Shown one piece after another: positions 1 to 64,000 of a DNA stretch of 64,000 nucleotides; the stretch's first letter is position 1, and each line of letters opens with the position of its first letter. The position numbers were made by a program, and so were the translations under genes. The notes under the pieces were generated by a model, which did not search any database, had not been told where the DNA came from, and was given only the letters and a program-made list of their open reading frames with translations. This DNA is from Gigantopelta aegis (lineage: Eukaryota; Mollusca; Gastropoda; Neomphalida; Peltospiridae): the NCBI RefSeq assembly GCF_016097555.1, contig NC_054701.1, positions 36,895,492 through 36,959,491 of the forward strand. The letters are read 5' to 3'.

Positions 1-29
1 TACTGTCACATTTATCACTTGTAGAATTG

Positions 30-308
30 ACCCCTCCGTATGACGAGTTAACCACGCCCTTAATCCCTTATACCCCTGTGGGTGGAGCCAAATTTTCTTA
101 TACCCCGTCTGTAATTTCCAACAGTTTCTAGCCACCCCAGTTAATGCTAAAGCAATAATTAGATTATAAATAACATTGATAATCAATCAAGTATACATAA
201 TTAATTTTATTTTTACTATAAAATACACTATTTCAATACTTTTAAAAGCTGCAATGTTGAACTCGGCCACCTAATTTCACCCCTTCGTATGACGAGTTAA
301 CCACGCCC
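30..308. repeat. Pair of 30-bp direct repeats
   Basis: A 30-bp sequence containing CGTATGACGAGTTAACCACG occurs at 30-59 and again at 279-308 with one mismatch. The spacer is AT-rich and non-coding. The pair could be the ends of a small mobile element or a duplicated site; no inverted termini are visible. Confidence 0.6.
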
Positions 309-760
309 ACCGTGACACGTGATGCAAGGTTAGACAAACTTTCAATAATGGCTGCCAATTCGCATAGGTGGATAGCAAAATCAACCGGTCTGTCGATTAC
401 GTTTTTGCCTTAATTTATTTACAAATATCGTTGTTTAATTAAAAAGCCGACAAGAGGAGACATTTAAGTATTTCACTACAGGGTACATTTACGATGACAA
501 CGTGATTTAAATCGACGAAACCATTTTTACTTCAGTAAATTTTATCGAAGCACAAGAACCCGGAAGTGAAAGTCGAATGCAACCAAAAGAACATTTAAAA
601 AATCCTATGCGTTTTTCTTGTCAGAACTCATAAATTAAAATGACTTGTTTGTTTCTTTTTTCTTCTTCTTTTTCATCTTAATTTTTGTTGTTGTTGTTGT
701 TCAACTTTTATATTAATGGAATCCCGATATGCCGAGGAACAAGAGAAAAGAATGCGCGGC
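309..760. other. Non-coding stretch
   Basis: No convincing exon, repeat or RNA gene is seen. Short T-rich and TTG-repeat runs occur at about 655-705. Confidence 0.5.
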
Positions 761-766
761 GACGAC

Positions 767-903
767 CCGGTGTGGCATGACATATGGCCCGCCGTGACAT
801 ACGCGCGGTGAATACATTTGACCAATTAGAACTCAGCTAAGAAATTACGTCACAGGTTTTCCCAACCTGTCAATTTCGGCGTGACAAATGGCCCGGTCTT
901 GCG
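767..903. repeat. Cluster of TGACATATGGCCCG-type motifs
   Basis: Three related words lie close together: GGCATGACATATGGCCCG, CGTGACATACGCGCGG and GCGTGACAAATGGCCCGG. They are more GC- and CpG-rich than their surroundings. A related cluster lies in opposite orientation at 11049-11180, and hairpin versions sit at 2058-2790. They could be subterminal protein-binding repeats of a DNA transposon or a regulatory array; the function is unknown. Confidence 0.5.
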
Positions 904-1082
904 GATTTGTTGTGATTTTATCGAAATTAGGTAACAAAGAAATCAAAGTTGTTATATTTCGTTATTACTTCATTATAAATATATCAGAGGAAAAGCAGCT
1001 CTATACAGTTTAGAGTTTATATATTGTTGAAATACTTTTTGAAGTGTTGTTTACATTACGTTTCTATTCACTTCAGGAAGTT

Positions 1083-1415
1083 ACTGCTCGAAAGAAACTG
1101 TGACTGTGAGCTTTACTGATTGGCTTTGCAATGTTGTCTTAATTATATTTTTCTAAGTTGTTAAACAGCAAAATATTGTTGTTATAACATGAAGCTTAGC
1201 TACTCGGGCTCCAATCCAAGCCAAGATGATTTGAGAGGACAAATTCAGGGAGAAACTCAAACTGCTCGAAAGAAACTGAGCTTTATTGATTGGCTTTGCA
1301 GTATGGTCTTACTTATATTTCTATAAGTTGTTAATCCACAAAGTCTTGTTATTATAACACAAAGCTTAGCTACTCCATCTCCAATCTAAGATGGTTTCAG
1401 AGGACAAATTCAGGA
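1083..1415. repeat. Tandem duplication, about 165 bp, two copies
   Basis: Copy 1 (1083-1249) and copy 2 (1261-1415) share most of their length, starting at ACTGCTCGAAAGAAACTG and ending near GAGGACAAATTCAGG, with scattered substitutions and small gaps. No coding sense is seen in either. Confidence 0.75.
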
Positions 1416-1996
1416 AATAATCATTGTAAATCAAAGGAAATACTGTAGCGAGATATAAAGGGTGTAGTCTTTTTATCCTTTGTCATAAATATGTTTTTAT
1501 TGGGTGAAGTTAAAAACGAAATTCAGTTAATTTTAGGCAAACTATAGTTAGAGATAATCCATTAATCTCCTAGTGATTTCACTGCAATTAATGACTTGGC
1601 CATCCAAACATTTTTTACCTTTATAAAAAAGGCTCTCAACACATCCTGCCATACCCTCTATATATTTTTATGCAAGTATTCTGTCACACACGTGCTATAT
1701 AAAAAAAAAAATTCTCAATTATGTCACTACAGGTAGAAACACCACCGCCACATTCCAATGCTGACAATCGGTCACTGTATATTTTTTATTACTTGAAGGA
1801 AGGAAAACATCACCCAGATGTAACTGTCGGTCACCAAAGTGGAATCAGAAAGGCCGTTAAAAAATATTCCATTAAAGGTATGTTTTTGATTATTCCTCAA
1901 ATCATATTTATCTATCAGCTACAATTCCTAAATATAATTTGTTAGATCTGCTTGTAGGATATCAGTATCCTGTTATAATATTTTAAAAGCCTGATG

Positions 1997-2830
1997 ATAA
2001 TAAAATAACTTAAATTACTTGTACGTATATGCAGATCTATATTTCATCCATGCAGGCCATTTGTCATGGTGCTGTGCAGGACCATGACATATGGCCCTCT
2101 GCTTTATAATACTATATATCCATGTAATAAGTTTATAACATACTTATAATAACAAGAAGAAACATGTATAATGTAATTTGAACTAGACATGACATGACAT
2201 GGCTTCTTATTATAGTAATAAAATAACTTAAATTACTTGTATGTATATGCAGATCTATATTTCATCCATGCAGGCCATTTGTCATGGTGCTGTGCAGTAC
2301 CATGACATATGGCCCTCTGCTTTATAATACTATATATCCATGTAATAAGTTTATAACATACTGTAGGTAGGCACAAACTTTTTATATTATTATTTTTTTT
2401 TTTTTTTAATCGAATCAAACTGGAAAAGTGTGATTGTTAAAGGTGTTTTTAAATTAATCATTTTTATTGAATTAAAAAAAAAATATGGATGCAAGTATCA
2501 GTGACACTGAATACAAGAGACATTTAATTCTGTGGAATACTTGTTTACTAAATCTACTTGTACTTACATCTTAATGTAATATTTCCACCCCTGCAGGCCA
2601 TGTATCGTGCTGTTAGTAGGACCATGATTTATACCCTGTTTTATAATACTAATTATGCATATAACATAGTGTTAATAGTAAAACGAAACAGCAAAATTTG
2701 ACCTATGTGACATGACATAGCTCAGTATATAGTCTGATGTATTTAACCCATTCAAGGCCATTTATCATGGGGTGTTTTCAGAGCCATGATATAATGTCCC
2801 CATCTTTTAATAACATTAATTAAATTATAA
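1997..2830. repeat. Degenerate four-copy hairpin repeat between the first two integrase blocks
   Basis: Copies at 1997-2145 and 2216-2364 are almost identical over about 148 bp. Two more diverged copies follow at about 2530-2680 and 2735-2800. Each carries an inverted repeat with arms GGCCATTTGTCATGGT and ACCATGACATATGGCC around a 10-base loop (clearest at 2272-2315), decayed in the last two copies. Confidence 0.75.
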
Positions 2831-3094
2831 TTAACATTCTTTTTCTCCAGGTGACAATCTTTATTATGAAGCCAAGGGAAAACACCAGCTGGTATGCCAT
2901 TCCAGAGAAGAGCGTGTGTCTGCCCTTAAGCACTGCCATGATGAACCAGGAACTGGTGGACATTGGGGCAGAAACAAAACGCTGGACAAGATACAGGAAT
3001 CCTATTACTGGCTGGGGATGGCAAAGGATGTTGAGAAATGGGTAAGTTAACTTTTCCCATTCATACTATATTTTCTATGAACATTAATGTACAG

Positions 3095-3250
3095 AATCCA
3101 TGGCTCGCCCCAGAATGAATTTTGAGATATGTGGGGTATTTCCTTGAAAATTATTAAACAGTGGCCAATTTAAAAATAAAATTATTATTTAACATCTAAA
3201 TGTTGTAGCCACTTCATAATTGTTTTTAGCAATTGGCTAATTTGACTATG
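3095..3250. repeat. Dispersed repeat related to 62205-62480
   Basis: The stretch shares TATTTCCTTGAAAATTATT and following words (GCCAATTT, TTAGCCACTT-like) with the repeat near 62.2 kb. It lies between two integrase blocks and looks like a decayed non-coding repeat. Confidence 0.5.
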
Positions 3251-4389
3251 TTCCCTAAAAGTGTTATTAGAAAATCATAATGTTGCCAGATGATTGTATA
3301 GAAAATGAATTTTGGATCTTACATGTATTATGCACTAAAATCATTTGCTGAATTTAGAGTTGGAGATAATCTTAAGTTTTAATCCATGCACAAAATGTAT
3401 AGTGTTGTGTTTTGAACCCAATATAATTGTTTGGTACTAATGCAAATGAATACATGCTGTTATCCAGATTCTCGCATTTTCATTAATAATAAATGGGAGC
3501 CTGTACATCTATGGTGATTAATCTGTTTCACAATGTTTAACCCTTCAGATCAACGAATGTGACCAGTGTCAGCGCCAGGAAAGGCTAAAGACAATAGCAC
3601 CAATTCTGCATCCAATCGAGACCGATTCTCCTTGGGATTTAATAGGGATAGACCTGATCGGCCCCTTTCAGAAAACAGAAGGTGGTAACAAGTAGGTGTC
3701 TTAAATCATAATTGTTTTACTTTTTGTGATACCACTAACTCTAGTAGTCAAACAAAATAATAGTTGTGGTTCCAATTACCTAGCAGTCAGTAGAAAAATT
3801 GTGCAACCCTAACGTTTTTAAAGAAAATCACCCCAATGTATTATGCATGTCCTACAATTAAACTAATTCCCTGCCCTGTCAAAATTCTGGCTGAAACACT
3901 GACAAGTACCAACTTTGATTGCAGTGAATACATAGCAGAGCAGAGCGCGAGAAACATGTGCCTGAGGGTCTTGCTGAGGGTCTTGCTGAGTGGAAGAGTG
4001 TGCAATATCTCTGCAGCCAGCAGTTGGATGGGAACAGTTGCAGTATATTCACATGCATGGTCAGTTATTTCAACATCACCTGATTTTTTTCCCCCTAGGC
4101 AACAAAAATTAATGCATTATTGTTGTGTATTCATTCATATGTATAAGCAATAAGTAATGATAATTTGTAACACATTTTGTGATGTCACATTAATTGCATA
4201 CATTATTGATGTCATTATAATTGTAACTTCTGAATATATGTTAACATTAAAAATTAAAAATAAACTAAAGAACTAATTGCTCCAACCCAACCATTCTTCA
4301 ACTATCATAAAATTAAATTAAAATTATACTCCGATGTAAAAAAGTTTGCTTCTTGGTAATAATGTAGTCATTATTAATCATAAAAACCC

Positions 4390-4547
4390 CACAGCCACAA
4401 TATGAAGCAAGCAATACATGTCCATTACTGGGCCCAAAACATTTTCTTATCTCCTAAGTTCAAGGGCCATAACTCTGTCAAATGGGAAAATCACCATGAA
4501 AGTCAAACTTGATATGTAACAGTACATGATAAAGCTATACACAAAAT
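4390..4547 (+). repeat. Dispersed repeat shared with 63455-63600
   Basis: Words such as GGGCCATAACT, AAATCACCATGAAAGTCAAA and CTATACACAAAATG recur in the same order near 63.5 kb. It is non-coding, and its class is not clear. Confidence 0.6.
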
Positions 4548-4600
4548 GCTTGAACCTTAATTGGATATAAGCACTAAATAAGCTGAAATGAAAATGAATG
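4548..4600 (+). repeat. SINE tail fragment (tail type T3)
   Basis: The sequence GCTTGAACCTTAATTGGATA followed by TAAGCAC matches the tail end of the SINEs at 34690-34959 and 55297-55559. Head and body are absent. Confidence 0.6.
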
Positions 4601-4993
4601 ATTATAAAACTCCATCATATGTGGTTATGTGGAATAGAAAAAGTACATCTATCATTTTTATTGACAGAATGCTGAATGCCTTGTAAAAGATGTTTGCCCG
4701 ACAGTCATGCGCCAGCACCACGTTCCATACTATCGGGAGTATGTGATGAAGACACTGCTAGCTGCCAGGAACACAGACAACTGCGACTCCAAACTGTGTT
4801 TGCGTCCACAACTAAAATGCTTGGAATGGAAGGGTTGTGATGGATGTTTGATGTGGGAGCATTCTGTTTGCACGATAATAACAGACAAGCACCCGTACTG
4901 TGGACTTTGTTTGCCATTGCACTACAAAAACTAAACATTCTCATTTCTTGAATTTGCACTTTGAATTCTTATTGCTATTTTCCTATAGTCATA

Positions 4994-6442
4994 TTAAGTT
5001 TTAATTTGAATGCATACACAATTACTGACACTTTAACAAATGAAAAACACGTAAAAATTTGATTATTCCTGCTAACTGGGGGCAGCCATTTTGACCGGTG
5101 GTATAGCTTGGGGCGAAGTGACATCAGCTCCGTCCAACAGCTCTATGCACAGTGTAAACAAACGCTCTACTTTAGGACCTGACTTGTAAAACAACATGAA
5201 TGACTTGATAGTATAATAAACTATTTAACTAAATATATTTCAATTTGCATCAATAGAACGAAATGGAAAGAAAGAAAGAAATGTTTTATTTAACGACGCA
5301 CTCAACACATTTTATTTATGGTTATATGGCATCAGACATATGGTTAAGGACCACACAGATTTTGAGAGGAAACCCACTGTCGCCACTTCATGGGCTACTC
5401 TTTCCAATTAACAGCAAGGGATCTTTTATTTGCGCTTCCCACAGTAGACAGGATAGCCCAAACAATGGCCTTTGAAAAACCAGTTATGGATCACTGGTTG
5501 GTGCAAGTGGTTTACACCTATCCATTGAGCCTTGCGGAGCACTCACACAGGGTTTGGAGTCAGTATCTGGATTAAAAATCCCATGCCTCGACTGTGATCC
5601 GAACCCAGTACCTACCAGCCTAACCACGACACCACCGAGGCCGGTAGAAAGAAATGGAGTTACAGTATTTTTCTCTTTAAAAAAAATGCATATTATTAGG
5701 CCTATTGGTACGTTCGAGCAAAACGGACCACTCACGACACCCAAGTGATAATTTTCTTTTCTTTGGGACTACGCAATTGGTCAGTTTTGTGATTTCAGAT
5801 GGGAAAATCTACTTAATCAAGGGGTTTACAGAATTACTTACAGTAATAAAGCAGGACGGCTGATAATGTCCATTATGATTTGAGGGGTGTCCGCACGCTT
5901 ATCACACAATACCCTGTGATCTTTTTAGTGTGTCTAGACACAGTGTCTGGAGACCGTCTAAATATACACCTGCCAATCAGGAACCTCGGGTAGAGGCCAA
6001 GGAAAGAAAAGACCAATTAACCAAGAAAACACTGATTATTATTTCAGTATGTGGGTTAATTTATGTACAAAACATAATACAGTTATTTCAACACTTTGAC
6101 AATGGTGGTTTATTTTGTATTGAAAAATTATATATACTTGTTGCTGGCTTACTGGGATGGATATTATTACAGAACATTGCAATGCATCCGCAAAAATCAG
6201 GTATGTTTTGTTTCTTCAGTCTGAAGACTTAATTCCTGATGTGACAAGTTAGGTATTACTTAACCACCAGCTCACCAGAGGGCATATGGTACAAAATGGC
6301 TGCACCCTTTATATATAATAGCTGTAACATTTAACCGTTCTATTAATTAACTATACGATTATACATGTTGATATTAAGAATAATGTATACATGTTGAATA
6401 TTAATTGCAATCAATGTGCATTATATATGATACTGCCTTTAA
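4994..6442 (+). mobile_element. TTAA-flanked non-autonomous element, copy 1, with SINE inserted
   Basis: From about 5020 to 6442 the sequence follows the same order as the element copies at 18538-20840, interrupted by a SINE at 5268-5650. The right end is clear: ...GCCT then TTAA at 6439-6442. The left end is eroded; a TTAA at 4994-4997 is the likely border. Shared marks are CTAACTGGGGGCAGCCATTT near the left and TTAATTAACTATACGATTAT near the right. No transposase is encoded. TTAA target duplication, shown at the nested copy, points to a piggyBac-like mobiliser. Confidence 0.65.
5268..5650 (-). mobile_element. SINE, head H1 + tail T1
   Basis: In minus orientation it has a tRNA-like head (GGCCTCGGTGG start, box-B-like GGGTTCGGATC), a body, and a tail ending GTCGTTAAATAAAACATTTC plus CTTT repeats. 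It is flanked by the 8-bp duplication GAAATGGA (5260-5267 and 5651-5658). The empty site can be read in the copy at 18840-18860, which confirms the insertion. Not a functional tRNA gene. Confidence 0.85.
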
Positions 6443-6870
6443 GAAAATGCGATAGCTCAAAAGTGAACATTTAGTTGTAGAATATTATATTGTAGGTAGG
6501 TAAATCAGTGTTTTTTGCATGGGTTAGTTAATTTGCAGTTGTTTGTCACAGATAAATGTAAAAATAGCAAAATATTACACAACACTGATACTGCACCTAT
6601 GATATTTTGCTTTTAGAATGTTGATTCTCTCCTTGTTTCTTCTTTGAGGAAAATGCGATAGGGAAAAGTGAACATTTAGTTGTAGAATATTATATTGTAG
6701 GTAGGTAAATCAGTGTTTTTTGCATGGGTTAGTTAATTTGCAGTTGTTTGTCACAGATAAATGTAAAAATAGCAAAATATTACACAACACTGATACTGCA
6801 CCTATGATATTTTGCTTTTAGAATGTTGATTCTCTCCTTGTTTCTTCTTTGAGGAAAATGCGATAGGGAA
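6443..6870. repeat. Tandem duplication, 205-206 bp
   Basis: A unit beginning GAAAATGCGATAG starts at 6443, 6649 and (partial) 6854. The first two units are nearly identical, so the duplication is young. It starts on the base after the right TTAA of the neighbouring element. No coding sense is seen. Confidence 0.85.
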
Positions 6871-8519
6871 AAGTGAACTTTTTTTTTTAAATGAATGAGA
6901 CATAATATATGAATCCTGAAAATAAATTCAGAAACCAAAACATAAAAAGCCTTACTCCTATGCTATTGATCAATTATAAATAACCTTGATGTAGGCTATG
7001 TAGCATATTGCATTTAGATAAGAGTGAATTATTGTTATTAAATCAAATTCAAGTACACGTGTCTTTGAAAACTACAAGAGATTCACCTTAGAATAACACT
7101 GGCAGATTTAGGATAAAGCCTGGCTTGCTCACCCCTATTTTCTGCAATTTTAATCTTTTTATATGTTTTTTTTCTCCCTCGCCATCAATGTTTTATGTCA
7201 CCCACCCCTCTGTGGAATCTGTAACCTGTCCCTGAATAATATCAGTGTAAGAGTGTTCTTTTTGATAATATTATAATCATTGTTATGGGTTGTTCAGTAC
7301 AATTAGTTGCTAATTAATGTATGGTGATCTGAATAATCACCAGAAAAAAAAATGAATCCTTGTATTTTTTCTTTTTTATGAAGGGAAATATTTCATCATA
7401 AATCAAGATGTCTTGGATCTAATTGAGCACAAATTGTAGATAAACACATATTACTCTAGCTGAATGATCTAATGCTGATATCATTATGTTAGTGTGCTAA
7501 ATTACAAGTCCAGAATTTGGTTTGTTAATTATAGCTGTTTGTTTCACAAAAGATTTTCTTTTAGTGTTAAATAATGTTTATCATAAAATAAAGTTAAACT
7601 AGACTCAAAAATCTTTTTCCAAAGTTGTAGTCAGATAGCAGAAGATGACATTATGTATGTTATCATTTCCAATTAAATTATGTCATTGGTGTTACTCAAG
7701 AATATTCTCACTGTCATTTCTCTAGAAACTTTATTTTTGAAATTTAAATTGTTTATTAAGGCAGGCATAACCAGTACCAGTGTTACATGAAGAAACCTGA
7801 CACCTTTGTGTGAAACGAACATGTGTTGTACTTTCTTGTAGTGACATAGAGCAAAATGTGTGCCCATGTGACACATTGGTACTGGTTGACAACATGTATG
7901 TTTAATGTCATGAGTGGACTCGAAAATAATCAAACTAAAGCTCTGTGGCAGTAATAAAATAGGTTAAATATACATGTACCTATATGTACTGACAGAACAT
8001 GAATATCTGTTCTATTATGACAAAACGAGAGAAAAAAATATATATTCCACAGGTTTAGTTTTTTTTTTTTTTTACAAGATCCTAGTATGTTCAAAACCAT
8101 TGTTTAACCATACTAATACATGTAAACAGATATTTCAAAATGTTTAAGTATATACATTTTTTTTATCCATTTTCTTTTTAGATGTCCAGTCAAACAAACT
8201 TTTCAGTACATGTATTTTATGCATGATAATTTTTGTACAATTTTTGTATTCATATGCCACTGCATTTTATTTAAATTTAGCTCTGGCACTCGTCAAATAC
8301 AAATTTTAAAAACAATTGGCAATTTTTATTTGGCATAATAATTTAATGTAATAATTGATATTTTGTTACAAAATAAATGGATTTGTAAAATATTTAGAAG
8401 TTTAATATAATTAATTTAAAGACATTTTCTACTCACCCAGAGCTATCGGTGAAATTTATATATATTGTGAATGCAATAAACTATTATTATAATGTTCAAC
8501 AAGAGTTCTTGTTTTGGCT
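6871..8519. other. AT-rich non-coding stretch
   Basis: I see no exon with splice signals or recognisable repeat. Several poly-T and poly-A runs occur. Short open frames here have no coding character. Confidence 0.5.
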
Positions 8520-8532
8520 TGAAAGTTTGGAA

Positions 8533-8921
8533 AGAAAGAAAGAAAGAAATGTTTTATTTAATGATGCACTCAACATATATTATTTACGGTTATATTGTAT
8601 CAGACATGGTTAAGGACCACACAGATTTTGAGAGGAAACCCGCTGTCGCCACTACATGGGCTACTCTTCCGATTAGCAGCAAGGGATCTTTTATTTGCGC
8701 TTCCCACAGGCAGGATAGCACAAACCATGGCCTTTGTTGAACCAGTTATGGATCACTGGTCGGTGCAAGTGGTTTACACCTACCCATTGAGCCTTGCGGA
8801 GCACTCACTCAGGGTTTGGAGTCGGTATCTGGATTAAAAATCCCATACCTTGACTGGGATCCGAACCCAGTACCTACCAGCCTGTAGACCGATGGCCTGC
8901 CATGATGCCACCGAGGCTAGT
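8533..8921 (-). mobile_element. SINE, head H1 + tail T1
   Basis: This is a full-length minus-strand copy with a tRNA-like head at the right (GGTTCGGATCCCAGTC), a shared body and a T1 tail with AAAG repeats at the left. The 13-bp duplication TGAAAGTTTGGAA flanks it at 8520-8532 and 8922-8934, so it is relatively young. Confidence 0.9.
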
Positions 8922-9055
8922 CTGAAAGTTTGGAATGACATCAGCTGTGATTTCTTGCTGGACTTAGTGTGCGAGAGCTATGCTGCTGTAAACTTTTATT
9001 GAAATTCAGATCACAGATAATCTCTGCTTACCCAACTATAGGTCTATAGAAGTAG

Positions 9056-9570
9056 CAAAACGGTGGCTGGAAAAAAGTCACAGAAAAAATCACAGGGAGG
9101 GAAAAAGTCACAATTTTTATCTAACAAAATGCGAGTTTGCAGAGTATTGAATGTGGCTATATTAAAAGAAAGTATGCGGAGGGTGGGTGGGGGGGGGGGG
9201 GGGACATGTTAAACTTATTGATAGGGTGGGTTTGTAGAGTGCCTGGCTGAATTAGGTTAAGTTAAAGAAAGAGGCTTCGTATCCTGCAGGGCGGTGATTA
9301 GGGACACCTCTTGATTAGAGTTAATTATGCCTGGGTCCAGCTTACTGATTAGGGTAGATTAAAAACAATGGCTTCCTATTGTGGCTTCAAGGACCGCAAA
9401 ACTGGCAGAATTTCTGTGGCATTGGGTGGAACATCTGCTGGAACCACCAACATTGAAAACAAAGAACTTTGACAAAAACTGTTTCATTGCCTAATATATT
9501 TTTAATTAAAAGTTGTGACTTTTTTCCTGGGGTTTTTTTTTTCTGACTTTTTTACCAGTTATTTTTGTTC
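9056..9570. mobile_element. MITE-like element with about 60-bp inverted ends
   Basis: The left arm (about 9061-9120, with GGCTGGAAAAAAGTCAC and GGGAAAAAGTCACAA) is an imperfect inverted match of the right arm (about 9501-9566, TTGTGACTTTTTTCCTGG ... CTGACTTTTTTACCAG). The interior has a G run at 9190-9202 and a 34-codon open frame. Target duplication was not resolved. Confidence 0.6.
9368..9472 (+). CDS. Small open frame inside the MITE, 34 codons, unrecognised
   Basis: An ATG at 9368 opens a frame starting MASYCGFKDRKTG and ending at TGA 9470-9472. Its base composition is less AT-rich than its surroundings and codon use looks ordinary. It might be a captured exon fragment or chance. There are no splice signals and no recognised domain; its position between the inverted arms argues that it moved with the element. 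Confidence 0.15.
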   Translation: MASYCGFKDRKTGRISVALGGTSAGTTNIENKEL

Positions 9571-9842
9571 CTAGATTCTATAAAAACACAAGCCTAGGTA
9601 TATTTACCTAACCATCTTTACTTCAAAATGGACTTGTATTTCTTTATGAGATACTTACTAATATAACAGTTATTAGCAGCAGATAAAAACATTTTTTTAT
9701 CAATGTTGTTACATCTGTCCTGGCTCTTAGCTTTAGTTTTGTGACGGTCATAACACATTCCTATTTCTTAATTACACATTGTAACTTTTAAGGAAGAAGT
9801 TGTATTCAGGTTCCTAATAAGATGAGAGAATTCAATTACAAT

Positions 9843-10110
9843 GAGAGAAGGAAGGAATGTTGTATTGCACTACGCATTCATATTTTTAACTACGGTTATA
9901 ATGCGTCAGGTACATGTATATGGTTGAGGACCACACAGATAATAAGAGAAGAAACCTACACAATAGTCTTTCTTATTGGCAGTAAGGGATCTATTATATG
10001 CAGTATCCCAGACAGGATAGTACATACCACAGCCTGAAAAAAGAAATAGCACAATGACCCACTGAAATGGATCAATCCAAGATTGACCATGCATCAGGCT
10101 TTACCAGTGG
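9843..10110 (-). mobile_element. Old SINE remnant (H2-like head)
   Basis: Decayed minus-strand copy: GGTTGAGGACCACACAGAT, AAGGGATCTATTATATGCAG and CCAGACAGGATAGTACATACCAC match the body of better-kept copies. The head and tail are strongly diverged. Confidence 0.65.
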
Positions 10111-10930
10111 GCAACCTCAATACAGTGATATATGAAACTGGGAATATGTATATAATTGACTAAATTTCAGGTATTATGTTTTATTGAAAATTTCAGGCAC
10201 ATGTATTATGCTTAACTGAAAATATCAGGGATTACACACAATTTTCATGTGAAGTGAACATTACATATATTATATTATCTGAAAATTCCAGGGATTATTC
10301 TTTAAAAAAAAAAAAAAAAAAAAATAAAAAAAATTGGGGGTGGGGGCGACTTTAATTTTATCCAGACATGAAATTTTTATATGAAATGTTTACTGAAAAT
10401 TGCCATCTTAAATGGTGATGTGCCTGAACCTTTTTGAAAATGGGTATCAGTCAGTCAGTGAACCAACAGTGACAAGGTATAAGAAATAAGCACTAGTCAC
10501 ACCTTCACAGATGCTAGTAGTGTAGTACCCATTCAATCCAGGATCACCACTGTGTATCAATTAACACAGTGTGAAGTCCTGTGGAATGCATCGGCGTTAG
10601 CGAAGCTTGACATTTGTAGATTCATTTAGTATGACAATACCTTGCCTGCAGTAGTAATTAAATGAAACAAAACATTACGAGAGAATTTTGATATTTATAA
10701 CGAAGGCAACATGTTAAACAGGACAGGACCAGGACAGGTGTGCGCTACAACAGCTTGTTCTGAATGTGCACGTAAAGCCCTATGACCTGACCTGACCTGT
10801 AACATTTATTTACAATAACGAAGCTTAGTGGTGTTCCACCAACTGATATTCGCACTTGGCACATAAGAGAAAAACTGTCTATTAAGCTCTTCAACCTCTT
10901 GTCTTATTTTTCTGAATAATTTATACCATC
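10111..10930. other. Non-coding stretch with A-rich run
   Basis: A phrase near TTTCAGG-ATTA recurs at about 10165-10290 (short degenerate repeats around GAAAATTTCAGG and GAAAATATCAGG). An A run lies at about 10304-10333. No gene is seen. Confidence 0.4.
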
Positions 10931-10934
10931 ACTA

Positions 10935-10936
<2 letters not shown>

Positions 10937-10986
<50 letters not shown>
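10937..10986. repeat. (CA)n microsatellite
   Basis: About 25 perfect CA units. Confidence 0.95.
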
Positions 10987-10991
<5 letters not shown>

Positions 10992-11048
10992 CCATGAATG
11001 ATCTCATAATTTTAGTATTTTACATGCCCTTCCCGAACAACCACAAAC

Positions 11049-11180
11049 GGGCCATATGTCATGGCAGTCCATTTGTCATGCAGGTGGTGATGAGATTTGG
11101 CCCGCATATTTCGCGCATGCGCAGTTAAACGCACCGCGCCGCATATCACACCGGGCCGTATGTCATACCACACCATAAAA
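11049..11180. repeat. Second TGACATATGGCC motif cluster, inverted
   Basis: GGGCCATATGTCATGG, CCATTTGTCATG and GGGCCGTATGTCATACCACACC lie within 130 bp, with CpG-rich filler (CGCGCATGCGC). On the minus strand the right part reads like 762-805 of the first cluster over about 40 bp. Function unknown. Confidence 0.5.
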
Positions 11181-11321
11181 TAATCACAACTGGTGTAGCC
11201 AGAGGGTGGGTTGGTGGGGACCACATGTTTGGCCCTCCAATTATGTATACCGACATACTGGGCCGTCTCCGTTCTGACAAGACATATTAGGGCTGTTTAC
11301 GTTTGGGTGCCCCATCCCTTT

Positions 11322-11517
11322 ATAAAATCAGGCTGTCTAGCACACTCTTTTGAAAAAGTTGGGACACAATTAGGAATGAAAATATAGAAAATGTAGGACA
11401 AAAGTAGGAAAACCTAGAACAAAAGTAGAAAAACTAAGTACATGTATTCTGAAGAAAAAGTAGGAAAAATAGGACAAAGACCAAAAAGTACGAAAAAGTA
11501 GGATAGCTGACAGCCTG
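11322..11517. repeat. Dispersed GTAGGAAAA-rich repeat with inverted ends
   Basis: It begins AGGCTGTCTAGCACAC and ends GCTGACAGCCT, so the last bases are inverted. The inside is a degenerate string of AAAGTAGGAAAA-like words. Related pieces occur at 43797-43890 and 45235-45345. Confidence 0.6.
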
Positions 11518-11780
11518 TAAAATATTTTCCAATTAAGCCAGTACAAGAGAGTTTAAATAAATTATAAACTTGTGTTGTGGCAACAACTGTTGGGAATCAA
11601 ACTTGAAGCTTCTGCCCCCCCCCCCACCCTACCCCCCAAATCTCACACACCCCGCCCATTAGTTATCCTACTGTCACACAAAATGTACTCACAAAGCTTT
11701 ATCTGTTCTAGTAATAAATATTATAAGACAACCCATGCCTACAGAACAATAATAATAATACAAAATAAAAAATTTATTAA

Positions 11781-11783
<3 letters not shown>

Positions 11784-11816
<33 letters not shown>
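11784..11816. repeat. (TA)n microsatellite
   Basis: A run of TA units, with a second short TA/CA run at about 11840-11862. Confidence 0.9.
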
Positions 11817-11949
11817 CAACAAAAAAAAGAGGCAAAATTATATATATACATATATATATATAACATGAAACTAAACCACAGATTGCAGTTCGCACAATTT
11901 GTTTAATATTTATTATGAGAATACTTCCTAACATTTTCTTTTTTCTCAA

Positions 11950-13080
11950 AGAGAGGGTCTTTACATATTAATCCCCATGCAATCTGGTACAGGTAAATAT
12001 AGGATTACCATTTGATGGGTGGTGTCAAACTGAATCCCAAGTCTTGGAAGTCTGAATTACTCCTTAGCAGCAATATATCAAACACAAAAATAAAATAAAA
12101 AAATATTGTATTAAATGAAATTGTTGAAAGTATTTCATTTTCAGCAGCAATTTCATCCCCTGCCCCAGTTTTTCTTTCACATATCAGTTGAAACTGTTCT
12201 ATTATTGCTATCATTCTGTTCTCAATATCAAGATGCAATGTCATTTGTTTAATAGTTTGTCTTCAGAATCTCATTTTCAACATCTAATCAATGACTCCAC
12301 ATCCATTGGTCCAGTTGCTGAAATATATAAAAACAAACATATTAAGTATTTCACATCCATTTGAAGAAGTACATTAGTCTGTAACTTAATTATATATCGT
12401 TGTATTAATTTAAAGTTCAATTTAATTTTAGGAAAACATTTGTTTAACAGGAAACAAAATCAATGTGACTAAACAAAGTATAAAATTAAAAAATATTGCA
12501 ATAAATTTAAAAAAAGTAGTGAACAATGTATTTAATTTTGATGATGTTATTTGATTTCTATTAGAAAGTTGCACAAAGCTACATATAAGATGATATGTGG
12601 AATTAGAAAAATGCCTATGCTTTGCTAAAATTTGGGGTATAAAATAATGATGAAAAACAAAAACTACCGTCTCCAAAAGAAAATCATATTTAGGGTAGGT
12701 AATAAAAACAAAACAGATGTAAGTGGTTATGGGTTTGAAATGTTTTGAAATTAGGGTTAGGACATTACATTTCTAGCACATGACCAATTATAAACAGAAG
12801 TTCTTTTACTATCATTTATCTAAACATTAAAAAATATATCTATTAATTTCCAAGATTTTAGGGTATATAAGTTTAACCTCAGTAGCCTCTGGCAGAAACC
12901 ATTAAGTTGAAAATTCTAAGAATAACAATAAAGGAATAATAAAATGTCTTACCAGTATGTATTATAAATTACCCAAGATTGGTAATTGATCTGTTGTTAG
13001 GTGAGTAATTGTTTTAATATATATTATGGTAAAAGTGGGTTGTTTTAATTGAGAAGTGGGGTGGAGGGGGACTAATGGAT
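11950..13080. other. AT-rich non-coding stretch
   Basis: Minus-strand open frames of about 80 codons at 12005-12244 and 12428-12676 are low-complexity and lack splice signals or domains. No gene is called. Confidence 0.5.
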
Positions 13081-13085
13081 AAGTT

Positions 13086-13300
13086 AAAGTTTGTTTTGTT
13101 TAAAGACATCACTAGAGCATACAGAATTATTAATCATCAGCTATTGGATGTCAAACATTTTGTACTTTTGACATGTATAGTATAGAGTGCAAACCTGCTA
13201 CATTAGTAGCCAGGTATCTTTTATATATATACACCACCCAACAGACAGACTAGCACATACCACAGCCTTTGATATACTAGTTGTGATGCACTAGCTTAAA
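13086..13300 (-). mobile_element. SINE, H2-like body + tail T2, decayed
   Basis: Minus orientation: the T2 tail (AGTTTGTTTTGTTTAAAGACATCACTAGAGCA) has AATCATCAGCTATTGGATGT, followed by body words ACAGACAGACTAGCACATAC and CCAGT-like CTAGTTGTGATGCACTAGCT. The tRNA-like head is missing. Confidence 0.7.
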
Positions 13301-14218
13301 TCGAATCAAACCGAGAAACTGTAACTGGTAGATCTGTAAAGATTGCAAAAAATCACAATTATTATTTGTAAAAAACAATTTTGCTTCAAAACATTTCAGG
13401 GTCCCTACATAAAATTTGCCTAATTTATAACTTTCCAGACAATACTTCCTTATCCCCTTAAAGCTCACAACCATATAGGTTACTCCCTCCCCCTCCCCCA
13501 CACACACAAAAGCACATACACACACTCACGCCTACACACATGCAAACAAAAGGAAAAGGAAAAAAGGCTAAGACTTCCAAACGTTCCAGCAGGTTTGTTA
13601 ATACTATCACTAACACTAAACCTAACTTAGGCTGCTGGAAAGATCGGAAGTCTTGCCAGAACTTTTATTTTGGCCATTCGTCTGTGTGCAGTTTAACGAC
13701 GGGTTCTTAACGACAATACATACATCGAAGACTGATTAAATGAGTCGGTAAATTTCATTACATTGGAGGGAAAGTGATTCTTAAAATCTTACCTTCGTAG
13801 AATTTATATATCAGTTGAATTTTGATGGATTTCGGCAAAACTTCACTTTCAATACCATGTGACGGTTTCGCAGGAAAACACTGATTTTACGTCAATCGTA
13901 GGCTCCGCATAGTTGTCATCACTGTTAACACGTGTCAACAGAAGTATATGTTTACTATGATTATAATTCAGTTGGAGGAGACAATTATTTTAACTAATTT
14001 TAATGCTAACTATACAAAAACGTTACACATCGAAAAAATTTATGTTGTCTAACCTAATGGCGTCCAAGCAAATTTGGGCCCGCGGTTTTTGAACCGCGAA
14101 ACATGATTGGTCCAGCGCGGTTGTCAATCACGCCATACTTCTCTATCAAAAAATCGGTGCACCTCGAACTTCGACTCAGCCGGGTGTAATTTGGTTTAGT
14201 AAGACACTGTCGAATTCA
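13300..14218. other. Non-coding stretch, partly CpG-richer
   Basis: CA-rich purine stretches lie at about 13495-13540. From about 13880 to 14180 CpG content rises, with a perfect hairpin CGCGGTTTTTGAACCGCG at about 14079-14096. This could be promoter DNA for a downstream gene, but no transcription start can be fixed from sequence. Confidence 0.3.
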
Positions 14219-14925
14219 TCCATTAGAACGAAACGTTTTGGGATATAGGTGTATTTTGCGGGTAACAGGTCGTTTCGCCCTTATTAGCAGTCGGTATTTT
14301 GTGCGTGAAGCTAGGTTCAACAAAGTTCACAACACCAGCTACGGGTTAGGGCATCATCTTTTATTCATGTAAACATAAGACAAAAGACACACCCATATGA
14401 ATTACACGTAGGCATTGTGTTGATATATTCGATAACAACTGCGGAAACCTTTAAATTAAACTTCTACTATTTCTCTCTGACCTGAACTTGTTTCTCCAAC
14501 TACCTAAATAATTCTGTCCTGTCTAGTCAGTCCAAAGAAAGCATGCAGATACAGGTGGGCGTTAATTAGCCAATGGGAGAGAAACAGACAAGGGTCAAAG
14601 TTTAAAGATAGCTTGGGTGTTTGTATTGTAGCTATGGCTACCAAAAGAGCTCACACTGACTGCACTGATGTGGTCACGCGTGGTTGACCAGCATACACGA
14701 ACACATCACAGGTACAGGGTAATACTAGAAAAAGGTGATAAAATGTTAATTATAGTGATATGTTGTTCAACCTGTAGTTGTTACAGCCTGAAAATAAACA
14801 TTAATGAAATACATACTATATACCATACTTAAAAGTGCATACTCCTCTAAGAACCTGAAATTAAACATTAGTTACATAAAACCTATATGCTTAAAATACA
14901 CGTGTACTACATTACTAGTTCACCC

Positions 14926-15535
14926 GAGTCGTTTTGAACAGGGTCGAATCGTACCTCTAACCGAGTCGTTTTGCCCCATGTTTCGGTATGCACTAATTTT
15001 TATTTCGTTAATAAAGTACATTTATTAATTGATATGTCCTATATCCATTGATTTTTAGATGTCACACATTGCGTGTTTTTATTTACAGATAAAAATAATA
15101 TTATAATTTTATTTATTTCCAATATCATTTACTCAATGCCTTAGATAATATACAGACAATGTATTCACATTAATAATTAATTTATGAACAGTCACACTGA
15201 AATACTACTGATGTGCTGTGGTTTCTTATTAAATATACTACATACCCAGCTGAGGTTAAAACGCCGAGTACGGTATGTTAATTTCGTCTAGCTACAGCTG
15301 TCAGAAAGTAAACAGCTGATAAAGCATTAATATCCAAAGACAGAAAATTACCTAATATTTGGTAATGAATAAACAGAAGAAAAAAATACTTCAAAATCAT
15401 AATAAATATATTTATTTTGTGGAGCAAAATGACTCGGTACGAATGAGATTTAGGGTGAACCAACCCTGGGTGAATAGGACTAAGGGCGAAACCACGCAGA
15501 GTTCGAAATGGTTTTAGGGCGAAACGATCCGGATT
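14926..15535. repeat. Element with repeated GTCGTTTYGCCC-type ends
   Basis: The left part carries CCGAGTCGTTTTGAAC, GTCGAATCGTACC and CCGAGTCGTTTTGCCCC. The right part, inverted, carries ATCCGGATCGTTTCGCCC, CATTTCGAACTC and GGTTTCGCCC. A related phrase (GGTCGTTTCGCCC) stands alone at about 14267-14280. This pattern of inverted subterminal repeats fits a non-autonomous DNA transposon; borders and target duplication are not resolved. Confidence 0.45.
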
Positions 15536-16074
15536 AATTTTGCGACATGGTATATAAAATAATGAATATGATCATACTTAAAGTAAAGCAAAAAGAGATA
15601 TACATGTCAAACTAGTTCAAGTAAATAATGATTTGATTTAATTAATTATTACAAAACATTAGTATGATTGTCGTAGTTGAATGACTGACCTGTTTACGAT
15701 ATTAAGACATCACGTGATTGCAGAAAATGAAATAAAATAAAGTTTGTTTACGTGTGGTGACATGCTTATATCAAAAAAGACATGAGGTTATTTTAAATTT
15801 TAGGAGTGTAAGTCCTTTGTTTAGCAAAGAATTATATTTAGTTGAATAGATTTATATTGTTTCTTAGGAGCAGCGCATTATAAACTTACGTGAATCGACC
15901 GGTACAATCTGACATTTAGAAAACTGACGTTTGGAATGATAACGAAAGACACTTTCAAACTTGCGTACATTCTCGCAAAATGGGACCAAGCATCGACATA
16001 AATATAATGCCTGTTAAACCACATACATACATTACATGTCTGGTAACATGTAGGTTACGACATATTTATGAAGT

Positions 16075-17172
16075 GGGGCGAGACGTAATCTAGTCACGAA
16101 AAAGGGCCAGTGCCACTGGCAGTGGTACAGCGCGCGGTCGGTGTGGAATCGATCCTCATCGGAGGGCCCATTGGGCTATTTCTCGTTCCAGGCAGTGCAC
16201 CACGATTGGTATATCAATGGTCGTGGTATGTACTACCCTGTCTGTGGGATGGTGCATATAAAAGATCCCTTGCTGCTAATCGAAAAGAGTAGCCCATGAA
16301 GTGGCAACAGCGGGTTTCCTCTTTCGGTTTCTAGACGTTTCGTACCCAAACACGTTCGTACCATACTGTTTCGTAACCACTAGCATACCAGTTCGTAACC
16401 AATTAAATAATGTCATACATTACACCTAACATTAATATATTTTTTAAATACACAATTATAATTTTATATTACAAACATATTGTAACATTTAGCATAACAT
16501 TTGTTGTAATAATCACTCAGTATCTTTTATAAGCATTAAATGAGCAATTATGTGCTGTGCATCACTGAAGCATGCCGTTTCGTAACAAAAAAGCATACCT
16601 TTTCGTAACCAAAAAGCATACCTTTTCATAGCCAAAGAGCAATTCTTTTGTCTTGTAATTTGGTGTCGATTCCACAGTGCAGTGATGGTGTTTATTGTTA
16701 TGCATAACCGTTCCGAGATATTGATCGGAATATTTGGCAAGACCGATCCTCTCTTCGTAGGTATATATGCTCAAAACAAAAACATTCATACACGCACACG
16801 TACTTACGTGCGCACACGCACGCACATATAACACAAATATAATAAGATCTGATATCCCATGTTTTTGGAATGTGGACTTTTTTTTAGGTCTAATAATGCC
16901 TACATTGTCCGATATAATACATTTTTGATAGAAGAATACAACTTTTTGTTTTAATTTATGCCTTTGTTTGGTATGCCTTTGGGTACGAACTGGTATGCCT
17001 TTGGATACGAACTGGTATGCTTTTGGGTACCAAACGGTATGGTTACGAAATGACCTGATACCTCCTCTTTCAATATCTGTGTGGTCCGTAACCATATGTC
17101 TGATGCCATATATCCATAAATAAAATGTGTTGAGTATGTCGTTAAATAAAACATTTCTTTCTTTCTTTGTTA
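16075..17172 (+). mobile_element. SINE, head H2 + tail T1, split by another element
   Basis: The 5' part (16075-16325) has the H2 head with box B-like GGAATCGATCC, GGGCCCATTGGG and AAAAGATCCCTTGCTGCTAAT. The 3' part (17063-17172) resumes exactly with CAATATCTGTGTGG and ends in the T1 tail and CTTT repeats. The head holds about 30 extra bases near 16090-16121. A Mutator-like MITE lies between. Confidence 0.85.
16326..17062. mobile_element. Mutator-like MITE inserted in the SINE
   Basis: It is bordered by the 9-bp duplication TCCTCTTTC (16317-16325 and 17063-17071). The termini are inverted: GGTTTCTAGACGTTTCGTAC on the left and, reversed, GGTATCAGGTCATTTCGTAA on the right. Inside each end are subterminal repeats (GCATACCTTTTCGTAACC at 16570-16620; the inverse at 16970-17045). 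A 9-bp duplication is typical of Mutator-like elements. No transposase is encoded. Confidence 0.75.
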
Positions 17173-17191
17173 AACAAAACAAACATTTAAT

Positions 17192-17361
17192 TTATCCTTC
17201 ATAAACATGTTGATACTTTGTAGGCTTGACACACAATTCACAAATATCATTGTTCTCGTAATTTATATTTAAATGGTAGTCTTTTTGTTCAATGTGTTTT
17301 GTGGAGAAGAAGTACCATTCACGACTTTCTTCAAATTCTTGACATATGATATGGTAATTTC
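17192..17361 (-). CDS. Last exon of an unidentified minus-strand gene
   Basis: After an AG at 17362-17363 (acceptor reading TTTCAAGTTACTAG), 170 bases complete a split glycine codon and give 55 more codons to TAA at 17192-17194. Seen features are NYHIICQEFEESREWYFFS near the start and a CELC pair near the end (DICELCVKPTKYQHVYEG). The length and phase match the exon upstream (phase 1 to phase 1). Codon use and lack of low complexity look like real coding sequence. I do not recognise the family. The T1 tail of a SINE begins about 20 bases past the stop, so the 3' untranslated region may run into it. Confidence 0.5.
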
Positions 17362-17528
17362 CTAGTAACTTGAAATACTATTTTCAACTTATTTTGATGA
17401 CTGTGGAGCAGGTCAAAATGTACCCAAACTGATTGAATAAAAAAGCACCGACTTTGACAAAAACTTCTCTTAAGTGATACAATGTCAAACAAGTCAATAT
17501 TTCATGTTACAATAATGTAAAGTCCTAC

Positions 17529-17720
17529 CTGTACTAGCAAGTGAGCACTGCAGAACATCATCCAAAATACACATGCTAAACCTTCCAAATTTACATTGAA
17601 AATATAAGTTTTGCTTATTATAGCTAGGATCGTAAATATATTTAAGCAATGAAACTGAAATCAAAACTGGAGATTTGACATTGGTATCAAAAACCAGAAA
17701 CCAATCCAAACATCGTTCGG
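17529..17720 (-). CDS. Penultimate exon of an unidentified minus-strand gene
   Basis: It lies between acceptor GGTTTTACAG and donor GTAGGACT, 192 bases, phase 1 at both borders. It encodes 63 full codons beginning ERCLDWFLVFDTN and containing LISVSLLKYIYDPSY, QNLYFQCKFGRF and DDVLQCSLAST. The next intron would be about 167 bases. Matching phases across the intron and clean splice sites are the main evidence. No upstream exon is found between here and 18.5 kb, so earlier exons must be far away (antisense to the gene starting at 18.07 kb) or this is a gene fragment. Family not recognised. Confidence 0.5.
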
Positions 17721-18073
17721 CTGTAAAACCAAACATTTACTATAACAAAGGTATGCATTAATCAGTACTAAAATCAAAATAAAATAACCCTTGAAAAATA
17801 TAAACACACCCGCTACACCAGGATGCCTCTCACTTCACTTTAACATATTGTAATGCAAGAACACATTAAGAGTATATTAATGCTGTCAAGATGTTTAGGG
17901 TCTTTCAGCACTATTTTGCCCTTGCACCATTGTCCAATTTTCAAGGGCTGTATTTAATAATGAAAAGAAAGTCTTGAGACTATAAGTCATGTTTTCAGCT
18001 AAGCTTGTTGCACCCTACCCTCACCCCAGTCACACACAGTGTGTACGTTGTATATTTAATATTTTCATTACAG

Positions 18074-18152
18074 TTGGTGGTTATTAACAAGATGGTGAAA
18101 ACTATTCATACAGATGTCTTTGTCATGACCTGATGTACAGACAATGTCAGAT
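18074..18152 (+). CDS. Start-codon exon of the cysteine-rich gene
   Basis: Acceptor TTTTCATTACAG, then mostly 5' UTR, ATG at 18144 in the context GACAATGT, three codons (M-S-D) and donor GTAAGTTA. The ATG frame joins the next exon in phase 0. Two upstream ATGs are present; one opens a short frame ending in TGA, which could damp translation. Confidence 0.45.
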
Positions 18153-21100
18153 GTAAGTTAAATTTTTGATAATATTTTAGTGTAGCCTTTATGAAGTAAA
18201 AAGCCGAGATATGGGTATTAGTTTTCTGAGGGTGGCAACTGGGTCAACTTTTCCTTGAACAGTTTTAACACTAAATTTTCTCATTTAATTCCGTGGAATT
18301 CTTCTTGTATTTATATTTCTCGCCCTGCCTCTATATTAGATAGAGAAATTTGTGTTACGGGTACAGGCACAGCGGAAGCAAGTAGATATTGGTGGGGGGC
18401 GGACTGAGATCAAGGGCACAAAGCACAGTTTCTAGGGGGTTCGGAGGTATGATCCCCATAAATGTTTGAAAACTAGATGTCCTGAAATACAATTTCCCAC
18501 ATTCTACAAGTAAAATTCATATCAGCCTTAAAGGTAGAGTAAACTCAAACAAGAGCTTTATGTGTTGGAAAGATGCATACCCGGATCACCAACACATACT
18601 GACACTTTAACAAATGAAAAACACGTAATTTTAGAGTTAATAAAAAAACCATGATTATTCCTGCTAACTGGGGGCAACCATTTTGTTTAGTTTTTTGTGA
18701 CGACTGGTGTTATAGCTTGGGGTGAAGTGACGTCAGCTCCGTCCATCTGCTCTATGCACAGTGTAAACAAACGTTCTAATTTACGACAAGGCACTTCGCT
18801 TTCATAAACTATTTAATTAAATATATTTCAATTTGCATCAATAGAACGAAATGGAGTTCTAGTATTTTTCTTTTTTTAAAAATCCAAAGAAAACAATGCA
18901 TATTATTATGCCTATTGGTATGCTACGTTCGAGCAAAAACGACCACTTATGATACCCAAGTGATCATTTTCTTTTCTTTGGGACTACGTAATTGGTAAGT
19001 TTTGATGATTTTAGATGGGAAAGTCTACTTAATCAAGGGTTTTACAGAATTACTTACAGTAATAAAGCAGGACGGCTGATCGATTACGATTAGATGGGTG
19101 TCCATGCAGTTAACACACAGTACCCTGTGATCTTAATAAAAGAGGCACAACTTTTTTATTGTGTCTAGACACAGTGTCTGGGAACCATCTAAATATACAT
19201 CTGCCAATCAGGAATCACAGGTACAGGCCACGGAAAGAAAAGATCAATTAAAGGAGGGGACAATTAAGGCATTTGGCCTGGTATGCATATTCAACGATAT
19301 ATAAAGCACATTATTGCTTAATATCAACAAGTATAATCGTATAGTTAATTAATAAAACGGTTAAATGTGACAGCTATTATATATAACGGGCGCAGCCATT
19401 TTGTACCATCTCAGTGAATACGCCCTCTGGCGAGCTAGTGGTTACGTAATACCTAACGTGTCACGTCAGGAATTAGTTTTCGAAATGAAACAAAACATAC
19501 CTGATTTTTGCAGATGCGTCGCAGTGTTCTGTAATTATATCCATCCTAGTAAGCCAGCACCAATTATATACTATTTTTTAATACAAAATAAACCACCATT
19601 GTCAAAGTGTTGAAATAACTGTATTATGTTTTGTACATAAATTAACCCACGTACTGAAACAATAATCGGAGTGTTTTCTTGGTTAATTGGTCTTTTCTTT
19701 CTGTGGCCTTTCTGTGGTTCCTGATTGGCAGGTGTATATTCAGACGGTCCCCAGACACTGTCTAGACACACTAAAAAGACGTGCCTCTTTTATGAAGATC
19801 ACAGGATATTGTGTGATAACAGCACGGATACACCTAAAATCATAATGGACATTACCAACCGCCCTGCTTTATTACTGTAAGTAATTCTGTAAAACCCTGG
19901 ATTAAGTAGACTTTCCCATCTAAAATCACAAAACTGACCAATTATGTCGTCCCAAAGAAAAGAAAAGTACATGTATCATTTGGGTATCGTGAATGGTAGT
20001 TTTTGCTTGAACATGCCCTACCAATAGGCCTAATAGTATGCATTTTTTTCTTTGGATTTTTAAAAAAAGAAAAATACTATAACTCCATTTCTATTGATGT
20101 AACCTGAAATATATTAAGTTAAATAGTTTATTATACTATCAAGTCATTTATGTTGTTTTACAAGTCAGGTTGATGAAAGCGAAGCGCCTTGTTGTAAATT
20201 AGAGCGTTTGTTTACACTGCATAGAGAAGATGGACAGAGCTGACGTCACTTCGCCCCAAGCTATACCACTGGATGTCACAAAAACGAAACAAAAAGGCTG
20301 CCCCCAGTTAGCACGAATAATCATTGTTTTTTGTTAACTCTAAAATTACGCGTTTTTCATTTGTTAAAGTGTCAGTATGTGTTGGTGGTCTGGGTATGCA
20401 TTTTTCCAACACATAAGGCTCTTGTTTGAGTGACCCTAACTTTAACTAAGAAAACACCATAATACAGTTATTTCAATACTTTGATAATCGTGGTTTATTT
20501 TGTATTAAAAATAATATATAATTGTTGCTGGCTTACTGGGGTGACTATTATTACAGAATATTGCGATGCATCTGCGAACTCCAGGTATGTTTTGTTTCTT
20601 CAGTTCGAAGACTAATTCATGACGTGACACGTTAGGTATTACATATCCACCAGCTCGCCAGAGGGCGTATTCACTGGGATGATACAAAATGGCTGTGCCC
20701 ATTATATATAATAGCTGTCACATTTAACCGTTTTATTAATTAACTATACGATAATACTTGTTGATATTAAGCAATAATGTGCATTATATATCGTTGAATA
20801 TGCATACCAGGTCAAATGCCTTGATTGTCCCTACCTTTAAGATACTACTAAGAATATTTTTTATTCAGAATTATTGCAGGGGCTAGAGCCCCTCCCCGCC
20901 ATGCCTGGGGTAAGCATGTTTAAACAGCCTTTTCCTTTCCATCGTTGAGAATATTGTTCATGTGCACAAATAGCCAAAATTTTGAAGTTAAAATTCTTGT
21001 TTAGGACACATTATTTCCCCACCCATGTAAATTTGGTTTTAATTAACTACCTGGTTTTTGGTGTGGGTTTTTTATTTTTTTATTTGAGTATTTTGCATGT

Positions 21101-21550
21101 GGTATACATACATGTGTGTGTTTCATGTTTTTCAGAAAGCATCTGTGCCAACAGATTCTGATCTTGGCCTCCCAGTGGCAGCTATTGTCTGTTTAGGCCT
21201 TAGTGGTTATATCATTCTCATCTTCATTATCATTTTTGTGAGGAATGCTCTTGTGGTAAGTTTCTGTTTGTTTTTGCATGTTTTTCAAGAATAAAATTTC
21301 CCCAAATTTTCTGTTAAACTTCAAAATTGCAGAAACCCAGTTAATTTCTGACAAAATATCAAAATACATGAAATTACTTCACCAAATTAAAAGAAACTTT
21401 GCCAATTGTTTTTAAAGTTCACAATTGGTGAATTAGGCGAGTGCCAGAACTAGCCTTGCTGTTTATTGGAAAATGCATATAAGAGATCCATTGTTGTTTT
21501 TTAAAAGAAGTAGCCTTTGTGGTGGCAGCAGGTACCTTGTCCCCAGCCTC

Positions 21551-21603
<53 letters not shown>

Positions 21604-21980
21604 CGGCCTCGGTGGCGTCATGGCAGGCCATCGGTCTACAGACTGGTAGGTACTGGGTTCGGATCCCAGTCGAGGCATGGGATTTTTAATCCAGATACCG
21701 ACTCCAAACCCTGAGTGAGTGCTCCGTAAGGTTCAATGGGTAGGTGTAAACCACTTGCACCGACCAGTGATCCATAACTGGTTAAACAAAGGCCATGGTT
21801 TGTGCTATCCTGCCTGTGGGAAGTGCAAATAAAAGATCCCTTGCTGCTAATCGGAAGAGTAGCCCATGTAGTGGCGACAGCGGGTTTCCTCTCAAAATCT
21901 GTGTGGTCCTTAACCATATACATATGTCTGACGCCATATAACCGTAAATAAAATGTGTTGAGTGCGTCGTTAAATTAAAC

Positions 21981-22078
<98 letters not shown>

Positions 22079-25000
22079 ATTACCATTTGTTTGACAGCAG
22101 CAAATAACCATAGTTTTTAATATGTGCTGAGGTGAGATGTTAAACAAATATATTCCTGTTCTTTAATTGATGGTGTTATCTCCAGACCCGGGGGCACTCG
22201 CCTGATGCACTGTCGGTCTAGGATCAATCCCTATGTGTGGGCCCATTGGGCTATTTTTTGTTCGAACCACCACGACTTGCATATCATAAGCCATGGTATG
22301 TGATATCCTGTCTGTGGGATAGTGCTTATAAATGATCCCTTGCTACTAATGGAAAAATATAGTGGTTTCCTCTCTAAGACTACAGATCATCACTTTAGAT
22401 TTGCATTTACCATAGTTTGACACCCAATGGCCGATGTATTTTTTGTGCTGGAGTGTTGCTAAACATTCATTCATTCATTCATATAAATGTGTATGTCAAA
22501 ATTACCAAATGTTTGACATCCAGTGGTCAGTGATTAATAAATCAATGTTCTCTAGATGTGTTATTAAACAAAACAAATTTTACTTTTTTAATTCTCCAGA
22601 ATCGAGGTACCTGTACTTGTGAATCGCCATGTGGTGCCAAAGAGGAGGCGGACCAGAACAAGTGTTGTTCCAGTGCCAGTCTGGCGGAAACCTGCAACTG
22701 CTGTCAGAGTCCTAGTATTCATTCATGTGTCAGAGCCGTCTGTCCACAGAAGAAGGTGAGTTAGTGTTAGCATGAAATTATATACATACCATTACCCACA
22801 GGCAAATAGTTGTTAAATGTCATCAAAATTATTAAATTTTCTTCCCATCAGTACTTTTACAGCAATATGATCCATGGCTTCTAGATTATGGTAGCCCCAC
22901 TCCCATGGCTAGTGATATTCAATGTTGGGCTAGTAAATAACTATTATTGCCATGCCGACGGCTAGTGGAAAAAAAAAAGAGTCAAATGCTGCAGTTAGGT
23001 CTATTCTGTAAATATATATCGGTGTTCTCGCTGGGTGAAAATTAAAGGAGGGCGGCCGCACGGTGCCACACCATTAAAAAAAAAAAAAAAAAAAAAAAAC
23101 CATATTGTTGTGTGTTGGTTGACTTTGTGGAAAAACATACTTCCTACAAAAATGTTTATACGAACTACAAGCAGACATCTTTTAATTTAACCAAAGATGT
23201 TATCGGTCTGACATTCATAGGCAGTTCTGGTTTTGCTGAACCAATCAAAGTTTTAATATTATTATTTTTAATAAAGATTTCAAGATTTTCGAAAAACAAT
23301 AAAGATGTTTGTAAAATGATCCCCTAATGTCGGATACATTTTTTGTTATTTCCATCTTCATCGAATGAATCGATCGCTGTGATAAAATAGTTTCATTTTT
23401 GTACAGACTGTGTATATATTATTTTGACACCCAAGATAAATTATTTTAATGATAAACACTACCACTTCGGTTGTTTTTATAAGTGGTGATATCCCCCCAG
23501 AATGAAAAGTTTATAATATTTTATAAAGAACTGCTGAATAAACAGAATGACGGAAATGACAGAAAGTAAAAATCATCAGTTACAAACAGTTATATCTGCA
23601 ATTGAGGACAAAATATCAGACGATAGTTAGTGGAAACAAAAGACAGAATGACCATTCTGATCACGTGACAAATTTGGCACCAAATAAGTGGGGGGTTTTT
23701 TTTTTTCAATCAGAGATTGTCGAATCTGTAAAAAATAAAAATGTTTTCATTGCTCAAATAAAATATAACTTTTTTAGTTTTTATTACATACCCAATAAAT
23801 CTTACTATATAAATACAGCCCTGAATACAAAAATGAAATACACTTTTCCGTATTCAACTCAACTGCCGGAACTATACCATATTCAACGCTACTATTTATA
23901 GCACATGGTTACCGGGAATGCCCTTCGCGATATGTAAACAAAGTTTGTGCTTGGTTGTTTAAAATGCTATTTTGTGGAAAATTTGAACTGAAAACAGACG
24001 AAAACGGTGACAAATATTTACAATTTAATGAGCGCGATACCAAAACTTGAGACGGGAACACTACTAACCAACAAGCTTTTAATCCACGATAGTTAAGGTT
24101 GATGATAGTCACTTTTTGGACCCTTGTTTTGGCTTCATACACAGTTCTTATTCTTATTCAATAAATAAAACATCTCCAATCGTAATTTTGTGATATAATA
24201 TATTTGACAAAAGGTACCTTTTATTTATTTCATCTTTCAAAACTTCAAATTAATATTTTGTCCAGAATTATGAAAAAAAAAAAAAGTACTGACCTGTAAA
24301 CAGTGTTGTCTGCTTGTTATAGGAATTTGACAGGGGTCAAGGTTAGTAGACTAGTTTTTATTTTAATGTGGGCAAGCATTGTAATAATACAGCTAATTTT
24401 TAATTTAAATGACGTCGGTTTGCATCTCCTTAAATAACCATAAACTGGGTACATGACGTTTCCTTTTTGGAAAAATTCCAATGTAATATTGGTATTGCAT
24501 TTTTTGTTTTTTTTTAACATTACTAATGCACCTGGGTGTGTTTGAACAAAATCTTGTGATTAAAAAATTGTACCTTTTACGAAATATGGATTTCTAGTGA
24601 AATTACGGTAAGATATGCTATATTTATTGTGTACGAAGCCGAAACAGGGGTGCGAAAAGTGACTGTCGTCGACTTCAGCAACAATGCTGTCACATGTACC
24701 GTCTCTTCACGTAGAAAACTTGAATGAACTGTCAACCGGATTATTCAGTGGAGCGATGATTTATGGAGGCACATTTAATATAAACTTAAATTTCTAAGCA
24801 ACGAATAATTCCATGAACATCAATAAAAGAAAACAGACACTGAGTGAACAATTCTCGACATTTTCTTCATTGATAAAACTGGCACGCTGAAGGTTTTCTG
24901 ACGTATTACGAGCAAATTAAATATTATATTGTTCGTGAATTTTAGCTATTACATTGTCTTTAAAAGGCATTTTAAACAATATCATTAAAATTATAGGTAA

Positions 25001-25857
25001 CTTTTCACTCGTTCTTTCTTATTTCTGTTTATTGTTTAAATAGAACTATATTACTATGTGTAATAATTGGTGGTTCTTCAGTCCGCGTAGTAACACAGCT
25101 GACCTAGTTGTGTAAATTTAGAAATCCACGTCATTAGCTAGCAGTGTTACTTGGAAAAATTTTCCAATTTAGGGTATGTAATAAATACAAAACCACATAG
25201 TTTTGTCTATGTATTAAACCTCCAAATGGGTGATAGGTGCTGGAAAATATAGTAGGGTGCTGAAAATAAAGAGGGGCGCAGAAAAATAAAGGAGGGTGGA
25301 GAACGTAAAAGGAGGGCAGCAAAATGCAATAGCGGGACAGGCCGCCCTGCTTAAATGGAGCAGCGAGAACACTGTATATATCCTGCCCCCCACCACCACC
25401 ACCACCAAGTGTTAGTATTTTTAAGCTCTAACTCCCTCTTTAGGTGTCATATCTGATTATTACTATTAATTAGTAAAATTATATTAACTTAAAGTAGACC
25501 TAGTGAATTTTTATCTGGATCATACTAACATGAACCAAAATATAATATAATTGCAGTCAATTGTTAATGGAATCAATCACCATTATGACATAGGCATACA
25601 GACTCCAATTTTTGTTGGGGTGCAAGCTGGCTTTTGCAAGAGTCTGGATAACATTTAATCATATTACTGTATTACCAAACAGCTATATAGGGTTGCAAAT
25701 GAATCACTACACATTTTTACATGGATTACAACTAATTTTGAGCGTAGAATGTTAGAAATACATGGTAGAAAGGTCTCAGGTTAGCACATTTTGCCAGAAT
25801 ATCTGTATCATTTTTGCCCGAATTTGAAGTTTTGCTCCAGTGCTAGGATGACAGCTG

Positions 25858-25906
<49 letters not shown>

Positions 25907-28900
25907 CCATCTCATAGGCTTATGAGTATAGATATGGCAATTCCAACCTATAGGACAACTTTTTTCTCTCTTTTTTTTGGCAAGGTCCAAGACAGGGCTC
26001 ACCCTGTAGATTGCCAGATTAGCCAGTTGCTAATTTTTATACAATGTGGCAACAAAATTTGTTCCAGTTTGAGTCCTGCTGAGGTTCAACATTGGTCCCA
26101 TAGGTTGGAATTGCCGTATCTACACCACATAATGTTGATTGATTCTTTTTCTTGCCCATTTAATTACGGTAACAAAATATTACTTTTGTTAACTAAGGTT
26201 TGTTTATTCTCGAACAATTCATAAACATTTCATCTACACAATGTTACATGCGAAAATATAGTCCACATTATTCAATAACATAAAAATGTGACAAAACATT
26301 GAAAATATTAATTTATTTTAAGTATTTTTAAAACAATGATTCCACGTGAAATGCAACATGGGGAATAACCGGTAAGTAATTCAACAGAATTCTGAAAACC
26401 ATGAGTTATGGCACCAGTCATCATAAAACATAAGTTATGATGTTGGGCTTATTTAGAAATCATCTAGCCCAAGGGTCAGACAGAGAGAATCTATCATGAG
26501 TGGCTGTTGAAGACAGGGCAATCCCAACCCGAGAGATACAACTGTTTGTCTAACATGAGCCTTGGCGAGTTTCAGACAAAACAGTTGTAACTCAAGGGTT
26601 GGGATTTACCTGTCTTTAACAGCCATGAGTGTTTGATTATTTTTCTTGCATACCTAACTAGTTTTAAAAATACGGAAACAAAGGATCAATAGATTTGTAT
26701 GTCACAGAAAACAACAAGCATCTTAACTGTTGTGATGTAACTTCAACTGCACTGCAATGACATCATTAATTGTTATCAATTTTGCTTTTGTCATTTACGG
26801 CTGGCTTGTGAAGTTGTATTTATGTTTATATTAAATGTTCCACCATATATAGCAGAACCTCCGAAAAATTTATCATAATAGACTGATTAATGTTATAGAT
26901 ATTAATGCAATTATTTGATCAAGATGGCTGGGGAAAAGAAACTTAGTTGCGTAGTTTTGACTAAATGACGTCAGTCTGCGCGTGATACCTGTCTGTCCCT
27001 AGAGAAAGACAGGTCTATCCATCACACTGGAAGTAGATGTATTCAACTGTCTGGTATGCAAGAAAAAATCTATCCCTATGCAAAAGCTGTCTAATTCAGT
27101 CCAGTGGGTCAGAATAAGTGATACGTAATCTTTGTTTAATAACGTCACCACGGGGCATGAAAAGTGTAAATTGTAAACATTTACATACATGTACATGAAA
27201 AGTGTGGATTGATATAAAAATAGTCATATTGGAGTTTATTTGTACAAAGAATTGCAAGCATAACAAAAGATTCCAGTAATTTTTAATTACTTGGTGCAGT
27301 GAAAGTTGAAACAAACTAAAACAAAACAAACCACGACGAAAAAACCAGTGTATACTTATTTGATGCAAAATTACATTTTCTATTCAACACTAGAAATAAA
27401 ACAGGTTTGACTCAGATTAAGTTTATGCACAGCAACATGTTTCTGACAAAATTAAATCAAATTAACCTATTCATTTCAGACTTCAAGAGCTTGTTGGGAG
27501 GTACCTAATGATTTACCGATGTCTTACAATTCAAAAAGAACTTGTTTTGTTATTATTGTGGCTTTTTGTTTCGACTTTTTTAAGAGGATGATTTGTTGTT
27601 GGGTTTTTTGCATATTTTTCACAAGTGGCATGATTTTACTTTTAAAATTACTACAATTACAGTGTAATATATAGAGGATTCATCAAGAGTGTTTTTTAAT
27701 ATGTAAAATCGAATCTATGTTAATTGGTATTTGTCGGTAATATGACGTCATCACGATTAGCACAAATTAGGTTGATGTCACACATTTTAACTAAATCTTT
27801 GAAAACGTTACGCTCAGGTATATACAGGTCTTGTTGGCTTGTAAGCAAATGACCCATCCACAGTAAGACATTGCCTAGAGACCTTGAAATTTGCATACCA
27901 TTATTAACCGGATCAATACACTAAATTATCACATGGGTATATGACATGTATACCATGGGTAAGTTATAGGATAAATAATTTCATATGTCCAATTGTTTGT
28001 TACATGTCAGTATAATTTTAAGCTTGAACATTTTTGCAATATTCGTCATGAACAAAATCAAGGCAAGCTGATTATCACTTTCCTAAAATGTTGCTAGGCA
28101 ATCAATCACATGAAGTTTAAAATATAATATATTTAAAGTTTTATTGCAAAGCAATCAGTTTGCAACTCTCCTTAAACTTTCTAGGTGAGTGTGGAGGGGA
28201 GTGGGAGTGATCACTTGCCTTTCATGGTGAAATCTCTTTCTGTGTTGTGTTTGAATTATGGTTCTTGAGTTTAGTTTTTCATGCTTTTTATATTATTCAT
28301 AGTTATTTGATGTTTGATATATAATTTAATTAGGTAGGGTGGGGTTGCCTTAGTTTTCTGACTATTACCCATTCACATTTGACAGCCAAGTCAGTTAAAG
28401 TAGTCCTTTATTTTCAACTTATTTCTGTGCTTATATCCAATTATACGGTTCAAGCACGCTGTCCTGGGCACACACCACAGCTGTCTGGGCTGTCTGTCCA
28501 GGACAGTGGGTTAGTTGTTTGTGGTTAATGAGATTTCCCTTGACATTTGTCCAGTAAAACCCCATTGAGATAAGCTGAATTTGTTGGCTTACGGGTACTT
28601 GGTTCTCTTACAACAGTGGGTGGTTTTTGTGTTTAGAACTTAGATTTTTGCATGAAATAGTCATTTCTACACAGCTAGTCACATAAACATTTTGCTTCTG
28701 AGTGTACGTCACCTACAGATTTATCCAGCACTTCACAATATTAAACAAATTCAAATCATACAAGGAAGCATGTAAATGCTTACTTTATTTTTTTAAGATG
28801 TCACAAACATTCTTCATTGCTTTTGAGAAATGAGTATTTAAAAATATTTCAGAACATAGGTTTTATATTTAGTGTTTTCAAGAATTTTTATGTTCTTATT

Positions 28901-31900
28901 ATTCAGAATATAAATTGTATTAATGTTATGTTTTTTCAAGAATGTCTGCTTATATGTTTAGAATATTGCAGTAGGTTGCATGAATATTCGAAGAATTTCT
29001 TTTTAATATAGGTGTCAAAAATAATCTTCTTGATTTGTCGGAATATAGATATCAACAATATTCTTACTTTTTCTGAAATATGCATTTACATATACCGGTA
29101 GGTGTCATTGAATTCTTCTGTTTTTTCTTCAGAATGTAGGTCTCATGGATATTCTTCTGTGCCAATGCTGTTGTGGTGATGACACAACAAATGTTTGCAG
29201 TGTAAGTGTTTATCTAATTCAAAACTCATGGAAAAGTTATTTTAATGTGATAAATATAAAGAAAAAAAGGTAAATTATTTTAAAACATTGTTAGTTTTAT
29301 TGTCAATTTTGTTGTGATGGTTTAGAGACAGGTCTCAAGATGGTTCCGTGAAAGGATTACAAAATAGTTACATTCACACTATGGTCGGTATGTTAAAAAT
29401 ATATATGCATTTGTCATAATTAGACACACACATTGGTTTTTAGTTACATTTTTCGAAAAAGTGCTAGAAAAATAAAAATTGGATAAAAGTGTGAGTTATT
29501 GTTATTTTAGTCTTACATTACAACTAATTTGGGGGAATTTTTCATAGTGACATTTACATTTATTAATTATTTATTTATTTAATTTTATTTATTTCTGAAT
29601 CTTTGAGAATTACGGTGACAAAGTTTATCATGTGTATGCGATAGTATACATCAAATTATTTTAATATTAATGTTTCAACGGTCATATGTTTTGGTTTCTT
29701 GGAGCTGGTGTCATTTTTGTTTTACTTTGTTATATATGTCACAGTCATATTGCCATAGGTCAGATTCTCATCATATGACTGAAGAAACACTACCTACTTT
29801 TAGTCTTAATTATATTCACAAAGGTTAAGCAAAATACACTTAAATATATGGGTTTTTTAGTTGTCATGCATTTTTTTTTCAGCCTGATAAAATAAAATGT
29901 TTGTAGTGGAAGTATAAAGCAAAATAATGGTTTAATGTTTAATAAAAACGTGTCTTAAATATAAGTACCGGTAGCCTATCTTTGATGAATAAGTGTGCTA
30001 CCGTTCAAATGTGACATGCTACACAGCTTATGGTATATATTGTAACACTGATCCACATGTATCTGATTTCAAGTAGTATCTCCTACTCATGTCTAAAGGT
30101 AAAGTCAAATATGAACAAGCATACCCGGACCACCGACACATACTGGCAGTTTAAGAAATGAAAAATGCGTAATTTTAGAATTAATAAAAAAAACATGATT
30201 ATTCCTGCTAACTAGGGGCAGCCATTTTGTTTCTATCTCATCGTCTCCGGTATTCTAGCTTGGAAGGGAAGTGACATCAGCTCCTGTCAACTACTTCTGT
30301 ATGCACAGTGTAAATAAACGCATTGATTTGACTAAAAATGCTGCACTTTGACCAGCCAGACTTATAAAAACAACATAAATGCCTGGGTAATATAATAACA
30401 AATGTTCTTGCCTTATTGGTAAATATCATAGTGTTTCATTGTGACAGCTAGATTAGTGCCTTATGTTTCAGGTGGTTAATACTTAATCCAATTCAAAGCT
30501 TGGTTACATTCTTATCCATCAGTTTTTGCAACAGTTGAGTCTTGATTGGGGTCTATTTAGTTGATAAACCTACTGCAAAGTGCACCAGTGTAGATTTTAG
30601 TGGAGATCCAATCAGATTCATTCAACAATGAATTAAACTTTATTCCTAATGTTACATATGTACAGGTATGTATCTGTACAATGTACAGAATCAGTGTGGA
30701 ACTATAATAGAAGTGTTTAATTTTTTTAATTGTTATTTTTAAAATGTATAAAGTCGTGTAATGGAAGTAAAATAAGATAATTTAAATTTTTAATAATGTT
30801 ATTTAGAATGCATATGTACATAGGCGTCGGAAGATGCCAGCAACGGGTGGGGGTGGGGCAGCTATATGTATTAATGTGACTTTCAATTCAAATGTGGGGT
30901 AATGGTTAATTTTCAAGTTGGGAGGCTAGTGACCCTCTGCCCCCTGCTGCTGCTTCTGGTGCCTATGACCTCTCATTTAGGGAATGAATTAATGTTTAAA
31001 AACACTACACTTTTTCATAGAATCAGGGTAGAATAGCATGTTTTTGACTCTCCCTTATGTTAGTTGTATGTTGAACCTTGCATCATGACTGTTACTGAAC
31101 TTGGGTGTTATAACTTTACTAGGGTGTATGGTCTTAATCAACCTGATCTTGGATGTTATAACTTTACTATGTTGTATGGTCTTAATCAACCTGACCATGG
31201 GTGTTATAACTTTACTATGTTGTATGGTCTTAATCAACCTGACCATGGGTGTTATAACTTTACTATGTTGTAACTTGTATGGTCTTAATCAACCTGACCA
31301 TGGGTTTTATAACTTTACTAGGGTGTATGGTCTTAATGAACCTGACCATGGGTGCAACTGTCAAACTCAGATGCTCTCTCTGTATGAACCTCAGGCTTGG
31401 TTGGCCCTGTCTGTGTGAACCTTAGTTTGGGTGTAACTGTTTTTTGGCTTATATTTGGTGGTCGTGTCTGTATGAACCTGAGATTGGGCAGCCCTGTCTG
31501 TGTGAACCTTAGTTTGGGTATAACTGTTTTGGGCTTATATTTGGTGGTCGTGTCTATATGAACCTGAGATTGGGCAGCCCTGTCTGTGTGAACCTTAGTT
31601 TGGGTATAACTGTTTTGGGCTTATATTTGGTGGTCGTGTCTGTATGAACCTGAGATTGGGCAGCCCTGTCTGTGTGAACCTTTGTTTGGGTATAACTGTT
31701 TTGGGCTTATATTTGGTGGATGTGTCTATATGAACCTGAGATTGGGTGGCCCTGTCTGTGTGAACCTTAGTTTGGGTATAACTGTTTTTTGGCTTATATT
31801 TGGTGGTCGTGTCTGTATGAACCTGAGATTGGGCAGCCCTGTCTGTGTGAACCTTTGTTTGGGTATAACTGTTTTGGGCTTATATTTGGTGGATGTGTCT

Positions 31901-33828
31901 ATATGAACCTGAGATTGGGTGGCCCTGTCTGTGTGAACCTTAGTTTGGGTATAACTGTTTTGGGCTTATATTTGGTGGATGTGTCTGTATGAAGCTGAGA
32001 TTGGGCGGCCCTGTCTGTGTGAACCTTAGTTTGGGTATAACTGGTTTTGGCTTATATTTGGTGGATGTGTCTGTATGAACCTGAGATTGGGTGATAAGTG
32101 TTGTCTTGCCCTGCTGAATCTGTACAAATCTGAGCTTGGGTGTTACTGTCTTACTTAGGTCACCTTGTTTGTATGGACTTGAGGGTGGGTGTTATTGGTT
32201 CACTCAAGGGCCCTGTCTGTGTGAATCTTTGTATGTTATTGTTTTAATTGGTGGCTCTGTCTGTATGAACCTGAATTTGAGTGTTATTGTCGTACTTTGG
32301 TTGTCCCCTATGCAAGTGTTATTGTCCAACTCAGGTTACTGTGTACGTATGAACTGAACTTTAGTGCTGTTATCTTATTTGTGGTGTCCTGTGTGTTTGA
32401 ACTGAGCTTTAGTGTTATTGTCTTACCCAGGTTGCCCTGTATGTATGAACTGAGCTTTAGTATTATTGTCTTACTTGGGTTGACCTTTATGTATGAACTG
32501 AGCTTTAGTATTATTGTCTTACTCGGGTGGACCTGTACGTATGAACTGAGCTTTAGTGTTGTTGTCTTACTCGGGTTGCCCTGTATGTATGAACTGAGCT
32601 TTAGTGTTGTTGTCTTACTCGGGTTGCCCTGTATGTATGAACTGAGCTTTAGTGTTGTTGTCTTACTCGGGTTGCCCTGTATGTATGGACTGAGCTTTAG
32701 TGTTGTTGTCTTACTCGGGTTGCCCTGTATGTATGAACTGAGCTTTAGTGTTGTTGTCTTACTCGGGTGGACCTGTATGTATGAACTGAGCTTTAGTGTT
32801 GTTGTCTTACTCAGGTTGCCCTGTATGTATCAACTGAGCTTTAGTGTTATTGTCTTACTCCGGTTGCCCTGTACGTATGAACTGAGCTTTAGTGTTATTG
32901 TCTTACTCAGGTTGCCCTGTACGTATGAACTGAGCTTTAGTGTTATCGTCTTACCCAGGTGGACCTGTATGTATCAACTGAGCTTTAGCTTTATCGTCTT
33001 ACCCAGGTGGACCTGTATGTATGAACTGAGCTTTAGTGTTATTGTCTTACTCGGGTGGACCTGTATGTATGAACTGAGCTTTAGCGTTATCGTCTTACCC
33101 AGGTGGACCTGTATGTATGAATCTGGCAACAGATTTTCAAAGCTATGTTAGTGCTACGATATCGTAAAAACGATAATGCTATGATAGTGTTAAGATAGCT
33201 TTGAAAATTTGGGCCCAGAGTTTAAGTCTTGTCTTCTTGAAGCAATAATTTGTCACTCACAAACAAGTAAAAGTAAAGTTTGTTTTATTTAGCGACGCCA
33301 CTAGAGCACATTGATTTTTTATCTTATCATCGGCTATTGGACGTCAAACATATGGTCATTCTGACACTGTTTTTGTTTAGAGGAAACCCGCTGTCGCCAC
33401 ATAAGCTACTCTTTTACGACAGGCAGCAAGGGATCTTTTATTTGCGCTTCCCACAGGCAGGATAGCACAAACCATGGTCTTTGTTGAACCAGTTATGGAT
33501 CACTGGTCGGTGCAAGTGGTTTACACCTACCCATTGAGCCTTGCAGAGCACTCACTCAGGGTTTGGAGTCAGTATCTGGATTAAAAATCCCATGCCTTGA
33601 CTGGGATCCGAACAGCCTGTAAACTGATGGCCTAACCATGACACCACCGAGGCCAGTCACTCACAAACAAAGTCACTACATGTTTATAATGTGAAAGAAA
33701 GAGAGAGGAAGAAAATGTTTTTCACGAAGTTTGTGTCAACATGGTGTTTGTCTTTTTGTTGTCAGCGGTGCTATGAGTGTGGAACTGATACCCAGCCATA
33801 AACTGGCTGTTAATTTTCTTCTTGTGCA
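18074..33828 (+). CDS. Cysteine-rich single-pass membrane protein gene (short isoform)
   Basis: The proposed exons are 18074-18152 (5' UTR plus ATG at 18144), 21136-21255, 22600-22755, 29133-29201 and 33766-33828 (stop TAA 33799-33801). Each has AG/GT borders and every coding junction is phase 0, giving about 129 residues. Residues 1-14 are short and polar (MSDKASVPTDSDLG), 15-38 form one hydrophobic segment (LPVAAIVCLGLSGYIILIFI...), followed by R39. The remaining 86 residues hold 17 cysteines, with CTC, KCC, CNCC and CQCCC clusters. By the positive-inside tendency the tail is probably cytosolic, where paired cysteines could bind metal or be palmitoylated; this is inference. No known family was recognised. 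An upstream non-coding exon is implied by the acceptor at 18071-18073. The first coding exon is only three codons long and is the weakest part of the model. Confidence 0.6.
18538..20840 (+). mobile_element. TTAA-flanked element, outer copy split by an inner copy
   Basis: The left piece is 18538-19251 and the right piece 20446-20840. Ends read TTAAAGGTAGAGTAAACTC and, inverted, TTAAAGGTAGGGACAATCAA. Without the insertion the element is about 1.1 kb. It encodes nothing recognisable. It shares its whole order with the copies at 4994-6442 and 30094-30400. It lies in the first coding-gene intron (18152 to 21136). Confidence 0.85.
19248..20445 (-). mobile_element. TTAA-flanked element, inner copy (nested)
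   Basis: A complete copy in reverse orientation, from TTAAAGGAGGGGACAATTAA to CCCTAACTTTAA. TTAA is present at both junctions (19248-19251 and 20442-20445), and the host copy resumes at CTAAGAAAACACC exactly where it was cut. This shows TTAA target duplication directly. Termini are only about 15 bp and imperfect. The mobiliser is likely piggyBac-like by target choice; the terminal bases AGG rather than the usual CCC leave room for another superfamily. Confidence 0.85.
21136..21255 (+). CDS. Transmembrane exon of the cysteine-rich gene
   Basis: Acceptor CATGTTTTTCAG and donor GTAAGTTTC; 120 bases, 40 codons, phase 0 at both ends. It encodes KASVPTDSDLGLPVAAIVCL followed by the rest of one hydrophobic helix and RNALV. 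Neighbouring frames lack this character. Confidence 0.75.
21556..22076. repeat. (CT)n microsatellite on both sides of a SINE
   Basis: CT runs occupy about 21556-21600 and 21985-22076, with the SINE between them. Either the SINE inserted in a CT run, or its tail seeded the second run. Confidence 0.9.
21602..21984 (+). mobile_element. SINE, head H1 + tail T1
   Basis: Full-length plus-strand copy: ACCGGCCTCGGTGGCGTCAT head, box-B-like GGGTTCGGATCCC, body with AAAAGATCCCTTGCTGCTAA, tail GTCGTTAAATTAAACATTTC. It lies in the intron after the transmembrane exon. Confidence 0.9.
22190..22590 (+). mobile_element. SINE, head H2 + tail T2, reaching the exon-3 acceptor
   Basis: It has an eroded H2 head (GGATCAATCCC), GGGCCCATTGGGC, a body to about 22385, a first decayed tail with an ATTC run (22467-22481), then a T2 tail (CCAAATGTTTGACATCCAGT ... 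GTTATTAAACAAAACAAATT). It ends about nine bases before the AG of the exon at 22600. Two tails in a row suggest a composite or a duplication. Confidence 0.75.
22600..22755 (+). CDS. First cysteine-rich exon
   Basis: Acceptor TTTTTTAATTCTCCAG and donor GTGAGTTA; 156 bases, 52 codons, phase 0 at both ends, ten cysteines. Seen motifs: NRGTCTCESPCG, NKCCSS, ETCNCCQ, SCVRAVCPQKK. The pattern is unlike EGF, LIM or RING spacing, and I cannot assign it to a family. Confidence 0.75.
22871..22970 (-). mobile_element. hAT-like MITE fragment
   Basis: On the plus strand GGCTTCTAGATTATGG...CCATGGCTAGTGATATTCAA matches the right end of the element at 55979-56326 in inverse orientation. The rest is missing. 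Confidence 0.6.
23020..25374. mobile_element. hAT-like element, 2.35 kb, no transposase seen
   Basis: The left end reads CGGTGTTCTCGCTG ... TTAAAGGAGGGCGGCC and the right end, inverted, CAGTGTTCTCGCTG ... TTTAAGCAGGGCGGCC. CAGTGTTCTC-like termini are typical of hAT elements. Flanks are TA-rich and an exact 8-bp duplication cannot be proven. The interior has A runs (23072-23098) and short open frames without transposase motifs. It lies wholly in the intron between the exons at 22600 and 29133. Confidence 0.55.
25375..25858. other. Non-coding intron stretch
   Basis: A short CCACCACCACC run occurs at about 25388-25406. Nothing else is recognised. Confidence 0.5.
25859..25904. repeat. (CA)n microsatellite
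   Basis: About 22 perfect AC units. Confidence 0.95.
25926..26125. mobile_element. Foldback element with about 30-bp inverted ends
   Basis: The left arm, TAGATATGGCAATTCCAACC then TATAGGAC, is the inverse of the right arm GTCCCATAGGTTGGAATTGC then CGTATCTA, with two or three mismatches. The spacer is about 135 bp. Class unknown. Confidence 0.65.
26494..26637. mobile_element. Large palindrome with about 58-bp arms
   Basis: The left arm (CATGAGTGGCTGTTGAAGAC ... CAATCCCAACCC ... ACAACTGTTTGTCT) pairs with the right arm (AGACAAAACAGTTGTAACTC ... GGGTTGGGATTT ... CTGTCTTTAACAGCCATGAG) around a 22-base loop. The arms share GGCAATYCCAACC with the element at 25926. This is a foldback MITE or a hairpin transcript source; no microRNA family was recognised. 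Confidence 0.7.
26638..28414. other. Non-coding intron stretch
   Basis: TTTTTCTTGCATACC at about 26640-26654 has an inverse counterpart near 27055-27072, so the palindrome may be nested in a larger inverted repeat. No exon is seen. Confidence 0.4.
28415..28545 (-). mobile_element. SINE tail fragment (T3)
   Basis: TTTCAACTTATTTCTGTGCT and CTGTCCAGGACAGTGGGTTA match the T3 half of the SINE at 34690-34959. The head is absent. Confidence 0.75.
29133..29201 (+). CDS. Second cysteine-rich exon
   Basis: Acceptor TTTTTTCTTCAG and donor GTAAGTGTT; 69 bases, 23 codons, phase 0 at both ends, reading NVGLMDILLCQCCCGDDTT then NVCS. Five cysteines, three in a row. The small size and clean sites argue for a real exon of the same gene. 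Confidence 0.7.
29202..30093. other. AT-rich intron stretch
   Basis: Nothing coding or repetitive is recognised beyond short TTTA runs. Confidence 0.5.
30094..30400 (+). mobile_element. TTAA-family element fragment
   Basis: TAAAGGTAAAGTCAAATATG, ATACCCGGACCACC and TAACTAGGGGCAGCCATTTT match the left 300 bp of the elements at 18538 and 4994. The right part is missing and the start has lost one base of TTAA. Confidence 0.75.
30820..30965. repeat. Dispersed G-rich repeat
   Basis: TAGGCGTCGGAAGATGCCAG and a GGGTGGGGGTGGGG run resemble pieces at 44500-44645 and 51275-51350 (AGGAAGGTGCCAA-type). Class unknown. Confidence 0.45.
31064..33128 (+). repeat. Two-kilobase minisatellite with three period blocks
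   Basis: Block A (about 31086-31350) has five 48-bp units around GTATGGTCTTAATCAACCTG. Block B (about 31385-32110) has eight 86-bp units around AACCTGAGATTGGGCAGCCC. Block C (about 32340-33125) has about sixteen 48-bp units around GTATGAACTGAGCTTTAGTG. All three share a skeleton TGTATGAAC..GAGCTT..GTGTTA.TGTCTTACT, so they descend from one ancestral unit; 86 may be a doubled 43. It lies in the intron between exons 29133 and 33766. Open frames through blocks A and C result from periods divisible by three. Confidence 0.9.
33131..33218. mobile_element. Foldback MITE, 88 bp
   Basis: AGATTTTCAAAGCTATGTTA pairs with TAAGATAGCTTTGAAAATTT, and the centre ACGATATCGTAAAAACGATA is itself near-palindromic. 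It abuts the end of the minisatellite. Confidence 0.7.
33267..33655 (-). mobile_element. SINE, head H1 + tail T2
   Basis: The minus-strand head and body are of the H1 kind (GGCCTCGGTGGTGTCATGGT at the right), but the tail at the left is T2 (AAGTTTGTTTTATTTAGCGA inverted, with ATCGGCTATTGGACGTCAAA). The perfect 15-bp duplication GTCACTCACAAACAA flanks it (33252-33266, 33656-33670), so this chimeric form retroposed as one unit. Confidence 0.9.
33766..33828 (+). CDS. Short alternative last coding exon
   Basis: Acceptor TTTTTGTTGTCAG; twelve codons RCYECGTDTQP and TAA at 33799-33801, with two more cysteines. A donor GTAAGTATG follows at 33829, so the exon may be spliced on within the 3' UTR, or the stop may be bypassed by exon skipping. 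Confidence 0.55.
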
Positions 33829-34689
33829 GTAAGTATGTGCACCCTTGCTTTCAACCTCTCATAGACAACATTGTGTAGATGGTGGTTTCACTCACCCAGC
33901 GCAGTCTGTAGCCTAACCTTGCACTGCTTATGTATTGTACTTTTTTCTTTTTCCTTTTGGCACTTGCACCTGCCTGTAACCCAAGCAGTTTAATGTAGTG
34001 CACTGTTGTCAACACATTTTGTCTAGAACATTGATTGCTGTATGTGCATATAGCAGATTTGTTTTCTTGTGGATTTTTTGTAAGTGGAAGTTATACCAGT
34101 TTCTAGATATCACATGCTGTTTTAATATAATCATACCAGTTTAGACATATATATATGAAGAGTTTCATCGCCAAAACGCGATAAACGTCGCTATACACAC
34201 CCAATCCTAAAAACATTTTATTCCAAACCACCATAAACACTACGCCAGTTTCTTTGCAATCAGTTTCGATGCGCTTTCATGGCCAGTGTAGCAACAGTGT
34301 GATGATCAACTTCCAGTTCAAAGCATATTGGCAAAACCGTATTTGGTGTAGCATTAACATTAGAAGGGATTTCACTAGTAACCTGTGTGGCAGCAGCTGA
34401 TTTTCTTGGGTAAATGTCAAGATAACCATATATATTAGACACCTAATAGTCGTAGTTCAGAGAGTGCTGAGGTGCCATTACACAAATATTAATTTCCTTT
34501 TGTCTGAGACTAATTGAATTATAGATGGATGCTCTCAGGTAAGATCTTTCGGCTAGATAAGTTAGTACTAGTAGTTTGCTGCTGATGTATGCTATCGTCT
34601 GTCTCTTTCCTTATAGACATTATGTCATCATTTTAAATAGCATGTTGTATCTTAATTAGCACTACTAATGTAGTAACACTAAATATTTT

Positions 34690-34959
34690 AATTTCATTTC
34701 AACTTATTTTCGTGCTTATATCCAATTAAGGTTCAAGCATGCTGTCCTGGACACACATCTCAGCTATCTGGGTTGTCTGTCCAGGACAGTGGGTTAGTTC
34801 TTTAGTGGTTAGTGAGAGAGAGAAGAGGGTGTAGTGGCCTTACACCTACCCATTGAGCCCTTAAGAACACGCTCTGGGTTGGAGCCAGTACTGGGCTGCG
34901 AACCCTATACCTACCAGCCTGTAGTCCAATGGCTTAACCACTGCACCACCGAGGCCGGT
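34690..34959 (-). mobile_element. SINE, head H1 + tail T3
   Basis: The tRNA-like head is at the right (ACCGGCCTCGGTGGTGCAGT, box B-like GGGTTCGCAGCCC) and the T3 tail at the left (ending GGATATAAGCACGAAAATAA). The 9-bp duplication AAATATTTT flanks it (34681-34689, 34960-34968). Confidence 0.9.
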
Positions 34960-35117
34960 AAATATTTTCAGCCGTATGCTTTTTTTTAAATTAACATTAT
35001 AAAAATACATGTACAGGGCTTTAGATCTCACTAATTTGGAAACAGCAGGTTTATTGTCCATTCTGAGCATACCAAGGTCTTTTTAATGCAATAATGTTAA
35101 TAGCACTGTTATTATAT

Positions 35118-35516
35118 AATATATACAATTCTTTACCAGCTGTTATTAAAGGCATACTGTCACAGATTTAAGAATCTTATATCTCAAAACAATAATAATA
35201 AATGAAAATTACATTAATTTTTGGAAACCAAATCAGGCTATTTTAATTCCTTAACTGAACCATGATGGAGTGAAATCCATGTCAACCCTCTTGGCAATAT
35301 TAGTTTTTAAATTATGGACCATTGCCATAATTCAATTATTTTTACAAAATATCATTAATAAGTGGGATATGGTGCTTACATAGACGGTTGAATAAAGTAC
35401 ATTTAGAGGCAAATCAAAAAAAAAAAATTTCATGTAATACTTTGTTAGGCCATTTAATAGGTCAAAAGTCTGTGACAATATGCCTTTAACAACTAGTAAA
35501 GAATTGTATATATTCA
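35118..35516. repeat. Palindrome split at its centre by a TTAA element
   Basis: AATATATACAATTCTTTACC...GTTA on the left is the inverse of TAACAACTAGTAAAGAATTG...TATATT on the right, outside the TTAA borders of the element at 35146-35489. Joined, they would form a hairpin centred on TTAA. Confidence 0.65.
35146..35489. mobile_element. TTAA-flanked MITE, 344 bp
   Basis: TTAA, then AGGCATACTGTCACAGATTT; the inverse at the right is AGGCATATTGTCACAGACTT followed by TTAA (35486-35489). Non-coding. Target and termini suggest a piggyBac-type mobiliser; it is a separate family from the 18538 element. Confidence 0.8.
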
Positions 35517-36188
35517 GAAATACATTTCAATCTATTGATTTTGAGGTGAAATAATCTGAGGTTAGCATGTTTGTACTTAATTTGGACTTGCTTATTTTGT
35601 GCACGCCATTTATCCCCTCAGCTTCGGTGCAATCTAAAGCCCTGTGTAATTATCTTGCACATGTATGCATGTATCTTGCTAGATTTTTCAGTACTTATTT
35701 TCATTACATTCATTAAGATTAAAACTTTCCCATTCTACTAAAAATATATATGTATATATTTTAATGTAATTTAAAGAAAAACATTTAAACCATTAAACCA
35801 GTGACATAAAATTAAAATACTACAATGATCTGATATTTTTTCTTGATGTTTATTTATATGCTTTAAAAAATATATTGTACAAAAAATAAATAAAAATGAT
35901 TTGAGATAGATGTACTGGTAAGTATTTTATATTTGTTATGTATGAATGTTCAATGTATCAAGCTTCTGATAGCTTTATGTGGGTTGTGTTTTGATTGGTT
36001 GAATGAAGGTCATCTGGACATGGAATAACATTCAATTGTGTTAAATCTACTGAATAAAAACCCCGGCAGACTTGATTGTAAGAACTGATATCAGTTGCAT
36101 TGACAGCTTAGCCATGTATCTATTTGTTTCACAAAGTTAAAACAGACTCATCCTGTGTATTAGTTTTGTATCAATGTTGAATTTTACA
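35517..36188. other. AT-rich intron stretch
   Basis: No exon, repeat or RNA gene is recognised. Confidence 0.5.
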
Positions 36189-36201
36189 GTATTGTTTACA
36201 G

Positions 36202-36252
36202 CAAATGTCTCGAATGCTACTTTATAAAAGCATCTTTTGTTTTAAAAAGAGG
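36202..36252 (+). CDS. Possible 51-base exon before the long tail exon
   Basis: It lies between a TTGTTTACAG acceptor and a GTAAGTTT donor, 17 codons, phase 0 at both ends (QMSRMLLYKSIFCFKKR). It would fit the reading frame of the long isoform and contains two ATGs that could also start a separate protein. The small size makes this tentative. Confidence 0.3.
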
Positions 36253-36333
36253 GTAAGTTTATTATTTTTTATTTTGATAAGCATCTTAATATGAAGGTAG
36301 TTTACCATGGTCTGTTGAATTTTGTTTTTTCAG

Positions 36334-36924
36334 TGCATTCATCTTGATATGGACTATGAAGTAAAAAACATAAACTGCTGCTGCTTTACTTTGCACCTTA
36401 TAAAAAATGCCCAGCAGCAACCCTTGCCTTACAATTACACCAACTGTCCTGCACAATCAGGGGTCAACTATTCTACAAACAATTCCTTAAAACCCATGCA
36501 TAGTTCATTTTGGAGGTCCTTCAACAAAACTCATCCATTTCTGGAAGAGTCTCAGGTTCCGGCCACAGATGTGTCAATCCCACGGTTGGAAAATGAGATG
36601 CAATCTGCAGTACCTCCTGTTATGACCATGGAACATGATTCCATGACATATTTAACTCATAAGGAAGCAATGCCAAATGTTTCTCTTGGTTCGAAGAGAT
36701 CTTCAGTGAACAATGAAAGAGGAGCTACAGCCAACGAGAACGGTTCTGCATGTAAGACAAAACTGGACATGGATTTGAGACATAACAATGGTGGCAAACA
36801 GTCCCGGGACAAACGCCGTAGAACAAGGTTGTCTATTACTAATCCTTACTCAGCCAGATCTAGTGCTAGACCACACTTCATTCACAGGAAGTCTCGGTCA
36901 TGCAGTCCACCAACTAGAATGTAG
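36334..36924 (+). CDS. Long alternative last exon, 196 residues
   Basis: After acceptor TTTTGTTTTTTCAG an open frame of 196 codons runs to TAG at 36922-36924, phase 0 at the start, so it can follow the exon ending at 29201 directly. It opens with CIHLDMDYEVKNINCCCF, continuing the cysteine-rich style, then turns polar and Ser/Asn-rich, and ends in a basic stretch (KQSRDKRRRTRLS ... HRKSRSCSPPTRM) that could be a nuclear or RNA-binding signal or a phospho-regulated tail. No known domain is recognised. Base composition is much less AT-rich than the flanks, which supports coding. It could instead belong to a separate downstream gene. Confidence 0.6.
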   Translation, partial: CIHLDMDYEVKNINCCCFTLHLIKNAQQQPLPYNYTNCPAQSGVNYSTNNSLKPMHSSFWRSFNKTHPFLEESQVPATDVSIPRLENEMQSAVPPVMTMEHDSMTYLTHKEAMPNVSLGSKRSSVNNERGATANENGSACKTKLDMDLRHNNGGKQSRDKRRRTRLSITNPYSARSSARPHFIHRKSRSCSPPTRM

Positions 36925-37421
36925 AGGGGTTGGGCTTCTTTTTAATCCTTTCAACCCAGCAAACTACTTTTGACCAGGTTGTCTCAATTGGTCAGTATAA
37001 TGAAACTTAGGGAGGAAAGGGTTAAAAGAAATGGCTAATATATTCTTACGGTATTCCAATGATCAGTGTGCATTTTTCAGAAGGTTTTCGTTCAGATTCA
37101 CGTTCTATGCATGTTGAACATATACAAAATAGTACTTATTCCCTACTCCAGCATTATGTTGTTGGCATTAAACACTGGTTGGAATGGAAGTGTCACAAGA
37201 GACAATATTTAAAAATCTTTACTTAGGTTACCGATTGTTCGGTTATGCAAAATATGCATAACCCTAATCATTTACCTTAAACTTGCATTGAACTTGCATT
37301 TTAATAACCGGAATTGTACCAACGATATAATATAGATATTTTGCGATTTTATATCATACTCTTACACTTCTGATCTAAAATCTGGGATTCATGGAAGCAC
37401 TGAATCCTGTTAAATTCCCAG

Positions 37422-37581
37422 CCTGGCCTGGAGCTTATAAAACTTTTAGAGTCTGAACTCGAAGACGCTAATAGTGTCTTGACACTTTAACTTCATGGAA
37501 ACACCATACAAACTGCCTGTGTGTGTGACATCATTTGAAATTGAGTCTAGACTCTTAAACGCTTTATAAGCATGGCCCAGG
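37422..37581. mobile_element. Foldback MITE, 160 bp
   Basis: Left CCTGGAGCTTATAAAACTTT...GAGTCTGAACTC is the inverse of right GAGTCTAGACTCTTAAACGC...TTATAAGCATGGCCCAGG. It is a relative of 61850-61993. Confidence 0.65.
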
Positions 37582-38962
37582 TTACAGTATTTCCAGCTGA
37601 TCCTGTAACTAAGACATATTTTATTGCAAATCATTAAAGAATACGCTTGGTAAAGTGACTTATCAGAACATGTTACGGTGTCCTACATAACCAATTGGTG
37701 CATGGTACAGTTTAGTACATAACTGATTGGCAGTTTACGTGAACCAGCACACTAGCAGAATGAAGGTCCACATGAAATACTGTGTCTTGGTATCCTCTTG
37801 GCATTTCACTTAAGCTCTCATTCATCAGCATTTCACAATCCCAGTGTAAAAGCTGAAGCAAAATCAATGTTTTTTTGCTGAGGCAGCCTTCTGCATTGCA
37901 AGGGTTATCTTTAACGTTTATGTTCAATTTATTTATGGTTTACTATAAAGATCTAAAATATTAGGATGGTTTTTCGAAGAAGAAAAAATTGGTAGCTGTA
38001 GCTTAATGGGTCATCAGTACTTTGTTTATTGTTTCATATTCAAAAAGAAAAACTGTTGGTGAATTACAGGTTAAAAACATGAGAAAGTTGTGGACAATAA
38101 TATCTAGTTAAAGTGAGAATCTGTTTCTCTTTATTAAGGTAAACATCGATTAGTCTTCATATGTTTATTCTCTGCCTTAATAGTTGTGAATTTAAATGTA
38201 TTTGGATACAATTTTATATCATTCTCAGTGCTCAATTATTGTTTTATTGTTGATTGTACATTGTTGTTTGCATTTTATATGATATCAAGCTGAGTCTCTT
38301 ATAAGAGACTAAGACAACATAGGCACAAGAGTCCTGTGGTATCAACCTTTAATATCTACAAAATGCCAACAGATGTTGCTTTCAACAACACAGGCACAAG
38401 AATCTAGTGGTATCAGCCTTTAATATCTACAAGTTGCTTTTATCAAATAAAAATACAATTCATTTTATTGTCAAGTTGCAGACCAACTGGGCATTTACAT
38501 TGCTGATCTGTTTAATATTTCATGTAAAGTAAAGATAAGACCATGGGCAGTAAGTCCCCAGTATTGACTTAGCATTACAAATACTGAGTAAATTGTTATC
38601 ATAAAATATTATTAAGATTATAAATTTTTACTTATTTATTAGGACTACACCTTTCTATAAATGATTATTCCAGTAAAATAATACTGATCACAAGATTAAA
38701 CAAAAAATTCACATGGTACAATACCACAATGTTAGTGAACATTGTGGTATTGCATAGTTGACATTATTTGCTACATGCATACCAAACTTTTTTTTTTCTT
38801 TTTTTTTAAATTATAAATTAATATAATATGTCATCCAAAATTAATATTTTAAATATATACTTTTTGAAAAATGTGTGTTGAGATTTTTCTTTTATAAACT
38901 AATAGTCTTGAAATATTTTATGAAGAATGTTCATATGAATCTGCTCACATGATCAGATGTTT

Positions 38963-38968
38963 AATAAA
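38963..38968 (+). terminator. Candidate polyadenylation signal
   Basis: AATAAA is followed within 20 bases by the GT-rich run TTTGTATGTGTGTGT. It fits the end of the transcript carrying the exon at 36334, though other AATAAA words occur nearby. Confidence 0.4.
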
Positions 38969-39179
38969 GGTTTATATCTTTGTATGTGTGTGTACATAAT
39001 GTGGACTAGTGGTTATGTTTGTGATTTATCTTTAAATGTAGGTTGTGAATTTGTGGCACAACTTTATAGACCGTTAAACATGTACTATACTTGTAAAAAT
39101 GTTAAAACACTATTTTTTTATGCAAGTTATGGCATGATTTTTAAAATTGTTTTTATACATTGTTAACAACTGTACATCA

Positions 39180-39362
39180 AAGGCAGTGAAACGTGCTGTC
39201 CTGCCTGTTGGAAAGTGCATATAAAATATCCATTGTTGCTCTAGTAAAAAATTTAGCATGTTTCGTCTGAAGACTATATGTTAGAATTACCAAATATTTG
39301 ACAATTGGTTATCAGTTAATCAATCTGATCTAGTTATGTCATTAAACAAAACAAACTTTCAA
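39180..39362 (+). mobile_element. SINE 3' part, tail T2
   Basis: GCTGTCCTGCCTGTTGGAAA, then ATTACCAAATATTTGACAAT and TGTCATTAAACAAAACAAAC. The head is missing and the copy diverged. Confidence 0.75.
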
Positions 39363-39978
39363 CTATATACATTTTAAACAATATTATAGTTTAATGGTTC
39401 TCAACCCACCCCCTCTTTCAAATACAACTTACGGTCTCAGGCAGATAGCCTAAATATATCACCAAGTATGGCATGCATTCATCAGTGGCCATTGGACAAA
39501 CCTACAAGTTTTAACCGTATGATGGAGATTATGTTGAAGCTTTAAAATGTACTAGATGAATTTTGTATAAACTAAACAAAATGTTCTTTTATATTCTCTC
39601 TATATAGATTATTTCTGTAGCACATGGACATTATAAGCACCCTAACTCAAGTATACATGTACATGTTTATATATTTAGCCATTGCAGTCTGCATGTTCCT
39701 GGCACAACACGTACTATGTACATACAGGTCTGTGGTGCTCATGTAGGTCTGTTCATTCCAGTAAATTACATTCCAGCAAACATTTAAGCAGATTATAAAA
39801 TAATCATATTCTGTGCATTGATTGAAAGAGTTATTATATCTTGCCTTTCATATTAATAAATATATTTTCTCAAGGTTTGTGTGATTACAAGATCTTTATT
39901 TACATAATATTATGTTTCCTTATTCAGGCATCATTACGATTCATGTAGTTTTACTTACCAGTACAATCAAACATCATT

Positions 39979-40256
39979 GTCTGTCCATTCTGTGATCTAC
40001 CATATCATGTCTGTCCATTTTGTGATCTACTGTATCATGTCTGTCCATTTTGTGATCTACTGTATCATGTCTATCCATGTTGTGATCTACTCTATGATGT
40101 CTGTCCATTTTGTGATCTACTCTATGATGTCTATCCATTTTGTGATCTACTGTAGGATGTCTATCCATTTTGTGATCTACTGTATGATGTCTATCCATTT
40201 TGTGATCTATTGTATGATGTCTATCCATTTTGTTATCTACTGTCCGTCCATTGTCT
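39979..40256. repeat. 30-bp minisatellite, about nine units
   Basis: The unit reads ATGTCTATCCATTTTGTGAT then CTACTGTATG. Units differ by single changes. The period of 30 keeps one frame open on each strand (MSIHFVIYCM on plus, MDRHHTVDHK on minus), a by-product of the period. Confidence 0.9.
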
Positions 40257-40469
40257 GATTTACTGTATGATTAAATTTTGGACATTATTATTAGTGACTG
40301 TCCTTTTCCCTTGTCTTATTTTGGGTGATATTGTTTTACTGTCTTATTGTCTCACCTTTACAAAACAAAAAGGTGAGATACAGGTATTACTTTTCTGACC
40401 GCAGCAGCTAAGCCAACGACAATGTCAACTTTTGCATTTTGTCAACAATAAAGTTTAGCATTTACATAT

Positions 40470-42225
40470 AGCTCCATGTCTCACATTAAGTCCTACATCA
40501 GTGAATCATGGTTTATAGTTACATCTATGAATGTTTTATCTCAATCTATGTTTTAAAAATTATTTATCAAGTTAACATTTTAATTGAAGTTGGGTTTTTA
40601 AAAAACAAAAAATACAAAACAAAATACACATGCATTGAGATGAGCATCTATGGACACCAACTATCGGTGACACCCACTAAGTTTATGGTCAATGAGACAT
40701 TTAATTCCATGGAATTCTTGTTTTGTAATATGCTAAACATATGTAACATTTTATTTCCCAGTACTATCCTTGTCCCAACTATAGTATTTTATAATCTTTA
40801 TTCTCATCTGTAATATGTATTTTATATAGTCATGTCCTGTCACATTCTTCATTCCATCAGCAATTTTTTATACAGTCTCGTATTTAACACAAGTATTCAT
40901 AGTTGTGGTCCTCATCCCATCAGTGTATTCAATTTGTAGTGAGTCCTCATCTGTGATAATTATAATTTTGATCTCAGACCTTCTCAGAAGAAAAAATCAC
41001 TACTTGTCCCTATTATTTGTAATCTCAATTAAGATTTCTGCTTGTTGATGTGTACAGGTATGGTTATCAAGTTTACATAACCTTGATTTCAAATATTTTA
41101 TTAGCCAGGGCTATTCAACAATTATGTAACAAGAAGGGTAAAATTATCAAAATATTCTTTAAATATATTACACCAGTTATAGCCTGTATGTTCTTTTACA
41201 AATAATTTTCTAGTTGTAGTATTTGTTACCTCATAAAACAGTTTGAAAATAACAAAAACGAGCAAGCTAAACAGCAGTGTGTAACAATGTTGATTATATG
41301 TCGGTCACAGGAATGGATGGAGGTGGGTGTATTAAAGAGTGCTACCTATTTTGGGGAAGGGTGAGTGTGAAGGTTATAAAATCATAAGAAGAACAATACT
41401 CCTGATTTGGTGTTATATACTTGTTGAATAGCATCTAGTATACAAATGTAAAAGGGCTACCATAAGGCTATTCTTTTAACAAATGTTTGTCATAACTTGA
41501 CTCACACTGTTAGTAAATTGGTTAATCAATACCTAGGTTTATAAATATTAAAAAATAAATGGAGAAATTTAAAGAGAAAAATGTATGTTGGTCACATTAT
41601 AAAAATCTTAAGAAAAGTAATCATTACAAATTTATTTTTAGATATGAGTCAAAACACCACCTGCATTTATCATAATTCAGGCTTCTGCAAATTGGTGAAA
41701 ATGTTAGTTTCATTAGCACGTCATTCGCACATGCCTAGTTTTGAATATTTACCCAATTTTTGGTTCACTCCTTTAGTACATCTTTACAAGTTCATGGTGG
41801 CTATGCAAAACTGAAATGGGTTATCTTAATTTGTTTCTGCATAATCCATAAATGATTTCCATAAATTATAATTTGATAAACGCTGAAATTTGAAGAAGAA
41901 AAATACATGTCTATAAAGGAAAGTCACAGTAACTTTCATGAACCTGTTTGTTTTAAGGGTGGCCTGTTTTGTTACCTGTACTTCATTCATTACTATTTGC
42001 TGGATGAACAACAAAGATTCTGTATGTACTTAAGTATTTTTATACAAATTATAGTTAAGTCAGTCCAAAATACTGATCAGACCTGAACACTGATATTAAT
42101 GTTTTATATTACAATGTACATGTACTTGGATTAAATAATGTAAAGTTACTTGTAGATATTTCGCTACCTGAAAATAACAGGGTTCCAAAAACTGAGTTAC
42201 AAATGTTATGAGATTAATACAGCAT
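40470..42225. other. AT-rich intergenic stretch
   Basis: A small hairpin TCTCACCTTT...AAAGGTGAGA lies just before it (40350-40378). No gene is recognised; open frames at 40508-40813 and 41581-41814 lack domains and have low-complexity composition. Confidence 0.45.
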
Positions 42226-42229
42226 GGTT

Positions 42230-42365
42230 CTGTCATTATAGTATGCCATTGAATTAGTACAACACTTATCTTCTACTACCCAATCAAATTGATAGTTCTA
42301 TCGTTATAGTACACCATTGAATTAGTACAACACTTATTTTCTACTACACAATCAGACTGATGAAC
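42230..42365. repeat. Tandem duplication, 68 bp, two copies
   Basis: Both copies contain CATTGAATTAGTACAACACT, TTCTACTAC and AATCA.A.TGAT in the same order, about 68 bases apart. Confidence 0.8.
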
Positions 42366-42677
42366 TTCCACATATAGGACTACACAGAACTGAAATTTCA
42401 AACATTCATCACAAACAGATAAATAAGTGTTAAAACCCTGTTATTCTCAGAAGGCAGTTTGTTAGTGTTGATTAACTGGTAACTTTTATGAATTCCGTCC
42501 TTCACAGAACAAGATATTTTATTAAAGTTATAATGAAATACACCACCTGACTTGTTATTTTATTGAATTTTAAGCTGTTAGTAATGGTGTGATAGTACAA
42601 ATGTATTACACATAGGATTGAGGGGATTAGTTTCTTCATTAATTCCAGACATTGAGGGGTTTATCCCTTTAAGAATC

Positions 42678-42787
42678 AGGAGCCTGATTCACAAATCATG
42701 CATCTTTGTGATCTCGCAAAGCTATGCAAATAGACTTGCAAAAACAATGTGATATTGCTAAAGAGAGCCTGTGAATTAGGACCCAGT
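42678..42787. mobile_element. Foldback MITE, 110 bp
   Basis: CAGGAGCCTGATTCACAAAT is inversely matched by GCCTGTGAATTAGGACCCAG. The interior is short and AT-rich. Confidence 0.5.
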
Positions 42788-42829
42788 TCTAGCAACAGGA
42801 TGTACCTCGGTGGTAGGGCACTTAACTAT

Positions 42830-43158
42830 AATTGTGTGGTGGGACATGGCCAAGTGGTAAAATGCTTGCCAAATGTGTAGTCAGTCTAGTATCGATACCA
42901 GTCGGTGGGCCCATTGGGCTGTTTTTTGTTACAACCAGTGCTTCACAACTGGTGTAACACAGGCCATTGTATGTACCTTCGTGTGTCTGGGATGATGCAT
43001 GTGAAAGATTACTTGCTGCTAATCACAATGAGTAGCCCAGTGAGTGGTGGCAGCTAGTTTTCTCTCTATCTCTGTGGTCCTTAACGATATGACTGTCACT
43101 ATATAAGTGTAATTAAAATGTGTTGAGTGTGTCATTAAATAAAACATTTCTTTTTAAT
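42830..43158 (+). mobile_element. SINE, H2-related head + tail T1
   Basis: Head GGACATGGCCAAGTGGTAAA with box B-like GTATCGATACC, then GGGCCCATTGGGCTG, the common body, and tail GTGTCATTAAATAAAACATT. It is diverged but full length. Confidence 0.8.
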
Positions 43159-43796
43159 TATAATTGCAGTAAGACATGGGATAAGTTTCCTTCAGAGAAC
43201 CTTGGGGATTTCCCATCCCAATGAGTGCCCCACAACTGGTACATTGGTAGTTGTGGAAGCAAGATTCCTTTTAATGTCTTGAGCAAGTGTTGAAATGATC
43301 ATAGGCTACAAACCAAATAGCCAGAGTTTTAAATATGCTGAGGTATTGTTAAATATTCCTTTTCTTTATAATCTTTCAGAGATGAACAACAGGCAATATA
43401 TACCCTGATATATGTAAGTTTACCAGTAGGTTAAAACTAAAGCATGAGAAAACGGGCTTTTGGTGGTGGCCTACTTTAACTTGACATAATGTTGGATACT
43501 AGTTGTTGGAACCCTAAATTTGCAGATAACTAATTGTCATCATTGCTATGAATAACAAATAGGCTAGATTTCTATTATTTAAGGACCATTACATTGAAAT
43601 TTTATAACTTAAATTCGTAAAATACGAGTGTCTCAACGTAAGATAAATAACCTATACTGACTGAGTCCACATTGTAATGTTGAAAACCGGTTATGCAATC
43701 TTATTTGGTTACCACCTTCCCTCAATTATTGAAATGTTAAAAAAATATTTTACAACCATAAAAGTGAAATATATATTTTTTTTTTTTCAATTACAG

Positions 43797-43890
43797 ACTG
43801 ACCAGCACACCCGTATGAAAAAGTAGGATTGAAAATATTGAGAAAGTAGGAAAATAGAAGGGGGAAAAATAGGACTGAAACAACATAATT
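43797..43890. repeat. Fragment of the GTAGGAAAA repeat
   Basis: It begins ACTGACCAGCACACCC and continues with AAAAAGTAGGA words as in 11322-11517. The end is missing. Confidence 0.55.
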
Positions 43891-44384
43891 ATGTAGCAAC
43901 AATATTCAACCTGTTATTAGATAAACGACTGTGAAATCCAAAATGTGATATTATTAATGAAAACATACTTCACATTTTTATGTGGTGCTCAGTTTGAACA
44001 TATATATATATATATAATGCAAAAGAACACAAATCTGATGCAACGGTAACATTATTCAGTTATATTTTAAAATGTACACTGCAGGCACACGGATTCTGAT
44101 TTTTTTTTAATAGAGGGGCCCCCCAAAATATGTATTTGAAAGAAAAAATTTAAAGGTCTTTGAAAGGTGGTCGGGATAAGTTTGCATTTTGTTTGTGTAT
44201 TCTGTAATATATATTGTTTGACCAAAAATAGGGAGGGGTGGGGGGCAGGCCCATTGGGTCCCTGTCTGAATCTGCGCATGCACTGTAGGCCTATTAATTA
44301 ATATGTGCATGTATATACATGTAGCTGATATATTTTCCAGCATAATAAACCAAATTAACATGATCAATGAAACCTTTTTTTTCC

Positions 44385-44650
44385 TCTTTTTTTTTTGGGG
44401 GGGGGGGGGGGGGGGTTGCAATGTATTAAAGAAATGATATAATAGACAAATTATTTTGGATTAAAGTGTTGCTACTACAGTACATGTATAATAGCTTCAG
44501 AGGCATAGGAAGGTGCCAACAAGTGGGAGAGAGGCGCATGTGCGCGCGCACACACACACACACACATCGCTGCTGTTACTGCACCAAGAAAAGAGGGGCA
44601 CATACCCCCACTTCCCACGCCAGTGTAGCTTTTATTTTCAGACATTAGGG
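44385..44650. repeat. G run, CA run and dispersed G-rich repeat
   Basis: A G run lies at about 44396-44415. CGCGCGCACACAC... occurs at about 44540-44567. AGGAAGGTGCCAACAAGTGG resembles the repeats near 30830 and 51340. Confidence 0.7.
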
Positions 44651-45234
44651 GGCCAAATTTACAAAGCCTGGTTGTTGTTTTGTATCAAGCGTAACAACAT
44701 GTATTTATAATTCTTTAGCACCTGCATTTAAGAAAATGCCTTCATAAATTAAGCCCTATATATTAGTTACACACACGGTTAACATTATAGTAATATTGTC
44801 TGTCAACAAAACTAAACATGTTAAATTGGCTTAACTACAGTATTCATTACTAAGAAAACAAAACATTTTATGACAACAGGAAATCAAGAAAGCTTGCAAT
44901 ATAAAAATAATATTAGCACATATATGATAATACTTAATTAACATTTTACTGCCAGAAATAAAGACAAATAATATTATGGAATTTGTTTGTTGATCCAAAT
45001 TAAAGTTACTGGCTATAGAAGATGTGGAAATTTTTACAATATCAGCGCATTTAAAGTTCATCTCACATTGCCTTTGAAGGTATACATTTAATATGCTCAG
45101 ATCGTATGGTATCCCAAATTGGGAGATATATAATGCTGCAGTAATAAACGTATCCCATAATTGTTGACTTTTACAATAAGAGAAGCAATATGTACAATAT
45201 GCGAAATTAGCATTTTAAAATTTTGCTTGGCAAA
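44651..45234. other. AT-rich intergenic stretch
   Basis: Nothing recognisable is seen. Confidence 0.5.
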
Positions 45235-45345
45235 GTAATAGAAAAAAAGCAGAAAAGAAAGTTGGAAAAATTAGGTATTTTTAAGAAAAAGTAACAAAAA
45301 TAGGACAGACCAAAATGTAGGATCAGTTATAGCATTTCTTTATTG
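45235..45345. repeat. Fragment of the GTAGGAAAA repeat
   Basis: AAAGTTGGAAAAATTAGG and ATAGGACAGACCAAAATGTA match the right half of 11322-11517. It ends 36 bases before the Tc1-like element. Confidence 0.55.
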
Positions 45346-45380
45346 TTTTAATGTGTGTTTGGATATTTTGCGTTTATATA

Positions 45381-46964
45381 TACTACTCAAAAGAATTTAA
45401 GGGTCAAAAATTTATAACCAAATAAGTTTCAGAGTGTATTAGATTTATGATGTAAACTACACCAAAAATTTTATATATTGTTCCATATTTACAAAAAACC
45501 ACAAATAAACGTCACTGTATACAAGAAAGTCACATGACATGCTGTCAAAGTTGAAGGTTGTCAAACATGGATTTTACACATTAGAACATTCGTTTAATAG
45601 TGTGTGAATCCACCCCTGGCGCGAATACACTCGACACATCGTTGCCTCATGCTGTTGATCAGACATCTGAAGAACTCTTGGGGAATGGCCTGCCACTCTG
45701 CCATAAGAAGTTGACCCAGATCATGAAGGTTGGCCGGAGGGGCATGGTTATCCCGAACTCTCCTGCCTAATTCGTCCCAGGCGTTCTCTATTGGGGCCAA
45801 GTCAGGCGAATATGCTGGCCAATCCATCCTGGCGATACCTTGTTGTCTGAGAAAGTCCGTTACCACCCTGGCGCAGTGGGGTCTGGCATTGTCATCCTGC
45901 AGAACTGCCCCGCCGCCAATCTGCTGAAGGCCTGGGAGAACCAACGGCCGGATAATCTCAGTCAGATAGCGGATTCCATTCAGATTGCCATCCACCACAT
46001 AGAGGGGGTTCCTGTGGTGGATAGAGATGCCGCCCTACACCATGACGCTGCCACCACCGAAACGGTGACATTGTCTAACGTTAACGTCAGCGAAGCGCTC
46101 CCCAGGACGTCTGTAGACACGAACCCGACCGTCGTTGAACTGGAGACTAAACCTGGACTCATCAGTGAACATCACTCGACCCCAATGAACACGTTGCCAC
46201 CGCAGATGAAGCGTGCACCAGTGACGTCTGGCCGTTCTGTGACGTGGTAGGAGTGGTGGTCGAACAGCCTGGCGACGGCAGCGTAGATTATTGGCTCTCA
46301 GACGATTGCGTATGGTTTGATCAGACACTAGAGTTCCAGTCGCAGTCCACAGATTGTCACGTAATTGGCGTGCAGTGGTTGTGCGTTGACGTAGAGCCAT
46401 ATTGGTGATGTAGCGGTCCTCTCTTCCCGAACGTGGACGATTTCGAACAGAATTCGTTGCTTGGTACCGTTGCCACAGTCGGCCAACGACACTCTGACTG
46501 ACACCAAGTCTCAGAGCAACATTTCTTTGCGTATTGCCATCCTGAAGCCAAGCAATAGCCCTACCTCGATCTTCGATAGTCAGTTGAAGTCGTACCATTG
46601 TCGAATTTGGAGTGTGCACTGTACACGAACGCAAGCTCCAATTATACGGAAATTCAGCATTGGGAACATGGAATACACGTGCAAAGCGTGCAAATGAAGC
46701 GCTTTGTGAAAAAGCAAGTTATGGGCACTTAGCAGACCTTTCGCTTTCGCCCTAATTTACGTGCAAATGTAAGCATGTTTTCGCCATTAGAACTAGTCGA
46801 CAGTGTCAATGACAGTGGATTTTAATTCATTTATGGGTTGCTTAGACCCACTTTCGTCAAAATGGAACAATACCATGCGTGACATTATGGTCTAGCTAAT
46901 ATAATTGACATTCAGAAAATAATGTCGAAAATATCGTCTGACCCTTAAATTCTTTTGAGTAGTA
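45381..46964 (-). mobile_element. Tc1-like transposon, 1584 bp, nearly whole
   Basis: The termini are identical 26-bp inverted repeats (TACTACTCAAAAGAATTTAA plus GGGTCA) at 45381-45406 and 46939-46964, set in TATA-rich DNA so the TA target duplication is present but not uniquely placed. The minus strand carries one transposase gene. Untranslated spacers are about 190 and 340 bp. Identical termini and an almost open gene point to a young insertion. Confidence 0.9.
45594..46598 (-). pseudogene. Tc1-like DD34E transposase with one internal stop
   Basis: The enzyme family cuts and pastes DNA at TA sites. The frame starts at MVRLQLTIEDRGRAIAW (46598; an upstream ATG at 46634 is also in frame) and ends with TAA... 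at 45594, about 334 codons, the usual length. Order seen: paired-like helix-turn-helix (ALRLGVSQSVVGRLWQRY), a GRPR-like linker (NRPRSGR), first catalytic Asp in MFTDESRFSL, second in LQDDNARPH, Glu in SPDLAPIENAWDEL. The second Asp and the Glu are separated by 34 residues, hence DD34E. One in-frame TAG at 46035-46037 stands where the family has Trp (VMVWGG), consistent with a single TGG to TAG change; otherwise the frame is open. It could not make full-length enzyme without readthrough, though its termini could be mobilised by relatives. Confidence 0.9.
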
Positions 46965-47432
46965 TATATAATAATATTATAATGTTTAATAAAATACACT
47001 GACCTCTGTTGTTGATATGCACACCGTTATGTAGACATTACTCGAAATAGCAGCTAGCCGTTATGACAGCTTTTTTAATATATTATTTTAAATTCATAGA
47101 AAGTAATTTATTAGTTTCTTTTCTTGAGAACGTTAAATATTCACATAGACGTCAAGTTTTAACGATACCTTTCATACATTACTCAATGTGTAATGTACAT
47201 CGAGCAACTTTGACGTCCATGTTCATATTAAAAACGTCATCGCATTGTTGACGTAACAGTTATGTTTCCGACAATGTCCGTAATATACGGAATCTATCGA
47301 AGTTTCATTCAAAGGTTAATTTGTTTAAAGTTTCAATTACATTTTTTTTTTTAATCTGCTTTTCTATCGATTAAAAATCAACGATAACAACAAAATAACT
47401 AACAAGAAGGGAAGATCGGAAGCTAACTAACT

Positions 47433-47469
<37 letters not shown>

Positions 47470-48290
47470 TAATTATTATTATTATTAATTATTAATAATG
47501 TCAACAACAACAATAACAATTTAATTTACTGCGATTTATACATTCATATTAATGCAAAATCGGTATGTGATAAACAGGTCCAATGTCTGACGTCACAGTT
47601 TCAATTTGCATCATACGGATAAAAAAAAATAACCTGGTTACGGTAACTGTTTACATGAATGCGCGATGCAGATAGATATCTCTCCCCCCCCCCCCCCCCC
47701 CCCGTCTCTCTCCATCTACACCCCCCTCCCCCTCCCGTTTTTCACGATGATTTGTTAGGAAACCACAGTTTACGCAGTGGCAAGACATTACAGTTTTGAT
47801 ATCTTTGAGTTAATTATGCAAATATTATATATTATATTTTGTGTTTTGCAAGGTCGGAGAGTGCAGCTTTTTTTCAGTTATTATTTTATCATTCTAATTT
47901 GTCAAAACCTAACATACCTTTGTCATAAATAAATAGATAAATGAATGAATGAATGAATGAATGAATGAATGAATGAACGAATGAACGAATTAATGAAAGA
48001 ATGAATAAATAAATAATCTTCATACATAACATAAATATTAACGAACTCTTCTCGGCAATCTTCGTAAAATGACGATGTTCCACGACCTTTACTGAACTGA
48101 AACAAAAGACTATTAAGTACACAACTGACCTAAATATATTGTTATTAACTAAAATTACTAAATTCAACAAAATATATAAATGTTTGTAAGATATATTACA
48201 GATACATTAAATAGTTTGTTATATCAGTAATTTATTAACGTGTTTGCTATAGCATCAATAAAAACTAAACAATACTGGCAATCTGTATAG
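46965..48290. other. Intergenic stretch with simple repeats
   Basis: It holds an AAT run (about 47437-47469) with an inverse ATT run just after, a C run at 47684-47703 and an ATGA run at 47936-47990. No gene is seen. Confidence 0.6.
47936..48012. repeat. (ATGA)n microsatellite
   Basis: About a dozen GAAT/ATGA units with a few changes. It keeps a minus-strand Ile/His/Ser/Phe open frame with no coding meaning. Confidence 0.9.
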
Positions 48291-48311
48291 TGAGTAGTAC
48301 GTCCACATTTT

Positions 48312-48356
48312 CCATATATGGGGTGACGTCCTTCAAGACTACCGTGGCTGCACGTG
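48312..48356 (+). promoter_or_regulatory. Promoter-like stretch: CArG box, CRE-like site, E-box
   Basis: Within 45 bases, ending 20 bases before an ATG, lie CCATATATGG (perfect CArG box, 48312-48321), TGACGTC (CRE-like, 48324-48330) and CACGTG (E-box, 48351-48356). Such sites bind SRF, CREB/ATF and bHLH factors in animals. Single matches are common by chance; it is the clustering just upstream of a coding exon that makes them notable. Confidence 0.35.
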
Positions 48357-48375
48357 TTTTAGTTAGTAACTAGTG

Positions 48376-48484
48376 ATGGCAGGTATAACAACACCCGATG
48401 AAAAACACGATGGAGATAGCAAGGGTGGAAATACCAACGGAGATGCAACTGAAAATACGAATGAAGTGCAAATTAATGGGCATG
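48376..48484 (+). CDS. First coding exon of an unidentified gene
   Basis: ATG at 48376 in the context AGTGATGG opens 36 codons plus one base, ending at donor GTAAGTTG (48485). The peptide is short, acidic and Asn/Gly-rich (MAGITTPDEKHDGDSKGG, then NTNGDATENTNEVQING), as in disordered N-termini of many cytosolic or membrane proteins. Composition is far less AT-rich than the flanks. The next exon must be in phase 1; none is evident in the following 15 kb, so a long first intron beyond the window is likely. The family cannot be named from this exon. Confidence 0.5.
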
Positions 48485-51274
48485 GTAAGTTGACCTGTTA
48501 AACACGTAAGGGCAAAGTCTATGCCAAAGCCCGTCTCGGTGTCTGCACGTTTTTCTACGTGTTTCAAATAGAACTAAAAATGTTACGTTATATATGTAAC
48601 TTTTATACTGAATTATGGCAATAAGTCAAGAGGGTGTTTTTTTGTAATGTGCATGTCAGCTACTTGTAAGAAGACACATCGTCAACGTAGTTACGATGTT
48701 GGCTTCATTTTATTGGGGCTAAGTTTATGTTGCTGTTTCACTGTAAAACGGATTTGTAAGCTTTAGTTTTTTCGTTTGTCCTTTTCACTTTAATCATAAC
48801 TTGTTATACGATATAATTACAGCTTTAAGATTGTGTTGTTGAAATCGTTTTGCTGGTGCATTTTATATTTATTTCATTGATGAATTTGATCAATGAGCCA
48901 TGTGTAGTGAACGTCCAAAATTTACTATTCAAGGTCGAAGGGTCACAACACTGACCTGCCAAACGGATCTCACGCAATCAGCTGCTGTGTGCAAGAAGCG
49001 TGGGTATTACGTCATTCAAACAAACGTGTTGTAGAATTTTGTTCGAACTTGATCACGTTTTCAAAATGGGAATTGTAATGCTTTAGTTTGTATGAATATT
49101 CAAAAGAAAACCTAGTTATAGATGAGGATTACTTTTAATTAATGGGTGTAAAGTATAATTTTTGGTGTGCAAAGCATAGCCAAAATGACACTTGACAGTG
49201 TGGATAATGCTTTTTAAAAATTAAAATGCAGTTTCCACTCAATAGATCTATGCCAATGACAACTAGTGACAGTCTACTTATGCTGAAGCATTAAAGTGTG
49301 TTATATACTGAACAACAAACAGCGATTAATATTTTAAAAAGAAAATGATAGTTTGTCAAAAGCCATCAATTCACCTTTCACCCTTAACCCCAATGATTGT
49401 CAACATTCAATGTCAATACAGATTGGCAATACATTCATGTCGGTGAATAGTTTCTTAATATATAAATTTTGTAATGAACCGATTATTAGCTAAAACATGT
49501 TATGTAGATACAGTCTGAAGATTATTTACAATTGTTTGGAGTGGATTACATTTATATCTCCTGTTAATTACAGTAGGGGTACAAAAATGCAGCATACCTT
49601 TTATATAAATCAATTATTAAAAAATATATCAACAGAGGGATTGAAAATCATACCAATTAATTGATTTGGCCTGATTGATCTGGCATGCGTAAGGTCATGT
49701 GGCACACGCCAAATATTAATTCAATATCCTTCATTTTAACACAATCTGGGCCCTACACCAGCAATTTTAAGGGATTAAAAAAAAAGACTTAATAAAATTA
49801 ATGATTTTTTGATTTGGTAAAGTTTTCGATTCATTTACTCGCTTAAATGTATTGTTGATGAAAATGATTCTCAGTTGTGAAGAAAATGCTTATAAAATTA
49901 AATGAACGACAAGCAGACAACAAATCTGATATTGATGGCACAAAGTGTGCATATAAAAAAAAAAACATAACAGAATTTAAAGCCTACTGCAGTTAAGGAT
50001 GTTGATAATAATGCATGTTACGGGAGAGGGTTTCCTCTCTCACTGTGCAAAGTGTCAATATGACCATTGGGCAAATACCATTCTATGTTATGCACTTGGG
50101 ATTTTTTTTGACTGGCCAACCAGGCCACTCACAGCAACACTTTGACTCGCCCATACAACTTTTAAATGGCCGGTGACTAAATTTCGTTAAAGGAAAAGAA
50201 CTTACTTAAAGTAAACAATAATAACAACACAAAAGAAGGAAACAGAACTTGTTTTAGTTTTATTACAAACTGTTGTAATTAAATTATAATTATTATGTTG
50301 TCACGGGACCCACACAATGAAGCATCTGGAATGTTTTACCAATGCTCGGTCTTGGAATGAATAAGGTGCTTTTATGGTTGTATGACAGGGAATTAAAAAA
50401 ATACTAAGCTGACAGCAATCAATGTTGACATCGTTCGCAGTGACGATTGGGTGTTTGGTATAGTAGACTCGGTATATTCCGTAAGAAACAAAAAGTTACA
50501 AACACAATGTAACTTCGGAAAACCTCAGGCTCATAAACAGAATCTTCCTATGAAACGTAGCATAGTGAAATGTGACAAGTTGTTCCGATTGTAACTAAAT
50601 AGAAAGTAAAGACGGACATGGCTGAGGTGTTCTGATTGAACCTGCGAATTCATTTACGTGGTCAAGCTTTTCCAAATACATAAAATCGAATCGGCCAAGG
50701 CATTGTGAATGGTTTTAGACTGTTTGATAGACTGTGGAAGTGGTCGCTATTATGTCCTATATGGATTTGATTGCACAGATACTAATAGGAAACCAGTTGA
50801 AAACAATAAATAAAAAATAACTTTCCGATCACTTACAAACATTAGTTACTTGCATTTTGATACATAGGCCTAATATATAGTGATTTCTCTAGAAATTAGG
50901 CAAGGCATGGTAGACCAAACACTTTTGGGACATTTTTACCATTTTCGGGGCACTTGTTTTTTATTTAAAAATATGAAACAAATTAATTAAAATAAACATT
51001 AATGTAATTTATGTGCTTGCTTTAATAAATGAATGGCAAAAGATATAAAAGGCATATTTTATTAATTAATAATACATTTTGGGTGTTTTATAAAGGCAAT
51101 TTTGGAATTAATTACTGAAAAAGGTTTGTTTAATCTCAGGGCAGCATGGTGCTGATTGAGGCAAGATGGTGCTAGACTATTGAGGCAGGCAGGCGACACA
51201 TGATACGGTTTTGACTTGCCTGATGCTATTTTGACTTGCCATGGGTGACCGTAAAGTGCACACCCTGCCATTCA
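48485..51274. other. Probable first intron, no recognised feature
   Basis: AT-rich DNA without a convincing exon or repeat boundary. Near 51130-51245 short phrases (GGCAGCATGGTGCT / GGCAAGATGGTGCT, TTTTGACTTGCC twice) are repeated. Confidence 0.45.
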
Positions 51275-51350
51275 CTGGGGTAGGAAGCAAGGGGGCATGT
51301 GCGCCCCCTCACCTTCCACACACACTTTTGGCACCTTCCTACGCCCGTAC
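51275..51350. repeat. Dispersed repeat piece
   Basis: GGGGGCATGTGCGCCCCC hairpin and TTTTGGCACCTTCCTACGCC, the inverse of the GGAAGGTGCCAA phrase near 44508. Confidence 0.45.
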
Positions 51351-51687
51351 CCTTAAAAATGATACAAATGAATGAATACATGTGTAACAACACCCCAGTA
51401 CAAAAATAGAGATTGGCTGTTGGGTGTCAAACAAAGTACATCAGTATGATTATTTCCATTACAAATAAAAATTGTATAATTATGTAAAACAGTGTAAACA
51501 GCTGTGGGAAATGTACAATTGAATGAATGAATGAATGAACAAACAAACAAGCACACACATCACTTGTAGTTCAAAATGTACAAATACATTATTATCCATC
51601 TATAACATTCCCTTCCTCCATATTGAATAAGATCTGTCAGTGCAGTTTCCAACCAAAATAACATAAAACATGTGATATAAACACCAA

Positions 51688-51935
51688 AAAAAGAAAAATG
51701 TTTTATTTATCAACGCACTCCACATTTTATTTACGGTTATATACACATATTGAGAGAGGAAACCTGCTGTCGCCACTTCATGGGCTACTCTTTTCGATTA
51801 GCAGCAAAGGATATTTTATATGCACCATCCCACAGACAGGGTAGTACATACCACGATATGCCAGTCGTGATGCACTGAATGGACCCACCGACCGATCGAG
51901 CGAGTGCTGTACCACTGGGCTACGTCCCGCCCCTT
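51688..51935 (-). mobile_element. SINE, head H2 + tail T1, shortened
   Basis: Minus strand: the head at the right (GGCTACGTCCCGCCCC inverted) lacks some body, and the T1 tail is at the left (AAATGTTTTATTTATCAACG). Near-matching flanks TAAACACCAAA and TAAATACCAAA suggest an 11-bp duplication with one change. Confidence 0.8.
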
Positions 51936-52345
51936 AAATACCAAACGTGAAATTGATCATGTTTGTTGTATCACATTTTGTGACAACTTATACAGAATTA
52001 ACACAATCAGGGTTTCTGCCAGAGGGTAAAACGGGCATGGTGCCATACCCGAATGTTTTGGCAGATTTTATTGTATTAAAGTTTAAAATTAATTACTCTA
52101 TCATTACTGTATGTTTTTCTTAAAGTGCTGTTCCAGATGTATGATGTATTGAGCTATATCAATCAAGATATTATTTAATATGATTACCAAAAAAAAAAAA
52201 AAAATGTAAACAAATTATATACCGGTATATTTTCCATTTAAAAATATTCCCCTGAAAAACAGAACAAGCTGAATTCGTTTTGGGAATTTCCGTAAGATTT
52301 GATCCGTGACGTCACGAAGGGAACTCCTTTCGATAGTCGGCGCCA

Positions 52346-52680
52346 TTGTTCATTGCTTCTTTTGTGTTTATTGCGGTTAAACGGCTGGTTGTTGGCGGCT
52401 GTAGCAATACAAAAGTCGATAAATTTAGTCTCCACGCATTTGCTAGTAATGTTGCTGTGAGAAAGCTGTGTGTGAATTTGATTAAAACAACGTGGAAATA
52501 CTGGACAGGAAGAAAATGCCGGAGACCTTTGCGACAGCAGACACTTTAGTCTCGATTCGTCCGAACTGGCTTGTCGGCTTAAGCGAGATATGGGAATACC
52601 ATGTGTTAGTGCTTTTAAAAAAAGCTGCCGTATCAACAATTTTTCTGCAACACAAAACAAATGACAACAAGCCGACACCA
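52346..52680 (+). pseudogene. THAP-like zinc finger remnant
   Basis: From ATG 52346 the frame reads ...KRLVVGGCSNTKVDKFSLHA...VRKLCVNLIKTTWKYW up to a stop at 52547-52549. VVGGCSNT, SLHAF and the spaced KTTW/W residues match the first half of the THAP DNA-binding domain. The expected first cysteine position holds Leu, and the C-terminal C..HF part appears in another frame (LCDSRHF), with KKAAVSTIF, like the AVPTIF signature, in a third. So the gene has at least two frame changes. THAP domains occur in host transcription factors and in transposases; the location favours the latter. Confidence 0.55.
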
Positions 52681-53623
52681 TCCACACCGATACGACCTTG
52701 AGGTGTATATTGTCCCAAATGTCCCAAATGTCCCAAATTGCGTTATGCTTTCAACTCCGGTCAGTTTGTTTTCTCATGCACAGTTCGTGCAATCATCGAG
52801 ATCCGATTTGTTGTCATTTGCATCTAGTTCCATCCAGCGAAAATAAATTATAATTTAGTTAATCTACAAACCTGTAACACACTTAGATCACGTTTTTATC
52901 AAATGGAGTGAAAAAGCAGGTTTTATATCGATAAATACCATGGGAATCCCCGTGTCCCAATTGCTTGAAATAATTTTGAAAGTTAGTATTCTGATGTCAC
53001 CGGTAGAAGCACAACAATGCCTACGTCACGACAAATTTCACAGACTTGGGGTGCGTTCGTTTCACCTCTCCTGGACATGTTCCAACTGTTCTGTCCTGGT
53101 CGTATCCCCTCTCCAGATATCGTAAGGCTTAGCAAAATTATTGGTTTTAAGGGTTTGTAACGTTTTGTATTGAGACACTTACTTGTCTGAACTTTATTGT
53201 TACTGAAAATGTTCACGTACTGTGAAGAAAAATCTCACAAATGAACAACAACAAATCGGATCTTTATTGCACGAACCGTGCACGAGAAAACAAACCGAAC
53301 CAAAATGATAACAGTCACGTGATATACCAACGTCTGTGACATTAAAAATAGATTGGACCTCGCTTGCTTAACGGTTTTTTCTCGACAACACGTTTTGTGA
53401 AAAAATGCATTTCGTGGTTTTACAAACATCAGGATTACCAAAAAGCACTTCAGGTGAATGGAAATGTGTATTCTAAATAATAAAATGTAAGTAAAGTGCA
53501 ATTTTATTTGTGAAAAATGGGGTTTAATAGCGAAAAACAACGCCGTAATGGTTAACAAATAAACGTAACTAGGGTGTGTCCCTTTAAAACAATAAAGTAC
53601 AGACAAGTAAGTATCTATAGCCT

Positions 53624-54096
53624 TGTCCGTCCCATCCTACAAAAATGTAGGGGTTTTTTGTAAAAAAAAAAGAAAGAAGAAAATACATTAAATTAATTTT
53701 ACTATACCTTCCCACAGAGAAAACCTTTTTTCATACTATGGAATGTGCTATAAGTTATTTATTTCTGAGCAGACTGTTTTCACAGCTGCACACAAAAAAT
53801 AGTATTGTTTTGTTATTTCCAAAACACTTACTTTTTTTTTTACGTCAAACTAAACTGAAATTATTTACACAAAAAAAAACATCTTCATAGATGGATGGGA
53901 CGGACTAAACGTCGTTTTTGTTTATTTTTTAAAATTAAAATAAGTTATTTATTTCTGAGCAGACTGTTTTCACAACTGCACACAAAAAATAGTATTGTTT
54001 TGTTATTTCCAAAACATTTTTTTTTTTTTTTTTACGTCAAACTAAACTGAAGTTATTCACAAAAAAACCCATCTTCATAGAGGGATGGGACAGACT
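53624..54096. mobile_element. Small MITE with inverted TTAGTCCGTCCCATCC-like ends
   Basis: TGTCCGTCCCATCC at the left; GGATGGGACGGACT at 53893-53906 and GGATGGGACAGACT at 54083-54096 at the right, because the right half was duplicated. Non-coding. Confidence 0.6.
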
Positions 54097-54126
54097 AAAA
54101 GTCGTTTTTGTTTATTTCTTAAAATT
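53751..54126. repeat. Tandem duplication, 190 bp, two copies
   Basis: TAAGTTATTTATTTCTGAGC starts both copies (53751, 53941), and they differ by few substitutions and A/T-run lengths. It carries the right end of the MITE. Confidence 0.9.
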
Positions 54127-54229
54127 ACCGATATCGGGTCCACTTGACTCGTAGAGTTCAAGAGTTATTTATCGTCTTTTCTACTACATCACAAGTATTG
54201 GAATATACAGTGTAGCAAAATAATTCGCA

Positions 54230-54467
54230 CGAAAAGCTAAAGAACAAAACAAGAATAAAAGTTGTAAATTAGTGGTAAGCTGTCTCCACGACCATTTTCA
54301 TCGTCATCTATCAGGCCAGGTTCAAACTGATAAGGCATTATTTGTTGTGTTGCACAAATATTAGTCCAGTCGTCATTACTACACTATTCATCATCTAAAG
54401 AAGAATCGCATGATCAGTGAGCTTGGCAGTCGCTGTCGGTCCCACTTTCGCTTGCACTGGAAGTCAT
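54230..54467 (-). pseudogene. Protein remnant resembling N-termini of mollusc P2X7-tail-like proteins
   Basis: Minus strand: MTSSASESGTDSDCQAH from 54467, then, after a stop, DDWTNICATQQIMPYQFEP and an acidic stretch. Ser/Asp-rich starts followed by a PYQFEP-type motif are familiar to me from the expanded mollusc proteins annotated as P2X purinoceptor 7-like; no Cys/His zinc module of that family is visible here. The assignment is weak. Confidence 0.25.
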
Positions 54468-54837
54468 CTCGTGGTAGGTTTCAGTGAAGCGCATTCCCTT
54501 CGTGACGTCACGGCCATTTACAGGCAAATGTTTTTACCGAGAATTTTACTCGGTCGTTTCCGGCAGTGTTCTACGGGAGTGATGTTTTAATACTTTTATG
54601 GGGCATTTTCGTAATTATTGATTTACATATCGGTTTAAAATATTATTGCAATGAATTAAGAAAGCATTTAATTATGGAATTTGAAATTTTAGTGTATGGT
54701 CTGGCACAGCACTTTAACCCTAACCATAAACTTAACCCATTTTCTTTCTGGGAGAGGCCCCCATACCCCCCTGTTTACTGGTTGCATTCAATTCCATAGC
54801 TCCATATCCAAAAACACTGACAATGTGCACTTTCAGA

Positions 54838-55225
54838 AAGAAAGAAAGAAATGTTTTTATTTAACGACGCACTCAACACATTTTATTTACGGTTATATGG
54901 CGTCAGACATATGGGTAAGTACCACAACATTTTTGAGAGGAAACCAGCTGTCGCCATTACATGGGCTACTCTTCCGATTAGCAGCAAGGGATCTTTTATT
55001 TGTGCTTCCCACAGGCAGGATAGCACAAACCATGGCCTTTGTTGAACCAGTTATGGATCACTGGTCGGTGCAAGTGGTTTACACCTACCCATTGAGCCTT
55101 GCGGAGCACTCATTCAGGGTTTGGAGTCAGTATTTGGATTAAAAATCCCATGCCTCGACTGGGATCCGAACCCAGTACCTACCAGCCTGTAGACCGATGA
55201 CCAACCACGATGCCACCGAGGCCGG
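54838..55225 (-). mobile_element. SINE, head H1 + tail T1
   Basis: Full-length minus copy with the perfect 14-bp duplication TGTGCACTTTCAGA (54824-54837, 55226-55239). Box B-like GGGTTCGGATCCC is intact. It is young. Confidence 0.9.
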
Positions 55226-55296
55226 TGTGCACTTTCAGATACCCGATATAGAGGTTTCCCTGAGTACTGTATCTTCTAGCCCATAACCAAGCATAT

Positions 55297-55559
55297 TATT
55301 CATTCATTTCAACTTTATTTTCATGCTTATATCCAATTAAGGTTCGAGCACGCTGTCCTTGGCACACACCTGAGCTATCTGGGCTGTCTGTCCAGGACAG
55401 TGGGTTAGTGGGTAGTGAGAGAAGAGGGTGTGGTGGCCATACACTTACCCATTGAGCCCTTAAGAAGTCGCTCTGGGTTGGAGCCGGTACCAGGCTGTGA
55501 ACCCTGTACCTACCAGCATGTAGTCTGATGGCTTAACCACCGCACCACCGAGGCTGGTT
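55297..55559 (-). mobile_element. SINE, head H1 + tail T3
   Basis: Same structure as 34690-34959; 8-bp duplication AAGCATAT (55289-55296, 55560-55567). Confidence 0.9.
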
Positions 55560-55567
55560 AAGCATAT

Positions 55568-55978
55568 CAAAAGATGTCTTCAATTTCACATCTGTTGAAA
55601 CAAACATTGCCATGCGTTATTTGCACTACTACTGTTTTGACCTCTTGACATTAAGCTACATGTATAAGGGAGCTAGACAATACACTGTTTCATTTTATCA
55701 GTGCCATAAAAGATTTGTACATCAATGCCTGTATTCCACACAAATTCTATGGACTTGCATTGAATTCAATTGAAGTACACCTACATACTCATATAAATTA
55801 TCTAGAGGGTTTTATAATCTTTTGGCAATTATACATCACAAAGACTATAATTAATGTGTTTTATAAATTGGAACGTGTTCTTACAAGTAGTCTTAGGGAT
55901 TGAAATAGGAAGTAAAGCAGGACCTGTTATTTTTTTTTAAATGTTTCGCTAAACAGTCTTTGCCAATAAAATATATGG
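55568..55978. other. Non-coding stretch
   Basis: Nothing recognised; a short open frame at 55715-55903 has no domain or splice support. Confidence 0.45.
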
Positions 55979-56326
55979 CAGGACTTCTAGAATTTTTATA
56001 AAATCACTAGCCATGGGATCAGTGATTTAAAACATTTACTAGCTACGGTTGAAAATTCACTAGCCCTACTTTAAGTTAATACAATTGTACTAAATAATAG
56101 TAATAATCAGGCATCTCACCTAAAGAAGGAGATAAGAGTTTAAAAACATTTACATTGGGAGGTTGAGATGGGGGCAGGATATTCATATTTACAAAATAGA
56201 CTAAACTGCAACATTTGATCATTTTATTTTCACTAGCCATCGGGCATGTCAATAGTAGGTATTAACTAGCCCAACATTAAATATCACTAGCCATGGAAGT
56301 GGGACAACCATAATCTAGAAGCCCTG
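55979..56326. mobile_element. hAT-like MITE, 348 bp
   Basis: Ends CAGGACTTCTAGAATTT and, inverted, CAGGGCTTCTAGATTATGG. The interior repeats CACTAGCCATGG-like words in both orientations. ATATGG occurs on both flanks and may be part of an 8-bp duplication. Confidence 0.65.
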
Positions 56327-57733
56327 ATATGGCTTGCTGCAGCCCTCGAAATAAACTGTATGGGGCCATTCTAAGAATACATTATTCTGTTATGCTCGAG
56401 GGTGTGTGTGGGTGTAGGTCTAAACGTTACATGGGGTGGGTGGGTGTATTTAACAGCCTTACGTAACACTTTTTAAATTTTATATTACTAAAATGTTTTA
56501 TTTTATTTTGTGTTTTTCATAAACGCTCGGTCAAAGTGACAATGTTTAAGATAGGTAATTATAGTAAGCCTTATGTAAGTCCTACATATAATATATAAGG
56601 ATTATAAATATTGTTGAAATGCTGCGTCTCTGCATTACATAATATTTTTTGGGGTGTATGGTCTAGCGTTACGGATCATTATGGGGGGGTGTGTGTGTGT
56701 GTGTGTCTAATTTTGACACAAATAGCGTTACGTAATATTTGAACAGCCCCTAATCAGCATAACCAATTAGTAGGTTACATGGCATTTCTCAGTTATAACC
56801 GATTTGGTTACTCTCTACTTACAATATTTTAACTACAACCGGAGGGTAAAATGGCTTGCCAATAAGAATGGATGTTGTGCATTTGTCGTAACAGTCTGTA
56901 ATATACATATACCTTTTGCTGGCATATTATAACACGTTTGAGTCGGTTAAATTGTAAATGATTAATTTTAGTTTCCCGTTAATATTTCATGGTTGTGTGG
57001 ATGTACACACATGTATGTGTGTGAAATTTGTCGGTGCAGTCTATAGCACTGAATGTATGAATGCTTTTTGGTGTTATAATGATTGAAATGTTTAAAAATA
57101 TCTCGGTTCATATTGATACGTGTTAAATCCCACTAAAACGTAAAATGGGACGTAAAACCTCAGAATTATAACTAATAAATTCACAAGATTCAGCACAAAT
57201 ATTAGCAATTAATATTCGTTGCTTACATGAAAATAGCAGTCAGCTTATTTGTGTTTATAAAATATAATAATATAATGCACATAAATTATGCTGACAGAAA
57301 CCTGCAAGCACATTATATATTTTAGCTCATGTTAAAATGTGATGATTTATTGGAATTGTATTTACACTGATACATAAGCGAATTATTGAAAGCTTAAATT
57401 GATATTCTAATTTAAAAATAAGAGGCTTAATTTGATAGACAGCTGAGAAGATTTAGTTAAATTGGTACTGGAGGTTTAATTTCCATTGCCCACACAGTGT
57501 GAGTGAATTTACAAACACCTGAGGTTCACACGGGTTAGTCTATCCCCAAGTGATTTTCAGTTTTGTCTTGGCAAGTCTCCAGAATATTGTAACCTGGATG
57601 ATATATAAAAATCACTCTTTCTTTTCCTTGTAAGATTTTGTAATTTTGATTCTTGATCTTAATTAGCATCCTCCATTGTGATTTGAAGTGGGATTTTGTA
57701 ATTTACTGATTTACATACATGTTCCAAGAACCA
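56327..57733. other. AT-rich stretch with GT runs
   Basis: GTGTGTGTGTG occurs at about 56690-56706, and GTGTGGGTGTAGG with TAACGTTACGT-like repeats at 56400-56740. No gene is seen. Confidence 0.5.
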
Positions 57734-57841
57734 GGGCCCAGTTCCATGAAGCGATCTTAGCACTAAGATCACCTTAGTGCATAAGGTAGCTATGCACTTA
57801 AGTTGATCTTAGGGCTAAGATCGCTTTGTTGAACGGGGCCC
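57734..57841. mobile_element. Palindromic MITE, 108 bp
   Basis: GGGCCCAGTTCCATGAAGCG...CTTAGCACTAAGATCACCTT folds on TGATCTTAGGGCTAAGATCG...GAACGGGGCCC. Nearly the whole element is one hairpin. Confidence 0.85.
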
Positions 57842-58261
57842 AGGTACCTTAAGAATGAAGTACAGGAAGTTTGTTTAATGGCATATCAGCACATTTTAAA
57901 CTATGGCTATTTGGTGTTTTAATAAACATTTATTTTGACATTTGGTCTCTAGAGGGGATGGGGGGATTTTGCTGCCATCACTCAGACTACTCATATCGAT
58001 AAGTGGCAAAGGCTCTTCTTTTTTATGTGCACATTTTCATAGATAGGACAGTATATACTATTGCCTTTGATGTACATGTACTTGTGAACAATCTGTACCA
58101 AGAGTGTTAATGTCATTGGATGGTTTGTTTTTGACATGTACGTGTATCTGTAGGTCTTCATCATAGAGCAGAAAATCGTGCATTTTGATCTCCAAGTCAC
58201 ATTATATGTCTGACATTATTTAAAAAATAAATGTGTGAGGAATGTATACATGTCTATACTA

Positions 58262-58345
58262 CTAGCTCCTAACAAGTAGCTGACGCCATATAACTGTAAA
58301 TAAAATGTGTTGAGTGCATCATTAAATAAAACATTTCCTTCCTAA
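58262..58345 (+). mobile_element. SINE tail fragment (T1)
   Basis: GCTGACGCCATATAACTGTA then GTGCATCATTAAATAAAACA. No body or head. Confidence 0.8.
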
Positions 58346-58850
58346 CAAGTAGTTTAAATGGAGCAGGGTTTAAGCTGTCGTTTACCAAATTGCCAAATGA
58401 AAATTAAAGTTGAATTTGGCGAATATATTTTATTATTAATTTGCCAACATAGTAATTAGAAAATTGCATACCCATTGTACATCTACCATCATTTTAGCTG
58501 TTTGGCTAATTGAATCCTGAATTTGGTTGCAGATTTTATGACCAAAATGCTAATTAAATTTGGGATCCAGCTTAAACACTTTTGGACATCATTTTAGTAC
58601 ATTTATAATACATATATGTTGGGAACATTTTGTCATGCCTTACAGTCTTCACAGGGAAATACTAGTGATCACTCCCACTCTCCTCCTCGGGTCAAGGTCA
58701 TTTAAAAAGTTTTGATTATTTAAGTTTTTCTGATTGCATTTAATTGTGAATTATGAATTATTTAATGGATGTCCTTCATATAAATGTGGTATGGATATTG
58801 ACCAAGTCATATTACACCCCAGTCCCATGAATGTGACTCCATGTAAGGCC

Positions 58851-59175
58851 GGAGCGAGGCGTAGCCCAGTGGTACAGCGCTCGCTTGAGGTGCGGTCGGT
58901 TTGGGGTCAATTCCCATCAGTGGGCCCATTGCGCTATTTCTCGCTCCAGCCAGTGCACCACGACTGGTACATCAACGGCCGTGGTATGTGCTATCCTGTC
59001 TATGGGATGGTGCATATAAAAGATCCCTTGCTGCTAATTGAAAAGAGTAGCCCATGAAGTGGCGACAGCAGGTTTCCTCTCTCAATATCTGTGTGGTCCT
59101 TAACCATATGTCTGACACCATATATCCGTAAATAAAATGTGTTGAGTGCGTCGTTAAATAAAACATTTCCTTCCG
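58851..59175 (+). mobile_element. SINE, head H2 + tail T1
   Basis: Full-length plus copy: GAGGCGTAGCCCAGTGGTAC head (tRNA-like A box), box B-like GGGGTCAATTCCC, GGGCCCATTGCGC, common body and T1 tail. Duplication TGTAAGGCC (58842-58850, 59176-59184). Confidence 0.9.
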
Positions 59176-59184
59176 TGTAAGGCC

Positions 59185-60974
59185 ATAGTCATTTAAAAAG
59201 ATTAATGCACCGTTTGGTTACATTCTCTAATTGTCTTTAACTGTTGAATGTTTCAATGGATGGTTTCAATATATTTGGTATTGGCATGCAATATAACCTA
59301 AGGTACGGGTTATCAGTATTTGGCTAAAACTTTGTTCAAATTTAAGAAATAGCCTTTAGATGTTGGGTCCTTTAATGGTTGGATTTCATATGTCTGTTCA
59401 TCAGATGAACATCAGCAGCACACCTTGAACCCTTGGTACCATAAACGGTCAATGTTCCAAATTCAGTTAAGAGTCTAATTGCTGTTTAACTTTTGGCTCT
59501 TTTCAAGAATGGCATTCACATTTGGTATACATGTGTGTTTTGTAGAAAGTCCAGAATGAAAGACTAAATTAAAGCTATACACCATTTAAATTGTGATCAA
59601 GTGAGTGTTATTGAAATACACAATAATATATGAGTAATAATGTCTACAGTGAGAACAGTGGTATGGCTGAATAACAAATTATTAATGTCTGTAAATGGAT
59701 TTGAGATTAATAATGGAAATGTGTTGTAACCTATAGGTTACCAGATCTTTGTTCTGTTGTAACCTGACCTAGCTATCAGTTCCTGCATATGACATGCAAA
59801 CCATTACGGCTTTGTCATTTTAGTTTATTTAATAGTTTTTTTCATTTTGAGTTTCAAACCGTAAATATTTTGGTTTTGGGGGATTCATGTCATTTATTGG
59901 CAGTATTTTTCTCCACAGTAAAATAGGGTTATTGGAATCTGTATTGGCCAATAAATTGTTTGAAACAAAAAAAAAATCATTGTCGGCACACATTAGTGGA
60001 TGTTATTATTTGAAAGCATGTTAAAATGGTCACATGAGTTATAGTTTCACAATTCTTTGTGTACTTTATAATCACCAGTTATGCAGTCACATAAAAGTAG
60101 TAATTACAGACCAGTTTTAACACATTATTCTTGCATGTATAAATATAAATTGGGTATTGAGAGCTAAGCTGGGGTTTAATTGTATTCACAATCAGATTAT
60201 GTACATGTCTGACTACCTACCGGTTTATTGCTGAATGATTACGGTAATTTTAAAATGCTTTCTCTGTACATACATGAACAGTTTACCCCAAAACTAATAT
60301 TTATACAAACTTGTAAGTTTTGAATGATGACTGGCTGAATACATACAAGTAGCATGTTAATTTTCAAGCTTCAATAGGCCTGTACGTGTATGTTTTTTTG
60401 GGAAAGTTTGTATATACATACATGAACATGATGATGATAAAATCCCTTGCTGATTTTTTTTAAGGTACATTTCTTCTTAGCCATTTCTAGTCAAGTTTAA
60501 ATGTGCTGATGTGTCTTTAGGTATGCCAAACACATTGTGGATTTAAGGTTGTTCAGAATGAATTACATTTGTGAGAGAGGAATTTTTTGGTGTTTTATTG
60601 CTTACCGTGTACATATATAAGCATCCATACTGCATGAAAAAAAGAAAATTGTACTAGCTCTATCCCCACCCTACCCTCTGTTGGTTATTAAGATTCGCTT
60701 GCCATTAAAACTTTACAAACAATAAAACCGATTTGGCCCACATATAGGTAAATGTCTAGCTAAACAATTTGGGTCTGTTAAATTGAATGCTAATTTCATA
60801 CTCTGCATGCATACATCATTATAGCCTCTTCTTTTTAAAACTGAGTTCAAGAAAGCAATAAAAATAAAGCCTACTGCACATAAGAGTAATTGTCTAAGTA
60901 GCTTGAGACTTTTCGCTCAACTTATGACTTGTGTGTGGACAATTTTGCTGAATTTTTCAACTCTGTATATATAC
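59185..60974. other. AT-rich non-coding stretch
   Basis: No exon with splice support and no repeat family recognised. Confidence 0.5.
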
Positions 60975-61180
60975 AAATGGGCGGGATCTCCATCAGTGGG
61001 CCCATTGAGCTATTTCTTGCTCCAGCCAATTCACCACGACTGGTATATTAAAGGCTGTGGTATATACTATCCTATCCGTGGGATGGTGCATATGAGAGAT
61101 CCCTTGCTATTAATGAAAAAATGTAGTGGGTTTCCTCTTTTAAGAATAAAATAATGTGTTCTAGTGGTGACGTAAAACAA
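60975..61180 (+). mobile_element. SINE, partial H2 + tail T2
   Basis: GGGCGGGATCTCCATCAGTG, GGGCCCATTGAGC, GGATGGTGCATATGAGAGAT and tail GTTCTAGTGGTGACGTAAAA. The A-box part of the head is missing. Confidence 0.8.
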
Positions 61181-61584
61181 AATTGAATGGTCAAAATGAA
61201 CTATCAGCCGATCTGAATTCACTTATTGACCAATGGTAACATAATCTAGAATGTGATTTTACAAATTGCATCAGTGACATCATTATGACAGTTGTAAGCA
61301 AATTAGCTGAGAACTTAACTCATCGTATGCATTGAAGTTGTTATGAGCCAACAGCTGAATTCTAAAAGTCTCTAGTGATGTTTTGCACAGCTGATAGGAA
61401 TTGCATTTGCTAAGATTAGATGAACAAGAAAAGGTATGTGACTATGTTGGCAGTAGGAAACAGCTGCCGGTTGGAACTGATGGGACTGAATATAAATTAT
61501 TTAGTGATACAAGCAGCAAAGTACTTTGTAATTCACTAAACCAAACAGACATAACAAAACTACATGTGCTTATGGAGCCTTCAA

Positions 61585-61710
61585 CTGTTACATGCTCATT
61601 TTCCATACTCTTCTGTATTAATTTGTGAACATGTCTCTATCTGCTGTAGCTGTTACATGCTCATTTTCCATACTCATTTGTATTCATTGGTGAACATGTC
61701 TCCATCTACT
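61585..61710. repeat. Tandem duplication, about 64 bp
   Basis: CTGTTACATGCTCATTTTCC and GTGAACATGTCTC.ATCT recur at about 61585-61645 and 61649-61710. Confidence 0.8.
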
Positions 61711-61849
61711 GTAGATGCTTTTGTATGTGTATGCATACATGTGTGACCGTATTATCTCTGAATGGTCACCACATTTGTGAACAAATCATAATCATTGAAC
61801 AAGGTTAGTGTTGCTTGCTGTTACTGAAGAGTCCTGGTTCTTCATTTTT

Positions 61850-61993
61850 GTAAAACCTGTTTTGTTAAGTCTAGACTGAAGTCTCTAAATAAGGTATTGA
61901 GACTTTGAACGTCATGGCAACGCATACATATTACATGCATGTGAGGTCTTTGAAGATTTGAATCTGGACTGAGGTTTTATAAGAATGGGCCCA
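61850..61993. mobile_element. Foldback MITE related to 37422-37581
   Basis: AAAACCTGTTTTGTTAAGTC...TAGACTGAAG is loosely inverse to CTGGACTGAGGTTTTATAAG and ends in GGGCCCAG. Old copy. Confidence 0.5.
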
Positions 61994-62204
61994 GTAGTCT
62001 GTTTTGAATAGGTGATATTGCAGATATGACTTGTGTTGCTCACTGTTGCTGAACCGAGTCCCATTGTCTCTTTTGAATACACAATCTTGTAGACTATTCA
62101 TACTACAAGGGTTGTTTTGGGACTTTTTGTTGTATGGTTGAGGGTACAAATTGTGGGCAAGATTTAAGAAGTCTGTCACCAAATACAAATTTAAGTTAAA
62201 TTTC

Positions 62205-62480
62205 AGGGCTAATTAACATTGGTACAAATTTTGTTTTAGAAATATGTGATGTATTTCCTTGAAAATTATTCAAAAATAGCTAATTTAAAGACAGTTTTAT
62301 TAGTCAGATTAAATTTTGTTAGCCACTTTGTATAAAAAAAAAGGACAGAGTGAGCCCTGATATTTGGCAAAAATATTTTAAATTGATAAAGCGGATTTGG
62401 AATACATGTAGTGTAATTAGCCATGTATTTTTAGTTTTGATTGTCTAAAATATGCCAATTTGGCTTATTTAATTTATTTA
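62205..62480. repeat. Dispersed repeat related to 3095-3250
   Basis: GATGTATTTCCTTGAAAATT, TAGCTAATTTAAAGACAG and GTTAGCCACTTTGTAT are shared with the copy near 3.1 kb; looser kin lie at 26000-26050 and 58380-58560. Confidence 0.55.
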
Positions 62481-62800
62481 AGCATATTTTTTGGATGTAC
62501 TAATGATATTTTTAGTTAGTATGTAATCTGTGAGTTCTACATTAAGCATCAGTATGGAATAATTTATTTAGTGTATATATCTACATGCTTCCAAGATGGA
62601 ATTGGGCTAAATGTCATTTCTAAAGTAATGACGTGCAGAAAACCTGTTAAATTACTGCTGTTGAATCATGAGTTGCAAGATCATTGTTAGAACCAGCTTG
62701 AACACAAGGTGATGCAAGTCAGAATGTGTGCAAAGTTACACATGGTTTTAAAATAGCAAGATAAATGCTTTTATTCTATTGATTTTTGAATGAACAATTA

Positions 62801-63454
<654 letters not shown>

Positions 63455-63735
63455 CAATACATGTCCCCTACCAAGCCGAAATTTGTTTGGTATCTCCTAT
63501 GTTCATGGGCCATAACTGTCAAAAATGGGTAAATCACAATGAAAGTCAAAGTTTATCTGTAACGGTACTTGATAATCCTATACACAAAATGTCACCTCAG
63601 TATATCAAGGCCTTGTGGGGGAAAAAATTATCGGAAAACTAATGTGGGATAGACAGACAGGACCGAGCTGAAACCTACTAAGACCATCGCAACATGCGGT
63701 CTTCACCATGAGCAAAATCAAGGTGAGCTGAAGAC
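63455..63735 (+). repeat. Dispersed repeat shared with 4390-4547
   Basis: GCAATACATGTCCCCTACCA, GGGCCATAACTGTCAAA, CTATACACAAAATG, then AACTAATGTGGGATAGACAG and GAGCAAAATCAAGGTGAGCT. This copy is longer on the right than the one near 4.4 kb. A piece of its end (GAACAAAATCAAGGCAAGCT) also stands near 28050. Confidence 0.6.
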
Positions 63736-64000
63736 AACTCGCCTGAAATGGTTTTAGCAGACATGATTGTTTTCCATTAGAAAACGGATTTCCGCTTTTT
63801 AATTATACTGTTACTGATTTTTATTTTCCACTTGTTATAATTTTTAACGAGTGGTCATTCTGAAGACTGCCTTAATTTATGGGGCCAGAGAAAACGAAAT
63901 TCGATGGGATATACCGAAAATAGCCGAATAGTACAATCTGAACTTCTTGACTGTACATTGTGATTGGCCAACGGTTTTCAGTAGACCAATGATTCGCTGC

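Follow-up and report, generated by a model that had tools for sequence, protein, structure and literature searches.

The 64-kb window, that is, the whole stretch of DNA analysed, contains at positions 52120-54717 a complete element bounded by TTAA. One unstranded target-site copy lies on the left (52120-52123), read in the sequence and through empty sites with one TTAA, and another on the right (54714-54717). Within these limits are found 14-bp terminal inverted repeats, AGTGCTGTTCCAGA on the plus strand (52124-52137), which provides a 5'-AG end, and AGTGCTGTGCCAGA on the minus strand (54700-54713), identical at 13 of the 14 positions; the outer edges of this copy read TTAA-AGTGCTGTTCCAGA at the start and TCTGGCACAGCACT-TTAA at the finish. 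Further inside, a 20-bp block, CCGTGACGTCACGAAGGGAA, lies on the plus strand at 52304-52323 and is repeated in inverted orientation, with 20/20 identity, on the minus strand at 54494-54513. Each block includes the palindromic octamer TGACGTCA (52307-52314 and 54503-54510), the general CREB/ATF consensus or CRE, starting 188 bases from the left and 208 bases from the right end of the element. The initial annotation had described a mobile element with these limits and TTAA flanks, carrying about 200 bp inside each 14-bp terminal repeat the same inverted block with a palindromic CRE, a description which is borne out by these positions and, as regards mobility, by the empty sites and repeated ends described below. 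The block occurs only twice in the 64 kb with up to three mismatches allowed, 100 shuffles giving an expectation of 0.00. The bare octamer was found seven times in the window, five of them outside the element, and six times in 74,862 bases of other flanks. Since it is not rare in the window, the octamer by itself constitutes weak evidence, and the weight rests on the mirrored 20-bp block, its placement and its recurrence in a diverged family.

Downstream of the left block lies what remains of a Kolobok transposase THAP exon (52376-52700, plus strand), recognized by its alignment to the open THAP exon of a relative on C3 and split over three frames, with VKRLVVGGCSN from 52376, HFSLDSS from 52542 and AAVSTIF from 52624, the last being similar to the AVPTIF box. 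Facing it, next to the right block, is a first-exon remnant of KolX which contains stops (54318-54467, minus strand) and the peptide MTSSASESGTDSDCQA...PYQFEP, with PYQFEP at 54335-54318; its homologue is open in the relatives on C3 and C9. These are the THAP-like frame and the second, facing protein remnant that had been noticed beside the blocks. Both frames are broken by stops and frameshifts, not only in the window copy but in the majority of the 25 copies under comparison, two stop contexts being each present in 23 of the 25 and one frameshift context in 22, while a full-length copy on C9 has none of them. Since the lesions are shared, the 2-kb family was presumably amplified with dead genes and would have to be moved in trans. 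The initial annotation also had the blocks driving two facing genes: facing genes do exist in the full-length relatives, but the frames of the window copy are broken, and for this reason the expression applies to those relatives only, the driving itself being a putative role. No Pfam match was obtained for the THAP piece of the window, only one at E 0.075 for the piece of a sibling copy, and none for the KolX N-terminal pieces or that exon alone. The family was assigned through the C3 and C9 relatives.

The span 52120-54717 had been taken as one unit, but positions 52824-53587 (no strand assigned) are occupied by a distinct TTAA element, from a different family, nested in the first. Its right end is intact, with TTAA at 53584-53587, whereas on the left, by our reading, the outermost 11 bp are missing along with their TTAA and about 33 bp of the host element. 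Of the 25 aligned rows, 24 show the TTAA site of this insertion uninserted; the one exception is the window copy. Other copies of the nested element were read at 27 loci (L004-L030), to which the 764-bp core in the window is 97-98% identical, with the left end TTAA-AGCCGC(A/G)C(A/G)CC in 26 of them and the right end, reading inward, TTAA-AGGGACACAC in all 27. This is, in fact, a TTAA family with the 5'-AG ends AGCCGCACACC and AGGGACACACC. A part of 51-54 bp is, when inverted, 87% similar to the interior of the host element. TACGTCAC is also present in the nested element, about 210 bp in from the left.

The mobility of the host family was assessed genome-wide. The end pattern AGTGCTGTNCCAGA, in which TTAA was not required, occurs 762 times (395 + 367), against 12 for the reversed-pattern control, and TTAA precedes 682 of these ends (348 + 334), the control giving 0. 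A search for empty sites produced 42 rows where the joined flanks match uninserted sequence, from which 12 hand-picked pairs led to 17 inspected alignments, one of them belonging to the family of the nested element and not to that of the host. A single TTAA is seen at the junction in 15 of these 17, including three for the window copy, and CTGA or TCAA in the remaining two. In addition, 33 loci (30 distinct) were read, with both ends present in 27 rows corresponding to 26 distinct copies including that of the window: 24 measure 1.65-1.97 kb, the window copy 2.59 kb and L047 0.78 kb. For the 25-copy alignment L047 was omitted for its large internal deletion, and L045, which duplicates L002, was excluded. 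The aligned copies were chosen by similarity to the right end of the window element and delimited with a pattern that contained TTAA, so that TTAA in this set is there by construction, and the independent proof of the target is provided by the empty sites. By hand count of the rows, the octamer is intact on the left in 23 and on the right in 22 of the 25 copies. The initial annotation had made its description depend on ends and blocks being kept between copies, and both are kept among the relatives read. The window element is a member of a mobile family with a TTAA target.

The connection with full-length relatives came from a genome-wide search for THAP and the P2X7 C-terminal domain. The two lie on facing strands, about 8 kb apart, at one locus on C3 and another on C4. 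The ends of the window family are found in the C3 copy (L064+L065) and in a further one on C9 (L068+L069). The C9 relative is complete, measuring 9,286 bp when both TTAA copies are counted, with identical inverted ends, an open THAP frame of 143 codons, core frames with GGDGRCDSPG, VTDRHPQ and FDVWH (FDVGH in the C3 relative), and KolX frames on the strand opposite the exons of the THAP, and probably DDE, transposase. Aligned stretches of the two copies are 95.3-99.5% identical, and the right terminus of the C3 copy is cut off inside the terminal repeat. In Pfam, the C3 copy matches THAP (PF05485, 4e-14), with a DAVPTIF box present, and, on the strand facing the transposase, P2RX7_C (PF20478, 1.3e-13); the core frames of the relatives gave no meaningful match to a Pfam model, and the last catalytic E was not placed in them. 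The KolX N-terminal exon and the ballast exon probably form one gene. Compared with the C3 and C9 copies, the window copy shows about 81% identity along the left 570 columns, and CCGTGACGTCATGAAGGGAA is present at both ends of each of these two copies, before each gene.

These characteristics correspond to those of a described group. In the accessible text of PMC9587614, Kolobok elements have a TTAA target, 5'-RR/YY-3' ends and a C/DxxH motif, and the Kol0 group combines the transposase with KolX, a protein with the P2X7 ballast fold, proposed there as the source of the P2X7 ballast domain by domestication; a Kolobok THAP domain with an AVPTIF box is described in the corresponding text of PMC6004289. 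The duplication of TTAA is evident here from the empty sites and 682 of 762 ends, the termini are AG...CT in the window copy and its relatives, and the C3 copy holds both a THAP domain with the AVPTIF box and the second protein, KolX. Since the clearly answered membership features are those of the group, the window element is a new family of the Kol0 group of the Kolobok superfamily and not a new superfamily. The statement in the initial annotation that it matches no known plan was mistaken, since TTAA, 5'-AG ends and a THAP-DDE transposase plus KolX make up precisely the Kol0 plan. In fact, Kol0 elements of the Kolobok-1_XT type share with it the TTAA, the 5'-AG ends, the THAP exon and a KolX with the P2X7 ballast domain, and probably also the DDE-type exons with DxxH. 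No subterminal CRE blocks appear in the Kol0 literature, as far as the accessible text of PMC9587614 and PMC6004289 goes, where the word promoter occurs 0 times. The XKol elements and T2-MITEs of Xenopus are alike in TTAA, AG termini, the THAP domain with the AVPTIF box and the existence of non-autonomous derivatives (PMC6004289), but differ in their terminal sequences, and KolX occurs 0 times in the accessible main text of that work. KolobokP, described from this same vent snail, Gigantopelta aegis, belongs to the same superfamily but is characterized by long terminal direct repeats together with a His-Me nuclease (PMC9587614, accessible text). Terminal direct repeats of about 450 or 660 bp are absent from the 260-bp ends of the C9 copy, which have in common just the terminal repeat, the CRE block and some matches no longer than 13 bp.

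Membership in another TTAA or THAP superfamily, that is, piggyBac, P or ISL2EU, is hardly conceivable. THAP is carried by P elements too and, according to the initial annotation, by ISL2EU, which it also sets apart by a different target site, but the 5'-AG ends together with KolX fit Kolobok. P and THAP9 elements are not known to carry KolX. Zebrafish THAP9 and P elements do resemble the present family in their THAP transposase and in their terminal and subterminal inverted repeats, but duplicate 8 bp of target (PMC7776569, accessible text), whereas the target here is TTAA. As for piggyBac, it also targets TTAA, but 5'-RR ends separate Kolobok from it (PMC9587614, accessible text), and in place of the other termini of piggyBac the ends found here are AG.

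In the full-length type, of about 9.3 kb, the transposase reads inward from the left and KolX inward from the right. Each gene begins a little way inside its CRE block, the two blocks being identical, inverted and some 190-210 bp from the ends. The block is present at both ends of the window copy, of most 2-kb relatives read and of both relatives of the full-length type. We give a probability of roughly 65% to the reading of the window copy as a non-autonomous Kol0 Kolobok transposon whose blocks are matched promoters of the transposase and of KolX. Each end would then act as an inward promoter with the CRE at its core, the left one driving the transposase and the right one KolX, and both genes would be switched on together through host factors of the CREB/ATF type. 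The transposase would act on the terminal repeats of its own element and on those of shorter copies, and the 2-kb copies would be moved in trans by the enzyme of a full-length element. The order of exons and blocks is established, and promoter action and co-expression are what this order suggests.

The layout recurs in a second family, B, with ends TTAA-AGGATTTGTGAACAG, for which 56 end matches were found with at most two mismatches (control 0). One copy of it (L070+L078), of 1,493 bp, shows on its left an open frame for THAP, on its right a KolX start, IQPYQFEP, and TGACGTCA at 187 and 189 bp from its ends, within a common 16-bp inverted block. Its THAP domain is 30% identical to that of the window family's relative, and, once the octamer is left out, the best match between the ends of B and those of the window family (A) is an AT-rich stretch of 19 bp (89%, E 0.03). 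The chance that both ends of B hold the octamer at a nearly equal distance is about 1e-5, calculated with 50-bp windows and the measured background. Within the window, positions 18528-20445 are likewise bounded by TTAA, with mirrored halves and ends AGGTAGAGT.../AGTTAGGGT..., and hold TGACGTCA at 18728 and 20241, 201 and 198 from the ends; having been read by eye, without an open frame above 80 codons and with ends that the end-finding script did not list, this is a candidate element only. Two more copies of TGACGTCA lie at 26966 and 27743 of the window, 777 bp apart, and the script search found no TTAA inverted ends around them.

The symmetry of these ends may have another origin. The mirrored block could be a subterminal inverted repeat bound by the transposase, perhaps through its THAP domain, either to pair the ends or to enhance transposition, its position upstream of a gene being incidental; we regard this, the main alternative, as rather unlikely, while according it some weight. 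Precedents exist in P elements, with their 11-bp repeats, and in zebrafish THAP9 elements, whose repeats measure 12 bp, both types having terminal and subterminal inverted repeats with spacers of about 100 and 400 bp (PMC7776569, accessible text), and the THAP domains of Galileo bind sites within its long terminal inverted repeats (PMC3688188, accessible text). Moreover, when the two ends are compared in families A and B, no inverted match is strong apart from the terminal repeat and the block, the spacing from block to end is almost constant (187-210), and the mirrored stretch at 18528-20445 also has the octamer near both ends. Against the promoter reading, 16-21 bp around the octamer are repeated at both ends in each family, more than a transcription factor site needs. 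Nevertheless, a binding site that co-evolves with its protein is expected to drift, and between A and B, with THAP domains only 30% identical, the octamer is unchanged while the letters that flank it differ; it is, besides, the sequence to which CREB/ATF factors bind in general. The promoter reading better explains why diverged families share the bare octamer and not its neighbours, and the subterminal repeat better explains the symmetry; the two are not mutually exclusive.

The frequency of this arrangement was estimated among 150 listed THAP matches, of which the surroundings of 19 were read: the C3, C9 and C4 loci and 16 stretches chosen by hand to cover the score groups, four of the latter being family B. 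For grouping, L074/L083, L081/L084 and L085/L087 align, and L071-L073 were joined to L070 by eye. Excluding the window family, exact TGACGTCA lies within 170 bp upstream of the THAP match in four of the 11 groups, namely B, C (L074, L083), D (L081, L084) and E (L082). With the local background of 9 per 134 kb, the chance of such a result is about 5e-6, rising to 7e-5 if that rate is doubled and to 5e-5 under a 300-bp limit, figures to be read in the light of a 170-bp limit and a choice of loci fixed by hand after the window family was known. The other seven sampled groups (L075, L076, L077, L085/L087, L086, L088 and the C4 locus L066) have no exact CRE upstream, which speaks against a general rule. 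In L077 TGACGTAG-CTTCCGG, a near-CRE adjacent to an ETS-like site, lies upstream of THAP, and the match in L076 may not be a first exon. The C4 locus (L066/L067, C4:87356000-87371000), a more distant Kolobok-like arrangement of a THAP-type exon and a GDGRCDSPG core facing KolX, lacks an exact CRE over the 1,019 bases that precede THAP; the two CREs of this locus lie elsewhere and may belong to nested copies. L074 has CCGGAAGTGACGTCA.

These counts also bear on a third explanation, which we consider improbable: the block would be a short duplicated stretch, inverted and without present function, that was passed on by descent, and the octamer would have survived by chance. Conservation of the block inside the 2-kb family does not exceed that of the sequence around it, the two copies lying at the 58th and 35th percentiles of 20-bp stretches, although this comparison says little about function. 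Genome-wide, at least 186 of 202 flank-matched copies retain the right CRE, compared with 212 of 263 for a single control segment, a count on which we place no weight, the control not being CpG-matched. CRE octamers are, in addition, fairly common (seven in the 64-kb window), and the exact CRE is absent upstream of THAP in seven of the 11 other groups. Against simple descent, the strongly diverged family B has the octamer at both ends at a similar distance, with the chance of about 1e-5 given above, and the octamer appears again upstream of THAP in four of those 11 groups.

The promoter reading may be extended, as a tentative and still doubtful proposal, to many Kol0-type transposons, which would have mirrored CRE promoters about 185-210 bp inside both ends, selected across diverged families and co-expressing transposase and KolX under CREB/ATF control, plausibly in the germ line. 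A literature search, with most subscription journals and Repbase outside its scope, found no CRE reported in Kolobok transposons, nor, within that scope, the CRE layout as a repeated feature. As a Kolobok family the element is new but unremarkable; its layout is possibly more important. If diverged Kol0 families do share CRE blocks at both ends, these would give a handle on the expression of such transposons and would bear on why KolX stays beside the transposase. A regulatory sequence might also accompany a domesticated KolX-type exon, as in the origin proposed for P2X7 (PMC9587614, accessible text). Furthermore, non-autonomous copies would scatter ready-made CREB sites, at least 186 flank-matched right blocks having an intact octamer.

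A total of 24 KolX/P2X7-ballast matches were found in the genome, some of which may be domesticated KolX genes. Three of them, L061-L063, show none of the ends of the window family. As regards the surroundings of the element, a repeat resembling TTTATTTAACGACGCACTCAACACATTTTATTTACGG has copies at 54837-54919 and 51686-51742 of the window, and L056, another copy of the host family, is inserted at a TTAA within a TTTATTTAACGACGCACTCAACACATTTTATTTACGG-like repeat.
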